Assembly: GCA_027064585.1 (NCBI GenBank)
Contig: JAMOPI010000028.1
Coordinates: forward strand, 62,001 to 126,000
Length of the DNA: 64,000 nt
Source: Candidatus Desulfofervidaceae bacterium
GTDB taxonomy: Bacteria; Desulfobacterota; Desulfofervidia; Desulfofervidales; Desulfofervidaceae
Direction: 5' to 3'
The notes under the pieces are model-generated. The model made no database searches. It was not told the DNA's origin and saw only the letters and a program-made list of their open reading frames with translations. A program made the translations under genes and the position numbers. Below, in pieces: positions 1 to 64,000 of the stretch. The stretch's first letter is position 1. The number at the start of each line of letters is the position of its first letter.

Positions 1-34
1 ATTCTTGTTTTTGTCAAGAAAGGATGAGAGGCCT

Positions 35-958
35 ATGCGGATTATTACTTCTTTAGACGAAATAGAAGCACCTTTTTTAAATGCCGTTGTGACGGTAGGA
101 AACTTTGACGGTGTTCACCTAGGACATCAGGCCTTGATGCAAAAGGTAAAGGAACGCACCAAGGACATAAATGGGACATCGGTTGTCTTTACCTTTGAAC
201 CTCATCCGGTGAAGGTTTTAAGAGGTAAGCATTTGCCCCTAATCACACCTTTTCCACGTAAGATGGAACTAATTGCCCAACAGGGAATAGAGATAGCCAT
301 ATGTCCTCCCTTTACGAAGGAGTTTGCTCAGATTGAGGCGAGGGAGTTTATCTGTGAGATTTTGATGAAAAAAATTGGTATGAAAGAAATGGTCGTTGGC
401 TATGATTTTGCCTTTGGCAAAAAGCGGGAGGGAAATATTGATACACTCAAAAAATGGGGGAGAGAGCTGGGGTTTAAGGTGTATGTAGTAGGACCTATTT
501 GTATTAATGGTATTATTGTCAGCAGCACCAAGGTGCGGGAACTCATCATGGCTGGAGAGATGGAAAAAGTGAAGGAACTTTTAGGTCGTTATTACCAGGT
601 AACAGGTACAGTTATTAAGGGGAAAGATCGGGGAGGACGGCTTTTGGGTATTCCCACGGCCAATTTGAAGCTGGTTAATGAAGTCTTTCCTAAAAATGGG
701 GTCTATGCGGTAGAGGTTATTTATGAAGACAAAGCCTATTTAGGGGTGGCCAACATAGGCTTTAACCCCACCTTTGGTGATAATGCCCTTTCGGTAGAGA
801 CGCACATTCTGGATTTTAACCAAAATATTTACGGGAAGGTCATTAGGGTCAATTTTGTTAAACGGCTTCGGGATGAAAAAAAGTTTGCAAACTTAAAGGC
901 CCTTAAAGCTCAAATTCAAAAGGACATTGAAGTGGCCAGAAGGGTTTTAACTGCCTAA
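35..958 (+). CDS. ribF: Bifunctional riboflavin kinase / FAD synthetase
   Basis: Phosphorylates riboflavin to FMN and adenylylates FMN to FAD in the cytoplasm. The N-terminal FAD-synthetase half carries the nucleotidyltransferase motif TVGNFDGVHLGH (about residues 20-32) and a later SSTKVRELI segment. The C-terminal riboflavin-kinase half carries GKDRGGRLLGIPTANL. At 307 residues it has the normal family length. The ATG at 35 follows the purine-rich AGGATGAGAG; an in-frame TTG at 5 would add ten residues that do not fit the family. It converges with hldD, the two ends overlapping by 4 bp. Identification is firm. Confidence 0.95.
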   Translation: MRIITSLDEIEAPFLNAVVTVGNFDGVHLGHQALMQKVKERTKDINGTSVVFTFEPHPVKVLRGKHLPLITPFPRKMELIAQQGIEIAICPPFTKEFAQIEAREFICEILMKKIGMKEMVVGYDFAFGKKREGNIDTLKKWGRELGFKVYVVGPICINGIIVSSTKVRELIMAGEMEKVKELLGRYYQVTGTVIKGKDRGGRLLGIPTANLKLVNEVFPKNGVYAVEVIYEDKAYLGVANIGFNPTFGDNALSVETHILDFNQNIYGKVIRVNFVKRLRDEKKFANLKALKAQIQKDIEVARRVLTA

Positions 959-1863
959 TCTATAAACCCTACGGCCTTCATATAATCCTTAACCGCCTCT
1001 TCAAATGTCCACTGCGGTTCATAGCCAAGCATTTCTTTGGCCAAGGTAAGATCAGCCTGGGTGTAGTCTTGATAAAAACCTACATAAGGGTTGTCTATAT
1101 ATTCAGGTTCATAATTGGTACCAAGCACCTGGTTTAATACCTCAATGATGCGATTAAAGGTAGTGGCCTTACCGCTGCCCACATTAATGATACAGCTCTG
1201 TTTGGCCTTTAAGGCAAGTAGATTAGCATAAACTACATCCTTTACATATACCTGATCCCGTTTCTGTTCACCCCACTTAAATATACGTGGCCTTTTACCT
1301 GACTTCATCTGCACGGCCAGCTGCCAGACCATAGAGGCCATCTTGCCCTTATATGCCTCCCTAGGGCCAAAGACATTGAAATAACGCAGTCCTACAATTA
1401 ATGAATCACTTACCTTCATATATTGTCTGGCAATACAATCGTCAATCCACTTGGAAAACCCATAAATATTGGCTGGATTGCCAGCCATATCCTCCTTTTG
1501 AGGACCGGGGATGTTACCATAAGTGCCGGCAGAAGAAGCATAGATAAAAGGACGCCTGTGTTTAACGGCAAAGTCCAAAAGCCGCCGAAAGCCTTCTACA
1601 TTAACCTGCATCATCAGCTTTTGATCCCGCACTGTCGTATCAGTAATGGCCGCCTGGTGAAAAATGACATCCACATTCTTAAACCAATTTAAATCTACGT
1701 TTAAAATATCTTCAGCAATAACATCACCATGAAAACCAAGTAAATTACGATAATCTCCGCTAGAAAAGTCATCAAGGACAATTACATCCCAACCCTTTTC
1801 CTGTAGGGTTAAGGCCAGATTTGAACCAATAAAACCTGCCCCACCACTCACCAATGCCTTCAT
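955..1863 (-). CDS. hldD: ADP-L-glycero-D-manno-heptose 6-epimerase
   Basis: Makes the activated L,D-heptose used in the LPS inner core, so it implies a Gram-negative envelope. It is an extended SDR with GGAGFIG at residues 7-13, SS at 110-111 and a Y134-x3-K138 pair. The segments GKMASMVW and YQDYTQADL match HldD better than UDP-galactose 4-epimerase. The start at 1863 is chosen because TGAGGAGG lies a few bases upstream; an earlier in-frame codon would add seven residues. It is last in a minus-strand run mqnB-mqnD-hldD. GalE-like activity is the main alternative. Confidence 0.88.
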   Translation of the reverse strand: MKALVSGGAGFIGSNLALTLQEKGWDVIVLDDFSSGDYRNLLGFHGDVIAEDILNVDLNWFKNVDVIFHQAAITDTTVRDQKLMMQVNVEGFRRLLDFAVKHRRPFIYASSAGTYGNIPGPQKEDMAGNPANIYGFSKWIDDCIARQYMKVSDSLIVGLRYFNVFGPREAYKGKMASMVWQLAVQMKSGKRPRIFKWGEQKRDQVYVKDVVYANLLALKAKQSCIINVGSGKATTFNRIIEVLNQVLGTNYEPEYIDNPYVGFYQDYTQADLTLAKEMLGYEPQWTFEEAVKDYMKAVGFID

Positions 1864-1876
1864 TTGTGCCTCCTCA

Positions 1877-2692
1877 TTATACAATTATACACATCCACAC
1901 ATCTACACTTTTACTTATCAATGTTTCTATCGCCTTTATCCCCTCTGGACCCAGGTCTAGGCTAAACTTATTTACATAAAGTGCAATGTGCTTTTTGATA
2001 ACTTCTTCCTCCAAATAACACGCATGCTTGCGCACGAAAGGCATCACCATCTCTGGATGTTTATAGGCAAAGAGAATACTCTTTTTTAGGCATTGCGTAA
2101 ATAGGGAAATGGTTTTTTCTGATAATGCTCTTTTGGCGACAATCCCTCCTAAGGGAATAGGTAGCCCTGTTGTTTTCTCCCACCACTCTCCTAAATCACA
2201 CACGGCCTTAAGTCCGTATTGAGGATAAACAAAGCGACCTTCGTGAATAATAAGCCCAAAATCTAGTTCTTTTTTTTGCACCTTGGGCATGATTTGGTCA
2301 AAGAGGCAGAAGGTAATTTGTTCTTCTTTTATCTTCGGCGCATAAAGCCTAAGCAGGGCATAAGCAGTCGTATAACGACCAGGGACAGCAATACGGGCTG
2401 AAGGAAGATCATTTAAGCAAAGCTCAGGCCGTGTAACAAGAAGCGGTCCACAACCTCGGCCCAAGGCTGCCCCCACAGGCAAAAAACAATATTCTTTACT
2501 TACATGCTTAAGCAAATGACAAGAAACTTTAGAAATGTCTAATTTCCCTTCTTGTACCAGACCGTTTAGTTCCTCTACATCGGCTATCGTGAGCTCAAAA
2601 GAAAAAGGGCATGCAATCAATCCATTAACCAGGGCAGCAAACATAAAAGTATCATTAGGGCAGGAAGAAAAACCAAGCTTTAAGGTTTCCAT
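1877..2692 (-). CDS. mqnD: 1,4-dihydroxy-6-naphthoate synthase (futalosine menaquinone pathway)
   Basis: Converts the cyclic de-hypoxanthine futalosine intermediate to 1,4-dihydroxy-6-naphthoate. The 271-residue periplasmic-binding-protein-like fold opens with the family hallmark SSCPNDTFMFAALV (about residues 9-22). The motifs DISKVSCH and GLIIHEGRF follow and match MqnD rather than MqnA. Its start lies inside the end of mqnB (13-bp overlap), so the two are translationally coupled and share a pathway. It indicates menaquinone respiration by the futalosine route. Confidence 0.92.
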   Translation of the reverse strand: METLKLGFSSCPNDTFMFAALVNGLIACPFSFELTIADVEELNGLVQEGKLDISKVSCHLLKHVSKEYCFLPVGAALGRGCGPLLVTRPELCLNDLPSARIAVPGRYTTAYALLRLYAPKIKEEQITFCLFDQIMPKVQKKELDFGLIIHEGRFVYPQYGLKAVCDLGEWWEKTTGLPIPLGGIVAKRALSEKTISLFTQCLKKSILFAYKHPEMVMPFVRKHACYLEEEVIKKHIALYVNKFSLDLGPEGIKAIETLISKSVDVWMCIIV

Positions 2693-3417
2693 AAAGCAGG
2701 CTCCTTAATAAGCTTTAAAAGCATAAGCTGACTGTGTTTGGCAGCCAGGTCTATGTTCCACTTACTCTTATCATATTCACCAAGCAAATTACTTATTCCC
2801 CGACATTCAAACCAGGGCAGATCATAAATAGTACAAATTTGCGCCACGGCCGCTCCTTCCATGTTTTCACAGATGGCCTCAGGAAAATGCCTTTTTAATG
2901 TATAAAGCCTCTCCTGACTACCAGTAGTGGCACTTACGGTTAAAAATGGCCCTTTTTTATAGCCTACGCCTTTGGGTAAAAAATTGGAGATAAGAGAAGA
3001 AATTTCTTTAACCTTCTTAGGCACTTCAAAGACATTATAAAATAGTGTTTTATGCTTTTGATATAAAGGCAGATTGATTTTTTCCAAAGAATGCCAACCA
3101 GCATCTGTGTAGGCCCCGGCCTCGGCCCAGATTTCGGACGTGGCCACAGCTATGTCGCCAATATTTAAGCCTGTCTGCGGGAATGCCCCGGCACAACCCG
3201 TAGCAAGGACAAAATCAAGAGAAAGATATTCAGCCAAAAGGGTAAGGGTGTAAGCGGCGTTTACAGCCCCTATCCCGGTCGTGGCGATAACCACTTCTTG
3301 CTTAAAAAATCTTCCTTGATAGAACTGCCTTTTGCCTAAGGAAAGGGTTTTTATGTTTTTTAAAAAATTAATTAATAAAGAGACTTCTTTTTCTACGGCT
3401 GCTACGATGGCTAGCAT
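2680..3417 (-). CDS. mqnB: Futalosine hydrolase
   Basis: Nucleosidase-fold enzyme that removes hypoxanthine from futalosine, the step before the later Mqn enzymes. The 245-residue product has ATTGIGAVNAAY and the C-terminal ENMEGAAVAQI motif, in which Glu-Met-Glu binds ribose as in MTA/SAH nucleosidases. The adjacent mqnD supports MqnB over a generic MTA/SAH nucleosidase. The ATG at 3417 starts the conserved MLAIVAAVEKE. Upstream in-frame codons would add 27 residues of unlikely sequence, although the ribosome-binding site here is weak. Confidence 0.88.
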   Translation of the reverse strand: MLAIVAAVEKEVSLLINFLKNIKTLSLGKRQFYQGRFFKQEVVIATTGIGAVNAAYTLTLLAEYLSLDFVLATGCAGAFPQTGLNIGDIAVATSEIWAEAGAYTDAGWHSLEKINLPLYQKHKTLFYNVFEVPKKVKEISSLISNFLPKGVGYKKGPFLTVSATTGSQERLYTLKRHFPEAICENMEGAAVAQICTIYDLPWFECRGISNLLGEYDKSKWNIDLAAKHSQLMLLKLIKEPALWKP

Positions 3418-3519
3418 GGTGGTATTATACCTGAGATAAACATGTTTGCAATAAAACAATTGAGGCTGTTTAAAAAAATGACCTATAGTCAACCGCATAA
3501 TTTTATATGATAAATTTGT

Positions 3520-3714
3520 GGAGACCTTTTTTCAAGGCCCAATTATAATTGTAGCGCCTCTGCTCGCTTAGCGGTCAAGGGCAAGCCCGAAAGGCGCAGC
3601 CTGCGGCTTTAGACCCAGGCCGGAGCGGACGCAGCGAGTGAAAACCCTTGACTGCCTAACGAGGTCTTGGTGTATAATTTCTTTAAGGAGAAAGGCCAAC
3701 AATTTTCAAACACC
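3520..3714 (-). repeat. Hairpin repeat copy A (second subfamily)
   Basis: This 195-bp non-coding GC-rich unit occupies the gap between mqnB and the hydrogenase protease gene. It contains the family core GGTCAAGG...CCCTTGAC, GCGAGCG-type words and an AATTATAATT block. Its ends (GGAGACCTTTTTTCAA and AATTTTCAAACACC) match copy D, not the 17-bp ends of copies B, C, F, G and H. The core looks like a fusion of the left flank of one hairpin with the rest of the other. It ends 47 bp before the next gene start. Confidence 0.75.
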
Positions 3715-3761
3715 ATCTTCTAGAGGTTGTTTATTCTGAAACAGACTGTTATAAAAGGAAT

Positions 3762-4295
3762 ATGCGTTTTTCAGATATCATTAAAGAAACTGCTCCCAGA
3801 GATTGGTCATTGGAAATGTTTAATAAACGGGTGCTTATCTTTGGTTGTGGTAACGTCCTCTTTGGCGATGATGGCTTTGGCCCTCAGGTAGTAGAATATC
3901 TAATGCAACACTATAAACTTCCTTCGGATGTCTATGCCTTGGATGTAGGTACCAGCATCCGCAACGTTTTGTTTGATCTTTTATTAAGCCCCCAGCGACC
4001 GCAAAGGTTGATCCTGATAGATGCTATTCAGATCAAGAACAAAAGGCCAGGGGAAATATTTGAAATTGACATAGATACATTACCACCAAGCAAAATACCT
4101 GATTTTTCTTTACACCAAGGGCCAACGGTAAACTTTTTACAGGAATTAAAAAGGTTAGGCCAGGTACAAATCCACATCGTGGTGGTGCAGGCAAAGGAAA
4201 TTCCAGAAATCGTCAAACCAGGGCTTTCAAAAGAAGTAAAGGCAGCTATTCCTAAAATGTGTCAGTATCTGAAGCAACTGTGGGAACTACCTTAA
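3762..4295 (+). CDS. Hydrogenase maturation protease (HycI/HyaD/FrhD family)
   Basis: Endopeptidase that trims the C-terminus of a NiFe-hydrogenase large subunit after nickel insertion. The motif GCGNVLFGDDGFGP holds the first metal-binding acidic residue. A second acidic site lies in LILIDAI and a histidine in FSLHQGP, so the usual metal ligands are all present. The 177-residue length is close to the family norm. AAAGGA precedes the ATG at 3762; a shorter start at 3819 (MFNKRVLIFG) is possible. No hydrogenase structural gene lies in the window, so the target is unknown. Confidence 0.88.
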   Translation: MRFSDIIKETAPRDWSLEMFNKRVLIFGCGNVLFGDDGFGPQVVEYLMQHYKLPSDVYALDVGTSIRNVLFDLLLSPQRPQRLILIDAIQIKNKRPGEIFEIDIDTLPPSKIPDFSLHQGPTVNFLQELKRLGQVQIHIVVVQAKEIPEIVKPGLSKEVKAAIPKMCQYLKQLWELP

Positions 4296-4651
4296 GGATT
4301 TATCCTAACAATCCTCCTAGATGTGAAAAGGCGTAATATGCCTCGTCCTTACCTGCCATCTCTGGCGATTCGGGAAAAAAGCAGACTAACGTTCTCTGAG
4401 TGCTGGGTACACATTACCCTTGGAATCTTTACCTTCATCTAGGCTCCCTAGGCACTTTTTTGTTTTACCTTCTTTATGTTCAATTGGCAATACTTAATTC
4501 TTAATTCTTAATAGTTGAAGATTAAATTGGCAAATACCGTTAGACCTTATTGTTTCTTTACCTGTGTCTGAAGTTGAAAGATAAAAACTTGAAAACAGGT
4601 AAAAGGTGTTGTATGCAATATATTGTATTAGTTATAAAAGGAGAAATTAAT
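4296..4651. other. Gene-free stretch, possible weak terminator, otherwise unexplained
   Basis: No open frame here resembles a protein. A short inverted repeat (CTAGG-ctc-CCTAG, 4439-4451) followed by a T-rich run could end transcription of the hydrogenase protease gene. The part from about 4321 to 4450 has a more even base composition than the AT-rich DNA that follows and contains small complementary segments (GGGTA...TACCC type), so an RNA gene is possible. It matches no RNA family that I recognise. Confidence 0.3.
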
Positions 4652-4904
4652 ATGGCTGTAGCTGAAAAAAAGAACACAAATGTATTTCCCACAAGAACTT
4701 TACCAAAAGTTACAGAAGAGGGCGAAGGCTGAATCAAGATCAGTGGCATCTATCGTAAGAGAGGCAGTAGAAAAATATCTGAATGAAAAAGAAGTTGTCT
4801 GGGAAAAAGATCCTTTGTTTAGTTTGGAAGGAATATTAGACAGTGAACTTACCGATTTAGTGGAAAATCATGATAGATATCTCTACGGAGAGAAAAAGCA
4901 ATGA
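4652..4904 (+). pseudogene. Ribbon-helix-helix (CopG-type) DNA-binding protein, frameshifted
   Basis: The ATG at 4652 has a strong AAGGAG site but its frame stops after 26 codons. The next frame from about 4680 encodes a typical ribbon-helix-helix domain (YFPQELYQKLQKRAK, then SVASIVREAVEKYL) to 4904. The frames join cleanly if the A7 run at 4665-4671 loses one A, giving a start like MAVAEKRTQMYFPQEL. This is either a one-base insertion, transcriptional slippage or a sequencing error. Such proteins are often antitoxins or plasmid-type repressors. No toxin gene is adjacent, and the 3' end overlaps the convergent siroheme gene by 22 bp. Confidence 0.7.
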
Positions 4905-5554
4905 CTTAAAATCTCTGCCCTAAATTGTTCTCCCAGTATTTCCTTAAGGAGTTTTTGTACCTTTTCCCAATTTTTATTTCTGATTTCTTTCAGTAACTCT
5001 GAATAAACTAACTTTTCTAAAATTTCCTGCCGTCTTTTTTGCCCTTCAATTCGTTTTTTTAACACCTCCCGCACCTGTCCAAGCAATTTAAGGAAAATGG
5101 CATATTCTTCTCCGAACTGTTTTTCTAATTCCAATCGCAGTTTTCTGGCCAAGGCTGGACTCTTGCCACTGGTAGAAATAGCAATAATTAAATCTCCTCT
5201 TTCTACCACCGAAGGAACGATAAAATTACACTTTTCTGGCTGATCTACAATGTTACACAAGATATTGGCGGCGTTTGCTTCTTGGCTTAAACGCAGGTTT
5301 AGAGCTTCATCATCTGTGGCCCCGATGAGTAAAAAGATGTCTTTAAGGTATTCACTTTTGTATTCAGGGCCTAAATAGCTTACTTGTCCTTCTTTTACGG
5401 CCTCTTCTAGCTCTGGCAAAAGCTCCCTTGCCACAACAAAGACCTTGGCCCCACAAGCGAGGAGACGTTTGATCTTCCGCCAGGCCACCTGGCCGCCACC
5501 AACAACAAGACAATTCTTCCCCCTTAAGTCTAAAAAAACTGGATAATAACGCAT
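4883..5554 (-). CDS. Precorrin-2 dehydrogenase / sirohydrochlorin ferrochelatase (siroheme synthase N-domain)
   Basis: Oxidises precorrin-2 to sirohydrochlorin with NAD and can insert iron to give siroheme. The 223-residue protein has the Met8/CysG-N Rossmann motif VVGGGQVAWRK near residue 18 and the conserved IIAISTSGKSPALARKLR segment of the second domain. There is no uroporphyrinogen methylase domain, as expected for a stand-alone enzyme in sulfate reducers. Siroheme is needed by the sulfite reductase at 46 kb. The start codon overlaps the glycosyltransferase stop by one base (TAATG), implying coupling. Confidence 0.9.
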   Translation of the reverse strand: MRYYPVFLDLRGKNCLVVGGGQVAWRKIKRLLACGAKVFVVARELLPELEEAVKEGQVSYLGPEYKSEYLKDIFLLIGATDDEALNLRLSQEANAANILCNIVDQPEKCNFIVPSVVERGDLIIAISTSGKSPALARKLRLELEKQFGEEYAIFLKLLGQVREVLKKRIEGQKRRQEILEKLVYSELLKEIRNKNWEKVQKLLKEILGEQFRAEILSHCFFSP

Positions 5555-6489
5555 TATCTCTTTTCCCTTATGAGATAAATTGGTTTTTCTTGGGTCTCAT
5601 GATAGGCTCGTATAATGAGCTCGGCAATGAGCCCTAGACTGATAAATTGTACCCCAATAAAGATCAGGAGAATACCCAAAAGCAAAAGCGGTCTTTGAGA
5701 AAGTTGAATATGATAAAAAAGCTTTAAAAAAGAAAGATACAGGCAGATGCAGAAACCAATAAAACTGGAAAGCAAGCCAGGTAAGCCAAAAAAATGCAGA
5801 GGCTTAGTGGAATAACTGAGTAAAAACTTAACGGTAATCAAGTCCAAAATGACCTTAAATGTGCGGGAAAGACCATACTTGGTTTGGCCAAATTGACGTG
5901 GGTGATGCCTCACTGGTATCTCGGTAATTCTAGCCCCTAAAAGGGCAGCTAGGGCAGGGATAAAACGGTGCATCTCTCCGTAAAGCCTTAGGTTTTTAAT
6001 AACCCATTTACGATAGGCCTTTAAGGAACAACCATAGTCATGGATTTTAACCCCCGTAATTCTACCGATGAGCCAATTGGCAATGCGAGAAGGAAGCTTA
6101 CGTTTAAGGGCCGCATCCTGACGATGCTTACGCCACCCACTTACCAAGTCATAACCCTCTTCTATCTTTTCTAGAAAACGAGGGATATCCGTTGGATCGT
6201 TCTGTAAATCGGCATCCATGGCAAAAACAATTTCCCCTTCTGCTTCGGCAAAGCCAGCGGCCATGGCTGCCGTCTGACCAAAGTTACGCGTAAACCGGAT
6301 GAGCTTTATGTGATCATCTTTCTCTTTTAACCGGCACAACACCTCCCAGCTTTTGTCTGTACTGCCATCGTCCACAAAGATGATTTCATACTCTTTTTTC
6401 AAAGAAGACAGCACGGCATGTAGCCTTTCATAGAGAAGAGGAAGGGACTCCTCTTCATTATAAACAGGGATGACCACTGAAATGTTCAT
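5554..6489 (-). CDS. Polyprenol-phosphate glycosyltransferase, family 2 (ArnC/GtrB/DPM type)
   Basis: Transfers a sugar from a nucleotide donor to a polyprenyl phosphate at the cytoplasmic membrane. The GT-A domain shows VVIPVYNEEESL at the N-terminus, VDDGSTD, and the DAD-type metal motif FAMDADLQNDP. Two hydrophobic segments near the C-terminus (about residues 230-255 and 265-290) anchor the enzyme. Length (311) and topology fit the ArnC/GtrB group. The sugar cannot be predicted. It is first in a two-gene unit with the siroheme gene, a pairing with no obvious logic. Confidence 0.88.
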   Translation of the reverse strand: MNISVVIPVYNEEESLPLLYERLHAVLSSLKKEYEIIFVDDGSTDKSWEVLCRLKEKDDHIKLIRFTRNFGQTAAMAAGFAEAEGEIVFAMDADLQNDPTDIPRFLEKIEEGYDLVSGWRKHRQDAALKRKLPSRIANWLIGRITGVKIHDYGCSLKAYRKWVIKNLRLYGEMHRFIPALAALLGARITEIPVRHHPRQFGQTKYGLSRTFKVILDLITVKFLLSYSTKPLHFFGLPGLLSSFIGFCICLYLSFLKLFYHIQLSQRPLLLLGILLIFIGVQFISLGLIAELIIRAYHETQEKPIYLIREKR

Positions 6490-6561
6490 GCGGCATTTCT
6501 AGCAAGTTAAAAGCCAATTGTCAATGTGATCTGAGGAGGCTGTTTGAAAATTGAACATTGA

Positions 6562-7033
6562 CCCAAAATCCGTGATTGATTTATGGTATTCTAAAAATTG
6601 ATGCATTTTCCTTTCTCCTTACTTACAGAAATTATACGCCAAGGCCTCGTTAGGTGGTCAAGGGTCTTCACTCACTACGTTCGTTCCGACCTGCCCTTTG
6701 GGCAGGCTGCGCCCTGCGGGCTTGCCCTTGAGCACACTCGGCCTTGGCCAAAAAATAAGTTGTGAAAGGAGAAAGGGAAAAGGGAAAAGAAAATTTCCTT
6801 TTTTCCTTCCAACCTCAAATAAAAAGTCAGCGCCGCAGCGAGCGGGGTCAAGGCTGGCCAAAGGCCACCCGTAGGGCTTGGCCTTGACCGCATGAGCGAG
6901 CGAAGGCGCTACAATTATGATTGGGCCTTGAAGAAAAGTAAGTATGCACCTTTCAGGTAACAGGTGTTTTTAAAAAAATTATTTGTTATAGCCTACTTGC
7001 AGTCTCTCTTGGAGGGCAAGCACAGATTTTAGA
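6562..7033 (+). repeat. Hairpin repeat copy B (full length)
   Basis: This 472-bp copy fills the gap between the glycosyltransferase and pdxA. The left end is CCCAAAATCCGTGATTG (6562-6578); the right end (7017-7033) matches its complement at 13 of 17 positions. Inside, in order, are a CCAAGGCC...GGCCTTGG-closed hairpin with GGTCAAGGG/CCCTTGA arms, an A/T-rich purine/pyrimidine palindrome, a GGTCAAGGC...GCCTTGACC hairpin flanked by GCGCC/GGCGC, and an AT-rich tail. Short open frames within it are by-products of the GC-rich arms. It ends 61 bp before the pdxA start. Confidence 0.85.
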
Positions 7034-7094
7034 CTTGTCTTTATTTACTTTCTCTGTTATTCTCTTTTTTAGCTCATTTGAAGGAGTGAATGTC

Positions 7095-8084
7095 ATGTCC
7101 CTACCAGTACTTGGTATCACCTTAGGGGATGTCTGCGGAATAGGGCCTGAAATCGTAATTAAGGCCCTTCAAAATGAAGAAGTTTATAGCCTTTGTCGGC
7201 CGATAATCATTGGAGATGAAATGGCCCTTAAAAAGGCAGCCCAATTGGTAAAGACGGAAATAAAAATTGTCCCTCCTTTATGGGAGAAGAAAACAGAGCT
7301 TGTTCCAGGCGTAGTTTCTTTATATTCTGTCTCTGCTTTAACAGAGACAGATCTACGCTACGGCCAGCCAACAAAGGCCGTGGGGAAAGCGGCCTTTGAT
7401 TATATTAAAACAGCCGTCTCTTTAGCCCTTGAAGATAAAATTGATGGTATTGTTACCTGCCCGGTCAATAAAGCAGTTATTAACGAGGCAGGTATTCCCT
7501 TTACAGGACATACAGAACTTTTGGCGGAACTTACCCAAACCAAGCGCTATGCCATGCTTTTGGCCGGAGAGAAACTAAAGGTAGCCCTGGTCACCATTCA
7601 TGTTGCCTTAAAAGAGGTACCAAAACTGATTAGTCAAGAAAAGATCCTAGACCTGATTGATCTAACCACCACCTTCTTTCAAGAAAAATTTAGTATTTCC
7701 CCTCGCCTTGCCGTAGCTGCTTTAAATCCTCATGCTGGCGAAGACGGTCTTATGGGCAGGGAAGAAATTGAGATCATTGCACCGGCTGTAAAGGCGGCTA
7801 AGGAGAAGGGATATAATGTAGAAGGCCCCTTTCCACCAGACACCGTCTTTTATTGGGCTAAAGAAGGAAATTACGATGTGGTTATCTGCATGTATCATGA
7901 TCAGGGCTTAATCCCCTTTAAACTTCTCCACTTTCGGGATGGGGTAAATGTTACCATGGGACTACCTATTATCCGCACCTCTGTAGACCACGGCACGGCC
8001 TATGATATTGCCGGCAAGGGCTTAGCTGATGAAAGTAGTCTCTTAGCCGCAATCAAAATGGCCGCAGAGATGATTCAAGGTTAA
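7095..8084 (+). CDS. pdxA: 4-hydroxythreonine-4-phosphate dehydrogenase
   Basis: NAD-dependent oxidation step of DXP-dependent pyridoxal phosphate synthesis. The 329-residue protein shows GDVCGIGPEI at the start, PFTGHTELLAE, and the C-terminal metal histidines in NPHAGEDG and YHDQGLIPFK. The ATG at 7095 is preceded by AAGGAGTG; an in-frame codon at 7035 would add 20 hydrophobic residues and would start right at repeat copy B. A PLP-requiring NifS-type enzyme lies 6 kb away, but no operon links them. It converges with galU with a one-base gap. Confidence 0.93.
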   Translation: MSLPVLGITLGDVCGIGPEIVIKALQNEEVYSLCRPIIIGDEMALKKAAQLVKTEIKIVPPLWEKKTELVPGVVSLYSVSALTETDLRYGQPTKAVGKAAFDYIKTAVSLALEDKIDGIVTCPVNKAVINEAGIPFTGHTELLAELTQTKRYAMLLAGEKLKVALVTIHVALKEVPKLISQEKILDLIDLTTTFFQEKFSISPRLAVAALNPHAGEDGLMGREEIEIIAPAVKAAKEKGYNVEGPFPPDTVFYWAKEGNYDVVICMYHDQGLIPFKLLHFRDGVNVTMGLPIIRTSVDHGTAYDIAGKGLADESSLLAAIKMAAEMIQG

Positions 8085-8085
8085 A

Positions 8086-8958
8086 TCACTCTTTGCCTAC
8101 AATTTCCTTCAAAAAAGCCTTAAACTTCTTTTTAAGCTTTGGATCCTTAAGTCCATAAGCTACATTTGCCTTAAGATAGCCCAGCTTATCTCCAGCATCG
8201 TAACGCTTGCCTTTAAAGGTGTAGGCATAAACACTGTTCATCTTGGCAAACCGATTTAAGGCATCGGTAAGCTGAAGCTCTCCTCCCCGGCCAAAGGGAA
8301 TGCGTTCCAAGATGTTAAAAATTTCCGGGGTTAAGATATAACGGCCGATAATACCTAAATCCGAAGGGGCTTCATCAATAGCAGGCTTTTCTATAAAGCT
8401 CCTGGCCCGATAAAGATTTTCCCTTATGGGTTCAGGATTGACCACCCCGTAACGAAATATTTCTTCTTTAGGCACTCGTTCTACGGCTACGACCGGCGCT
8501 CCTGTTTCCTCAAAAACTTCTATCAGTTGGCCAATACAAGGTTCTTCACTGTCTACTAAGTCATCAGGCAAAAGTACGGCAAAGGGTTCATCAAAGATAA
8601 GTGGCTTGGCACATAAGATGGCATGGCCCAAACCTAAGGGATGTTTTTGGCGTACAGAAATGATATTCATCATCTGTACAATATCCTTGACAATGGCCAA
8701 AATCTCTCTCTTTCCCTTTTGCTCTAAAACTGTCTCTAACTCAAAGTCTGTATCAAAGTGATTTTCAATGGCCTCCTTCCCCTGACGCGTGATTAAAATA
8801 ATATCTTCTATCCCGCTTGCCAAACATTCTTCTACGATATACTGAATGAGGGGCTTATCCACTACCGGTAACATTTCTTTAGGCACAGACTTAGATGCCG
8901 GCAAAATCCGTGTTCCTAAACCAGCTACTGGGATGACGGCCTTCTTAACTTTTTTCAT
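8086..8958 (-). CDS. galU: UTP-glucose-1-phosphate uridylyltransferase
   Basis: Makes UDP-glucose for glycan and LPS synthesis. The 290-residue protein opens with AVIPVAGLGTRILPASK, the nucleotide-binding signature, and has LPDDLVDSEEP (metal-binding Asp) and FIEKP. Length is typical. An AAGGATGGGG stretch precedes the ATG. It has its own upstream region, shared divergently with the membrane protein at 9077, which contains a perfect inverted repeat at 9005-9021. Confidence 0.94.
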   Translation of the reverse strand: MKKVKKAVIPVAGLGTRILPASKSVPKEMLPVVDKPLIQYIVEECLASGIEDIILITRQGKEAIENHFDTDFELETVLEQKGKREILAIVKDIVQMMNIISVRQKHPLGLGHAILCAKPLIFDEPFAVLLPDDLVDSEEPCIGQLIEVFEETGAPVVAVERVPKEEIFRYGVVNPEPIRENLYRARSFIEKPAIDEAPSDLGIIGRYILTPEIFNILERIPFGRGGELQLTDALNRFAKMNSVYAYTFKGKRYDAGDKLGYLKANVAYGLKDPKLKKKFKAFLKEIVGKE

Positions 8959-9004
8959 GCTTTCCCCATCCTTTTTGCCAAAGGTTAAGATAGGAGAAAA
9001 AATT

Positions 9005-9021
9005 TGTCAAGCAACTTGACA
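9005..9021. promoter_or_regulatory. Perfect inverted repeat in the divergent galU region, possible operator
   Basis: TGTCAAGCAACTTGACA is a 7-bp perfect inverted repeat with a 3-base centre. It lies 46 bp upstream of galU and 55 bp upstream of the membrane protein start at 9077. Symmetry and position suggest a dimeric regulator. The half-site order (GTCAA then TTGAC) is opposite to that of the palindrome at 45927. No regulator can be named. Confidence 0.4.
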
Positions 9022-9076
9022 GAAACAACACAATCCTTTAAAGCGTTTTAAAAACAGTTCACAAGGAGGAAAAGGG

Positions 9077-9592
9077 ATGTCGGCTTCAAGTGATATCCAA
9101 AAGGTAGGCATTCGGACTATTGGGCTTTTTTGGTCAATATTAGTACTTGTATTTGGATTTTCAGCCCAATTATTGGTTTATTTTCACAAACCTAATTTTA
9201 TTCCCTTAAACTTTTTGTTTATGATAGTCATTGGTTTTGGGTTTACCATTATTAGCCTCGCTAAGCAGTTTGAAAGTGGTATCTCTTTAACATCGCAAGA
9301 AAAACAATTATTAAGCATTTGGTTTTTAGTCGCTCTTAGTGCCCCTGTTTTTATTGCCGTCTTTTCTTTATACGAAACCGTCCAAGAATGCCGAGTTTGG
9401 ATGTTCTTTGTTGCCTTAGGTATGGTTCTTTCAGGCATTATACGTGAGGCCAAAGCAGATATCTTTTGGCTGCTTTTACCACTAACTGGCATTATATTGA
9501 CCTATATCTTTCCCCTTTACGCCTTTATCATCCTTGGGGTATGTATAGGACTAGCAGGTATTTTCTATACCCTTTGTTGTCTTTCTAGATGA
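9077..9592 (+). CDS. Hypothetical inner-membrane protein
   Basis: A 171-residue protein of unknown function with about five hydrophobic segments (roughly residues 15-35, 43-60, 80-100, 107-120 and 128-165) separated by short polar loops. A good AAGGAGG site precedes the ATG. Its stop overlaps the start of the following UvrA-like gene (ATGA), so the two are translationally coupled. No catalytic motif is visible. The coupling hints at a shared role, but nothing in the sequence shows what it is. Confidence 0.75.
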   Translation: MSASSDIQKVGIRTIGLFWSILVLVFGFSAQLLVYFHKPNFIPLNFLFMIVIGFGFTIISLAKQFESGISLTSQEKQLLSIWFLVALSAPVFIAVFSLYETVQECRVWMFFVALGMVLSGIIREAKADIFWLLLPLTGIILTYIFPLYAFIILGVCIGLAGIFYTLCCLSR

Positions 9593-11976
9593 AGAAAAGT
9601 TCCTGGGTTGTTATTAAAGGGGCCTCTGAACACAATTTAAAGAGTATTGATGTCTCCTTTCCCAAGCATAAACTGGTCGTTATTACTGGTGTAAGTGGGT
9701 CAGGCAAATCAAGCCTGGCCTTTGATGTACTTTATAAAGAGGCCCAAAGGCGTTACTTAAGCGTCTTTATTCCGCAAATAAAAAACTCTACTGTCACTTT
9801 TACCCAGCCGAAGGTAGCCTCCATCCAGGGAATTTCTCCAGCCGTGATGCTTAAACAATACCTTCCCCCTTCCTCGCCTCGGTCTACCCTAGGTACGTTA
9901 ACAGAGGCCTATGATCTCTTGCGCCTTCTATATGCCAAGGTAGGCACGCCTTATTGTCCTTTTTGCCAAAGGCCTGTATCGGTCTTGACCACCTCGGAAA
10001 TCTTCTCAGCCCTTTTTGCCTTACCCGAAGGAACAAGGCTTATACTTCTAGCCCCGATAGAAATTAAAAGCGAAGACTGGTGGAAAGAGTATCTTAAAAA
10101 TGGGTTTATCCGGGCAAGGATAAATAGAGAAATATATGATCTTTCTACCGAAACACCACCTTCAGGAATAAAAGAAGCCGAAATTGTCATTGACCGGTTG
10201 ATTATGAAAAAAACAATTAAAGGCCGCCTTCTTGATTCGGTAGAGCTTGCTCTAAAGGTAGGCAAGGGTTGTCTTAAGGTAATCATTCCAGACAACAAGG
10301 AGTTATTTTTTTGCCTCAAGCCTATATGTCCTCAGTGTAAAATTGATCTTCCTGCTTTAATTCCTGTCCTTTTCTCTTTTAACTCTCCCTTAGGTGCCTG
10401 CCCTGTCTGTCATGGCCTTGGCAAAAAGAATGGAGATATCTGTCCTGCCTGTCAGGGGAAACGATTAAAAAAAGAGGCCTTAAGTGTTAAAATAAAGGGA
10501 AAGGATATCGCCGAGGTAAGTGCCTTTCCTTTAAAAGAACTTTTGACCTTTTTAGATCATCTCTCTTTACCATTTTCTAAGCAGCTTATTGCCACTCCTA
10601 TTATTTCTGCCCTTAAAGAACGCATCGCCCCGCTAATAGATATTGGCCTTGGTTATCTTTCCCTTGATTATCCTATCTCCCAGCTTTCTACCGGTGAATA
10701 TAAACGGCTTTTGCTAGCACAGTGTCTTAACCATAAATTAAGCGATGTGCTCTTTATTTTAGACGAACCTTCTACCGGACTTCACCCTCAAGAGATATCT
10801 TGTATTTTGAAGGCTATGCAAGACCTAAAAAACTTAGGTAACACTGTCCTTGTAGTTGAACACAGTTTAGAATTTATAAAAAAGGCTGATTATGTCATAG
10901 AATTAGGTCCAGGGGCTGGAAGAGAAGGAGGCAAACTCATTTTTGCTGGAACCGCACAAGAGTTACTAAAAACCCGTACTCTAACTGCTCAATATCTAAC
11001 TGGCCAAAAAAAGTTTTATCACCGGCAAAGACAATTTTCTGCTACAAACTGGTTAACCTTTACAGGCTTACAGGTAAAAAACTTAAAACAGGTGAACATA
11101 AAATTTCCTCTAAACCGGCTTAGCTGCGTATATGGAGTAAGTGGAAGCGGAAAGTCGGCTTTAGTAATGGATGCTATTTATCCTGTCCTCAAAAACCTTT
11201 TGGCTAAAAGAGATCTCCCTTTTTCTATTCAGGCAAAAGGCCATGAAATGATAAAACAAGTAGTAGCAGTGGACGCCAGACCCATAGGCAGATTAAAACG
11301 GGCCAATGTGGCCACCTTTACAGGCGTATTTGCCTATATTAGAAAATTATTTGCCTGTCTGCCTGAGGCCAGGGCCAGGGGATATACCGCCGAACGGTTT
11401 AGTTTTAACGCTAAGAGTGGACGATGTGAAGTCTGTCAAGGCGAAGGAAAGATCAAAATAGAAATGCCCCCTTTGCCAGCGGTATATCTAACCTGCGAGG
11501 TCTGTCAGGGGAAACGGTTTAAGCCAGAAGTTTTAGAAATAAAGTTTAAGGGAAAAAACATTGCCGACGTGCTGGAGATGACTGTCAGCGAGGCCCTTAG
11601 TTTCTTCCGCCATATTCCTTTTTTAAAAGAAAGGCTCTCTCTCCTTACGGAGGTAAACTTAGGCTACCTTTCTTTAGGTCAATCTCTATCTGCCCTTTCT
11701 GGAGGAGAACTACAAAGGCTTAAGCTGGCCAAGGGTCTGTACCTTAAGTCCACCAAGCCCACCCTTTATCTTCTAGACGAACCTACTATGGGCCTTCATC
11801 CCAAAGATATCAATCAATTACTGAAACTTCTGGACAAGCTTTTAGAAAAAGGCCACACAATCATCCTTATCAGTAACCACCCGGCCATAATAAAAACAGC
11901 CGATTACTTAGTAGAAATAGGGCCAGGCAGTGGAAAAGAAGGAGGAAAGGTATTAAGGGCAGACTGGAACAAATGA
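9589..11976 (+). CDS. UvrA-like twin ABC ATPase, short paralogue
   Basis: The family contains the damage-sensing subunit of nucleotide excision repair. At 795 residues this member is well short of the usual 940 or so. NBD1 has Walker A GVSGSGKSS and DEPSTGLHP, but its signature reads LSTGEYKR instead of LSGGE. NBD2 has GVSGSGKSA, intact LSGGELQRLKLA and DEPTMGLHP, while the H-loop is ISNHP rather than the usual IEHN. Zinc-finger cysteines are kept (CPFC/CPQC, CPVC/CPAC, CEVC/CEVC). The region between the first zinc module and the NBD1 signature is compact. It may not couple to UvrB normally. A longer paralogue lies at 21173. Confidence 0.85.
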   Translation: MKKSSWVVIKGASEHNLKSIDVSFPKHKLVVITGVSGSGKSSLAFDVLYKEAQRRYLSVFIPQIKNSTVTFTQPKVASIQGISPAVMLKQYLPPSSPRSTLGTLTEAYDLLRLLYAKVGTPYCPFCQRPVSVLTTSEIFSALFALPEGTRLILLAPIEIKSEDWWKEYLKNGFIRARINREIYDLSTETPPSGIKEAEIVIDRLIMKKTIKGRLLDSVELALKVGKGCLKVIIPDNKELFFCLKPICPQCKIDLPALIPVLFSFNSPLGACPVCHGLGKKNGDICPACQGKRLKKEALSVKIKGKDIAEVSAFPLKELLTFLDHLSLPFSKQLIATPIISALKERIAPLIDIGLGYLSLDYPISQLSTGEYKRLLLAQCLNHKLSDVLFILDEPSTGLHPQEISCILKAMQDLKNLGNTVLVVEHSLEFIKKADYVIELGPGAGREGGKLIFAGTAQELLKTRTLTAQYLTGQKKFYHRQRQFSATNWLTFTGLQVKNLKQVNIKFPLNRLSCVYGVSGSGKSALVMDAIYPVLKNLLAKRDLPFSIQAKGHEMIKQVVAVDARPIGRLKRANVATFTGVFAYIRKLFACLPEARARGYTAERFSFNAKSGRCEVCQGEGKIKIEMPPLPAVYLTCEVCQGKRFKPEVLEIKFKGKNIADVLEMTVSEALSFFRHIPFLKERLSLLTEVNLGYLSLGQSLSALSGGELQRLKLAKGLYLKSTKPTLYLLDEPTMGLHPKDINQLLKLLDKLLEKGHTIILISNHPAIIKTADYLVEIGPGSGKEGGKVLRADWNK

Positions 11977-12003
11977 AAAAGGGCCCCAGCGGGGCCCTTC
12001 TTA
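11977..12003. terminator. Bidirectional terminator between uvrA-like and atpE
   Basis: AAGGGCCCC-agc-GGGGCCCTT forms a very stable stem. On the minus strand it is followed by TTTTTC, a good terminator for the atp genes; on the plus strand it is followed by TTCTT. It lies between two convergent genes. Confidence 0.85.
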
Positions 12004-12013
12004 GTATATCCCT

Positions 12014-12367
12014 TTAAACAGGCAAGCCAAGGAACTTGGCAATCGGCTTGGCCATTGGGTAAGCGTAGAGCAAAATCAACTCAATAACCAAGGCATAAAT
12101 GACGAGAGACTCAATCATAGCCAGACCAATCAGCATGGTAACCGTAATCTTACCAGAAGCCTCAGGGTTCCGGGCGATACCTTCAACTGCACTCTTTACC
12201 GCCATACCCTGTCCAAAGGCACCACCGAAGGCAGCAATTGCGATACCAAAACCAGCTGCAAATACCGTAGTGACGAAAAAGCTCAAGTTTGCGCCACCAT
12301 CAGCCGCCAACGCCAAGCTAGCTACGCTTAAAAGTCCTGCTGTCAAGAAACCGACCTTCTTCCACAT
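12014..12367 (-). CDS. atpE: ATP synthase Fo subunit c
   Basis: Rotor-ring subunit of the F-type ATP synthase. The product is 117 residues, longer than the usual 80 or so because an N-terminal signal-like hydrophobic segment ends in LALAAD (about residues 5-23). Two membrane helices follow. The ion-binding glutamate is E86 in [10 protein letters not shown]53 (FGQGM), S87 and Y91 stand at the spacing of the sodium ligands Q32/E65/S66/Y70 of Ilyobacter tartaricus, but the Thr67 equivalent is Leu88. It is last in atpZ-I-B-E; the F1 genes are elsewhere, as in many Desulfobacterota. Confidence 0.95.
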
Positions 12368-12417
12368 AGCCTTTCACCTCCTTACTTAATTTTTTGATAC
12401 GAACGGCCTTCTTCCGC

Positions 12418-13110
12418 TTAATGTGCTTCTTCAATGGCACCAGCAAAATACATCATGGTTAACAAGGTAAAGATAAATGCCTGCACAAAGTCAGCAAAAA
12501 TAAACAGAAACATCATTGGAAGTGGCGCTAAGAACGCACCAGCTAAAAAGAACAGAATGGCCAACACTAAATCTTCAGCCAAGATATTTCCAAACAAACG
12601 AAAGGTAAGAGAGAGAACCCTTGCTAAATGCCCAATTACTTCAATCGGGAAAAACAATGGGATCAGCCAAGGAATAGGACCCAAGAAATGTTTAATATAA
12701 CCTACGCCGTGAAATTTTACACCAATGTAATGTGTCATAAAAAAGCTTACAAGGGCACAGGAAAGAGTAGTATTTAAATTGGCTGTAGGAGAGTACATCC
12801 CTGGCATCAATCCGGAAATATTACAGAGGAAGATATATAAAAATAGGGTCGCAATAATAGGAAACGCAAACTTCCCTTCCTCTCCCATCACATCTACCAT
12901 AAAATTCTCAATACCTTCTATGACCATTTCTAAAAAAGTTTGCAACCTTGTAGGCCTAAATGGATGCACCTTACCTCTAACTAATAGCGCTATTCCTATC
13001 AACACGATCATCACAAGCCAACTGTACACAACATGCGGATAATGTTCGGCAAAACTTCCCAAACCTATCTTTTCAAAAAGCAAAGTAAGGAATAGGACGG
13101 GTTCTTTCAT
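12418..13110 (-). CDS. atpB: ATP synthase Fo subunit a
   Basis: Stator channel subunit that carries ions to and from the c-ring. The 230-residue protein has five to six membrane helices. The essential arginine lies in the helix reading ARVLSLTFRLFGNILAEDLVL, next to the conserved GN motif. It sits two bases downstream of atpI and upstream of atpE in the standard Fo order. Confidence 0.94.
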   Translation of the reverse strand: MKEPVLFLTLLFEKIGLGSFAEHYPHVVYSWLVMIVLIGIALLVRGKVHPFRPTRLQTFLEMVIEGIENFMVDVMGEEGKFAFPIIATLFLYIFLCNISGLMPGMYSPTANLNTTLSCALVSFFMTHYIGVKFHGVGYIKHFLGPIPWLIPLFFPIEVIGHLARVLSLTFRLFGNILAEDLVLAILFFLAGAFLAPLPMMFLFIFADFVQAFIFTLLTMMYFAGAIEEAH

Positions 13111-13112
13111 GT

Positions 13113-13499
13113 TTACCTCCTATTTAACACCAAACTTTTTATTTCCATTAATGCAATCATAAATAAATTTATAACCACCACTGAAAGTCCTAAAAGTAAG
13201 CCAAATACATCTACCCACTGGTACTTAAGCAAAACCGCCAAAATCACCCCTAGGACAAACAACCGCACCATACTTTCAAAAACAAGCCCCTTAGAGGTTT
13301 TATGAACAACAAGAAATTTAATTAAGGCCTTATGTAAAAAATGAAAGTTTATATTCGCTAAAATACCTCCCAACAAAAGACCCGTTGTAAAACGCCAGGG
13401 CATCCAAATGGAGGAAGCAATAACTAAACCTCCCAAAAGAAGCCAGCTCCGCCACTTAAGATCGGCCGGTATCTTTTCAAACTCTCCCTGCTCTAGCAT
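13113..13499 (-). CDS. atpI: ATP synthase assembly protein I
   Basis: Small membrane protein (128 residues) with four predicted helices, located between atpZ and atpB. AtpI proteins assist c-ring assembly. Sequence similarity within the family is low, so the call rests on size, topology and gene order. A TTTATNxxF-like NINFHFLHKALIKF segment separates the second and third helices. Confidence 0.8.
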   Translation of the reverse strand: MLEQGEFEKIPADLKWRSWLLLGGLVIASSIWMPWRFTTGLLLGGILANINFHFLHKALIKFLVVHKTSKGLVFESMVRLFVLGVILAVLLKYQWVDVFGLLLGLSVVVINLFMIALMEIKSLVLNRR

Positions 13500-13511
13500 C
13501 TAAATTCTTTA

Positions 13512-13763
13512 TTAAAGTCCTTTTTTCTTTTCTTCTCGCTGGATACGCCTCATAATAATAAAAACATTTCTAAAACCAGCAATGATACCAAACACCAAGA
13601 ATATTATCTTGAACCACGGGTGCGTTACCTTTAGCCATTTATCCAAATAATAACCTATACCAAAGCCAATAAAAATAGCAAAAACCAAGGCCAACCCGAC
13701 TTGGGTGGCCATAGCCGTCAATTTAAAAAAATCATGTAGGAATTCTTTTAGCTCTTTTAACAT
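13512..13763 (-). CDS. atpZ: AtpZ/AtpI-family small membrane protein
   Basis: 83 residues with two membrane helices (about 17-38 and 47-68). The signature GIGYYLDKWL followed by WFKIIFLVFGIIAGFRN is typical of the AtpZ family encoded ahead of atpI. Its exact role is unsettled; association with Fo and Mg/Ca transport have both been proposed. It is the first gene of the Fo cluster here. Confidence 0.85.
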   Translation of the reverse strand: MLKELKEFLHDFFKLTAMATQVGLALVFAIFIGFGIGYYLDKWLKVTHPWFKIIFLVFGIIAGFRNVFIIMRRIQREEKKKGL

Positions 13764-13817
13764 AAACTTGGTTCATCGCTGCAATGAGTATCATAATGTT
13801 GACCAAAAGTCAACCTT

Positions 13818-13994
13818 TTATTTTACTTCTTTACGACTATAAACGAAAAATTGGTCATCTTCAGACACAACCTTTGTTTCAAACCCAGCTTCTTTATATC
13901 TTTGAGCTACCTTCTTAGCCTCCTCTTCAGAGGCATAAATCTCTCCATCCCACATATATTTTTTGTCACCAAAGATTTTGGCTAAGGCCGGCAT
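13818..13994 (-). CDS. Small conserved-type hypothetical protein (58 residues)
   Basis: Reads MPALAKIFGDKKYMW and ends in SRKEVK. The middle alternates strands and a helix rich in Glu and Lys (YASEEEAKKVAQRYKEAGF), resembling small stand-alone folds with a helix between two strands. An excellent AAAGGAGGAAGG site precedes the ATG at 13994. It lies 54 bp upstream of atpZ in the same direction and may be co-transcribed. Function unknown. Confidence 0.65.
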   Translation of the reverse strand: MPALAKIFGDKKYMWDGEIYASEEEAKKVAQRYKEAGFETKVVSEDDQFFVYSRKEVK

Positions 13995-14048
13995 TCCTTC
14001 CTCCTTTATACAAAATATTATAAAAGCAGGCAAAGGAGAATTTGTCAA

Positions 14049-14223
14049 CCCAAAATCTGTGATTGTCGCACAAAAAATAGTTTAAGTGTCTTAAAATATA
14101 CCAATTTTTTTTAAGATAGCTTTCACCTAAATGGTGAAAAGATTACTTGAAGAAAAAATGTAATTTTTTTGCCTAAATTAAGATACTTGCGTTAACCATC
14201 AAAAATCAATCGCGGATTTTGGG
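14049..14223 (-). repeat. Hairpin repeat copy C (internally deleted)
   Basis: At 175 bp this is the shortest copy with both ends: CCCAAAATCTGTGATTG at 14049-14065 and CAATCGCGGATTTTGGG at 14207-14223. The small TTTCACCtaaatGGTGAAA hairpin near the left end is kept, as in F and H, but both GC-rich hairpins are missing. The flanks are TTGTCAA on the left and TGTCAAG on the right, a possible 6-bp target duplication (TGTCAA). It ends 72 bp before the nifS-type gene. Confidence 0.8.
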
Positions 14224-14295
14224 TGTCAAGAAAAACTTGCAAGAAAAATTTAAAATGCCATAATTTGGTATAAATAAAAAATAAGGAGTAAAGCC

Positions 14296-15420
14296 ATGAT
14301 TTATTTGGATTATAATGCTACTACCCCTATTCATCCAAAGGTAAAGGAGGCCATGCTTCCGTTTCTAGAAGAAAAGTTTGGTAATCCCAGTTGTAGTTAT
14401 GCCTTGGGGAAAGAGGCCAAAAGGGCAGTAGAAACAGCCAGACAGCAGGTAGCTAATTTTATTAACGCCCAGCCAGAGGAAATTATCTTTACCAGTGGGG
14501 GGACGGAAAGCAATAATACTGTTTTTAAGGGTGTTCTTTGGGTATTAAAGGAAAAAGGACGGCATGTAATCACCACCCAAATTGAACATCCTTCGGTGTT
14601 AAATCCAGCCTTATTTATGGAATCATTGGGATTTGAAGTTAGTCTTGTTCCTCCTAACAAAGATGGATTGATAGAGCCTGAGGTGATCAAAAGATACCTT
14701 AGGGGAGATACAGTCCTCATCTCTGTTATGCATGCCAATAATGAAACCGGCACTATTCAACCCATTGCTGAAATTTCTAAAATTGCCAAAGAATATGGGA
14801 TTATCTTTCATACTGATGCTGCCCAAAGCTTAGGAAAAATTGAAGTAAATGTAGAAAAATTAGGAGTGGATTTATTGACCATTGCTGGACATAAACTTTA
14901 TGCCCCTAAGGGTATTGGCGGCCTCTATATACGTAAGGGGACACCTTTTTCACCTTTTATGCATGGCGCAGGCCAGGAAATAGCTAAACGGGCAGGCACG
15001 GAAAATATAGCCTATATTGTTGGTTTAGGGAAGGCGTGTGAGATTTTAAGGGAAAAACTTAAAGGTAAAGAGAATTTACATTTGGCCAAATTGCGAGATA
15101 GGCTTTGGAAAGGCATAAAAGATTTAGAGGTGGTGCGTTTTGGCCATCCTGAACACTGCCTACCCAATACCCTTTTTGTTGGCTTTAAAGGGCTTAGCGG
15201 AGAAAAAGTCCTTAAGGCCATGCCTGAAATTTGTGCTTCTACCGGGGCAGCTTGCCACAGTGGACAGGTAAACCTTTCTCATGTCCTTTCAGCCATGGGG
15301 GTTGCGCCAGAGTTAGGAAAAGGGGCCGTGCGTTTTAGTGTAGGTTATCCTACCACCGAAGAAGAAGTAGAAAAGGCCATTGAAATTATTAAAGAAACCA
15401 TAGCCAAACTTAAATCATAA
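14296..15420 (+). CDS. nifS: Cysteine desulfurase, NifS/IscS type
   Basis: PLP enzyme that takes sulfur from cysteine for Fe-S clusters and thio-cofactors. The 374-residue protein starts YLDYNATTP, has FTSGGTESNN, the PLP lysine in TIAGHKLYAPKG (about residue 203) and the mobile active-site cysteine in ASTGAACHSG (about residue 319). AAGGAGT precedes the ATG. No IscU-type scaffold gene is adjacent, so its partner is unknown. Its end overlaps the convergent prenyltransferase gene by 11 bp. Confidence 0.93.
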   Translation: MIYLDYNATTPIHPKVKEAMLPFLEEKFGNPSCSYALGKEAKRAVETARQQVANFINAQPEEIIFTSGGTESNNTVFKGVLWVLKEKGRHVITTQIEHPSVLNPALFMESLGFEVSLVPPNKDGLIEPEVIKRYLRGDTVLISVMHANNETGTIQPIAEISKIAKEYGIIFHTDAAQSLGKIEVNVEKLGVDLLTIAGHKLYAPKGIGGLYIRKGTPFSPFMHGAGQEIAKRAGTENIAYIVGLGKACEILREKLKGKENLHLAKLRDRLWKGIKDLEVVRFGHPEHCLPNTLFVGFKGLSGEKVLKAMPEICASTGAACHSGQVNLSHVLSAMGVAPELGKGAVRFSVGYPTTEEEVEKAIEIIKETIAKLKS

Positions 15421-16261
15421 CGCCAAGAATAACAAGGAAAAACATTAATATAGACACAACTCCGTTCAAGGTAAAAAAGGCCATATTGATACGGGAAAAA
15501 TCATTGGGCTTGACCAGAAGGTGTTCACCAATAAGGAGAAAAGCAATTATTGTTAAGCCATAAAAATAGACTGGCTTCAAGTGAGCCGTTTCCCCAGCGA
15601 AGTAAAAACAAATAATGGTAAGAAGATGAAAAAGTGTAGAGATATGTAAGGCTTTTTTAATCCCGAATTTTACCGGAATAGAATGTAATCCCTCCTTTTT
15701 ATCAAATTCATAGTCAAGACAACTGTAAAGGATATCAAAGCCTGCTACCCAAAGGGCAACGCCCATCAATAGCCAAAGGGGCGTCGCCGTAAAGACTGGT
15801 TTGACCGCCAGCCAACCGCCTAAAGGGGCAAGACCATCAGCAATACCTAAGATTAAATGAGAAAGCCAGGTAAAGCGTTTGGTGTAGGAATAGCCCATGA
15901 CGATAAAAAGGGCGATGGGTGATAGATAAAAGACCAGCCGGTTTAAACAATAAGTAGAAACAAAAAAGACAAGCACCCAAAAGAGAATAAAGCCATGCAC
16001 CCATTGGGGCGTAAGGAGACCTTTAGGGAGATGGCGGTCTTTTGTTCTGGGGTTTTTGGCATCTATTTCCCTGTCCACCAAGCGGTTAAAGGCCATGGCC
16101 GCACTGCGAGCACTGACCATTGCCACCAAGATCCAAAACAACTTGCTCGCCGGCGGCACCCCGCCTTGGGCCAAAAAGGCTCCGATAAAGGCAAAGGGTA
16201 AGGCAAAAATGCTATGTTCAAATTTGATCATCTCCAGAGCAAGTTTAATTTTTCGCCACAT
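15410..16261 (-). CDS. mqnP: UbiA-family prenyltransferase, probable menaquinone (MqnP) enzyme
   Basis: Integral-membrane prenyltransferase of about 284 residues with eight or so helices. It has the two Asp-rich motifs of the family: NRLVDREIDAKNPRTKDR near residue 62 and DILYSCLDYEFDKKEG near residue 185. With mqnB and mqnD in the window, prenylation of 1,4-dihydroxy-6-naphthoate is more likely than ubiquinone synthesis. The ATG at 16261 has GGAGG nine bases upstream; an in-frame TTG three codons earlier would sit directly against that site. The substrate is an inference. Confidence 0.82.
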   Translation of the reverse strand: MWRKIKLALEMIKFEHSIFALPFAFIGAFLAQGGVPPASKLFWILVAMVSARSAAMAFNRLVDREIDAKNPRTKDRHLPKGLLTPQWVHGFILFWVLVFFVSTYCLNRLVFYLSPIALFIVMGYSYTKRFTWLSHLILGIADGLAPLGGWLAVKPVFTATPLWLLMGVALWVAGFDILYSCLDYEFDKKEGLHSIPVKFGIKKALHISTLFHLLTIICFYFAGETAHLKPVYFYGLTIIAFLLIGEHLLVKPNDFSRINMAFFTLNGVVSILMFFLVILGVMI

Positions 16262-16431
16262 AAAACCCAACCTCCAGGGATTCAGCTTTTAAAGTTCTCT
16301 TTCCTTTTCAACCTCTGCAATTTCTTTTACATTCTACCTGTAATTTCAAGTACATTCTTCACATATCCTAATACCTTTTTGGCAAATACCTGTCAAATTG
16401 AAAGGCAAAATTTTAAATTGTTTTATGAGGC

Positions 16432-16596
16432 GGTTTGAAAATTGTTGGTCTTTCTGTTTTTTAATAAGTTATATACCAAGACCTGGCTTATACAGTGTCA
16501 AGGATTTTCACTCAGTGCTCCCTTCGGACTTGGCTTTGACAGATGAGCGATGGGAGGCACTATAATTGTAATTGGGTTTTGAAGAAAAAGGTCTCC
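16432..16596 (+). repeat. Hairpin repeat copy D (second subfamily, degenerate)
   Basis: 165 bp beginning GGTTTGAAAATTGTTGG and ending GAAAAAGGTCTCC. Both ends are near-matches to the reverse complement of copy A. The core has one weakened hairpin (TGTCAAGGATTTTCACTC...GGCTTTGACA) and the block CACTATAATTGTAATTGGG. With A it defines a second set of boundaries for the same core. It is 177 bp upstream of the phoH start. Confidence 0.65.
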
Positions 16597-16724
16597 CCAG
16601 ATTTATTACCGCTTAAAAATTTAAAGCCTTACCCCAAATATAGAAACCTTATGCCTTGTAAGGATAAACTCCAGCGCTACATTTCCCCGATTGCATCTCA
16701 AGGGACAGTGTGGTATATGTTAAT

Positions 16725-16766
16725 GGGCTTTTGGCAGAAAGCCCCCTTAATTTTTTATTAAGGAGG
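16725..16766 (+). promoter_or_regulatory. Tandem hairpins upstream of phoH, the second hiding the ribosome-binding site
   Basis: GGGCTTT-tggcag-AAAGCCC (16725-16744) is directly followed by CCTTAAT-ttttt-ATTAAGG (16745-16763). The second hairpin includes the AAGG of the AAGGAGG site (16760-16766) used by the phoH start at 16773. The first hairpin followed by CCTTAATTTTTTATT also resembles an intrinsic terminator. Together they could form an attenuator or temperature-sensitive switch at the end of a leader beginning after copy D. No known riboswitch class is recognised in 16600-16720. Confidence 0.5.
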
Positions 16767-16772
16767 TAAAAT

Positions 16773-17786
16773 TTGGCGTTACCAGCAAAAAAAAGAGAAA
16801 TGGTGAGTTTCACCTTTGATGACATTAACCTCTTAAGAAGATTAATAGGAGAGCGGAATTTTAATCTCCAATTAATTGAGCGCAGTGTGGGTGTAAGGCT
16901 TCATGTCCGGGGCAACCGGATTATGACTGAAGGCGAACCTTTGGAAGTAGACTTGGTTACCAACCTATTACATCAGTTGTATGACCTGTTAAAACAAGGT
17001 TATCCCCTTTATCCTAGTGATATTGAATATGCCATTCGTTTATTACAGAGCGATGCTCATGCTAGGTTAAAGGACATCTTTTTAGATACAGTGTACATTG
17101 TTTCTAAAAAGAAGGTTATTACTCCTAAAACGAAGGCGCAAAAGGAGTACATTGAAGCCATCCGAAAGTATGATATTGTTTTTGGAATTGGACCGGCAGG
17201 AACAGGTAAGACTTATCTAGCGATGGCCATGGCCCTCTCAGCCCTTATGCGGGGTGAGGTTATGCGGATTATTCTCACCCGACCAGCCGTAGAGGCAGGC
17301 GAAAAGCTTGGATTTTTACCCGGAGACATTTACGAAAAGGTCAATCCCTATCTTAGACCCCTTTATGATGCCTTGCATGACATGATGGACTTTGACCGGG
17401 CGGCCAAGTTTCTGCAAAGGGGGGTAATTGAGGTTGCTCCCCTTGCCTTTATGCGGGGACGAACCTTAAACGATGCCTTTGTTATTCTAGATGAGGCCCA
17501 AAATACCACCTCTGAACAGATGAAGATGTTTCTTACCCGCTTAGGCTTCAATGCCAAGGCGGTGGTGACAGGTGATATTACCCAAGTTGACTTACCTGCG
17601 GGCACGGCCTCAGGCCTAATTGAGGCCAAAGAGATTTTAAGGGGTATAGAGGGAATAAAGTTTATCTTCTTTGAAAAAACAGATGTTATCAGACACCGTC
17701 TTGTAAGGGAGATCATTCGGGCCTACGAAAAATACGAAGAACAAAAGGCCTCTAAATTCCATGTCAATAAAGAAAAACAACAATAA
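16773..17786 (+). CDS. phoH: PhoH-family ATPase
   Basis: P-loop ATPase related to the N-half of superfamily 1 helicases and linked to RNA metabolism and rRNA maturation with YbeY. The 337-residue protein has an N-terminal KH-like region (about 15-90), Walker [15 protein letters not shown] near residue 138 and Walker B VILDEAQN near residue 237. The start is the TTG at 16773, six bases after AAGGAGG; an ATG at 16800 is the alternative. The gene overlaps pgpH by 26 bp, giving the conserved order phoH-pgpH-ybeY. Confidence 0.92.
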
Positions 17787-20082
17787 AAACGGTAATTCAC
17801 CAGAAGGTTGTTTAAAACGGATCCTTTTTGAATGGCAAAAAATTTTTTATAAGCACTCTACTTTATCTACTTTTTCTCTCCTCTTGGCCAGCTTTTTAAT
17901 TGCCTTTACACTTTATCCTCATCTTCTCATTGCACCTAAGCACTATAAATTGGGTGATATTGCGCAAAGGGATATCAAGGCGAAAAGGGATTTTCTGGTA
18001 GAAGATACCGTTACGACTGCAAAATACCGTCAAGAAGCAATGGCAAAGGTGCCTCCGGTATATGAATTTAAGGAGGAGGTCTGGCTAGACCTGAAAGAAA
18101 GGATCAAAAAGGCCTTTGCTCAGATGCGTCAATTTTTGGAAGAAAACAGGTTAAAAAGACTGGCCAAAACGGTGGTAAAAAGCGAGGATACGGAAAACCT
18201 TAAGATTCATTCTGATAAAGAAATGAAGGGAGCCTTTGAGAAAATCTTGGGTGTTAAACTGAACCTAGTTGAATTTCAAATTCTAAAAAAAGAAGGGTTT
18301 TCTTCTCGTCTGGAAGAGCTTTTATATCAACTGTTGGAACCCCTTTATACGCGGGGAATTGTAACAGATAAGACCTCCCTGATAAAGGCCCGCTATGGCA
18401 TTGTATTGGTCTTTAAAAATCCATCTCACGAACACAGGATTTTTAATCCTGATCGTCTTTTAAGTATAGAGGAGGCCAAACAAGAAATTTATCAGCAACG
18501 TTATATCCTTTTTAATGAATTAAAACGCCAGCCTACACAAGTAGTTATAAAAATTGCTACCAAATTAATAAAACCTAATGTCTTTTATAATCCTACTGAA
18601 ACCTATCGTCGTAAAATGGAAGCAGCCAAAAATGTTAAACCGGTCTTTTATCAAGTAAAAAAGGGAGAAATCATCGTTAGGGAAGGGGAGAAAATTAACC
18701 AAATGGAGCTCTTAAAGCTACAGGCACAACAAAAGCAGACTTCACATAAACATGTCTTTCTCTTGTTTTTAGGACTTACAGGTTTGATTTTTGTCAGCTT
18801 ATGGGTAACAAAAAACGTGAGTGCATGGCTTAATCCTGTTTTTTTTCAAAGGCAGTCTAACTTTTGCTTTTGGTTGAGCAATATCTTCTTCTTTTTTGTT
18901 TTAGGGAAGTTAGGATTAGAGGTTGGCAGTCTATTTGCCCAAAATTTTCCTATTTTTTCTGCTCAGGCCTTTGTTTACGCTCTTCCCATAAACGGAGCCA
19001 CCATGCTCCTTACCTTATTTACCCAACCCCAGTTAGGTTTAGTAATTGCCTCTCTTATGGCAGGGCTAACGGGTCTTATGCTTAAATCATCTTCCTTTTT
19101 CCTATATTTCTTAGTGGGAGGATTTTGGGTTGCCTTAAGGCTTCATTGTTGCCGCCACCGTGGAACTCTTATCAAAGTAGGTTTGGAATTAGGGATTATC
19201 CAGGCAATGCTTGTTCTTTTTATAAATACTATGCATCAGGAAGTAAATTATACTCACATTCCCTTAGACTTGGGTCTGGCCCTTTTAGGGGGTATTGCAA
19301 GTAGTGTGGTCGTCCTTGGCCTTACCCCAATTGTAGAGATCATCTTTGGTTATACTAGTGACATACGGCTGCTAGAGTTGGCCAGTTTGGATCAGCCTTT
19401 GTTAAAGGAGCTAATGGTTAAAGCCCCTGGTACCTATCATCACAGTGTCGTGGTAGCCCAGTTGGTAGAGGCGGTGGCCGAAGAGATTGGGGCCAATCCT
19501 CTGTTGGCCAAAGTGGCGGCCTATTATCATGACATTGGCAAGATGAAAAAAACTCTTTATTTTATTGAAAATCAAATTGGAGTAGAAAATAAACACGATA
19601 AACTTAACCCCTCTATGAGTGCCTTGATTATCATGTCCCATGTCAAAGACGGCGTGGAATTGGCTCAAAAATACGGGTTGGGTAACGCCATTATTGATAT
19701 CATCAGGCAACACCACGGCACGAACTTAATTACCTATTTTTACCACAAGGCCAAGGAACAAAACCCCAATGTTAAGGAAGAAGACTTTCGTTATCCTGGG
19801 CCAAAGCCTCAGACCAAGGAAGCAGGCCTGGTAATGCTAGCCGATGCAGTAGAGGCCGCCAGCCGCTCTCTGGTGGATCCTTCACCTTCACGCATCAAAA
19901 CTACAGTGCAGAAGGTTATTTCCAATCTCTTTTTGGATGGCCAGCTAGATGAGTGCGAACTTACGCTCAAGGATATCCATAAAATAGAAGAAATGTTTAC
20001 CAAGGTGTTGATAGGTATCTTCCATCCAAGGATTGAATACCCGGAGGTAAAAAAGGAAGGAAAAAATGGATCAAATTTGTGA
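17761..20082 (+). CDS. pgpH: 7TM-HD phosphohydrolase, PgpH/YqfF family (c-di-AMP phosphodiesterase type)
   Basis: 773-residue membrane protein. An N-terminal helix (about residues 37-57) is followed by a long extracytoplasmic sensor region (to about 330), seven membrane helices (about 335-520) and a cytoplasmic HD domain. The HD domain shows [25 protein letters not shown] and IIRQHHGT, so the metal-binding histidines and aspartates are present. Characterised members hydrolyse c-di-AMP. No diadenylate cyclase gene is in the window, so the substrate is inferred. It is coupled to phoH. Confidence 0.9.
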
Positions 20083-20088
20083 TTTTTT

Positions 20089-20634
20089 CTATTCCATCCT
20101 CTTCCACAACTCATCAAGTTTAACTTCAAATGGACAGCTTACTTCTAGCCTAAAAGACCCTTTAGTATCGTCAAAAACTTTTATAAACCTTCCCTCCATG
20201 AGTTTGTAGACCTTGATTTTTCGTCCTTCAGGGTATACAAGGACATAGTACTTAACGCCCTCCTGTTGATAAAGAAGAAACTTTAGATTTTCATCTTTAG
20301 TGGCCGAGGTAGGTGAGACTATCTCAAAGACAACTTCTGGCGTTTTTCTGACATAGTCTTCAGCCTCATCCTCACAAACGACTAATAAATCCGGTCTTAC
20401 AACCGTAGAGTTGTTTACTATCCAGTCCACATCCTGGAATACTTGGCAATTATAAGGGCAATCCGCAATCTGCTCATAAACCATTTTCGCTATCAGCATA
20501 GAGACAAACTGATGTCTTTTGAGAGGAGAGGGGACCATGGCATAAGGTACGCCTTCTATCAGCTCCCAATCTCCTTCCCAGTTGGCATAGTCTTCGTAGG
20601 TATAGCGTGGAAGGTATGTTTCGGCTAAAACCAT
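20089..20634 (-). CDS. Uma2-family (DUF820) restriction-endonuclease-fold protein
   Basis: 181 residues of the Uma2 family, a PD-(D/E)xK-like nuclease fold of unknown role and common in cyanobacteria and thermophiles. The active-site pattern appears as VVRPDLLVV, then EVVFEIVSPTS (the E-x-x-S pair) and the helix DENLKFLLYQQEGVKYYVLV. An AGGAGG site precedes the ATG. It sits backwards between pgpH and ybeY, normally neighbours in one operon, so it probably arrived by insertion. Function unknown. Confidence 0.85.
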   Translation of the reverse strand: MVLAETYLPRYTYEDYANWEGDWELIEGVPYAMVPSPLKRHQFVSMLIAKMVYEQIADCPYNCQVFQDVDWIVNNSTVVRPDLLVVCEDEAEDYVRKTPEVVFEIVSPTSATKDENLKFLLYQQEGVKYYVLVYPEGRKIKVYKLMEGRFIKVFDDTKGSFRLEVSCPFEVKLDELWKRME

Positions 20635-20720
20635 AAAGGCCTCCTAATATGTTCCTTGACATACCAGCTGCCTGTTCTTATCATTGAATTCTAAATCCAA
20701 ATTTTAAAGGTGGCAAGTTT

Positions 20721-21164
20721 ATGCAAGTTTGGATAAATTTGAAAGAGAAAGACAGACTTAAAGCCGACCAAATAGAAGAGAAAATGGGCAAGCTCTTAAA
20801 GGCACTTAATCTAGCTGAGGCCGAGGTGAGTATTTCCTTTGTGAGTGATGAGGAGATAAAGGAGTTAAACCGTCAGTATCGGCAAAAGGATGCCCCTACT
20901 AATGTCCTTTCCTTTTGCATGCAAGAGGGAGAGGATAAAGACATCAATCCTCATCTTTTGGGTGATATTGTTATTTCCCTAGAGACGGCCCAGAGGGAGG
21001 CTGAAGCGTGCGATTTTAGTCTGGAAGAAATGGTGGATTTTTATCTTATTCACGGCTTGCTGCATCTATTAGGCTATCACCACGATCACCCAGAACATGA
21101 AGCCATGATGCGTAGATTATGGCAGGTCCTTGGACATTCACCTTATTGGGATGAAGCGACTTAA
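20721..21164 (+). CDS. ybeY: Endoribonuclease / rRNA maturation factor YbeY
   Basis: Zinc metalloprotein involved in 16S rRNA 3'-end maturation and ribosome quality control. The 147-residue protein has the conserved TNVLSF segment and the three-histidine zinc motif HGLLHLLGYHHDHPEH. Length is typical. The inserted Uma2 gene and its spacer cut it off from phoH-pgpH, so it probably needs its own promoter in 20635-20720. The next gene, a uvrA paralogue, begins 8 bp after its stop. Confidence 0.93.
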   Translation: MQVWINLKEKDRLKADQIEEKMGKLLKALNLAEAEVSISFVSDEEIKELNRQYRQKDAPTNVLSFCMQEGEDKDINPHLLGDIVISLETAQREAEACDFSLEEMVDFYLIHGLLHLLGYHHDHPEHEAMMRRLWQVLGHSPYWDEAT

Positions 21165-21172
21165 AGAACACC

Positions 21173-23899
21173 ATGTCTGTTCCCTGCATTAAAGTCATCA
21201 ATGCCCGCCAAAACAACTTAAAGGGAATAAACCTTAGCTTACCCCTTAATTGTCTGACGGTCATTACGGGGGTGAGTGGGGCCGGAAAGTCCAGCTTGGC
21301 CCATGATGTCCTCTATGCCGAGGGACAACGGCGGTATGTAGAGACCTTTTCTCCTTACGCCCGGCAGTTCATTGAGCGCATGGATCGGCCGGATGTAGAA
21401 CGAATTGAAGGTATTCTTCCCGCCATTGCCATAGACCAAAAACACCCGGTGCGGACCTCCCGTTCTACTGTAGGTACGATGACCGAAATTAACGACTACC
21501 TAAAGCTCCTCTTTGCCCATTTGGCCATCTTTTATTGTCCCCATTGCGGCCGACCGGTGCGCAGTTATGAACCCCAAGAAGTGGTAGAATTGGTTTTGAA
21601 GGAATATAAGGGCAAACGGCTGGTAGTCTGTTTTCCCTATGCCGTGCAGTCGCCTGAAGAGGCTAAAGGGGAACTTTTACGCCTGGGCTTTGACCGCCTG
21701 TGGATGAATGAAGAAGTAGTCTATTTGGAAGACATATCCCTTAAGCCTAAACAAAGGCTCTATGTCCTTGTAGACCGCCTTGTGGCCGTACCTGAAAAGA
21801 AAGGACGGCTTAAAGAGGCCATAGAAATGGCCTATCAATTTGCTCAAGGTCGGGTGGTAGTGCAAGTGTTTCCTGGTGAGATGCTCTGTTTTCGTCAGGA
21901 CTATGGCTGTGCCTATTGTGACATAGCCTATAAAAGGCCGCATCCTAATCTCTTCTCTTTTAATAGCCCTTTAGGGGCCTGTGAGACCTGTCGTGGGTTT
22001 GGCCGCATTATTGATTATGATTTAGATCTGATTATCCCGGATAAACATAAATCCTTAGCCGAAGGAGCAATAAAAATCTGGAAGCCAGGCAGCGAGGAGT
22101 ATGAAGACTTGATTTCTTTTTGTCATGCCAAAGGCATCCCTACGGATGTGCCTTTTGCCCAAATTCCACCCACGCAGCAAAAACTCATCATAGAGGGAGG
22201 AGATGGTTTTTACGGCATAAAAGGTTTTTTCCGCTGGCTTGAAAGCAAAAGTTACAAAATGCACGTGCGGGTCTTTCTTTCACGGTATCGTGGTTATTTT
22301 ATCTGTCCAGATTGTCAGGGCACGCGCTTTAAAAGAGAAGTGCTGCAGTATCGGCTTAAAGGTAAACACATTGCTGAAATCCTAGGAATGTCCATTGACG
22401 AGGCCTTTGTCTTTTTTAAAGAGCATTTTTCTAAAGAGCAGTCACACCCAGCGGTTAGGCTTTTATTGGATGAGATTACGCGTCGTCTGTATTATTTAAA
22501 AGAAGCAGGGGTAGGTTATCTTACCCTTGACCGCCAATCCCGCACCCTTTCTGGGGGAGAGGTGGCCAGGGTCAATTTGACCAAGGCCCTTGGTTCTTCC
22601 TTGGTCAACACCTTGTTTATCTTAGATGAACCAAGCGTAGGACTGCACCCTAGAGACAACAAACGTTTGGTCAAAATCTTAAAGGAACTGGCCAAGGAAA
22701 ACACGGTGGTGGTCGTAGAACACGACCCAGAGATCATAAAGGCCGCTGATTATATTCTTGACCTAGGTCCTGGGGCCGGGGAAAGAGGTGGAAAAGTAGT
22801 TTATTTTGGACTTTTAGAAGGTCTTAAGGAAGCAAAGGATTCCTTAACGGCCCAGTATTTAACTGGCAAAAAGCGGATAGCCGTGCCTTCTGTCCGTCGC
22901 AGACCTAAGGGTTGGTTAATTATTAAAGGAGCAGCGGCACACAATCTTAAAAACATCATTGTCAAAATTCCCCTAGGTGTAATGGTTTGTTTGACGGGCG
23001 TTTCAGGTTCAGGTAAAAGCACTCTGGCTGAAGAGATCATATATAAAGGCATCAAAAAAGAAAAGGGTATGTTTGTGGGAAAACCAGGCAAGTATGAAGC
23101 AATAAGTGGGCTTGAGAAGATAGACGATGTAATCCTTGTGGATCAAACACCCATTGGTCAAACTCCCCGCGCTAACCCTGCTACCTATTTGGATATTTTT
23201 ACCCCTATGCGCAAGCTTTTTGCTACCCTACCAGAGGCCAAGGCCAGGGGATATACTGCCGGTACCTTTTCCTTCAACAGCCCTGGGGGGAGATGCACAG
23301 CCTGTCAAGGGGCAGGATTTGAGCGGATAGAAATGCAGTTTCTTTCTGATGTTTATCTTACCTGTCCGGTGTGTAAGGGTACACGCTACCGGGAGGAAGT
23401 GTTGGAAGTTACCTATAAAGGTAAAAATATTGCCGATGTGTTGGCCATGACCTTTACTGAAACCAAGGTTTTCTTTGCCGACCGGCCTGAAATCGTAAAT
23501 CGTCTTCTCCCTGCTATAGAAGTGGGTCTTCATTATCTGCGTTTAGGTCAGCCCATTAATACCCTTTCTGGCGGGGAGGCACAGCGGCTCAAGTTGGCCA
23601 AGTTTTTACAAATCGGCAAAGGCAAAACACTATTCATCTTTGACGAACCTACGGTTGGTCTTCACCTGGCCGATATAGAATGCCTGCTCAAGGCCATGCA
23701 GACCTTGTTGCAGAAGGGTCACTCCTTGCTTGTGATTGAACATAATCTAGAAGTAATAAAATGTGCCGATTATATTATTGACCTTGGTCCTGAAGGCGGT
23801 CCAGCGGGAGGAGAGATTATTGCTACTGGTACGCCTGAAGAAGTGGCAGCCGTCCAAGAAAGTTACACTGGACAATGTCTTAAGCACGTGCTTATGTAG
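21173..23899 (+). CDS. uvrA: UvrA-family excinuclease ATPase (UvrA2-like paralogue)
   Basis: 908-residue twin ABC ATPase of the UvrA family. NBD1 has GVSGAGKSS, LSGGEVARVNL and DEPSVGLHP; NBD2 has GVSGSGKST, LSGGEAQRLKLA and DEPTVGLHL. All signature motifs are intact. Zinc-type cysteine pairs appear in CPHCGRP, CETCRGFG/CPDCQGTR and CTACQGAG/CPVCKGTR. The strings AIAIDQKHPVRTSRSTVGTMTE and VDQTPIGQTPRANPATY resemble the accessory UvrA2 group more than canonical UvrA1. Whether the genome has a canonical UvrA elsewhere cannot be seen. It probably shares a transcript with ybeY. Confidence 0.9.
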   Translation: MSVPCIKVINARQNNLKGINLSLPLNCLTVITGVSGAGKSSLAHDVLYAEGQRRYVETFSPYARQFIERMDRPDVERIEGILPAIAIDQKHPVRTSRSTVGTMTEINDYLKLLFAHLAIFYCPHCGRPVRSYEPQEVVELVLKEYKGKRLVVCFPYAVQSPEEAKGELLRLGFDRLWMNEEVVYLEDISLKPKQRLYVLVDRLVAVPEKKGRLKEAIEMAYQFAQGRVVVQVFPGEMLCFRQDYGCAYCDIAYKRPHPNLFSFNSPLGACETCRGFGRIIDYDLDLIIPDKHKSLAEGAIKIWKPGSEEYEDLISFCHAKGIPTDVPFAQIPPTQQKLIIEGGDGFYGIKGFFRWLESKSYKMHVRVFLSRYRGYFICPDCQGTRFKREVLQYRLKGKHIAEILGMSIDEAFVFFKEHFSKEQSHPAVRLLLDEITRRLYYLKEAGVGYLTLDRQSRTLSGGEVARVNLTKALGSSLVNTLFILDEPSVGLHPRDNKRLVKILKELAKENTVVVVEHDPEIIKAADYILDLGPGAGERGGKVVYFGLLEGLKEAKDSLTAQYLTGKKRIAVPSVRRRPKGWLIIKGAAAHNLKNIIVKIPLGVMVCLTGVSGSGKSTLAEEIIYKGIKKEKGMFVGKPGKYEAISGLEKIDDVILVDQTPIGQTPRANPATYLDIFTPMRKLFATLPEAKARGYTAGTFSFNSPGGRCTACQGAGFERIEMQFLSDVYLTCPVCKGTRYREEVLEVTYKGKNIADVLAMTFTETKVFFADRPEIVNRLLPAIEVGLHYLRLGQPINTLSGGEAQRLKLAKFLQIGKGKTLFIFDEPTVGLHLADIECLLKAMQTLLQKGHSLLVIEHNLEVIKCADYIIDLGPEGGPAGGEIIATGTPEEVAAVQESYTGQCLKHVLM

Positions 23900-23967
23900 G
23901 CAATTGTGAAATAGTTTATACTAGGTGGGTTATTTTAGAGGAAAACGAAATTTGTTAAACAATTGCC
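23899..23967. repeat. Separated 9-bp perfect inverted repeat after uvrA
   Basis: GGCAATTGT (23899-23907) and ACAATTGCC (23959-23967) can pair around a 51-base loop just after the uvrA stop. There is no T-run directly after it, so it is not a standard terminator. It could be a processing or binding site in the uvrA-ligA spacer. Confidence 0.3.
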
Positions 23968-24068
23968 CGCTGATAGATTGGTTTTATAGTTCTCTTTCTT
24001 GCCCTTTTTGTTCAAAGTGATTAAAAATAGCTACAGAAAACATTTAAATTCTGTTTTGAGGTGTAGGG

Positions 24069-26216
24069 ATGTATAGCGAAAAAGAGCAGGCCCGGCTATT
24101 GGAGGAAACAAAAAGCCTTTTACGATTTATTAAAGATCATCCAATAAAAAAACTTTCTCTTGAAAAGGCAAAGGAAATTGTTGGATCTTTACGCACGGTT
24201 ATTAGCTATCATGACTGGCGTTATTATGTCTTAAACGATCCGGTTATCTCTGACTATGAATATGACCAACTCTTTCGGTATCTACGAGACTTAGAAGAAA
24301 AATTCCCAGAGTTAATTAGTCCAGATTCACCCACGAGGCGGGTGGCCAGTGATGTAACCAAGGTCTTTCCTGAGGTGCCCCATCTTTCTAAAATGCTTTC
24401 CTTAGACAATGCCTATTCTGCTGATGAATTAAGGGACTTTCACCGGCGAGTAGTGCAGGGTATAGGAACAGAGGAAGTAGAATACACCTGTGAACCTAAG
24501 TTTGATGGGGCAGGTATTGCGCTCGTCTATGAGAATGATTTATTGCAACGTGGATGTACTAGAGGCGATGGGGCTAGGGGTGAGGACATTACCCCTAACA
24601 TTAGAACCATCCGGGCCATTCCTCTACGCGCACCCCTTTCTCAATTTGGTATTCACCGCATAGAAATAAGAGGGGAGGTCTTAATAGACAAAGAGAGCTT
24701 TCGCAAAATTAATCAACAAAGACTGGAAGAAGGTCTGTCTCCCTTTGCTAATCCCCGCAATGCCGCGGCTGGTTCTTTGAGATTGCAAGATCCCAAAGAG
24801 GTAGCTAAAAAGAAACTAGATGCCTTTGTTTACCAAATTACCTTTGCTGAAAATAAAAAAGGAGAAAACCTCTTAGGGACCTCTATTCAAACACACTGGC
24901 AGGCGATGGAAATCCTTAAACAATGTGGGTTTAAAGTCAGCTGGGGGGCTGAACTGTGTAAGGGGATAGATGAAGTGATTAAATTCTGCCAAGAATGGGA
25001 ACAAAAGAGGGAAGAGTTTCCTTATGAAATAGACGGGATTGTCATTAAGGTCAATGATATAAGATCACAGCAAATTTTAGGAGAAACTACCCATCATCCC
25101 CGTTGGGCCATTGCCTTTAAGTTCAAGGCGAAACAGGCCACGACTAGGCTGAAAAGGGTGGTATTTCAGGTAGGGCGAGTAGGGACCATTACCCCGGTGG
25201 GAGAATTAGAACCAGTAGAAGTAGGAGGGGTAATTATTAGTCGCGTTTCTCTATTTAATGAAGACTTTATTCGGGAAAAAGACATTCGTGTGGGTGATAT
25301 GGTATTGGTAGAGAGGGCAGGAGAAGTTATTCCCTATATAGTGAAAGTGATCAAAGAAGCAAGAACAGGGAGCGAAGAGCCTATTGTCTTTCCTAAAACC
25401 TGTCCTTCTTGTGGTAGCAGAATTGTGCGTTTGCCTGAAGAGGCAGCGTGGCGTTGTGTAAATATGCGGTGCCCGGCCCAATTAAAGGAGCGTTTGAAGT
25501 ACTTTGCTTCTAGAAGGGCAATGGATATAGAGGGATTAGGAGAAAGAACGGCCAGAGTACTTGTGATGAGTAGGCTGGTAGAAGACGTGGCGGATATTTA
25601 CTACCTTACCGAAGAAAAGCTTCTTAAGGAACTACCTAAACGGATGGAAGAATTAGGACAACCACGTCCAACCTTTTTAGGCGAGTTAAATGTAAGGAAG
25701 TTACTCAAAAATATTGAAGCAAGCAAAAACCGGCCTCTTCACCGTGTTATCTATGCCCTTGGTATTCGCTATGTCGGTTATGCCACGGCCACTCTACTAG
25801 CCGAGATGGTCAACTCAATTGATGAACTTATTAATATGCCAGAACACAAGCTTGAACAGGTTTCTGGTATCGGTCCCAAGATTGCACACAGCATTAAGGA
25901 ATTTTTCTCCTTACCCGACAATCTTAAGGTAATTGAAAAGCTAAAAAAGGCCGGTGTGCGTATGGCCAAAGTAGAGATAAAAGGGCCATTGGCCGGTAAG
26001 GTCTTTATCTTTACCGGTGCCCTTTCTTCCATGACGCGGGATGAGGCCAAAAGAAAGGTAGAGGAGTTGGGAGGAAAGACCGTGGATGCGGTCAGCCGAA
26101 AGGTAACCCATGTCGTGGTGGGTGAAAATCCAGGTTCAAAGCTCCGTAAGGCACAGCGTTTGGGTCTTACCATCATCAATGAGGAGGAATTTTTAAAGAT
26201 GATTGGAGAAAAATAA
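24069..26216 (+). CDS. ligA: NAD-dependent DNA ligase
   Basis: Seals nicks in replication and repair. The 715-residue protein has the Ia domain with YHDWRYYVLNDPVISDYEYD, the adenylated lysine in EPKFDGAGI (about residue 142), an OB domain, a four-Cys zinc finger (CPSCG...CVNMRCPAQ), helix-hairpin-helix repeats and a C-terminal BRCT domain starting near GPLAGKVFIFTG. It is about 40 residues longer than typical LigA because of an N-terminal lysine/glutamate-rich extension. GAGGTGTAGGG precedes the ATG. Confidence 0.95.
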   Translation: MYSEKEQARLLEETKSLLRFIKDHPIKKLSLEKAKEIVGSLRTVISYHDWRYYVLNDPVISDYEYDQLFRYLRDLEEKFPELISPDSPTRRVASDVTKVFPEVPHLSKMLSLDNAYSADELRDFHRRVVQGIGTEEVEYTCEPKFDGAGIALVYENDLLQRGCTRGDGARGEDITPNIRTIRAIPLRAPLSQFGIHRIEIRGEVLIDKESFRKINQQRLEEGLSPFANPRNAAAGSLRLQDPKEVAKKKLDAFVYQITFAENKKGENLLGTSIQTHWQAMEILKQCGFKVSWGAELCKGIDEVIKFCQEWEQKREEFPYEIDGIVIKVNDIRSQQILGETTHHPRWAIAFKFKAKQATTRLKRVVFQVGRVGTITPVGELEPVEVGGVIISRVSLFNEDFIREKDIRVGDMVLVERAGEVIPYIVKVIKEARTGSEEPIVFPKTCPSCGSRIVRLPEEAAWRCVNMRCPAQLKERLKYFASRRAMDIEGLGERTARVLVMSRLVEDVADIYYLTEEKLLKELPKRMEELGQPRPTFLGELNVRKLLKNIEASKNRPLHRVIYALGIRYVGYATATLLAEMVNSIDELINMPEHKLEQVSGIGPKIAHSIKEFFSLPDNLKVIEKLKKAGVRMAKVEIKGPLAGKVFIFTGALSSMTRDEAKRKVEELGGKTVDAVSRKVTHVVVGENPGSKLRKAQRLGLTIINEEEFLKMIGEK

Positions 26217-26241
26217 ATTGTTGGAATAGAGGTGAAAAGAT

Positions 26242-27708
26242 TTAAAAAATACTCTCTTGTAACACCTCCATCAAAAGGGGTCTTAAATCGGCAGGAATAA
26301 GGGCGATTTTTACCTTTTCCCCCTCTTTTTGGAGGTGTCCAACAAAGAGTAACCCCCTCGCTCTCAAAACACCAATGATACTCTTGGGCGGTTTTTCACG
26401 CCAGTAAAATCCATCCTGCAGATCGTTGCCAAAACACTTTACGAGACAAGCATAAGGGAAAAATCCGCCGGCATCCAGCACCGTATAGAGTAACTCTTTG
26501 GCAGAAGGGATAAAAGTATTTAAAAGACGTCTTAGATTAGACTTGGAATGGAGAAAAATATCAATGACCTGAATATGATCTTGTTTCTTTTTACAACCTT
26601 CGCTCACACCTAAAAAGCTAGAGATGGCTTCAATCCATTCTATGGGCTGTTTTTCCAATACTGCCTTTAAATTCATCTCAGGCGTAAGTAGAATTTCTTC
26701 TGCACTGGCACGCCAATTGGCCATTATCTCTCTAGCCAACAATTGAGGCAAGGGAAGGGGGGTTTTTTCATCTGCATCTTGAATATGATCCCAGGTTTCG
26801 TCTCCATAAAGGGCAATAATGCCTTCTTTTTGGGGAAGGGTATCCAAGAATTGAAGGAAATTTTCTTCAATCTCATTAAAGAGATAGTTTATTTCCTTTT
26901 CTAATGCCTTAAAATCCCTGAAGCTAGAAACGTTGTCTAAAATTACCACAGAATCAGTCAACTCATCAATAAGGTTGCTTATTTTCAAAAGCACATCTGC
27001 ATTTTCTGCCGAAAAGATTTCTGCCTTTTTCTCAATGGCCTTTAAGAGACGTAAACTGGCATCCAACATGACCAAAATTTGTTCCTGCAAGGCAAGTTTA
27101 TATTTTTCTAGCTCTATTCTCAGATCATAAACACAGCCAAGACGTAACCGACAACGCAGACGGTTAAAGTCATAAGGTAAGTTAGAAGTTGTTTCCAAGT
27201 TGTTAATCAAGCCAACTAGTTTCGTTTTACATTCAGGGTAATTTAAACATTCTAAAGGAGTTTTACCATCTAGAGCTGCCAAGGGGGTTTTAATCCATTC
27301 TTTTTCATAATAGTATTGAAGATACTCCTCTAACGGCAGATCCTCTTCTTCTTGTTCTATTTCTTCTAAGCGCTGCAGGCTATAGGCCCGAAAACGGATG
27401 GTTTGTTTAAGGTGTTTTTCTAAAAATTTTCTTCCCTCTTCGGCCCTTTCCTTGGTTAAACACTCTAATACACACCGTGTCCTGTTGACCTTCAATATCC
27501 CCAAAATCTTCTTCCCATCAGAAGTAATCCAGGTAGCGATACAGTCTTGATTCTTTTCTTTTTCTATTTTGAAATGGGAATTGGTTTTCAAAAAAGAAAG
27601 GAGGGCTTCTTTTTGAAGGATTTCAAAATAGGCCTTAGTTAAGAGAAGAGGCTTCCGCTTAAAGTCAACAAATTTAGGCCACAGACTCGCAAATTTATGG
27701 GTAGTCAT
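26242..27708 (-). CDS. Hypothetical protein, 488 residues
   Basis: I do not recognise this protein. Visible features are a central segment WIKTPLAALDGKTPLECL (about residues 140-157), like a short motif (ALxGKTPxE) seen near SEC-C-type and other uncharacterised bacterial proteins, a long helical Glu/Lys/Leu-rich middle (about 185-310), and a C-terminal part (about 400-480) that could be a winged helix. There is no signal peptide or membrane helix, so it is probably cytosolic. The gene stands alone between ligA (convergent) and suhB (divergent). Confidence 0.75.
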   Translation of the reverse strand: MTTHKFASLWPKFVDFKRKPLLLTKAYFEILQKEALLSFLKTNSHFKIEKEKNQDCIATWITSDGKKILGILKVNRTRCVLECLTKERAEEGRKFLEKHLKQTIRFRAYSLQRLEEIEQEEEDLPLEEYLQYYYEKEWIKTPLAALDGKTPLECLNYPECKTKLVGLINNLETTSNLPYDFNRLRCRLRLGCVYDLRIELEKYKLALQEQILVMLDASLRLLKAIEKKAEIFSAENADVLLKISNLIDELTDSVVILDNVSSFRDFKALEKEINYLFNEIEENFLQFLDTLPQKEGIIALYGDETWDHIQDADEKTPLPLPQLLAREIMANWRASAEEILLTPEMNLKAVLEKQPIEWIEAISSFLGVSEGCKKKQDHIQVIDIFLHSKSNLRRLLNTFIPSAKELLYTVLDAGGFFPYACLVKCFGNDLQDGFYWREKPPKSIIGVLRARGLLFVGHLQKEGEKVKIALIPADLRPLLMEVLQESIF

Positions 27709-27788
27709 ACCTTGCGCTTACCTCAAACAGGGCTTATAACATAATTTGCCAAAAGAGTAAATAGGGGATCTGCTTACAGAGGGCACGA

Positions 27789-28592
27789 ATGGAGGAGATT
27801 TACAAATTTGCTATCAAAGTGGCCTATCAGGCTGGTGAAGAACTAATGAAATTTCTTTTTCAGCCACATCAGATTGACTATAAGGGAGAAATAAACATTG
27901 TCACAGAAGCAGACTTGGCCAGTGAGCGACTCATTAAAGAGGCCATTCAAAACCAATATCCTCAGCATGCTATCTTGGCTGAAGAAAGTGGTCTAAAAGA
28001 AGGAGGAAAAACAGAGCCAAAGTGGATTATTGATCCCTTAGATGGAACCACCAATTTTGCCCATGGTTTGCCTTGGTTTTGTGTTTCTATTGCCCTTGAG
28101 ATAGACGGAGAGATTGTATTAGGGGCAATCTATAATCCTGTATTAAAAGAAATGTTTTCGGCCTTAAAGGGACAGGGGGCCTTTTTAAACGATAAGCCGA
28201 TAAAGGTTTCCCAAACAAAAAATCTGCTTAAGGCCCTTTTGGCAACGGGTTTTCCTTACGATATTCAAAAACGACCTGAACCGGTGTTAAGCCGGTTTAA
28301 AGCAATGATTTTAAGAGCAAGAGGGGTGAGACGGGCTGGTTCAGCGGCCCTGGATCTCTGTTATGTGGCCTGTGGTCGCTTTGACGGCTTTTGGGAAGAA
28401 CGTCTCCATCCTTGGGATACGGCGGCAGGCAAGTTGATTGTAGAAGAGGCAGGTGGAAGGGTGACGGATTTTAAGGGAGATAAATATTCCATTTATGGAA
28501 AAGAGATTCTAGCCACTAATGGATTTTTGCATGAAGATATGATAAAAATATTAACGAGCGTTCAAGAAGGGGTAAACAATGAAAAGAATTAA
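27789..28592 (+). CDS. suhB: Inositol-1-monophosphatase family protein
   Basis: Mg-dependent sugar-phosphate phosphatase of 267 residues. Metal-binding motifs are all present: AEESG near residue 70, WIIDPLDGTTNFAHG near residue 84 and the C-terminal WDTAAGKLIVEEAGG. Family members act on inositol phosphates, fructose 1,6-bisphosphate or NADP, or assist rRNA processing (SuhB); the substrate is not predictable here. It starts a three-gene run, and its 3' end overlaps the next small gene by 14 bp. Confidence 0.9.
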   Translation: MEEIYKFAIKVAYQAGEELMKFLFQPHQIDYKGEINIVTEADLASERLIKEAIQNQYPQHAILAEESGLKEGGKTEPKWIIDPLDGTTNFAHGLPWFCVSIALEIDGEIVLGAIYNPVLKEMFSALKGQGAFLNDKPIKVSQTKNLLKALLATGFPYDIQKRPEPVLSRFKAMILRARGVRRAGSAALDLCYVACGRFDGFWEERLHPWDTAAGKLIVEEAGGRVTDFKGDKYSIYGKEILATNGFLHEDMIKILTSVQEGVNNEKN

Positions 28593-28785
28593 AGTCAAAC
28601 TTGTTAAACCAGAATCTTTAGAAGGCCGCCTCCATTGCTTCGGTGACTTTGATCCCACAGATCCCATTTGTCTGAAATACTGCGCCCTAAACATCAACTG
28701 TGCTATTGCCAAACAGGAATATTCCTCTTTTCAGGTAGTGGATGAGTCTATTTCCTCCTTTCTACAGATCAAAAAATGCGAATAA
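28579..28785 (+). CDS. Small four-cysteine protein
   Basis: 68 residues, unknown function. Four cysteines are visible (HCFGD, ICLKYC and NINCA segments), spaced so that they could bind a metal. GAAGGGG precedes the ATG, which lies inside the end of suhB, so the two are coupled. No membrane segment. The cysteines and conserved-looking spacing suggest a real protein rather than a chance frame. Confidence 0.7.
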   Translation: MKRIKVKLVKPESLEGRLHCFGDFDPTDPICLKYCALNINCAIAKQEYSSFQVVDESISSFLQIKKCE

Positions 28786-28808
28786 TGAAAGGTAAAGGGC
28801 GAAAGTAA

Positions 28809-29312
28809 ATGAAAAGACAGATAGTTAGTATAGTTATAGCAGTCTTTTTATTTTCTGCCCTCTTATCTTGCGGGCGCAAGCCTAAAGGCACAGAGCGTTT
28901 TCCCCAAACTCTTCCCCATCTTCATCTGATAAAAATCCTGCAGGGCAAAGAGGCCATTGAGGCGGTAAATAAACTTCATGGTAAGAAAATACCTCTAAAA
29001 AGGGCCTGGGTAGCCTATTATCAGGGGGCCTATTATGAAGGTAACTGGAATGAAGCCAGTATTTGGATTTCAGAATCTTTTAGTCCCCAAGAAGCCAAGA
29101 AACAAACAGAGGTGATGATGCAGAAAATGCTTTCGGCCCAAAGGTCTCCATTTTATAACTTTAAAGAAAAAAACATAAAAGGCATAAAAGTTTATACCTT
29201 CTTTGGGTTAGGACAGCAACACGCTGTTTTTCAAAGGGGTAGTTTTGTCTATTGGATTTCGGCCAACTTTGAGGTGTTTGATCAGGTGCTGGATTATTTT
29301 CTTGAGCATTAA
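28809..29312 (+). CDS. Putative lipoprotein of unknown function
   Basis: 167 residues. The N-terminus (MKRQIVSIVIAVFLFSALLSCGRK) has a charged start, a hydrophobic core and a lipobox LLSC with Cys about residue 20, so it should be lipidated and exported. The mature part has aromatic-rich strands (AWVAYYQGAYYEGNW and VYTFFGLGQQHAVFQRG) but no known motif. It follows suhB and the four-cysteine gene and converges on the DUF374 gene with a 4-bp overlap. Confidence 0.8.
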   Translation: MKRQIVSIVIAVFLFSALLSCGRKPKGTERFPQTLPHLHLIKILQGKEAIEAVNKLHGKKIPLKRAWVAYYQGAYYEGNWNEASIWISESFSPQEAKKQTEVMMQKMLSAQRSPFYNFKEKNIKGIKVYTFFGLGQQHAVFQRGSFVYWISANFEVFDQVLDYFLEH

Positions 29313-29938
29313 CTCTTTACCAATTCCTTAGCCATTTTCCTGATTTTAAAAAGATGTTTTTCAATGAGGAGTCGGTATTTCGCAAAGATTTCTTCATCCA
29401 TTTTCTTTGGCAAATAAAAGGGACGACTGAAAACCACTCCCATTTGGCAAAAGGGTAGGGGTATTTCCATCCGATCCCAGGTGGGAAGAGTTAGATAATG
29501 GCTATAGGCAACGCCTACTCCCACAATGGGCAGTCCTGTATACATGGCCAGAAATAAGGCTCCTCCTTGAGCCTTCCTTGCTGGTCCTCTAGAACCATCA
29601 ATGGCTAAACCTACGTTATATCCCTTAGCGATCATTTTAAGCATGCCCTTTAGGGCGCTTACACTGCCTTTATGCCGGGAACCTCGCACAACCTGAAATC
29701 TCAATTTTTGGAAAATAGGAGTTATCAAATCTCCATCCCGGCTACGGCTGACCATAGTAGCTATGTGGTGAGTGCGACCTAGATATAAAAACGCAGGTAG
29801 GATAGAATGCCAGCCTACATAGATGGCCTGTTTTTCAGGTATAGGTGCTTCATGTTTTATCTTGATACGACAGGTAGCAAACCAAGAACGTAAAAGGTAG
29901 GGAGAAATAGCAATAGTAACTTTTTGCCATAACTTCAT
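29309..29938 (-). CDS. DUF374 lysophospholipid acyltransferase-family protein
   Basis: 209 residues resembling the LPLAT/LpxL-like group. YVGWHSILPAFLYL resembles the usual H-x4-D block but lacks the aspartate as written. RDGDLITPIFQKLRFQVVRGS and the strongly conserved GLAIDGSRGPARKAQGG follow. Members are thought to acylate lipid A-type or related lipids at the inner membrane, but the family is largely uncharacterised. Confidence 0.82.
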   Translation of the reverse strand: MKLWQKVTIAISPYLLRSWFATCRIKIKHEAPIPEKQAIYVGWHSILPAFLYLGRTHHIATMVSRSRDGDLITPIFQKLRFQVVRGSRHKGSVSALKGMLKMIAKGYNVGLAIDGSRGPARKAQGGALFLAMYTGLPIVGVGVAYSHYLTLPTWDRMEIPLPFCQMGVVFSRPFYLPKKMDEEIFAKYRLLIEKHLFKIRKMAKELVKS

Positions 29939-30034
29939 TTTTATTAATTTGAGATTAAACCTTTTTCAAAAAAAAGACAAGAGCAAAAAGCTAGGAGGAA
30001 TGTATTAGCTCTGTAATTTCTCAACATCCTCCCA

Positions 30035-30243
30035 ACCTAAGCGAGCGAGGTCAAGGCTGGCCGTTAAGCCACCCACAGGGCTTGGCCTTGACCGCTAAGC
30101 GAGCGGAGGCACTATAATTATGATTGGGCTTGAGGAAAAGATAAATGTTTTCTCAGCTTTTAGGTGAAAGACGTTTTTTTAAAAAAATCCCTTTATTACA
30201 GTTTACTTGTGGGGTTTATTGTAGGGTAATCACGGATTTTGGG
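30035..30243 (+). repeat. Hairpin repeat copy E (left end missing)
   Basis: Contains the GGTCAAGGCTGGCC...GGCTTGGCCTTGACC hairpin, the block GGCACTATAATTATGATTGGGC, a TTTTAGGTGAAA stretch and the right end TAATCACGGATTTTGGG (30227-30243; one mismatch to the consensus). The left 17-bp end and the first hairpin are not found upstream, so this is a truncated copy. It stops 48 bp before the tRNA gene. The remaining spacer back to 29939 is A-rich with no signal that I can name. Confidence 0.75.
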
Positions 30244-30291
30244 ATCTTGACACTACTTGCTAGATGTTCTATTTTTTAATAGTCTGAAAGA

Positions 30292-30368
<77 letters not shown>

Positions 30369-30420
30369 GAAAAAAAGATAAAAATCAGAGCCGTTAGTTT
30401 AAGCCGTTCAAGTTTCTTAA

Positions 30421-30520
30421 TTAACCTATTGTGACAGGCCTTACACCTTTCTCCATCTGGGAAATCATAGAATGAGAAACTCCAAGTTTGCGCGTGCCAA
30501 CTTAACTTTTCCTTGCTATT
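30421..30520 (-). pseudogene. Fragment of an XRE-type helix-turn-helix regulator
   Basis: On the minus strand a frame reads KLGVSHSMISQMEKGVRPVT before a stop at 30421-30423. This is the recognition-helix region of a Cro/C1-type domain. Just upstream, KVKLARA continues the domain, but in a frame one base off and preceded by a stop. It is therefore a degraded remnant next to the tRNA, a common spot for old integrations. The rest of 30369-30643 shows nothing else. Confidence 0.6.
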
Positions 30521-30643
30521 TTCTTTTGCGGAAGGTAGAATAAAACGTGTGGGTAAAGTTAGGGAAGCATTTTCTAACGAGAGGGCTGCTTGTGTTGGGG
30601 CCTTGAGGTGTTAGCCCTTAACTCAGGGTGTGATAGAGGCCAA

Positions 30644-30814
30644 ATGGGCATTTTAGGCTGTGGGCTTTATCTGTTGTGTCTTTTCATGGGGGGATATATT
30701 GCTTGTAAAAAGGAAGAAACAATGACAATAGGTGAAGTATTCCTTTACATAGGCGTTACTCTGTTGATAGCTGGAAGCGTGATCTTCCTTCTGTTTGGAA
30801 GAAAAAGGACTTAA
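30644..30814 (+). CDS. Possible small two-helix membrane protein (56 residues)
   Basis: Reads MGILGCGLYLLCLFMGGYIA, then a KKEETMT loop, then a second hydrophobic stretch (GEVFLYIGVTLLIAGSVIFLLFG) and a basic tail. Topology is sensible for a tiny membrane protein. The ribosome-binding site is poor (AGAGG), there is no partner gene, and it lies in a decayed spacer, so it may be chance or a remnant. Confidence 0.35.
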   Translation: MGILGCGLYLLCLFMGGYIACKKEETMTIGEVFLYIGVTLLIAGSVIFLLFGRKRT

Positions 30815-30976
30815 GGCTTATCTTTCTTTTAAAGCCTACCCTTACTATATTATCGCTCTTAATGCACCCTATAATATCATCCATTATTTTAGTGCTTCGC
30901 CTTTTAGAAAAAAGTTTGACAAAGCTTAAAAAATACAATAAAAAAAGCAGTAACTTTGGTCTGGTATAAGCAAAAG

Positions 30977-32581
30977 ATGAGTGAGAAAACAAAAAAAGAT
31001 CTGGTAAATGACATTAAGTATTTACAGCAAGCCATTACTGCACTTGCAGAGCTAAATCAGCAGTATCAAACTGTTTTGGAAAATGTCGGTGTAGCTATAT
31101 TCATTATTGAAGAGGATACAACCATTTCTTTTGTAAATACAGAGTTTGAAAAGCTTTCTGGTTACTCTAAAAATGAAATAGAGGGGAAGAAGAAGTGGAC
31201 AGAATTTTTTACAGAGGAAGATGTAAGTAGAATGCTCTGTTATCATTATCAGCGTCGGATTGACCCCAAAGGAGCCCCTAGAAGCTATGAGGCATGTTTT
31301 ATAGACAGGCGGGGACAGAAAAAGGATGTATTTTTAACCGTAAGTATGATCCCTAAGACAAAGAAAAGTGTAGCCTCTCTTATAGATGTCACTCCTTTTA
31401 AACAGGCCCAGCAAGAAAAAGAAAGGCTTCAACATCAACTTTTTCAAGCTCAAAGAATGGAAGCCATCGGAAAGCTAGCGGGTGGCATAGCTCATGATTT
31501 TAACAACTTGCTTACGGTTATTATTGGCTATATAGGGTTGTTGTTAATCCAGCTTAAACCTAATGATTCTCTTTATAAAGCGGTTGAGGAAATCAAAAAG
31601 GCAGCAGAACGAGCAGCCTCCCTTACGCGCCAGCTTTTGGCCTTTAGTCGGAGGCAAATTCTTGAACCAAGGGTTATATGTGTGAATAATCTAGTTAAAG
31701 ATATGAAGGGTATGCTAAGAAGAGTTATCGGGGAAAATATAGAAGTGCAAACGATACTTGAGCCTAATCTCCTTTCTATAAAGGCAGACCCTACTCAAAT
31801 TGAACAGGTAATCATGAACCTTGTCATCAATGCCAGGGACGCCATGCCTGAAGGAGGGAAAATTATAATCAGAACAAAAAATGTGTATATTGATGAGGAC
31901 TACTGTCGCACTTACCCTTATGCTAGAACAGGTAATTTTGTGTGTTTAGAAGTAGAAGATACGGGCATTGGCATGGACAAAGAAACAATTCAACATATCT
32001 TTGAACCCTTCTTTACCACTAAACCTGCCGGAATTGGGACAGGATTAGGTCTTTCGGTAGTCTATGGCGTGGTTAAACAACACAATGGGTGGATAAATGT
32101 TTACAGTGAACCAGGAAAGGGGACAATTTTTAAGATATTTTTACCAGTGGTCTCTGAGAAGCCAGAAAAAGAAGAAGGAAAAGAGGAAATGCCTGCGGGA
32201 AGTCTTAAAGGCAATGGAGAACGTATTCTTGTTGTAGAAGATGAAAAAGGGCTCCGAGAAATGGTGAAAAAGATTTTAACTGAGAATGGCTATGTGGTCT
32301 TTGAGGCAAATAATGTAAAGGAAGCGAGTGAAATTTTCAATAAGGAAAAAGGAAACTTTGATTTGCTTTTTAGTGATATTGTCCTCCCAGATAGCAATGG
32401 TTTAGAAATGGCAGAAAGGTTTGTAAAGATTAATCCTGACCTAAAAATTCTTTTTACCACTGGATATACAGATGAAAGAAGCCAAGTCGTCCAGGTACGA
32501 AAGAAAGGCTTTCGGTTTTTACAAAAGCCTTATCAACTCATAGAACTTCTTACCACCGTTAAGCACCTGTTAGGACAGTAA
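30977..32581 (+). CDS. PAS-domain hybrid histidine kinase with C-terminal receiver
   Basis: 534-residue soluble sensor. An N-terminal coiled stretch leads into a PAS domain (about residues 30-145, LENVGVAIFIIEEDTT). The HisKA domain has the phosphorylated histidine in LAGGIAHDFNNLLT. The HATPase domain shows NLVINARDAMPEGG, EVEDTGIGMD and GTGLGLSVVYG. A receiver domain follows, with the phosphoacceptor Asp in FSDIVLPDSNG and the conserved lysine in LQKPY. There is no membrane helix, so it senses a cytosolic signal. No dedicated response regulator is adjacent. The ATG at 30977 is preferred to a TTG seven codons earlier. Confidence 0.92.
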   Translation: MSEKTKKDLVNDIKYLQQAITALAELNQQYQTVLENVGVAIFIIEEDTTISFVNTEFEKLSGYSKNEIEGKKKWTEFFTEEDVSRMLCYHYQRRIDPKGAPRSYEACFIDRRGQKKDVFLTVSMIPKTKKSVASLIDVTPFKQAQQEKERLQHQLFQAQRMEAIGKLAGGIAHDFNNLLTVIIGYIGLLLIQLKPNDSLYKAVEEIKKAAERAASLTRQLLAFSRRQILEPRVICVNNLVKDMKGMLRRVIGENIEVQTILEPNLLSIKADPTQIEQVIMNLVINARDAMPEGGKIIIRTKNVYIDEDYCRTYPYARTGNFVCLEVEDTGIGMDKETIQHIFEPFFTTKPAGIGTGLGLSVVYGVVKQHNGWINVYSEPGKGTIFKIFLPVVSEKPEKEEGKEEMPAGSLKGNGERILVVEDEKGLREMVKKILTENGYVVFEANNVKEASEIFNKEKGNFDLLFSDIVLPDSNGLEMAERFVKINPDLKILFTTGYTDERSQVVQVRKKGFRFLQKPYQLIELLTTVKHLLGQ

Positions 32582-32585
32582 AAGC

Positions 32586-33400
32586 TTAGTGATTTAAGTG
32601 TCTTTTTATCCTTTTTAATTTATTTTTAAGCTCTTTTTTATTCCCAAAGCGCATTTCATACCACATGTAAGCAAAATCTGTGATAAGTTGGCCCAATTGT
32701 GCGTCCTTTGGGGCTATTTGGGCGGCTATTTCTAGAAGCCCATCGGCGTCATGAAAGGAATAACCATAAGCCTTAAGAAGCTGTCGTAGTTTAAGGGCTG
32801 GGTTTGTTTTGATGTGCCTTAGCCCTAAAATAAGCAAAAGGACAATCATAACCAAACAAAAACCTATAAGAACAATTTTTTTGTATTTTTCTTTGTTTAA
32901 CTTAAGGCGAGGAGCTTTAGGCAAGGAAACAAAATGCTGTTTCAATGTCCTAAAAAATTGCTGCTGGCGGGAGAAATCATAGTTAAGAATGTACACATAC
33001 CAGCGTAGTCGCAAATAGTCTAGCCATTTAGTAAAGACAGAAACTGATTTGGTCTTTTCTAAGAGCCGAGCTGGGGTTGGGTTTATCAGATGCCAGGTAT
33101 GTCCATTCCAATATTCTACCCAGGTATGGGCATCTTTTTGTCTTACAATATAGTAATGTCCTACTTCATTCCACATACCGCCGTGATATCCTCCTATAAG
33201 CCGAGCCGGCACGCCAGCCGTGCGTAAGAGTAGAGTCATGGCCGAGGCAAAATGTTCACACCAACCCTGATGCGTAATGAATAAAAAGGTATAAATAGAA
33301 TCCTTTGTAAAAGGAGGGATCTTTTTGGTATAGCGAAAGGAAGGCTGAAGAAAGAAGGTTCTGATCTTCTCTGCTATTGTTTCAGGTGGATATACACCTG
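32586..33400 (-). pseudogene. Transglutaminase-like (TgpA-type) protein, C-terminal fragment
   Basis: Reading down from about 33400, the frame gives a transglutaminase core: the Cys in HQGWCEHFASAM, the His in DAHTWVEYW and the third position in LINPTPARL, where Asn stands where Asp is usual. A membrane helix (about KKIVLIGFCLVMIVLLLILG) and a polar tail follow. TgpA proteins normally start with several helices; here these are gone and the frame runs into the DUF58 fragment with no start codon. The first ATG (33239) would leave out the catalytic Cys. It is part of a decayed MoxR-DUF58-transglutaminase set. Confidence 0.75.
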
Positions 33401-33403
33401 GCT

Positions 33404-33709
33404 TTATTCCCTTTTCGTGTCTATACCTAAAAACAGACTAGGGAGGCATTTTTTATTGCGGATTTGGAGTACAAAAAGAGTTCTTTTTTGGGCGTATATT
33501 TCTTCTTTAGGACAAAAGACAAATTCTAACCCCAGCAAGTTGATAAAGGAGCTGAGACCAGACAAACCCATAACGGCCAGCATAAAAGAGGTGATCAAAT
33601 AAAGCATGTTGTTGCCTGTATTAACGGCCGCCACGCCGATAAAGAGGGTGAGAAAGATATAAATGGCCCCAGCCTTGGTAACTTTGACCCGAAATTGTCC
33701 CTTTTTCAT
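33404..33709 (-). pseudogene. DUF58 protein, N-terminal fragment
   Basis: 101 residues with two adjacent hydrophobic helices (AIYIFLTLFIGVAAVNTGNN onward) and then the start of the soluble domain (FVLQIRNKK), where it stops at 33404. Intact DUF58 proteins run to 300-400 residues with a VWA-like part. The rest is missing and transglutaminase sequence begins at once, so an internal deletion removed the DUF58 C-terminus and the TgpA N-terminus. Its start overlaps the MoxR stop, as in intact operons. Confidence 0.75.
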
Positions 33710-34641
33710 GTAGGCAAGGAAAACTGCTTTAGGAAGTCCTTTAAAAATTCCTCTTTGGTCTTAAAAGACATTTCCTCTTTAGGTAAAAGCCGATGGAAGG
33801 CAATGGGAATAAATACGGTCTTTATATCTTCAGGGAAGACATAATCTCTTCCTTCTAAAAAGGCATAGGCCTTAGCTGTCTTGGCCCAGGCCTGCGCGGC
33901 CCGCGGCGAAAGGCCGTAATAGAAATCTGCTGTTTGACGTGTGTAATTTACGATTTTTAACATATACGCAATGAGGTCATCATGAAGGGTGATATCTTTT
34001 ATCTCTGCCTGTAGTTTTAAACATTCTTCTGGGGTAAACAGAAACGCAAGTATTTAGCCCTTTCTTGGGAATCACCCCTTTTTAAAATAATCCCCTCTTG
34101 GTCGGCTGGAGGATATCCTAGACGCAACCGCATTAAAAAACGATCAAGCTGAGACTCAGGCAGGGGAAAGGTGCCATGAAGTTCCAGCGGGTTTTGGGTA
34201 GCAACGACAAAAAAGGGAGACGGCAAAGGCCTGACCTTTCCTTCAATGCTTACCTGCCTCTCTTCCATGGCCTCAAGGAGGGCACTCTGGGTCTTGGGCG
34301 TGGCCCGGTTAATTTCATCCGCCAGGATAATGTGGTGAAAGGATGGGACCAGGGCGAAAGAAAAACCGTTCTACTTTAGGAAGATATACCATTCCTCCCA
34401 AGATATCAACCGGAAGTAAATCACTTGTAAACTGAATGCGGGCAAAGGAACATCCTAATACTCTCGCCAAGGCCAGGGCCAGGGTTGTCTTGCCAGTTCC
34501 AGGTAGGTCTTCCAAAAGTAAGTGGCCTCCGGCTAAAAAACAAGTAAGGGCTAGCTTGATTTCCTCTTCTTTCCCAATAAGGACCTGCGAGAGTAAACTT
34601 AATCCCTCTTTCAACTTTCCAATTTCTTTAATCTTACCCAT
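33706..34641 (-). pseudogene. MoxR-family AAA+ ATPase, doubly frameshifted
   Basis: Three segments in two frames rebuild a full MoxR of about 311 residues. Segment 1 (34641 down to about 34340) has Walker [16 protein letters not shown]. Segment 2 has [21 protein letters not shown] (Walker B) and [10 protein letters not shown] (sensor 1). Segment 3 has the C-terminal lid with SPRAAQAWAKTAKAYAF. Frame changes lie near 34331-34346 and near 34035-34050 and compensate each other. MoxR ATPases act as chaperones for VWA/DUF58 partners, also broken here. The start overlaps the glnE end by 8 bp. Confidence 0.8.
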
Positions 34642-37540
34642 CAGGCAAATACTTCTCCCAAATTTTCCTTATGCGCATACGCAAATCTTGAAGGTAAGCC
34701 AGCGCCTCTTCTGGTGAAAGCTTTAATGGCGGTTCCTTTAAACCCCAGTTTTGCCACATTTCCTTTATCTTATCCTCAGACAGAGGCAACTCCGATGAGC
34801 GGTTATAAACGAGATTGAGCCGATGCTCTAAGGCCTTAAACAGGCTATACCCTTCCATAAGGGCCTGCACATCATCTGCCGGTATAAGCTTTATTTCCTT
34901 TAGGGCCTTAAAAAATTTAAAGGTATGTCTCCGTCTTATTTCAGGATAATTAGGCCCGTATATAAGCTGGAAATATTGGGCCAAAAATTCAACTTCAATT
35001 AACCCACCTTTACCTAACTTTAAGTTGAATTTTCCCTCTGTCTCCTTTGCCCTTTCTTCTAAGATACGCTGGCGCATGTGGCTTATTTCTTGTCTCCAAT
35101 CAATTTCAGTTTCTTCTTCAAAGAGAAGGAAATGGCGAAACTTCTCCCATGCCTCACCTAGAGCTTGATCTCCACATACCCAGCGGGCCTTTAAAAGGGT
35201 CTGCCTTTCCCAGGGCATGGCTTGTTTTTGGTAATACTCTTTAAAGGAAGGAAAAGATACAACCAAGGGTCCAAAACGGCCCGATGGACGCAGACGGGTA
35301 TCTACTTCATAACCCGGACCACCGGCATGAGGGACAGTAAGAATGGAAATCAGCCGCTGGGCCAGTTTGACGAAATACAGGTGGGCTTGCTGCTGTAAGG
35401 TCAGATCTGCTTCAGGGGGGTAATCGTAAATAAAAATTAAGTCAAGGTCTGAGTGATAGGCCATTTCTTGACTACCCAATTTACCAAGAGCAACGACAAG
35501 GAAGGGCAGGCTTAAAGGAGACATCTTTTTGTTTACCTCTTCTTTTGCCCAGATTAAGGCATGGGCCAAAGCAACATCGGCCACGGCCGTAAGCTGTTGG
35601 GAGACACGTATGGGACTTAGTTTTCCTGCCAGGTCAGCAAAACCAATGCGCAGCAGCTCTTCATTTTTAAACTGCCTTAGGGCCTCTATTTTTTCCTCTA
35701 AATCCAATTCTGTATGCCCATTAGAAACACAGCGTATATATGTCTGCAAGGTGGCCTCTATGTCTGCCCTTGTCTTAATAGGCTTGGCCTGAGAGGCAGA
35801 GATCAATTGGTCAAAGAGCTGAAAGTGCTTTATTAAGAGAGAAGAAAGTAATTCACTGGCGCCAAAGATTTGCAAGACTAATCTGCGGAGAGTAGGGTTT
35901 TCCTTCAGCAAGGCATAAAAGCCAGTCCTTGGCCCCAGACGTGAAATAAACTCCTCTAACCGGATTAAGGCTAGGTCAGGATTGATAGTTTGCTGCACTT
36001 CCTGTAAAAGTCTGGGCAGAAGGGCCAAAAGAAGGCGGTGCGACTGACCTGACACATGAGGGGTTTGCAGAAAACCTTTTAATTTCATAATACGCTCATA
36101 GGACCGCTCTGGATGTTTAAACCCCATTTGTTTAAGGTAAGAAATGGCCTCTTTTTCCAAAACTGTATGTGTAAAAAGAATCTTAAACACTTCTTCTTCC
36201 TTTCCTTCTTCCTTCGTGGCCAGAAGTTCCTTAAAAAAGGCATGCACTCCGCTTCTTATTTTGCGCAAGTGGTTAAAGAAATGTCTTAAGGCTATTTCTT
36301 CCCTGCGTTCTCCATATCCCATAAGCCTTGCGATTTTTAAAAGGGTATGGCGGTCGCGGGGCAAGGTGTGGGTTTGGGTATAGGCCGCCATCTGGCAAAG
36401 ATGCTCTAGCCGCCGCAGATAACGGTAGGCCCGACAGAGAAAGTCTGCATCTTCTGGTCTTATAAGCTTAGCATTCTTTAAGGCCGTAATGGCCGCAAAG
36501 GTCCGGTGCTGGCGCAGTTCAGGAAAACGGCCTCCGTAAATAAGCTGAAGGGTATGGACAAAAAATTCCAGCTCTCTAATGCCACCCTGACCTATCTTTA
36601 AATTAAAGCGTTTTTCCTTCTGGCTCTTAAAATCTAAGGCCCTTTTTAAGGATCTGATCTCATCCACGCCTGAAAAGTCAAAATAACGCCGATAAATAAA
36701 AGGGGTAAGACTATCTAAAAATGCCCTTCCCCTTTTTAAATCTCCGGCAATAGGCCTTGCCCGTAAAAGGGCCAATCGCTCTAAGGCCGTGCCAAAGTTT
36801 TCATAATAAATCTCAGCGGCGCGTGTAGATTGGATAATTTCGCTCTCCTTTCCCCCTGGCCGTAAGTTTAAATCTACCTTAAATAAGACCTCCCCATATT
36901 GGGGATGATGACATAAGGAGGTTATCTTTTCGGCCAATTTGACAAAAAGCTGGTGGTCATTCCTTGTTACATTTTCATTAGATTCATAAAAATAGACCAG
37001 GTCAATATCCGAATAATAATTAAGCTCCTCTGCTCCCAATTTTCCCAAACCAAAGATAAAAAAGCTTGTGGGAGGGCCTTCAGGAAAGACAGAAGGTAAG
37101 ACATGTTCATATATGGCCTGCAGGCAGGCAGAGGCCAAATCACTCCACTCCTTAAGGGATGCCTCTAAGGAGGTAAGCTGGTTAAGGTCTCTCGCCCAGA
37201 TACGCAGAAGCTCCTTGGCCTTAAACGCCCGAATAAGTTCAGGGAATTCCTTTTTGCCAATGATGGACTTAAGAAGGGTTAAAAATTCGGCCCTTGTCCT
37301 TGTTTGTTCAATCCCTCCCTCTAAAAAAAGCCAGGCTACAAGCTCTGGCCTTCTTACCAACAAATTGGTCAGATAGGTAGAACTAACGCAAATCTTCAAT
37401 AGTTGCTTGGCTGCTTCTGGTCGCCTTAGCAAAAAGGCAACCGTTTCCTCTGGCAGAACTTCTAACACCCGCTTAAAGGCAGCTTCGCCATAGGGCCAAA
37501 GGAGATGAGAAGAAAGGATTTGCAAGAGTTTATTTTTCAT
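34634..37540 (-). CDS. glnE: Bifunctional glutamine synthetase adenylyltransferase/deadenylase
   Basis: Controls glutamine synthetase by attaching or removing AMP in response to PII and glutamine. The 968-residue protein has two nucleotidyltransferase domains, each with the G-G-x-SDxD pattern: [20 protein letters not shown] in the N-half (about residue 170) and [20 protein letters not shown] in the C-half (about residue 690). Each is followed by a helical GlnD/PII-uridylyltransferase-type region. AGGAGG precedes the ATG, and its start lies inside the end of mltA (11-bp overlap). The adenylyltransferase and deadenylase sites both look intact. Confidence 0.94.
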
Positions 37541-38714
37541 GTTTTCCTCCTACTAACAGGTATAATTTGCCCTTTTGCGCCATATAACAGGCCTGGGCCT
37601 CGGCTATTGGCCCGGTGCCAAAAAAGATATCGGCCCGGCCTGGTCCTTTTATGGCACCTCCTGTATCCTGACTGAAAGCGATGGTTTTAAAGGGCTGCCA
37701 GCCTAAAAAGTGCTGTTTTTCGTCTACCTTCGGTATCTCCGTATCTACAAACAAGATTGCCCCACGAGGGAACACACTGGGATCAGTCGCTAAGGAATAA
37801 TAAGGCACCAGCACTTCATTTATCGCCCCAAGGGGGCCTTTAGGGACAAGTTTAAAGAAGATATAACTTTCGTTAAAGGCAAATACTTTCTGCATCATTT
37901 CTGGGTGATTGCGCAAAAACTCCTTTATCCTCAGACCATTAACATTATCATCCAAAAGTCTCCACTCCCGCATGATTCTGCCAATGCTGCGGTAAGGACG
38001 GCCATTGCTGGCAGCATAATGCACATAAAGCTTTTGTCCGTCAGGCAGAACAAGAATGCCAGAGCCTTGGACATGTAAGAAAAAGAGCTCAATGGGATCA
38101 TCTACCCAGGCTAGTTCATAGCCTTTGCCCATAAGCTTATGGGCAAAATCAATCTCGGCGCGCGTATAAAAAGGAATGACCTCGTGCCCTTTAACCATGC
38201 CAATCAATGTCTTAGCTGGTAGATCATGACCAAAACGGCGTAAGTCAATTTTTATCCACTCATCTGGTAAACGATAAATAGGATAGCGATACCGCTTGCT
38301 GGGTGATAAGGCGGCGTGCAAGACAGGCTGATAATAGCCGGTAAAAAGCACTTCTTTCTTTTTTAATCCCCTTGCCTGATAGAGCACAAAATGCGATTTA
38401 AGGCATTTCTGCCAATCAGCCTGGTTTAAGCAATATTTAAGGGTTTCCAAGTCTGCCTCTAACTCCCTGGCGGTATAGGGAAGATTATTTATCCAAAAGG
38501 TGTAATCCGCGGGAAGACGAGAACAATAGTGAAGACTGCGATCTAAAGCTGCATTAAAGGCCTTCATGTCAGACGGCCGTCTTAGTGGTGGCCATTTTTT
38601 TACGCGGATTAACGCTGGCGGGGGCTTTTTAAAGGGCACACATGCAAAAAGAATAAAGAGAGAGATAAAGATAAGTCCAAGTTTATATGTGTATAATTGG
38701 GGTTTTAAAGACAT
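37530..38714 (-). CDS. mltA: Membrane-bound lytic transglycosylase A
   Basis: Outer-membrane lipoprotein that cleaves peptidoglycan to anhydromuropeptides. The N-terminus has a hydrophobic signal ending in the lipobox LFAC (Cys near residue 25). The MltA domain has FTGYYQPVL and the C-terminal 3D domain has AFSQDTGGAIKGPGRADIF with the catalytic aspartates. At about 394 residues the length is normal. The ATG at 38714 has GGAG eight bases upstream; one two codons earlier is closer to it. It leads glnE and the broken MoxR gene. Confidence 0.92.
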   Translation of the reverse strand: MSLKPQLYTYKLGLIFISLFILFACVPFKKPPPALIRVKKWPPLRRPSDMKAFNAALDRSLHYCSRLPADYTFWINNLPYTARELEADLETLKYCLNQADWQKCLKSHFVLYQARGLKKKEVLFTGYYQPVLHAALSPSKRYRYPIYRLPDEWIKIDLRRFGHDLPAKTLIGMVKGHEVIPFYTRAEIDFAHKLMGKGYELAWVDDPIELFFLHVQGSGILVLPDGQKLYVHYAASNGRPYRSIGRIMREWRLLDDNVNGLRIKEFLRNHPEMMQKVFAFNESYIFFKLVPKGPLGAINEVLVPYYSLATDPSVFPRGAILFVDTEIPKVDEKQHFLGWQPFKTIAFSQDTGGAIKGPGRADIFFGTGPIAEAQACYMAQKGKLYLLVGGKHEK

Positions 38715-38799
38715 CTGCATTTCTCCATTTACAGGGTTATCCCATTTATAGGTGATCAGGGTGGTTTTGTCTATAGCTTAAAAAAGAGACAGTGTTTTC

Positions 38800-39295
38800 C
38801 CCAAAATTCGTGATTGCCTTCCAAAAGACCTCGCAAGTAGGCTATAATAAACAATGTTTTAAAAATTCCTTTTACCTAAAGGGTGAAAAACGCTTATCTT
38901 TTCTTCAAGGCCCAATTATAATTATAGCGCCTCCGCTCGCTTATGCGGTCAAGGCCAAGCCCTACGGGTGGCCTTCGGCCAGCCTTGACCTTGCTCGCTA
39001 CGGCGCTTTTTTTCTTTTTGAGGCCGAGAAGGAAAAAGGAAAATTTCTTTTTTCCCTTCCTCCTTGCGATTTTTCTTTTTGCCAGGGCCGAGGGCGGTCA
39101 AGGGCAAGCCCGCAGGGCGCAGCCTGCGCCTTTAGGCGCAGGTCTGAACGAACGCAGTGAGTGTAGACCCTTGACCGTATAACCGAGGCCCTGGCATATA
39201 ATTTTTTAAGTAAGGAGGGGATAATTATGGTGTTTTTTTCTTGTTTTTTCTTATTTTTAAATGTCTTTCTCCAAAACTCAATCGCGGATTTTGGG
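38800..39295 (-). repeat. Hairpin repeat copy F (full length, inverse to copy G)
   Basis: 496 bp, the longest copy. The ends are CCCAAAATTCGTGATTG (38800-38816) and CAATCGCGGATTTTGGG (39279-39295). From the left it contains TTTTACCTAAAGGGTGAAAA, the block AATTATAATTATAGCGCC, the GGTCAAGGCC hairpin, an A/T-rich GGAAAAAGGAAAATTTC-type palindrome, the second hairpin (GGTCAAGGGC...CCCTTGACC) and TATAATTTTTTAAGTAAGGAGG. It lies 50 bp beyond the stop of the Crp/Fnr gene and mirrors copy G on the other side. Confidence 0.88.
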
Positions 39296-39344
39296 GTTTT
39301 GCATAATATAGCATAAACTTAATTTAAATATGTATAAGATCTCT

Positions 39345-40016
39345 TCAGTTTCCTTTTGCTAGTTTCTGTAATCCCTCTTGGTCTAAAATTTCAATCTGGC
39401 TCCCTTCTATTTTTATCAATCCCTGTTTGTTCATTTTGCTTAAAGTGCGGGATAGGGTTTCAGGGATAGTACCTAAAAGGCTGGCTAGCTGGGTCTTGGT
39501 TACATCTAACTTAAATTTCTCTGCGTCTTTTTGCTCCTTTAGATAAAGGATATAAGCCGCTAAACGGCTACCTACCTCTTTTAAAGAAAGATTTTCTATA
39601 AGCACCGTGAATTTACGCAGACGGCTTGAAAGCACGGCCAGCATGTTTAAGCCTAGGGTAGGATCTTCTTTTATGATGCTTATAAACTCTCCTCTAGGGA
39701 CAAAAATGATATGACTATCCTCTATGGCCATGGCATTTGCAGGAAAACAATTTCCGGAAAAGACAGCTACTTCTCCGAAAACCTCGCCCGCACCAAAGAT
39801 ACCAAGAATTTGCTCCTTTCCCTGGGAGGAGACCTTAAAAATCTTAATCCGTCCAGAGGCAACTATATAAAAACCATTTGCTGGTCTGCCCTCCCGAAAA
39901 ATGATTTGTCCTCGTTTGTAAGAGCGCTTTATACATATTTTGGCTAAATTTTCATGTTGGGTTTTAGAAAGTCTTTTGAAAAGAGGAGTATTGGCAATGA
40001 GATCAATTATAGACAT
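39345..40016 (-). CDS. Crp/Fnr-family transcriptional regulator
   Basis: About 223 residues: an N-terminal cyclic-nucleotide-binding-type beta barrel (IIFREGRPANGFYIVASGRI, FGEVAVFSG) and a C-terminal HTH_Crp domain with TKTQLASLLGTIPETLSRTL as recognition region. It lacks the N-terminal cysteine cluster of oxygen-sensing FNR; only one cysteine (ICIKR) lies near the start. The effector is unknown. The ATG at 40016 begins the conserved MSIIDLIANTPLF; the ribosome-binding site is weak. It is the only gene between copies F and G, whose ends lie 50 bp beyond its stop and 32 bp before its start, so its promoter probably lies at or inside copy G. It is a candidate for the palindrome at 45927. Confidence 0.88.
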   Translation of the reverse strand: MSIIDLIANTPLFKRLSKTQHENLAKICIKRSYKRGQIIFREGRPANGFYIVASGRIKIFKVSSQGKEQILGIFGAGEVFGEVAVFSGNCFPANAMAIEDSHIIFVPRGEFISIIKEDPTLGLNMLAVLSSRLRKFTVLIENLSLKEVGSRLAAYILYLKEQKDAEKFKLDVTKTQLASLLGTIPETLSRTLSKMNKQGLIKIEGSQIEILDQEGLQKLAKGN

Positions 40017-40047
40017 ATTACTACTACACATTACATTCTTATTACAA

Positions 40048-40497
40048 CCCAAAATCCGCGATTGATTTATATGAGAAGTTTCCCTTTCTCTTTACTTACA
40101 AAAATTATACACCAAGGCCTCGTTAGGTAGTCAAGAGTCTCCGCTCGCTTTGCTCGCTCCGACCTGCTCTGTGGGCAGACTGTGCTCTTCGGGCTTGCCC
40201 TTGACTACACTCGGCCTTGGCGAAAAAGAAATTGTGAAAAGAAGAAGGAAAAAGAAAACCTTCCTTTTTCCCTTCTGGTCTCAAAAAAATTGTGCCGAAG
40301 CGAGCGAGGTCAAGGCTGGCTGCTAAGCCACCCGTAGGGCTTGGCCTTGACCGCTAAGCGAGCGAAGGCCCAATAATTATGATTGGGCTTGAGGGAAAGA
40401 TAAATGTTTCTCACCTTTTAAGTGAAAGGTATTTTTAAAAAACGCTTTATTACAGCCCACTTGTGGGCTCTATTGGAGGGCAATCACGGATTTTGGG
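40048..40497 (+). repeat. Hairpin repeat copy G (full length)
   Basis: 450 bp with ends CCCAAAATCCGCGATTG (40048-40064) and CAATCACGGATTTTGGG (40481-40497), complementary at 16 of 17 positions, the best-matched ends among the full-length copies. It holds both GC-rich hairpins, the central A/T-rich palindrome and a CCCACTTGTGGG stem near the right end. The last GGG merges with the ribosome-binding site GGAGGAGG of the next gene, so that gene's promoter must be inside the element or absent. Confidence 0.9.
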
Positions 40498-40509
40498 AGG
40501 AGGTTTGTG

Positions 40510-41235
40510 ATGGCAGAGGTAAAAAGTTTAAAGGATTAGGCAGGGAGTGAACACAGGCGGTTTGAGGTTGTAAGAATTGAAGGAGGGAAGGACCTCAAAG
40601 AGTATCTTGAAGATTTGGGTATCAAAGAAGGCGAAGAGATTGAGTTAGAGTCCACCTTTTCTCATGAGCATCGTGGTCCTTTGGCAGTGGAAATACAGGG
40701 CAAAGAAATAGTTTTGGCCCAGGGAATTGCAAATAAGATGGTTGTAGAGACAGGGAATGGGAAATTTGTGCATCTTCTGGAATTGGAGGCCGGTGATAAT
40801 GGAGTGGTTAAAGAAATTGAGGGTGGTAAAGAAATCAGAGATGGGCTTGAACACTTGGGTCTAAAGGTAGGAGAAAGTATCAAGGTTAAAGGGCATTTAG
40901 CCGAAGAAAATTACACCATTGAATTTAATGGAAATCAAATTGAGCTTTGCACAGGAGAGGCCTCAAAGTTGTTGATTAAAGTAGGGGACAAGGTGTTTCA
41001 ACTCTGCCAGCTTGAGGCCGACGCCGAAGGCGAATTTGTCGGTATTATTAGTGGTATTGCCTTGGAAGAAAGACCAAAAAAGGCCGGAATAGAAAAAGGG
41101 GAAAACATAAAGCTAGTTTCAAGAAAATCTACTACGGGTCCGGCCAAGCACATTGGTTGCATCTTTTATCTAACACTTCCAGGTGGTACTACCGTTTCTG
41201 TAGGCCACGGCATGGCCGAAAAAATATATGGTTAG
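40510..41235 (+). CDS. Protein with three FeoA-like domains, interrupted by an early in-frame TAG
   Basis: Three tandem FeoA/SH3-like units share the pattern (V-x-I-EGGK-L...LGI-x-GE-I), starting near 40580, 40805 and 41015. The third is more divergent and ends VGHGMAEKIYG. FeoA-type domains modulate the FeoB iron transporter. The natural start is the ATG at 40510 with GGAGGAGG upstream, but codon 10 is TAG (40537-40539), in the same frame as everything that follows. No other good start lies before the first domain; a TTG at 40615 would cut into it. This could be a nonsense mutation, readthrough or an error. Confidence 0.65.
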
Positions 41236-41252
41236 CCCGCTAGACTAAACCT

Positions 41253-41280
41253 AAAAGGTCCCTTTAAAGGGGCCTTTTAA
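41253..41280 (+). terminator. Intrinsic terminator after the triple-FeoA gene
   Basis: AAAAGGTCCC-tttaaa-GGGGCCTTTT, a ten-base stem with one G-T pair and a U-rich 3' arm, 18 bases after the stop codon. Confidence 0.85.
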
Positions 41281-41307
41281 ACAAGAGAAGATTGAGGAGT
41301 GATAAAC

Positions 41308-41418
41308 ATGAAGGTAGTTGTTCCCCAAAGGCATAAGTGTATTGAAGCCATCCAAATGCACCGCATGGAGGCCATCAAGCTTTTGATAGCCGGCCTCTCC
41401 CACATTTCCCTGCTGTAA
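41308..41418 (+). CDS. Possible 36-residue peptide upstream of the feo operon
   Basis: Starts MKVVVPQRHKCIEAIQMHRM and ends LSHISLL, with GAGGAG nine bases before the ATG. The base composition is more even than that of the surrounding spacer, and the frame lies between a terminator and the feo promoter. It has one cysteine and several histidines. I do not recognise it; it may be the remnant of a longer gene. The rest of 41236-41460 shows only the terminator and AT-rich DNA. Confidence 0.35.
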   Translation: MKVVVPQRHKCIEAIQMHRMEAIKLLIAGLSHISLL

Positions 41419-41432
41419 AGGCAGGAACATAA

Positions 41433-41489
41433 TGTTAAAAAAAATAACAAAATTAAATTCTTGACAAAAATTTCTATTTAGCTTATTAA
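41433..41489 (+). promoter_or_regulatory. Probable feo operon promoter with upstream inverted repeat
   Basis: TTGACA (41461-41466), 17 bp, then TATTAA (41484-41489) is a near-consensus sigma-70-type promoter, with transcription expected near 41496, 33 bp before the next gene. TGTTA-n7-TAACA (41433-41449) lies just upstream. It is not a clear Fur box, but a Fur-family gene is encoded at 48237. Confidence 0.6.
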
Positions 41490-41528
41490 TCCAAGCTTAA
41501 GTTTGGGAGTAATAGGAGGGAGTAATAA

Positions 41529-41870
41529 ATGTCAGATTTAGTATTGGTAAGCATTGCCTTTGCTCTGTTTATAGTTTGCCCTAGGATGGCGGGTATGGCC
41601 GCAGTGATTAGTCGGGCTACTAATTTAAGCTTGATAAAAATAGCTGTGTTTGGGAGTTTATTTTCTATACCTTTGACGATTATTATGGTTTTGGTTTTTA
41701 GACGTTGGGGGCTAATAGGTGCCTTAAGTTTTTGCGTGCTGACTGATTTAGGTTCTGCTTTGCTTATGAGGGAAATTAATCTCAAGGCAGGACTGGAAAC
41801 ATTGGTTGTTGCCTTATTTGTACTTTTAGGTGTTAAAGTGGCTTCGTGGATTTCTGCTTTAGTTGGTTAG
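41529..41870 (+). CDS. Small membrane protein at the head of the feo operon
   Basis: 113 residues with about four hydrophobic helices (roughly 3-20, 36-56, 62-82 and 88-108) and short basic loops. An AGGAGGGAG site precedes the ATG. The only clue is position: it follows a strong promoter and leads two feoA genes and feoB in one direction. I do not recognise the family; a role in ferrous iron uptake is inferred from context. Confidence 0.7.
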   Translation: MSDLVLVSIAFALFIVCPRMAGMAAVISRATNLSLIKIAVFGSLFSIPLTIIMVLVFRRWGLIGALSFCVLTDLGSALLMREINLKAGLETLVVALFVLLGVKVASWISALVG

Positions 41871-41943
41871 AAACTATAGGTATTTATGGATTAATTGTTA
41901 AGAAAACTAATAAAATTAAATATCTTAATTAGGAGGTGTTGAA

Positions 41944-42168
41944 ATGTATTTGACATCACTTAAAAAGGGGCAGAAAGGTAGGGTAAGGTCAGTTAAGGGC
42001 AATGGTGCCGTTAAACAACGGCTCATGCAGATGGGTATTGTACCAGGAGAAATGGTAAAGGTGGAAAGGGTAGCTCCTTTGGGTAGTCCCATAGATGTGC
42101 TGGTCAAGGGTTACCACTTATCTTTAAGAAAAGAAGAGGCAAATTGTGTAGAAGTGGAGGTGATGTAA
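41944..42168 (+). CDS. feoA: FeoA ferrous iron transport accessory protein
   Basis: 74-residue SH3-like FeoA domain: a start rich in Leu/Lys, then GNGAVKQRLMQMGIVPGEMVKVERVAPLG and DVLVKGYHLSLRKEEA, the standard FeoA pattern. It is thought to regulate FeoB at the inner membrane. A strong AGGAGGTG site precedes it. First of two single-domain feoA genes before feoB. Confidence 0.92.
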   Translation: MYLTSLKKGQKGRVRSVKGNGAVKQRLMQMGIVPGEMVKVERVAPLGSPIDVLVKGYHLSLRKEEANCVEVEVM

Positions 42169-42173
42169 AGGCA

Positions 42174-42398
42174 ATGTGTCCCCTAAGCATAGTAGAAAAC
42201 GGCAGGGAAGTGGAGGTTTTGGATATAAGAGGTGGTTTTGGTTTATGTCAGCGTTTAAGTAGGATGAGGATTTACCCAGGTATACGGATTAGAATTTTAA
42301 ACAACGGTCGTCCAGGGCCTGTGATTATTGCTGTAGGCGAAAAACGGTTTGGTTTAGGCTTTGGTATGGCCCATCGGATCTTTGTAAAGCCATTGTAG
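42174..42398 (+). CDS. feoA: Second FeoA-domain protein
   Basis: 74 residues with the FeoA pattern [22 protein letters not shown] and a C-terminal [12 protein letters not shown]. The ATG at 42174 is six bases after the first feoA stop. An upstream in-frame ATG (42144) would overlap that gene and is less likely. Paired feoA genes before feoB occur in several anaerobes. The feoB start follows 8 bases after its stop. Confidence 0.85.
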
Positions 42399-42406
42399 GA
42401 GGGAAA

Positions 42407-44412
42407 ATGGGAGAAACAGTCATTTGTTTGGCAGGGAATCCCAATAGTGGAAAAACCACTATCTTTAATGCCCTGACTGGGGCTCGCCAAAAGGTGGGCA
42501 ACTGGCCAGGGGTTACCGTAGAAAAAAAGAAGGAGATTTTTTAGAGCAAGGCAAGCACATTCATGTTGTGGATTTGCCAGGTACATATAGCTTAACGGCC
42601 TATTCCATTGATGAACGCATTGCAAGGGATTTTTTGATTAGGGAACATCCTGATGTAGTTGTGGTGATTGTAGATGCTACAAATTTGGAAAGAAATCTTT
42701 ATTTAGCCGTTGAATTGTTAGAAATGGGTGCCAATGTAGTGCTTGATCTTAATATGATGGACATGGTCTCCAAAAGGGGCTGGCGGATAGATTTGGATAA
42801 GCTTTCCCAGGTCTTAAATGTACCAGTAGTGCCTACTGTGGCCACAAAAGGTGAAGGCTTAGAACAGTTAAAAACAACCGTTCTTAAAGCAAAAGACAGA
42901 GATGTAACTCCTTTAAAGATAGATTATGGTCCTGTTGTGGAAAAAATGTTAAGTAAATTAACAGAGTTACTTAATTCTAAAAAAGATAAAAGCATCAATA
43001 TTCCTAGCCGGTGGTTGGCAATAAAGTTGTTAGAAGATGACGTCCAGGTAAAAGAATGGGTACAAGGATTTACAGGAGGCAGAGAAATCCACGAGGAAGC
43101 AGACAAAATGAGACAGGAGCTTCAGGAAAGGCTAGGACAAGATGTAGAGACATACCTTATAGAAAGAAGGTATGGGTTTATCTCTGGTTTGGTAAAAGAA
43201 TGTGTGCAAAGACCAGCCGCAGTAGAAGAGAAATTAACCCTTTCAGACAAAATAGATAAAGTTGTACTCAATCGCTGGCTAGGTATTCCTTTATTTTTAC
43301 TCTTTATGTGGATTACCTTTAAACTGGTTTTTGATGTAGGTGGTCCTATTGCGGACCAAATAGATAGCCTCTTTGGCTGGCTGGGAGATGCTGCTAAACA
43401 TCTTTTGGGTGAAAATTGGTTTTCTTCCTTGCTGAGTGACGGCATTATTGCTGGTGTAGGTTCAGTCCTGGTCTTTTTGCCCAATATCCTCATTCTCTTT
43501 TTTATGATTGGTTTCTTAGAAGACTGTGGTTATATGGCTAGGGCAGCCTTTGTCATGGATAGGTTTATGCACGCTTTAGGGCTTCATGGCAAGTCATTTA
43601 TTCCCATGATCTTGGGATTTGGCTGCAACATTCCAGGGATTATGGCCTGCCGTACCCTTGAATCTAGAAAAGACAGAATTTTGACCATTTTGATTAATCC
43701 CTTTATGTTATGTTCGGCCCGGCTGCCTATCTATGTGCTTTTTGCCGGCACATTCTTTCCCAAACACGCCGGCACGGTCATCTTCATCATGTATGCTTTG
43801 GGTATTGTTGTAGCCATCTTAACAGGGCTCTTGTTCAAAAATCTCTTTTTTAAGGGCGAAGTTGCTCCTTTAATCATGGAATTGCCTCCTTATCGCCTAC
43901 CTACCTTAAAAAGTGTACTTTTGCACCTGTGGGAACGCTCGTTTATGTTTGTCAAGAAGGCAGGCACAATTATTATGGTTGGTGTGGTGTTGGTTTGGCT
44001 TTTATCCTCTATGCCTCCGGGGGTAGAATATGCCAGTGAAAAAAGTTGGATTGGGCATCTGGGTAAATTTTTTGCGCCGTTGTTTAAACCAGCGGGTTTT
44101 GGTTTTTGGCAGGCCGCTGTGGCCTTAATCTTTGGTATTCTGGCCAAAGAGGTAGTTGTTGGTACCCTAGGCACCCTTTATGGTGTGGAAGAAAAAGGAC
44201 TAAATAAGGTCTTGCCTAAGTATTTCACTAAACTATCTGCTTTTTCTTTCATGACCATGTCCTTGCTTTACATTCCCTGTATTGCGGCCATTGGAACAAT
44301 CAAGCAAGAAACAAATTCCTGGAAATGGACGGCCTTAGCGGTGGGTTGGAGTTTGTTTGTAGGCTGGACGATGGCGGTTTTGTTTTATCAAATGGGAAGA
44401 ATATTTGCTTAA
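42407..44412 (+). CDS. feoB: Ferrous iron transporter FeoB, frame broken at an A7 run
   Basis: Inner-membrane Fe(II) permease with a GTP-binding G domain. The start at 42407 (AGGAGGG upstream) gives the G1 loop [16 protein letters not shown] and G2 [12 protein letters not shown], then stops at 42541-42543. One more A in the A7 run (42522-42528) would restore [12 protein letters not shown] and lead into the long frame with G3 [17 protein letters not shown] (G4), a helical GDI region and the membrane part with two Gate motifs ([20 protein letters not shown]). All later parts are intact to 44412. Taken literally, the protein would lack its P-loop. Confidence 0.85.
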
Positions 44413-44480
44413 GGGAAAATTGTTATGGCGGTTTTTTGTTTGACAACAAACAAACAATATGCTAAACACCTCTGTAATAG

Positions 44481-44536
44481 GGCCATGAAGGCTCTTCCTT
44501 TTCATGAAGGGAGCCTTTGTGGCCTTTTTTTATTTT
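44481..44536 (+). terminator. Intrinsic terminator after feoB
   Basis: A nested stem GGCC-atgAAGGCTC...GAGCCTTtgt-GGCC is followed by TTTTTTT. It ends the feo operon. Confidence 0.85.
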
Positions 44537-44627
44537 TCTAAAGAAAGGGGGTGAGAAGGCCAAAAGGGCAAATGGAGTTATTCATTGGAATGTTTTTTTA
44601 AAAAATCATAAATGAGGAGGGAGGAAA

Positions 44628-45734
44628 ATGACAAAAATGAGAAAATTGTTGATGGCAATGCTTTTATTTTCGTTGCTATTTTTGCCATTATTGGCTAAGG
44701 CGGGAGAGAATAAGGTCCCTTCGCCAAGCGTTATCAAGCTTTCAATTAGTGATATTGAGGCCACCCTTTCAGGTGGTGTAAGTGGGGCTTTTTTTTACGC
44801 CAATAACGAAGGTAGTGGTCATGGACACAATCGGGCTAGCAAATGGGTCCTTACCAACGACCTGTTTGACCTCAATCTGGAATCAAAGACCTATCCTGTA
44901 TCTTTGGATATTGGGCTTGGGGGAGTGGCTACTCCATCTATCGTTGATAATGTTTGCGAGACTGATAGTGCCCCTGATTTTAGGGTGGAATATGCCGATT
45001 TTTCGGTAAGTCCTATAGAAGGTCTTACTTTAGAGGGCGGCCTTTTAGAACCAGTTGCTGGGTATGAAGATACCTATACTTTTAGGAACAAAAATATTAC
45101 TGTTGGTGTTGTTGCCTCACAACAGCCATACAATGCCTATGGCGCTAGGGCAACTTATACCATTAAGGGATATGGTGGCCCGGATGTGGATGTCTTTTAT
45201 GGTTATTATCGCAACAGACTAGAAGATGAAGAGTATGCGGAATATGTTAAGCCACATGATGCCTGGGAGACAGGCCTTAGCACCAATGTTTTAGATACCG
45301 ACATCACCTTGTATCACTACCATATAAATAGTATTCGTTCCCTGACCGGGATTGCCATAGAAAGGGATATGGACATCTTGTATGTGGCATTTAATATGGA
45401 CTACTGGAAGTGGAGCAACTTTTTAAGAAGGCAAGCAGATATAAAAGGTGACCACTCCATCGGGGCCGCGCTTTATGTTTCTGTAAGGCCTTGTAAGCCT
45501 TTTGAATTGCCTTTAAGGGTAGAATACATTGATCAATGCAAAAGTGGTATTTACACTGGTGGTGCTGGTGATATTTATGCCATTACAGCTACGCCAACAC
45601 TTCATCTTACCGCTAACACCTATGCCCGAATTGAAGGTGCCTATGTGCACAACAATGATGGCTTTGAAAATGGCGAAGGAAATCCAGCCGATCACAAGTG
45701 GTATGTGGGCACTGAGCTAGGATTTACATTCTAA
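44628..45734 (+). CDS. Putative outer-membrane beta-barrel (porin-like) protein
   Basis: 368 residues. A signal peptide (KLLMAMLLFSLLFLPLLAKA, cleavage about residue 25) precedes a sequence of alternating polar/hydrophobic strands rich in Tyr, Gly and Asp. It ends with ELGFTF, the terminal-Phe signal for outer-membrane insertion. Early motifs SDIEATLSGGVSGAFFY resemble porin-like barrels of anaerobes. The substrate is unknown. It has its own terminators on both sides, so it is a single-gene unit after feoB; a role in metal entry is possible but unproven. Confidence 0.75.
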   Translation: MTKMRKLLMAMLLFSLLFLPLLAKAGENKVPSPSVIKLSISDIEATLSGGVSGAFFYANNEGSGHGHNRASKWVLTNDLFDLNLESKTYPVSLDIGLGGVATPSIVDNVCETDSAPDFRVEYADFSVSPIEGLTLEGGLLEPVAGYEDTYTFRNKNITVGVVASQQPYNAYGARATYTIKGYGGPDVDVFYGYYRNRLEDEEYAEYVKPHDAWETGLSTNVLDTDITLYHYHINSIRSLTGIAIERDMDILYVAFNMDYWKWSNFLRRQADIKGDHSIGAALYVSVRPCKPFELPLRVEYIDQCKSGIYTGGAGDIYAITATPTLHLTANTYARIEGAYVHNNDGFENGEGNPADHKWYVGTELGFTF

Positions 45735-45744
45735 AATTCAAAAA

Positions 45745-45768
45745 CGGCCGGCCCTGGCCGGCCTTTAC
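45745..45768 (+). terminator. GC-rich hairpin terminator after the porin-like gene
   Basis: GGCCGGC-cctg-GCCGGCC followed by TTTAC, 11 bases after the stop. The stem is very stable; the T-run is short. Confidence 0.7.
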
Positions 45769-45926
45769 TCAATTTTAGCCTCCATTGCTCTTCTTAATGA
45801 CTCGGAATAACTTATGTCAACCCAAGTTATTGCCTAATTTGTCCTGAGTTTTAATATCCAATAAATTTAACTTTTTTCAGAGATAAATACCTAAAGGGAT
45901 GACTATAAAAAAATCTTCTTAATTTT

Positions 45927-45968
45927 TTGACTTAAGTCAAGGTATGTTTTGAAATTTTTGATTATACT
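45927..45968 (+). promoter_or_regulatory. Crp/Fnr-type palindrome and -10 element upstream of the sulfite reductase gene
   Basis: TTGACTTAAGTCAA (45927-45940) is a perfect 14-bp palindrome. A -10 box TATACT lies at 45963-45968 and no good -35 is present. If transcription starts about 7 bases after the -10, near 45975, the palindrome is centred at -41.5, the class II activator position of Crp/Fnr proteins. The order of half-sites (TTGAC...GTCAA) also fits that family. Confidence 0.55.
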
Positions 45969-45997
45969 TTTAAAAAATTTTTAAGGAGGTTAACACC

Positions 45998-46654
45998 ATG
46001 CTAAAATCAGGAGAAAAAGGGGCGGTTTTACAAAGGGATAAAAAGACTTACGCCATTGTGCCGCATGTGCCGGCAGGGGTGGTTACACCTGATTATCTAG
46101 AAAAAGTGGCCGCGGTGGCCAAGAAGCATGGCATTGCTGCCCTAAAGATTACCAGTGCAGCGAGGATTGCCTTGGTGGGGATTAAGGAAGAGGACATTGA
46201 TGCCATTTGGAAGGATTTAGGCGCTAGCCCTGGTGCGGCCGTTGGCCTGTGTGTGCGCAGCATAAAGATTTGTCCGGGGACTACCTTCTGCCAATTAGGA
46301 CAGCAAGATTCACTATCCTTGGGCTTAGAGTTAGATAAGCGGTATCATGGCTACAAACTGCCCAGCAAGTTTAAAATTGGTGTTTCTGGCTGTATTAACC
46401 AGTGTGCGGAGAATTGTATTAAGGACCTTGGTTTTTATGGTATGAAAAAAGGTTGGACCGTAACGGTAGGCGGACATGGTGGTGCCAAACCCCGATTGGC
46501 CCAGAAGTTGGCCGAGGGTCTTACTACCGAAGAAGCCTTAGAGCTAGCCGATAAAGTAATTAGATTCTATGAAAATAGTGAAACCAAAAAACGGCTAGGA
46601 GATTTTATAGAACAGATCGGTTTTGAGACATTTAAAAAAGAAATTTTGGGATAG
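45998..46654 (+). CDS. Small siroheme sulfite reductase (low-molecular-weight, assimilatory type)
   Basis: Single-subunit nitrite/sulfite reductase-like protein of 218 residues, the size of the P590-type enzyme of Desulfovibrio. An N-terminal ferredoxin-like half domain leads to the siroheme-[4Fe-4S] ligands C92-x5-C98 (CPGTTFC) and C132-x3-C136 (GCINQC), with C140 just after. These are the signature of the fold. It probably reduces sulfite (or nitrite) to sulfide in the cytoplasm; the donor is unknown. AAGGAGG precedes the ATG. The siroheme synthase at 4.9 kb supplies its cofactor. Confidence 0.88.
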   Translation: MLKSGEKGAVLQRDKKTYAIVPHVPAGVVTPDYLEKVAAVAKKHGIAALKITSAARIALVGIKEEDIDAIWKDLGASPGAAVGLCVRSIKICPGTTFCQLGQQDSLSLGLELDKRYHGYKLPSKFKIGVSGCINQCAENCIKDLGFYGMKKGWTVTVGGHGGAKPRLAQKLAEGLTTEEALELADKVIRFYENSETKKRLGDFIEQIGFETFKKEILG

Positions 46655-46663
46655 ATAAAAGGG

Positions 46664-46693
46664 CAGGGCACTGCTTAAAAAGTGCCCTGTTTT
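46664..46693. terminator. Terminator between the sulfite reductase and mutM
   Basis: CAGGGCACT-gcttaaaa-AGTGCCCTG followed by TTTTA on the plus strand. It lies between convergent genes and ends at the mutM stop. Confidence 0.85.
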
Positions 46694-47504
46694 AGACTTT
46701 TTGACACATAGGACAGAAATAGCTACTGCGGCCAGCAACTTTAATGCGTTTAATTGGCATACCACATCGCAGACAGGATAGTCCTTCCCGCCGATAGACC
46801 AAACGGTAATTCTGGTAAAGTCCTTTACGACCGTCTGGATGCAGATAATCCCGAATAGAAGTACCACCTAGTTTGATACCCCTAATTAAGGCCTTTTTGA
46901 TAGCCCAAGCAAGTCTTTCTATTTGGGTGGAGCTTAAGGTACTTGCCGGTATTAAAGGATGAATCTGTGCCAGCCACAGTGCTTCATCACTGTAAATATT
47001 GCCAAGTCCAGCCAAACATTCTTGGTTAAGGAGGACACTCTTAATGGCGGTCTTTCGCTTGCGTAGCCGATCTTGAAGAAGTTTAGGGGTAACGCTTAAG
47101 GCATCTGGGCCTAATTTCTGTAAAAACGGCACTTGGGATAACTTCCCTTCAGGCACAATCTGCCAATAACCAAACTGGCGCAAATCGGCATACCGGAGTT
47201 GCTTATCAGTCTCGGCAAAAGAGACAATTAGATGTGTATGGGGAGGTAAAGGTTTGTGTTGAGGTTGCCACCAAAGCTGCCCACTCATTTTTAAATGGAT
47301 AAGCCAGACATAGGGAGGGGTCCAAAGAAGGATAAGCTTGCCTTTGCGGCTAATGTCCTTGATCGGGTATCCCAGGGCCTTTGGTAAAAGGTCTGGTGTG
47401 CGCAAAATTTTTTCTTTATGACAGATTACCTTTATTGGGACTAAACCTATCAAACAGGATCTAAGGGCCTGCACAATCGTCTCTACTTCTGGCAATTCAG
47501 GCAT
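46692..47504 (-). CDS. mutM: Formamidopyrimidine-DNA glycosylase
   Basis: Base-excision repair enzyme that removes 8-oxoguanine and FaPy and nicks the strand. The N-terminal catalytic proline and glutamate are in MPELPEVETIV. The conserved LKMSGQLWW and the helix-two-turn-helix NQECLAGLGNIYSDEALW follow. The C-terminal zinc finger is CLRCGMPIKR...YFCPMC. 270 residues, normal length. Confidence 0.95.
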   Translation of the reverse strand: MPELPEVETIVQALRSCLIGLVPIKVICHKEKILRTPDLLPKALGYPIKDISRKGKLILLWTPPYVWLIHLKMSGQLWWQPQHKPLPPHTHLIVSFAETDKQLRYADLRQFGYWQIVPEGKLSQVPFLQKLGPDALSVTPKLLQDRLRKRKTAIKSVLLNQECLAGLGNIYSDEALWLAQIHPLIPASTLSSTQIERLAWAIKKALIRGIKLGGTSIRDYLHPDGRKGLYQNYRLVYRREGLSCLRCGMPIKRIKVAGRSSYFCPMCQKV

Positions 47505-47609
47505 GCCTTGTATTTATCATTTTTTTCTTACTCCGCAACCTTGACAAAAAAGGATAGACGAATCTAAAAATGCTCTCTATAGATTCCGATCTTTTAAGGA
47601 AAAATATTG

Positions 47610-48128
47610 ATGTACGTTCCGTCAGAAGTTATAAATATCTGGGATAAATATAATTTCCATGCAAAGAGAAGAAAACACTCTTTAAAGGTGGCAGAGATTG
47701 CCTTACGTTTGGCAGAGAGAATAAAAGACGTAAATAAAGATCTTGTTAACACGACATTGGCTAGGCGATAACGGATGACCCTTTCTGGCATTTTATTGCC
47801 GGAGCGCAGCTTTTGGCTAGAGAAGGTTTTTTCTCCTGAGATAGTACTTATCACCGAAAGGCATTTTGCCGCCGGCATTAGTCGGGAAGAGGCAATCAGG
47901 CTTGGTCTACCGCCCAAGGATTATCTGCCGGTAAGCTTGGAGGAGAAGATTGTCTGTCATGCCGACAACTTTACTCATGGCGATAGGGAAATAAGCTTTG
48001 CGGCATATCTGCAGAAGTTAGACGGTTTTGTCCAGAAGAACCCAGGGCTAAAATGGTTGGTAGAAAAAACAAAGCTGCGGGCAAGACGTTTAAAGAAAGA
48101 GATTGAAAGCTGGATGAATTTAAATTAA
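47610..48128 (+). pseudogene. HDIG-domain hydrolase, broken
   Basis: The ATG at 47610 opens a plausible HD-domain start (HSLKVAEIALRLAE), which soon stops. In the next frame HDIG is followed directly by TAG and then AITDDPFWHFIAGAQLLARE. After the T6 run near 47829 the original frame resumes with ITERHFAAGISREEAIRLG and VSLEEKIVCHADNFTHG to 48128. The parts match one small HDIG protein (TIGR00295-like) with at least a short deletion before HDIG, a nonsense codon and a one-base shift. Three independent lesions argue for true decay. An ATG-started remnant at 47775 could still make 117 residues. Confidence 0.7.
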
Positions 48129-48236
48129 TAAAGGAAGGCATAATGAGTCTTTTTACTCTTCCAGATAAAGCAAAATTAAAAAGAAAAAACCCATTGCGTT
48201 TCCTTTTAAAAAAATTAATAATATAAGCCTAGACAA

Positions 48237-48665
48237 ATGAGAGACAGGAAATTAGAGAAACAATTAGAAGAAAAAAGGGCTTTATTAAGAGAAAAGGGAG
48301 TAGTACTTACTACCCCACGATTGATCATTCTGGAATACTTGTTTGAAAATCCTATCCATCCTACAGCCGAGGAAATCTATAACTCCTTAAAAAGGCGGTT
48401 TCCCTCTATATCACAGGCCTCTATTTACAACACCCTTAAGCTCTTTACCAAACTAGGTGTGGTAACTGAGCTTATGATTGAAAAAGAGAAGGCCCGCTAT
48501 GACATCAATACCACCCCGCACGCCCATTTTAAGTGCATCAAATGCGGAAGGATATATGACGTGTTTGAAGTGCCCCTGCCGCAAAGAGAAGAAATATCCG
48601 GGCATAAGGTACTTACAACCCAGCTTTATTTTTATGGGATTTGTCAGAAATGCGTTCAGAGTTAA
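48237..48665 (+). CDS. Fur/PerR-family metalloregulator
   Basis: 142 residues: an N-terminal winged helix (GVVLTTPRLIILEYLFEN, then ISQASIYNTLKLFTKLGVV) and a C-terminal dimer domain. The regulatory site histidine cluster reads TTPHAHFKCIKCG and the structural zinc uses CIKC and the terminal CQKC. Fur and PerR are hard to separate by sight. With feo genes nearby, iron control is plausible, and peroxide sensing equally possible. The ribosome-binding site is weak. Converges with the PIN gene by 4 bp. Confidence 0.9.
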   Translation: MRDRKLEKQLEEKRALLREKGVVLTTPRLIILEYLFENPIHPTAEEIYNSLKRRFPSISQASIYNTLKLFTKLGVVTELMIEKEKARYDINTTPHAHFKCIKCGRIYDVFEVPLPQREEISGHKVLTTQLYFYGICQKCVQS

Positions 48666-49165
48666 GACGAACGCTCTAGTTTTACATTAATCAACTTTTC
48701 TACATATGCCACGACCCAATCACTATAACGCCCAAGTTGGATGAGTCTTAGAAGGGCCTGGTAAAGGGTGGAAAAGTCAATGTGGTGGTAACGCCAGATG
48801 TCTACGGCTGCGGTCAGGGCATTTAGGTAGGGAAGCCTTTGCCGACGGCAAAGGGCAGCCAAGCGGCCATCATCAGTAAGGATGGTGCCTCCCAATTCCT
48901 GGTGTAAAATAAATACCTCTCTTTCCCCTCCTTTCAGGCCATGCGCGTTATGATTCAAAACAGATGGAGTCTGAATTTGATAAAGACCTTCTTGCAAACA
49001 GGTCCTTAACAACCTGCCGTCAGGTTGATCCTTTCTGGTCATCTCCTCATACACAAGAGGCGGAACAATGACCTGAAAGGTGTCCAGCAGGGGCTTAAGC
49101 AAACCTGCCTTAGTAAGCAAAATAAGAGAGCTACTGTCAGCGATAAGCCTTTTCCTTGCCTGCAT
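48662..49165 (-). CDS. PIN-domain protein
   Basis: About 167 residues of a PIN-like nuclease fold. The acidic pattern is visible as LIADSSSLILL (first Asp), GGEREVFIL (Glu) and ILTDDGRLAAL (third acidic pair), consistent with metal-dependent RNase activity. The ATG at 49165 starts MQARKRLIADSS; a TTG two codons earlier is possible. It is the last gene of the queA-to-topA operon with no antitoxin gene beside it, so it may be a housekeeping or orphan PIN protein rather than a toxin. Confidence 0.78.
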   Translation of the reverse strand: MQARKRLIADSSSLILLTKAGLLKPLLDTFQVIVPPLVYEEMTRKDQPDGRLLRTCLQEGLYQIQTPSVLNHNAHGLKGGEREVFILHQELGGTILTDDGRLAALCRRQRLPYLNALTAAVDIWRYHHIDFSTLYQALLRLIQLGRYSDWVVAYVEKLINVKLERSS

Positions 49166-49179
49166 GGCCAAACTTTGCC

Positions 49180-51528
49180 TTAAGCTGCCTTTTCCTTATA
49201 ACCACATTTTAAACAGACCAAATTAGCCCCCTTTATTACCCGAAACTCGGCTCCACATTGGGGACAAGGATTTTTGACTGGTGTTTCCCACATGGCAAAC
49301 TTACATTCTGGATAGCGGGAGCAGCCATAAAAAATCCGGTCTTTTTTAGAGACACGTTCCACTAGCTCTCCTTCTCCGCACTGCGGGCACTTTATACCCA
49401 AGGTGAAGGGGGCAGTGTATTTACAGTCAGGGTAACGAGAACAGGCCAGAAAACGACTGCCCTTTTTGCTGCGCTTAACAACCAGGCTAGCCCCACATTC
49501 AGGACACTTTTTATCGGCTACCGGTATGTCTTCTTCCTTTAATGGTTTGGTAAATTTACATGCTGGATAGCCAGAACAGGCAAGGAAGCTACCATAACGA
49601 CCGTGTTTGACAACAAGAGACCTGCCACATTGCGGGCAGGTTTCTTCAGGGGGCTCTTCACTGATCACAACGATTTCTCCCTTTTCATTCCGGGTAAATT
49701 CCTTGGTGTTTTTACACTCGGGATAGCGGGAACAGGCAAGAAAGGCTCCGTTTTTTCCATATTTGATGACCATCTTGGCCCCGCACTTATCACATACAAT
49801 CTTTGTTTCTACCCCGCGGCCCTTGACATCAAGCATTTGCTCTTTGGCGCGGGCCAGGGCCTGGATAAAGACCTGATAAAAGGCCTTAAGGATATCCAGA
49901 TAATGTCTTTGGCCTTCTTCAATAGCGTCTAAGTCTTCTTCCATGCGGGCAGTAAAGGAGACATCCACAATGTCAGGGAAGTTATTAACCAAAAGATCGT
50001 TGACCAAAAGGCCAAGCTCCGTGGGCTTAAAACGTCCCTTTTCTTTTTCTACGTATTTCCTTTCCTGAATGGTAGCCAAAATGGTGGCATAGGTGCTTGG
50101 CCGACCAATTCCCTTTTCCTCCAGTTCCTTGATCAAGCTGGCCTCGGTATACCGGGCCGGTGGTTTGGTAAAGTGCTGGCTGGGCATAATTTCTTTTAGT
50201 GTCAACACTTCACCTTCTTCAAGGGGTGGCAGGCTGACATCCTTTTCCTTTGCTTCATCCTCTTGCGTTTCTTCATATACCTTTTTAAAGCCAGGGCTTT
50301 TTAAGATACTGCCTGTAACCCGAAAGGTGAAACGTCCGGCTCCGATATCTACTGTTGTCTGGTCATAAACAGCCGGGGCCATCTGGGAGGCAACAAAGCG
50401 CCGCCAGATAAGGGTATAAAGTGCCCTTTGGTCTGGTGTCAGATAAGGGGCCACTGCCTCTGGTGTGCGGTAGACCGAGGTGGGGCGTATGGCCTCATGG
50501 GCGTCTTGGGCTGAACGCTTGTTTTTATAACGATAGGCCTTAGCCGGTAACAGTTCTTTGCCCCATTGTTCTTTGATAAACTGGCGGACTTCTTTTAAGG
50601 CCACATCAGCCGTGCGCACCGAATCCGTGCGCATGTAGGTAATAAGACCCACACGCCCGGCCGTTCCTAGATCAATGCCCTCATATAATTGCTGAGCAAT
50701 GGCCATTGTCCTTTGGGCGCTAAAACCCAGCTTTTTGGCCGCTTCCTGCTGCATAGTGCTAGTGATAAAGGGTGGGGTAGAATAGCGGCGCTTCTCCTTA
50801 CGCACGACCTTTTGGACAATAAACTTTTCATCCTTTAAGGCCTCTGTTATGGCTATGGCTGTTTTCTCGTCTTGAAGCTTTGCTTTTTTCCCGTCTATCT
50901 TTATAAGTTTCGCCTCAAATACTGGTGGGTTCTTAGCCATAAGCTTGGCCATAATTTCCCAATACTCTTCTGGTACAAAGGCTTGAATTGCCCGCTCCCT
51001 TTCGCAGATAAGTCTTAGGGCCACTGACTGCACCCTTCCTGCCGATAGCCCGCGTTTGACCTTTTCCCACAGCAGGGGAGAGATCTTATAACCCACCAAA
51101 CGGTCAAGGATGCGCCGGGTCTGCTGAGAGGTATATTTGTGTATGTCTAGTTCTGTTGGATGGGCAATGGCCTCTTTGACTGCCTGCGGGGTAATTTCGT
51201 GAAAAAGTACCCGCTTGATAACCTTGTCCTTGGCCTTTTTCTTAATCTCCTCGGCTACATGCCAGGCAATGGCTTCTCCTTCACGGTCTGGGTCTGGCCC
51301 AAGGTAAATCTCATCAGCCTCTGCCGCCAGCTTACGTAATTTTTGGAGCACCTTCTGCTTGCCGGGTAGAAGTACATAGGTAGGCCTGAATTCCTTTTCT
51401 ATGTCCACTCCAAGCTTGTTTTTAGGCAGGTCTTTAACATGGCCAAGGGTTGCCTCTACGGCAAATCCTTTAAGCAGCTTTTTTAGTGTTCTTGCCTTGG
51501 CTGGCGATTCAACGATAAGTAGTTTCAT
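49180..51528 (-). CDS. topA: DNA topoisomerase I
   Basis: Relaxes negative supercoils. The 782-residue type IA enzyme has a Toprim domain (LLIVESPAKA at the N-terminus, then LGPDPDREGEAIAWH), the active-site tyrosine in RVGLITYMRTDSVR (about residue 300) and a C-terminal tail of five zinc-ribbon units, four with the CxxC...CSRYPECK pattern and a last one ending CLKCGYKE. Its start overlaps the dprA stop (ATGA). No reverse gyrase is seen in the window, which says little about growth temperature. Confidence 0.96.
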   Translation of the reverse strand: MKLLIVESPAKARTLKKLLKGFAVEATLGHVKDLPKNKLGVDIEKEFRPTYVLLPGKQKVLQKLRKLAAEADEIYLGPDPDREGEAIAWHVAEEIKKKAKDKVIKRVLFHEITPQAVKEAIAHPTELDIHKYTSQQTRRILDRLVGYKISPLLWEKVKRGLSAGRVQSVALRLICERERAIQAFVPEEYWEIMAKLMAKNPPVFEAKLIKIDGKKAKLQDEKTAIAITEALKDEKFIVQKVVRKEKRRYSTPPFITSTMQQEAAKKLGFSAQRTMAIAQQLYEGIDLGTAGRVGLITYMRTDSVRTADVALKEVRQFIKEQWGKELLPAKAYRYKNKRSAQDAHEAIRPTSVYRTPEAVAPYLTPDQRALYTLIWRRFVASQMAPAVYDQTTVDIGAGRFTFRVTGSILKSPGFKKVYEETQEDEAKEKDVSLPPLEEGEVLTLKEIMPSQHFTKPPARYTEASLIKELEEKGIGRPSTYATILATIQERKYVEKEKGRFKPTELGLLVNDLLVNNFPDIVDVSFTARMEEDLDAIEEGQRHYLDILKAFYQVFIQALARAKEQMLDVKGRGVETKIVCDKCGAKMVIKYGKNGAFLACSRYPECKNTKEFTRNEKGEIVVISEEPPEETCPQCGRSLVVKHGRYGSFLACSGYPACKFTKPLKEEDIPVADKKCPECGASLVVKRSKKGSRFLACSRYPDCKYTAPFTLGIKCPQCGEGELVERVSKKDRIFYGCSRYPECKFAMWETPVKNPCPQCGAEFRVIKGANLVCLKCGYKEKAA

Positions 51529-52616
51529 ATCCTATCTACCCTCACATATTGTTGCCCTGGTAATTGTTCAATCAATCCCTGAAGCTCAAGCATGGTCAAT
51601 TTGGCCAAAATTTTGGACGGATCCTCTCCTAAATTTAGGATAATTTCATCTAAATGTCTTGGTGTTTGAACAAAGGATAAGACTTTTTCGGTTAAAGGGT
51701 CAAGGGAAGGAGATATTTTTTTATCTTCATTATTCCTTTTTTCAAAAGTAATGGGCAGTTCTTCTAGAATATCGGTTACGGTCTCTACTAATTTGGCCCC
51801 CTGTTTAATAAGGGCGTGCGTGCCATGACTGTAAGGGCTATCGGCCGGGCCAGGCACGGCAAAGACTTCTCGGCCCTGTTCTAGGGCCAGACGGGCCGTA
51901 ATAAGAGAACCACTCTTTAAGGCTGCCTCTACGACAAGCACGCCTAAGGAAAGGCCACTAATGATGCGGTTGCGGGCAGGAAAATGATGCGCCAAGGGAG
52001 GAGTGCCAGGGGGAAATTCAGAGACAATCGCTCCGCCCTTTTCTATAATTTTTGCATACAACTTGGCGTTTTCTTTAGGATAAACAATGTCCAGTCCACA
52101 ACCAAGTACCCCAATCGTTTTTCCTTCCGCCTTAAGACAGCCTTGATGGGCAGCGGTATCAATGCCTCGGGCCAGACCGCTGACAATGGTCAACCCAAGT
52201 TCGCTCAATTGCATAGAAAGGCGCGTGGCGGTCTTTATCCCATAAAAGGTCGCCTGCCGTGTGCCTACGATGGCTAAAGAAGGAGTATTTAAGAGGTTAG
52301 CGTTACCTTTTAGATAAAGCAGAAGCGGCGGATCATAGATTTCTTTTAAAAGGGACGGATAACACTTGTCTTGATAGGTAATCACTTCTATGCCAGCCTT
52401 TTCAAGCCTTTTCCTTTCTTCTTCTACAGCCCTTTTCCATTCTTCTTGTTTTAGGGCAAAAATGGTCTTTTCCCTTACGCCTAGTTCTTTTAACTCCTCT
52501 TCTTTGGCCGTTAAAATGGCCGCTGGAGAATGAAAGTGGTGGAGCAGCCTCAAGGCCGTTTGGTTACCTAAGCCAGGGATGTGTTTTAAGGCCAACCAGA
52601 AAGAAAGAAAATCCAT
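51525..52616 (-). CDS. dprA: DNA-processing protein DprA
   Basis: Loads RecA onto incoming single-stranded DNA in natural transformation. 363 residues: an N-terminal helical/HhH region (HIPGLGNQTALRLLHHF), the Rossmann-like DprA core with SLAIVGTRQATFYG, TIVSGLARGIDTAAHQG, GCGLDIVYP and REVFAVPG, and a C-terminal winged helix (about 295-360). It sits between the LysM gene (adjacent) and topA (4-bp overlap), a common dprA-topA pairing. Confidence 0.94.
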   Translation of the reverse strand: MDFLSFWLALKHIPGLGNQTALRLLHHFHSPAAILTAKEEELKELGVREKTIFALKQEEWKRAVEEERKRLEKAGIEVITYQDKCYPSLLKEIYDPPLLLYLKGNANLLNTPSLAIVGTRQATFYGIKTATRLSMQLSELGLTIVSGLARGIDTAAHQGCLKAEGKTIGVLGCGLDIVYPKENAKLYAKIIEKGGAIVSEFPPGTPPLAHHFPARNRIISGLSLGVLVVEAALKSGSLITARLALEQGREVFAVPGPADSPYSHGTHALIKQGAKLVETVTDILEELPITFEKRNNEDKKISPSLDPLTEKVLSFVQTPRHLDEIILNLGEDPSKILAKLTMLELQGLIEQLPGQQYVRVDRI

Positions 52617-53528
52617 TTACCTTACAAGGTCACCTGCATGAAATGCATAGTTTGATTTTAAAACTAGGGCCGTGGAGGTTGTGGGAGTAGTAAGGATTAC
52701 GGCAATTTTTCCTACCGGTAAAAGAGGTAAATCCTTTCCCTCCTGCCGAAATACACTTAAGATTTGTCCTGGTTTAAGTCCTTGCCGCTTACCTGCGTCT
52801 ATATAGACTATATCCGGCCAACCAATCTCTTCTCCTCCACTTTTAGCAGCCACAATACAGGCCTGAAAAGGAGGGTGAGCTTTATCAAAATAGATGGGCT
52901 TTGGCCTTTGATAAGGCTTAAGATAGTCACCCTGATAGATCACTTCGTATGACTTTATAATCTTGGCCTCGGCTATTTTTGCATACACCTTTATAATCTT
53001 GGCCATACCTAAAATGGTATGGATGTAGCCAACTCTTTCGTGGGTAATAGGATGAAAAACAGGGCCAGATATACGAAAGATAGTCCACTCAGAACCTACC
53101 TCTGGCCTTATATCTCTCTTAAAAGAGACATAAATGTGATCTCCTTTGCCTAAGATGGTTCTATTATCAACTACCGCCCGTAGGATTTCACCACTATGAG
53201 GCTCTTTTTGAGGCAGGAGGTAACCAGCAGCCTCTATCACTCTTCCTGGAATCTTAGGAACAAGTTTTTTTGTCGGTTTTTTCTTAGTCGCAGCCTTAAT
53301 CAATCCTTCTTTTGTTTCTTTTAAACGCAAGACATCACCTGGATAGATCCAATGGGGATTGGTTACTTGAGGATTAAGCTGCCATAACTTTGGCCATAAA
53401 AAGGGATCGTGATAGTATTTGTCGCAAATTTCCCAGAGGGTATCTCCCTTTTTCACTTTATAAAGCTCATCGGCATAGACGGCAAAAGGCAAAAGGCAAG
53501 TTATGAAGATAATTATTGACCTCTTCAT
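52617..53528 (-). CDS. Exported LysM-domain protein
   Basis: 303 residues. A signal peptide (MKRSIIIFITCLLPFAVYAD) is followed by one LysM domain (about residues 22-70: YKVKKGDTLWEICDKYYHDP...IYPGDVLRL) that should bind peptidoglycan. The remaining 230 residues are beta-rich with repeated barrel-like motifs (GDHIYVSF, GDYLKPYQRP, GQILSVFRQEG) of unknown function. It overlaps secF by 4 bp and abuts dprA, so it is made with the Sec and DNA genes. Confidence 0.85.
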   Translation of the reverse strand: MKRSIIIFITCLLPFAVYADELYKVKKGDTLWEICDKYYHDPFLWPKLWQLNPQVTNPHWIYPGDVLRLKETKEGLIKAATKKKPTKKLVPKIPGRVIEAAGYLLPQKEPHSGEILRAVVDNRTILGKGDHIYVSFKRDIRPEVGSEWTIFRISGPVFHPITHERVGYIHTILGMAKIIKVYAKIAEAKIIKSYEVIYQGDYLKPYQRPKPIYFDKAHPPFQACIVAAKSGGEEIGWPDIVYIDAGKRQGLKPGQILSVFRQEGKDLPLLPVGKIAVILTTPTTSTALVLKSNYAFHAGDLVR

Positions 53529-54598
53529 TCTTTGATCCCCTTTTCTTTTTTAAAGAAAAATTGTTTTCCCTCTAAGATGGTCAAAATAGGACTGGCAATA
53601 AAAATGGAAGAATATGTACCAACTGTAATGCCGATAAGAAGGGCAAAGGCAAAGTTATGAATCACTGCTCCACCTAAGAGATACAGGGATAACAGGGCAA
53701 GCAAGGTTGTGGCAGAAGTAAGAATCGTCCGGCTTAAGGTTTCATTGATACTACGGTTGACTAAAGTAGCAAAGTTTTCCCGACCACGTTTACGCATGTT
53801 CTCCCGAATACGGTCAAAGACGACGATCGTATCATTGAGAGAATATCCCATAATCGTTAACAAGGCGGCAACAATGAGAAGGTCAATTTCTTTGTTTAAA
53901 AGGGAAAATACGCCTACAGTGATAAAAACATCGTGGATTAAGGCAATAACGGCCCCCAGGGCAAAGCGTAAGTTCAAAACAACGTAAAGGGCAAGCGTAG
54001 CAACAAAGGCCACAATGACCAAAAAAGACAAGGGTATTTTAAACAGGGAAAAAATATAAACCACACCCAACAAGATGCCGGCCATAACCGCACTTGTGCC
54101 CCATTTCATTTCAAAGCGGCCAGAAATATAAATACCAATGGCCAAAATGGCATAAAAGAGGGCCAAAAGGGCCTTTTCACGTAGATCCTTGCCTACCTTC
54201 GGCCCTACCATTTCTACCCGTCTTATGATGACTGTTCCCTTGCCCAATTTTGTCTCAAGTTCTTTCTTTAACGCTTCGGCAACCCGTTGTAAACTCCCGC
54301 TGGTGATCTTAGTGCGGATCAGGTATTCATGGTTTTCAATCGGTCCAAAACGTTGGACAGTTGCATCTTGTATATTGAGTTTCTTTAACACCGCCCTAAT
54401 TTCATCTGCCTTTACTGATTTGTTGAACTTAACCTGTATAATAGTACCACCCGCAAAATCAATGCCATAGCGAGGCCCGCCTTTGATAAGCAGCGAAATT
54501 AACCCCAAAATGATTAATATGCCTGAACAGGTTAAGGCGAGGGGCCGTAAACGGATAAAATTGATATTGACATCAGGTTTAATAATTTCAAGTCCCAT
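53525..54598 (-). CDS. secF: Protein translocase subunit SecF
   Basis: Partner of SecD in the proton- or sodium-driven late step of Sec export. 357 residues with six helices, a periplasmic P1-like region after helix 1 (GIDFAGGTIIQVKF) and the family motif YSLNDTIVVFDRIRENMR in helix 4-5. Normal length. It lies 9 bp after secD. Confidence 0.95.
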   Translation of the reverse strand: MGLEIIKPDVNINFIRLRPLALTCSGILIILGLISLLIKGGPRYGIDFAGGTIIQVKFNKSVKADEIRAVLKKLNIQDATVQRFGPIENHEYLIRTKITSGSLQRVAEALKKELETKLGKGTVIIRRVEMVGPKVGKDLREKALLALFYAILAIGIYISGRFEMKWGTSAVMAGILLGVVYIFSLFKIPLSFLVIVAFVATLALYVVLNLRFALGAVIALIHDVFITVGVFSLLNKEIDLLIVAALLTIMGYSLNDTIVVFDRIRENMRKRGRENFATLVNRSINETLSRTILTSATTLLALLSLYLLGGAVIHNFAFALLIGITVGTYSSIFIASPILTILEGKQFFFKKEKGIKE

Positions 54599-54607
54599 GT
54601 GTGCCTC

Positions 54608-56197
54608 CTAAATACTTAACTTCTTTATCTCTACCCGATAGAGCAGATAATCAAAAATGGCCTTACACATAAAGACGGCCGTAAACATATTGGCCAAAAT
54701 GCCTAAGCTTAAGGTAACAGCAAAACCCTTGACTGGGCCAGTACCAAATTGAAAGAGGATGATGGCTGTGATCAGGGTTGTTGTATTGGCATCAAAGATT
54801 GTCCAGAAGGCCTTGCTGTAACCAGCCTCTACCGCGGCCCGAGGAGTTCTTCCCAGGCGTAATTCTTCTCTGATGCGCTCAAAGATTAAGACATTTGCAT
54901 CTACTCCCATACCAATGGTTAAGGCAATACCGGCAATGCCTGGTAATGTTAAAGTAGCCTGAAACATGGCCAAACCCGCTAAAAGCAGGAGAAGATTGGC
55001 TAAAAGGGCAACATCTGCAACTACACCTGAAAGACCATAATAGACAGCCATAAAAATCAGTACAATTATACCAGCAATTACCGATGCCCTAACTCCCTTT
55101 TGAATTGAATCGTGTCCTAAAGAAGGTCCAACCGTGCGTTCTTCTAAAATCTTTACCGGCGCCGGTAAGGCACCAGCACGTAAGACGACGGCCAAATCCT
55201 TTGCTTCTTCTAAGGTAAAATTACCTGTAATTCTTGCTTGCCCATTGGGGATTTTTTCCCGAATGACCGGGGCCGAATGCACCTTGTTGTCCAAGATGAT
55301 GGCCAACCTTTTGCCCACATTTTGCTCTGTAACCCGGGCAAATATTTTAGCTCCTTGTTTGTTGAAGGTGATGGCCACATAAGGTTCGTTAAACTGTGGG
55401 TCTATTAACACTCTGGCATCAATAATATATTCGCCGGTAAGCAGTGTCCTTTTTTTAAGCAAATACGGCACCTTGACTTGACGATGAGTTACCGGATCTT
55501 CTGTTATCCCATAAAGGATTTCATCTCCTGGAGGTATTTTACCAGTCAAGGCTTCCTGTACACTGTGTTCATCGTCCACAAGTTTAAACTCCAGCCGAGC
55601 CGTCTTGCCGATGATATTAATGGCCCTTTGGGGGTCTTTAATACCAGGAAGTTGGACCAAAATGCGATCTTCTCCTACTTGCCTGATATCTGGTTCAGCT
55701 ACACCAAACTGGTCAATCCGATTGCGTATCGTCTCTAAGGCCTGGCTAACAGCCATTTTTTTGATTTGGGTTACACGTTCAGGTTTCAATTTTAGACTTA
55801 CCAGATGTAGTCTATCTTCTACCTTTTCGCCCTTCCAAATCAGGTCAGGATATTCCTTTTTAATCAATTCCTTCAGCTGCTCCACATCTTCTGCACGAAT
55901 AAGCTTGAGGGCAATGCCATCTTCACCCACCCTTTTAACCTCAAGATAAGGAATTTTTTCCTTCTTCAAGGTAGTCTCAATCTCTTCGGCCAGGCTATCT
56001 GTGGTGGTCTTTACCGCCTCATTGGTTTCTACCTCTAAGACAAGGTGAATACCGCCCTTTAAATCCAGTCCTAGTTGAATCTTATTTTTGGGTAAAAAGC
56101 CTAATGGCAGGTTGGGGACAAAGGTGGGAAGTAAATAAATAACAGCCCATATCAAGACAGCCAAAATAATCAACCAACGCCATTTTAAACCTTTCAT
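54608..56197 (-). CDS. secD: Protein translocase subunit SecD
   Basis: RND-type subunit of SecDF-YajC. 529 residues: one N-terminal helix, LGLDLKGGIHLVLEV, a large periplasmic head domain (about 60-330) and five C-terminal helices with the conserved GMGVDANVLIFERIREELR. Order yajC-secD-secF is standard. Confidence 0.95.
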   Translation of the reverse strand: MKGLKWRWLIILAVLIWAVIYLLPTFVPNLPLGFLPKNKIQLGLDLKGGIHLVLEVETNEAVKTTTDSLAEEIETTLKKEKIPYLEVKRVGEDGIALKLIRAEDVEQLKELIKKEYPDLIWKGEKVEDRLHLVSLKLKPERVTQIKKMAVSQALETIRNRIDQFGVAEPDIRQVGEDRILVQLPGIKDPQRAINIIGKTARLEFKLVDDEHSVQEALTGKIPPGDEILYGITEDPVTHRQVKVPYLLKKRTLLTGEYIIDARVLIDPQFNEPYVAITFNKQGAKIFARVTEQNVGKRLAIILDNKVHSAPVIREKIPNGQARITGNFTLEEAKDLAVVLRAGALPAPVKILEERTVGPSLGHDSIQKGVRASVIAGIIVLIFMAVYYGLSGVVADVALLANLLLLLAGLAMFQATLTLPGIAGIALTIGMGVDANVLIFERIREELRLGRTPRAAVEAGYSKAFWTIFDANTTTLITAIILFQFGTGPVKGFAVTLSLGILANMFTAVFMCKAIFDYLLYRVEIKKLSI

Positions 56198-56212
56198 CTT
56201 TCTCCCTCGCCT

Positions 56213-58728
<2,516 letters not shown>

Positions 58729-58842
58729 AGGTCTCCCTTTGTAAGTTTGTTAAATGTTAATGGATATCAACAAAGTGTCAATGGAGAGGGAGAAATAATC
58801 CTCTTGCCCAAATAAAATTTTTCCTTTAACATAGCTTTAGTC

Positions 58843-59493
58843 ATGAGAAAGTGTATTTCTAACGCATATTTCAAGGCGCTCGTTTTTGATTGTGACGGAG
58901 TTTTGTTTGATTCTAAGGAAGCCAATCGGGCCTATTATAATGCCCTCCTGGCGGCAGTTGGTCTGCCTCCCATGACGGAAGAACAACTGGCCTTTGCCCA
59001 TTGCCATACGGTGTTTGAGGTTATTGACTATTTGATTCCTGACCCCAAATTGAGACAACAGGCGTATAAAGCAAGAGAGAAATTAAATTACTCTAACTTT
59101 CTTTCTTACATGCGTCCAGAGCCCTATGTAAAAGAGGCTTTAAGTGCCTTTAAAAGAGTATTTAAACTTGGTATGGCCACTAGCCGCACTAATACTATTT
59201 ACCGTCTGCTTGAGATTTATGACTTGCGGTCGTTTTTTGATTTAATCATCTCTGCCTTGGATGTGCAAAGACCTAAACCTCACCCTGAGGCCCTTTACAA
59301 AATTATGGATGCCTTTAAGATAAAAAATGATGAATTGATTTATGTCGGTGATGCCGAGGTAGATGCCGAGATGGCCAAAAGCGCAGGAGTAACTTTTGTC
59401 TCTTATAAACGGCCGGACTTACCAGCCGATATTTATGTAAATAATTTTTTGGAATTGGCAGAGGTTTTAGGTATAAGCCTTAAGGAGGAATAG
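58843..59493 (+). CDS. HAD-superfamily phosphatase (phosphoglycolate-phosphatase-like)
   Basis: 216 residues with the four HAD motifs: FDCDGVLFDS (nucleophile Asp), MATSRTN (motif II Ser/Thr), the lysine in RPKPHPEAL and YVGDAEVDAEMA (motif IV). A helical cap lies between motifs I and II. The substrate is unknown. It lies 4 bp before queH, so the two are probably co-transcribed. The ribosome-binding site is weak. Confidence 0.87.
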   Translation: MRKCISNAYFKALVFDCDGVLFDSKEANRAYYNALLAAVGLPPMTEEQLAFAHCHTVFEVIDYLIPDPKLRQQAYKAREKLNYSNFLSYMRPEPYVKEALSAFKRVFKLGMATSRTNTIYRLLEIYDLRSFFDLIISALDVQRPKPHPEALYKIMDAFKIKNDELIYVGDAEVDAEMAKSAGVTFVSYKRPDLPADIYVNNFLELAEVLGISLKEE

Positions 59494-59497
59494 AAAC

Positions 59498-60046
59498 ATG
59501 CGGGTCTTATTGCATATCTGTTGTGCCCCCTGTGCCATTTATCCGGTTAAAGTTATGCGGGAAAAGGGTATAGAGGTCTTTGGTTTTTGGTATAATCCTA
59601 ATATTCATCCTTTTACTGAATACCAGCGTCGGTTGGAAACCTTAAAGACCTATGCTGAGCAAATCAACCTGCGCATGATATGGCGGGATCGGTATGAATT
59701 GGATAAATTTCTGCAAGGGGTGGTTTTTAGAGAGGCCTTTGGCGTTCGCTGCCAATTTTGCTATCATAAACGGCTTGAGGCTACAGCCCAGGTGGCCAAA
59801 CACGGCAAATTTGACGCCTTTACCACTACCCTTCTTTACAGTAAGTTCCAAAACCACGAACTTATCTGTGATATTGCTACAAGTCTCAGCAAAGACTACG
59901 GTGTAAAGTTTTATTATGAAGATTTTCGGGTAGGCTGGAAAGAAGGGATAGAAATTTCTAAAGAGCTTGGTATGTATAGACAACAATATTGTGGTTGTAT
60001 TTATAGCGAGCGGGATAGATATGCTAAACTATTAATAAATAAATGA
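59498..60046 (+). CDS. queH: Epoxyqueuosine reductase QueH
   Basis: Last step of queuosine synthesis, reducing epoxyqueuosine in tRNA without cobalamin. The 182-residue protein (DUF208) has the hallmark HICCAPCAIYP at residues 6-16, FGVRCQFCYHKRLE and YCGCIYSERDR near the end; these cysteines bind iron centres. An AAGGAGG site precedes the ATG. It is divergent from and near the queA-tgt operon, completing the modification. Confidence 0.93.
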   Translation: MRVLLHICCAPCAIYPVKVMREKGIEVFGFWYNPNIHPFTEYQRRLETLKTYAEQINLRMIWRDRYELDKFLQGVVFREAFGVRCQFCYHKRLEATAQVAKHGKFDAFTTTLLYSKFQNHELICDIATSLSKDYGVKFYYEDFRVGWKEGIEISKELGMYRQQYCGCIYSERDRYAKLLINK

Positions 60047-61276
60047 TTAATCTAACTTTTTGGGTACAACCACAATTCCAGAAGTTGGATCTACATAAAA
60101 ACGTTCGGCGTCTTTGTTTAAATCATAACCAATTCGTTCCCCTTTAGGGATTATGTTACCTTCGTCAATAATCGCTCTTTTTATCTGGGCATTCCTTCCC
60201 ACGATGACATTTCCTACAATAATAGATTCTTCCACCACTGCCCGGCTGTCTATGAAAACATTACGTCCAATAATGGAATCTCTTACCCAACCCCCGCTAA
60301 CAATAGACCCTCCGGCAATAAGACTATTCTCCAAGTGTCCTACCCTTCCTTCGGCATCTACGACCACCTTAGCTGGTGGATCATGATATTTAACTGACCG
60401 CACCGGCCACTTAGGATTATAAAGGTTAAGGCTAGGCAGGGGATTTTTTAAATCCATATTGGCCTCATAATAAGAGGCAATGGTGCCTACATCCCTCCAA
60501 TAACACATCTGCCCTTCTATTCCTGGAATTTCATTGCTGCAAAAGTCATAGGCAAAAACACGTCTTGTTTTACAAATTCGTGGAAGAATATCCTTACCAA
60601 AATCGTGCGAACTATTTTTATTCTCTGCGTCTTTTACTAGTTCTTCTAAGAGGACTTCGGTATTGAAGATGTAATTGCCCATAGATACTAGGCCTTTATC
60701 TGGATAACCTGGCATGGGTGCAGGTTGAGGAGGTTTTTCTTGGAACTCTATAATTTGCCAATTTTCGTCTATAGAAACCACACCAAACCGACTACACTCA
60801 GCGATAGGAAACTGGATAGTGGCTACCGTAACATCGGCAGCTTTAGCCAAATGGTAGTCAATCATCTGTCTGACGTTCATAAAATACACATGATCGGCAC
60901 TAAAGACGAGAACAATATCAGGCTTAAATTGTTTAATAAGATAAATATTTTGATAAACAGCATCGGCTGTACCTAGGTACCAAGTTTCGCGCATCCGCAT
61001 CTGGGCAGGTACAGGAAGGATAAAAAAACTATTCATTTGGTAGGCACTTACCCACCCCAACTGAAGGTGACGTAAGAGGGACTGGGCCTTGTATTGAGTA
61101 AGCACATAGATAGAATAAACACCAGAATTAACCAAATTGGAAAGAACAAAGTCTATCAAGCGATAGATACCACCAAAGTGCACGGCTGGTTTAGTGCGGT
61201 GACGGGTAAGAGGGAAAAGCCTTTCCCCCTTTCCCCCAGCCAGAATCATAGCCAATGGTTTAACGTAATCTACCAC
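60047..61276 (-). CDS. glgC: Glucose-1-phosphate adenylyltransferase
   Basis: Makes ADP-glucose for glycogen synthesis. 409 residues: AMILAGGKGERLFPLT at the start, KPAVHFGGIYRLIDF, FSADHVYFM and a C-terminal left-handed beta-helix (IIGRNVFIDSRAVVEESIIVG). The start is GTG at 61276 with GGAG upstream. No other glycogen gene is in view. Converges with queH with no gap. Confidence 0.93.
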   Translation of the reverse strand: MVDYVKPLAMILAGGKGERLFPLTRHRTKPAVHFGGIYRLIDFVLSNLVNSGVYSIYVLTQYKAQSLLRHLQLGWVSAYQMNSFFILPVPAQMRMRETWYLGTADAVYQNIYLIKQFKPDIVLVFSADHVYFMNVRQMIDYHLAKAADVTVATIQFPIAECSRFGVVSIDENWQIIEFQEKPPQPAPMPGYPDKGLVSMGNYIFNTEVLLEELVKDAENKNSSHDFGKDILPRICKTRRVFAYDFCSNEIPGIEGQMCYWRDVGTIASYYEANMDLKNPLPSLNLYNPKWPVRSVKYHDPPAKVVVDAEGRVGHLENSLIAGGSIVSGGWVRDSIIGRNVFIDSRAVVEESIIVGNVIVGRNAQIKRAIIDEGNIIPKGERIGYDLNKDAERFYVDPTSGIVVVPKKLD

Positions 61277-61351
61277 CTCTTAGATTCTCCTTTTATGACC
61301 TTTTTAACAAAGGGTAACATAAATTTACCTTCAAAGCAACTATTAAGATAG

Positions 61352-61646
61352 CCCAAAATCCGTGATTGCCCTCCAAGAAACTCCAGAAGTATGCCATAAT
61401 AAAACAATTTTTTTAAAAAACGTCTTTCACCTAAAAGGTGAGAAAACATTTATCTTTTCCTCAAACCCAATCATAATTATTGGGCCTTTGTTCTCTCATG
61501 CGGTTAAGGCCAAGCCCTACGGGTGGCTTAGCAGCCAGGCCTTGACTACCTAACGAGGCCTTGGCGTATAATTTTTGTAAGTAAGGAGGAGAAAGGGAAA
61601 TTCATCAATTTTTGCAGAATACTATAAATCAATTGCGGATTTTAGG
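61352..61646 (-). repeat. Hairpin repeat copy H (one GC-rich hairpin)
   Basis: 295 bp with ends CCCAAAATCCGTGATTG (61352-61368) and CAATTGCGGATTTTAGG (61630-61646). It holds the TTTCACCtaaaAGGTGAGAAA stem, AATCATAATTATTGGGCC, one GC-rich hairpin (GGTTAAGGCC...GGCCTTGAC) and the ...ATAATTTTTGTAAGTAAGGAGG tail; the second hairpin and the central palindrome are missing. It fills most of the gap between glgC and the Nudix gene. Confidence 0.83.
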
Positions 61647-61704
61647 TCAATATTCAATTTCCAAACAGCTTTACTCTCAGCTGAGCAGAAACGAAATTGG
61701 GAGA

Positions 61705-62154
61705 TTATAAAATTTTATTTTTACTAGCAAAATAATCGGCTAAAATTTGGCTGTGATCAAAGACTAAGGGAGAGGGAAGGTTATCTTGGGTAAAAATGCC
61801 TAAATCCGCCGCATCATCACCTGCTTTGGGGACACCTTTGGCCTTGGCAATGTAAACGGTAGTAATGGTATGCTGGCGGGGATCGCGGTTTGGGTTAGAA
61901 TAAGTATGAAATTGCCTAACCAATTCTACATCCAAACCTGTTTCTTCCTTGGCCTCTCTTATGGCTGCCTCTTCCAAACTTTCACCATAGTCTACAAACC
62001 CACCTGGTATGGCCCAACCATAAGGTGGATTCTTGCGTTTGATCAATACGATTCCCTTTTCTGTCTCAATAATAATATCTACCGTGGGAATAGGATTTTG
62101 GTATACATACACCGGTGCACCACACTTAGGACAGCTAATGACCTTTTTCTTCAC
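61705..62154 (-). CDS. Nudix hydrolase with N-terminal zinc ribbon
   Basis: About 149 residues. A two-cysteine CPKCGAPV start is followed by the Nudix box [24 protein letters not shown], here covering the metal-binding REAKEE core, which hydrolyses a nucleoside diphosphate linked to X. Substrate unknown (ADP-ribose, NADH and mutagenic nucleotides are common). The start is taken as GTG at 62154 because GGAGAAGG precedes it; a TTG seven codons earlier is the alternative. Confidence 0.86.
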
Positions 62155-62175
62155 TGCCTTCTCCTTAATAAACAA

Positions 62176-62203
62176 AAGGGCAGGGTTTGGCCCTGCCCTT
62201 ATT
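62176..62203. terminator. Terminator between the Hsp20 operon and the Nudix gene
   Basis: AAGGGCAGGG-tttgg-CCCTGCCCTT, a ten-base perfect stem followed by TTTTGTTT on the minus strand and ATTTTATT on the plus strand. Confidence 0.85.
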
Positions 62204-62593
62204 TTATTCTATCTCCTTTGTTGTTTCTGCCTCTATAGTTGTTTCTGGCAGTTCTTCTTGCTTGGCCTCTTCTTCTTGTTTCTTTTCTAATATTGCTTGA
62301 CTTTGGGTCAAGGCCTCGTTCAGCTTTGTAATGTCTTCTATTAACTTCTTTACCTCTTCATTTTGAAGCGGATTTTCTTCCTTTGCAGATTGAGATAATT
62401 CATATACCTTATTGCCCAATTCCGCAAACTTGTTTGCAATCTTGATTTCTAACCGTTTTACTTCTAATTTTGCCTTGGCCACTTCAGCACTTTCTTTAGT
62501 CTTCTCTGCTAACTTATGTGCCCTTTCCACCACTGCTTCTGTGGTTGTGTAAAGCGTTTCCTTTACCCGTTTCCATAGTTCAATGGCATTCAC
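62204..62593 (-). CDS. Coiled-coil protein of unknown function in the Hsp20 cluster
   Basis: 129 residues, almost entirely charged helix ([20 protein letters not shown], then a second Glu/Lys heptad region and a Glu/Thr-rich acidic tail). No signal or membrane segment. It starts with GTG, and GGAGG lies upstream. It follows two small heat-shock genes in the same direction, so it may be stress-linked; no family is recognised. Confidence 0.75.
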
Positions 62594-62612
62594 CTTTTTT
62601 CACCTCCCTGGC

Positions 62613-62990
62613 TTATTCTGCTACCTTTACTTCAATCTTCTTAGGCTTAGCGGCTTCAGCCTTGCCCAATACAACCTTCAAAACACCATTTTTAAGAGAC
62701 GCTTGGACATTTTCATAGTTTATCAAATCACCCAAGGCAAACTTGCGATAATATCGTCCAAGTTTAAACTCTTCAGCCAAAGGCCGTTCTCCTTCTTTAA
62801 ACACATTTTCAACCCGGCCGTCAATAATAAGTTCATCCTCTTTTATGTCCACGCAGAGATTGTCCCTATCTACTCCAGGCAAATCAGCTAAAAGTACATA
62901 GGCCTCCTCTGTCTCATAAATATCCACATCTGGGATTAAAACTTCCTCTTTTGGCGTTGTTTTTGTTAATTCTTTTTTCTTTTTTTGCAT
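62613..62990 (-). CDS. Small heat-shock protein, Hsp20 family (second copy)
   Basis: 125 residues. An alpha-crystallin domain (VDIYETEEAYVLLADLPGV ... NGVLKVVLGKAEAAKPKK) with the conserved A-x-x-x-G-V-L motif. Holds unfolding proteins in large oligomers without ATP. The ATG at 62990 has AAGGAGG upstream; an in-frame GTG three codons earlier overlaps that site. It lacks the usual I-x-I/V tail and instead ends KVAE. It lies 13 bases after the first hsp20 gene. Confidence 0.92.
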   Translation of the reverse strand: MQKKKKELTKTTPKEEVLIPDVDIYETEEAYVLLADLPGVDRDNLCVDIKEDELIIDGRVENVFKEGERPLAEEFKLGRYYRKFALGDLINYENVQASLKNGVLKVVLGKAEAAKPKKIEVKVAE

Positions 62991-63003
62991 AGTGATCACC
63001 TCC

Positions 63004-63414
63004 TTACTCGGCCTTAATCTTAATCTGTCTTGGCTTTAACTCCTCTTTTTTCGGCAAAGTTAAGAACAGAATGCCGTTTTTATAACTAGCTTCAACCTTC
63101 TCGCTATCTATGTGCTTGCTTAAGTTGATAACCCGCTTAAATTTACCATAAGGCCGCTCACGCCGTAAAAATGTGGCCTTTTCTTCTATTTCTGGCTTCC
63201 GTTCACCTTCAATGCTCAATTGTCTATCTTGCAACACGACATTAATTTTGTCCGGCTCTACCCCAGGAAGCAAGACCCGCACATAGTAATTGTCCTTGTC
63301 TTCACTGACCACGACTGGAGCCAAGGTTGTGCGAATCTCTTGTTCGGTTAATATTGTAGGAAAGAGGTTTTCCACTACTTCTTCCAATACGTTGAAAGGG
63401 TCTTTCCATGTCAT
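63004..63414 (-). CDS. Small heat-shock protein, Hsp20 family (first copy)
   Basis: 136 residues with an alpha-crystallin domain (VVSEDKDNYYVRVLLPGV, ERPYGKFKRVINLS, YKNGILFLTLPKK) and a C-terminal IKIKAE. Paired Hsp20 genes are common in thermophiles and the two may co-assemble. AAAGGAGGGG precedes the ATG. No CIRCE-type repeat is seen upstream. Confidence 0.93.
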   Translation of the reverse strand: MTWKDPFNVLEEVVENLFPTILTEQEIRTTLAPVVVSEDKDNYYVRVLLPGVEPDKINVVLQDRQLSIEGERKPEIEEKATFLRRERPYGKFKRVINLSKHIDSEKVEASYKNGILFLTLPKKEELKPRQIKIKAE

Positions 63415-63501
63415 TTTTATCCCCTCCTTTTTTCTGTTTTCTCGCTTTAGAAAATAAGCACGGTTTTAGCGCTAGTCAATAAAATAATTTGGAAGGAGCA
63501 G

Positions 63502-64000
63502 TTATTTACCTTTTATGGTGTAGTAATAGAAAACAAGGCAGCTTAAGAGACCGACTAGAGCAGCAAAATAAAAAATAAAGTGTAGACCAAAGGTATCCAT
63601 GATTATCCCAAGAAAAATGGGAGAAAACACCATACCAAGACTCATGGCCGTATTAAAGATACCCATAGAAGTGCCCATACCCGTAGATTGGCCTACTAAA
63701 ACGGCAATGGCTGTTGCTGCAGGCATAGCAATAGCTCCCCCGATGCCTACTAAGATGCCAGCTACAAAAAGCTCAGTAAAATTATGGCTAAGGGGGACAA
63801 AGATAAGTCCTAAAGCAGAGATGAGAGAACCCGTCAGTACCATCCAAAATTTATTCCACTTATCTGCCAATTTGCCAAAGGGCGTTTGCAAAAGACCGGT
63901 AATAAAGATGTTGGCAGAGAGTAAAATACCTACCTCTGATGGGCTAATATGGATTTTAGCAGCAAAAAGAGGTAAAAAGACCATAATACCTCCCCTTTTG
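63502..64000 (-). CDS. MFS transporter, C-terminal part (gene continues beyond the window)
   Basis: At least 160 residues with about six hydrophobic helices. The MFS loop motif GKLADKWNKFWMVL and GTSMGIFNTAMSLG are visible. The frame stays open to the window edge, and FLPLFAAKI resembles an internal helix of MFS proteins, so the N-terminal half lies outside. The ATG at 63984 is probably internal. The substrate is unknown; multidrug-like exporters are typical. Confidence 0.8.
   Translation of the reverse strand, partial: KRGGIMVFLPLFAAKIHISPSEVGILLSANIFITGLLQTPFGKLADKWNKFWMVLTGSLISALGLIFVPLSHNFTELFVAGILVGIGGAIAMPAATAIAVLVGQSTGMGTSMGIFNTAMSLGMVFSPIFLGIIMDTFGLHFIFYFAALVGLLSCLVFYYYTIKGK

Follow-up and report, generated by a model that had tools for sequence, protein, structure and literature searches.

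The window, by which we mean the whole 64,000-nucleotide stretch of DNA that was analyzed, contains an iron-transport (Feo) operon in which a gene for a triple-FeoA protein, feoA3, is interrupted by an in-frame TAG. The source lineage is of the Desulfofervidaceae type and is most likely thermophilic and sulfate-reducing. The features of the locus are as follows, with the same-genus relative used for comparison designated G001.

40048..40497, + strand: dispersed 450-bp element bounded by 17-nt terminal inverted repeats, ending directly before the feoA3 ribosome-binding site
40498..40509, + strand: ribosome-binding site AGGAGG plus spacer, resembling that of the relatives (alignment with relatives)
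40510..41235, + strand: feoA3, broken triple-FeoA gene (profile and intact homologues)
40537..40539, + strand: in-frame TAG in place of the TGG (Trp) of the closest relatives (aligned homologues)
41224..41229, + strand: insertion of one T near the 3' end of feoA3, ATATATGG versus ATAATGG (aligned relatives)
41308..41418, + strand: histidine kinase remnant, 32 residues of which match a 256-residue G001 protein (comparison with G001)
41529..41870, + strand: small membrane protein gene, intact (G001 comparison)
41944..42168, + strand: single-domain feoA, intact (Pfam FeoA)
42144..42398, + strand: another intact single-domain feoA; the N-terminal extension that overlaps the previous gene may be unreal
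42407..44412, + strand: feoB, split by the loss of one base (G001 comparison)

The feoA3 frame starts at the ATG at 40510, which is preceded by AGGAGGTTTGTG, meets the TAG at codon 10 and is then open from 40540 to a second TAG at 41233-41235, a run of 231 codons. The part that follows the first TAG scores 89.8 bits against the Pfam FeoA profile in two stretches (cut-off 23), with units 1 and 2 passing the cut-off and unit 3 being weak on its own (12.9 bits). Two intact relatives, L081 and L082, show three Pfam FeoA stretches each, indicating that the three-unit reading of feoA3 is right. The features reported for this frame in the preliminary description, namely an ATG preceded by a strong ribosome-binding site, a TAG as the tenth codon and three FeoA domains, are thus present. 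Inspection of the in-frame starts also bore out its statement that FeoA domain 1 is preceded by no other good start; the next in-frame start codon after the TAG, a TTG at 40615, has no ribosome-binding site and falls inside that domain. At the other end of the gene the extra T displaces the final six codons from the frame, such that the window reads AEKIYG* where the relatives read AEKIMVSP.., and the conserved MVSP tail is missing as a result. A promoter scan 5' of feoA3 gave matches no commoner than those obtained in shuffles.

A putative FeoA-type SH3-like fold in each unit was examined in a predicted structure of the intact G001 triple-FeoA protein. One strand-helix arrangement recurs three times along the chain, albeit with a low overall confidence (pTM 0.43), and in this model codon 10 would fall in a short helix just ahead of the first strand of unit 1. 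A structure search with the model returned weak matches to FeoA entries of the PDB, none of them significant.

Codon 10 and the triple-FeoA architecture

We searched for intact feoA3 homologues among relatives of the genome, and a wider genome scan added Desulfurella. The relatives provided four intact homologues, one in G003 (84% identity), one in G001 (70%), one in G002 (55%) and a second copy in G003 (54%), the frames of which align with window feoA3 from the ATG onward. All four have N-termini that align with the nine codons ahead of the TAG, indicating that the leader from ATG to TAG is not a product of chance. At codon 10, G001 and the closer G003 homologue have TGG, and G002 and the other G003 copy have TAT, so that a TAG occurs at this position in none of the four aligned homologues, and the homologous residue in Desulfurella acetivorans is Phe. 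Since the homologues carry Trp, Tyr or Phe here, the TAG takes the place of a conserved aromatic residue, and a single G-to-A substitution in TGG is its simplest origin. A pair of small indels around codon 10 is a possible, less simple route given that the following codon differs as well, with the window reading GAT TAG GCA, G003 reading GAT TGG GTA and G001 reading GAT TGG CTA.

The preliminary description had called three FeoA units in one chain unusual, which is a fair but overstated assessment as four other genomes hold this architecture intact. Specifically, there are five intact copies in G001, G002, G003 (which has two) and Desulfurella acetivorans A63, all equal to feoA3 in length and architecture and 53-84% identical to it, but differing from the window copy by having an uninterrupted frame with an aromatic residue at codon 10. 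A scan of 84,980 species genomes for triple FeoA found only the same-genus relative and Desulfurella, and thereby no further strain of the species to which the window belongs. The gene is near feoB in both of these, and in Desulfurella it is next to feoB. Judged from these sequences, triple FeoA is a rare but conserved architecture, uncommon rather than unique, and its conservation extends over the family Desulfofervidaceae and Desulfurella. A 2022 survey of Feo systems reported that two FeoA-like domains can share one protein, and it regarded what multiple FeoA proteins do within an operon as an open question (PMC8749426). The multi-domain proteins of the FeoA family (PF04023) are like feoA3 in having repeated FeoA-type domains with single feoA and feoB genes beside them, while feoA3 differs from the two-domain proteins by its third unit and by the interruption of the window copy.

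Lesions in the Feo operon and neighboring loci

In G001 the gene order is NifX-like zinc-ribbon, feoA3, DUF2325-like, histidine kinase, small membrane protein, feoA, feoA and feoB, where the NifX-like, DUF2325-like and histidine kinase labels come from reading the translations and not from a family search. The window operon lacks the NifX-like zinc-ribbon gene, which is the 5' neighbor of feoA3 in G001, the DUF2325-like gene is deleted, and the histidine kinase is reduced to the remnant listed above. In feoB a base has been lost near 42522-42530, after the P-loop, which leaves the P-loop part (42407-42544) and the remainder in different frames. We dropped an initial assignment of this loss to an A from an A8 run, as G001 has A7GG at this site, which makes a G a possible candidate for the lost base. 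None of the disabling lesions (the TAG, the extra T, the deletion, the kinase remnant and the base lost from feoB) is present in the intact G001 genes or in the feoA3 gene of G003. A second feoA-feoB pair, located elsewhere in the genome on C25, is intact with a feoB frame that is open at full length, and its counterpart in G003 is 71-77% identical.

Similarity to the relatives starts at 40498, one base past the dispersed element, so the synteny breakpoint coincides with the end of the element. The terminal repeat of this element has 121 matches genome-wide as compared to 0 for a control pattern, and the element itself, which is non-coding and approximately 450-500 bp long, has 56 matches in the genome of the window and 37 in the same-family G004, with no matches in the same-genus G001. 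Its terminal inverted repeats and many dispersed copies are features shared with MITEs. Some copies are flanked by target duplications of 4-5 bp; the copy beside feoA3 differs from MITEs in having no matching flanking repeats. The copies at 40048-40497 and 38799-39296 are mutually inverted and flank a crp/fnr-type gene.

A survey of damage covered the window and 40 kb beside it and drew on coding-potential scores, a selection of Pfam scans and a single G001 contig; most of the comparable genes are intact. An exception, at window 33400-34668, is a moxR-type AAA ATPase gene (33.7-34.7 kb) that carries two disrupting indels, both in unremarkable sequence away from long homopolymers, followed by a disrupted gene that we take to be of the DUF58 type. 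Intact copies of this moxR gene occur in G002, G003 and G005; none was found in the same-genus G001. Additional observations are an SDF-family dicarboxylate symporter gene in the flank (L026:3394-4639) that lies in two frames, with the split near an A7 run, and a short remnant in two frames, at window 4321-4480, of a 509-residue protein, the G001 version of which is whole.

Sequencing or assembly errors could in principle account for the TAG and the nearby frameshifts, with the operon being intact in the cell. Several frameshifts do occur within ~100 kb of this contig, the feoB slip and the split in the symporter gene are at or beside A7 runs, and the substitutions in feoA3 appear constrained. 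However, the TAG is a substitution and not a homopolymer indel, it is accompanied by losses of whole genes, and the moxR indels are away from long homopolymers. Furthermore, ~30 A7 runs sit in intact long genes, and large genes, among them the 968-residue ORF at 34634-37540, are uninterrupted. As the damage is found in a few accessory loci and is accompanied by gene deletions, decay fits better than random error, and we regard the error explanation as unlikely.

Constraint on feoA3 and decoding of the TAG

With G001 as the outgroup, we counted 20 synonymous and 18 non-synonymous feoA3 changes in the window lineage and 19 and 20, respectively, in the G003 lineage, with a pairwise dN/dS of 0.19. 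Comparison of the two lineages reveals no relaxed constraint on the feoA3 codons, and judging by its substitutions feoA3 has been constrained for most of its history. This constraint implies a recent nonsense change or, alternatively, the continued production of some protein. Relaxed selection is expected of old pseudogenes and not of young ones, so its absence limits the age of the lesion and not the claim of decay.

A product could be made if translation restarted past the TAG, giving a shortened FeoA protein with domains 2 and 3, and the 231 open codons and their seemingly constrained changes speak for it. Nonetheless, restart is highly improbable given that the first in-frame ATG is at 40738 and the TTG and GTG codons before it have no clear ribosome-binding site. 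Even the earliest possible start, the TTG at 40615, drops the beginning of domain 1, such that a restart product could at most be one without the start of that domain, and the 3' end of feoA3 is frameshifted as well. A broader proposal, that restart or leaky decoding of the stop yields a useful shortened FeoA and that the operon is regulatory or partly working and not dead, we consider a shade less probable again.

Pyrrolysine decoding is known from anaerobes and shares with feoA3 an in-frame TAG in an anaerobic organism, and the preliminary description had listed it as an option together with a search of the genome for pylS and its tRNA. In that search, which we ran, the best PylS match to TIGR02367 reached 20 bits, well below the cut-off of 178 that was exceeded by a Methanosarcina control, and a CTA anticodon was present in 0 of 42 tRNA matches to the RF00005 model, which an atypical pylT could escape. 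Release factor 1 (RF1) is present in the genome, and among the 119 coding candidates of 104 kb, 25 terminate in TAG, as is expected of an ordinary stop codon. The pyrrolysine literature that we found concerns, by its titles and abstracts, archaea and not Desulfobacterota. Given the PylS score, the tRNA complement, the presence of RF1 and the ordinary use of TAG, pyrrolysine decoding or a general reassignment of TAG is very unlikely, and feoA3 further departs from pyrrolysine decoders by having an aromatic residue and not lysine at the homologous site. Reading of the TAG as any amino acid, whether by pyrrolysine, a suppressor tRNA or programmed readthrough, is exceedingly improbable, as it accords with the continuation of the frame but conflicts with the above results and with the TGG or TAT codons of the relatives, and would be incapable of curing the other lesions of the operon.

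Origin of the interruption in feoA3

Most likely, a nonsense mutation of the ordinary kind gave rise to the TAG in feoA3; it would be of recent date and would belong to a redundant Feo operon that is undergoing decay. Among the options of the preliminary description, nonsense mutation is the one favored by the TGG at codon 10 of the relatives and by the decay of the operon as a whole, while decoding by pyrrolysine or a suppressor tRNA found no support. The sequence lesions and the intact C25 pair are direct observations, from which we infer redundancy, a loss of function and the order of events. The conserved aromatic codon TGG would have recently changed to TAG in the triple-FeoA gene, a rearrangement ending at the dispersed terminal-repeat element would have removed the front of the operon, and indels and a deletion would have broken feoA3, the histidine kinase gene and feoB. 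The ribosome is predicted to halt after nine codons, leaving the full triple-FeoA protein unmade, and the intact C25 feoA-feoB pair presumably provides for iron uptake. The lineage would then be one with two Feo systems that is losing one of them, the break in that system lying at a dispersed repeat element. This reading also removes one candidate for recoding, as the TAG can be accounted for by the TGG of the relatives and by the decay of the surrounding operon.

Finally, the closest feoA3 homologue is that of G003, which belongs to a different genus, and not that of the same-genus relative, while mltA is only 62% identical to its G003 counterpart. The contrast between feoA3 and mltA in their identity to G003 suggests horizontal exchange of feoA3.
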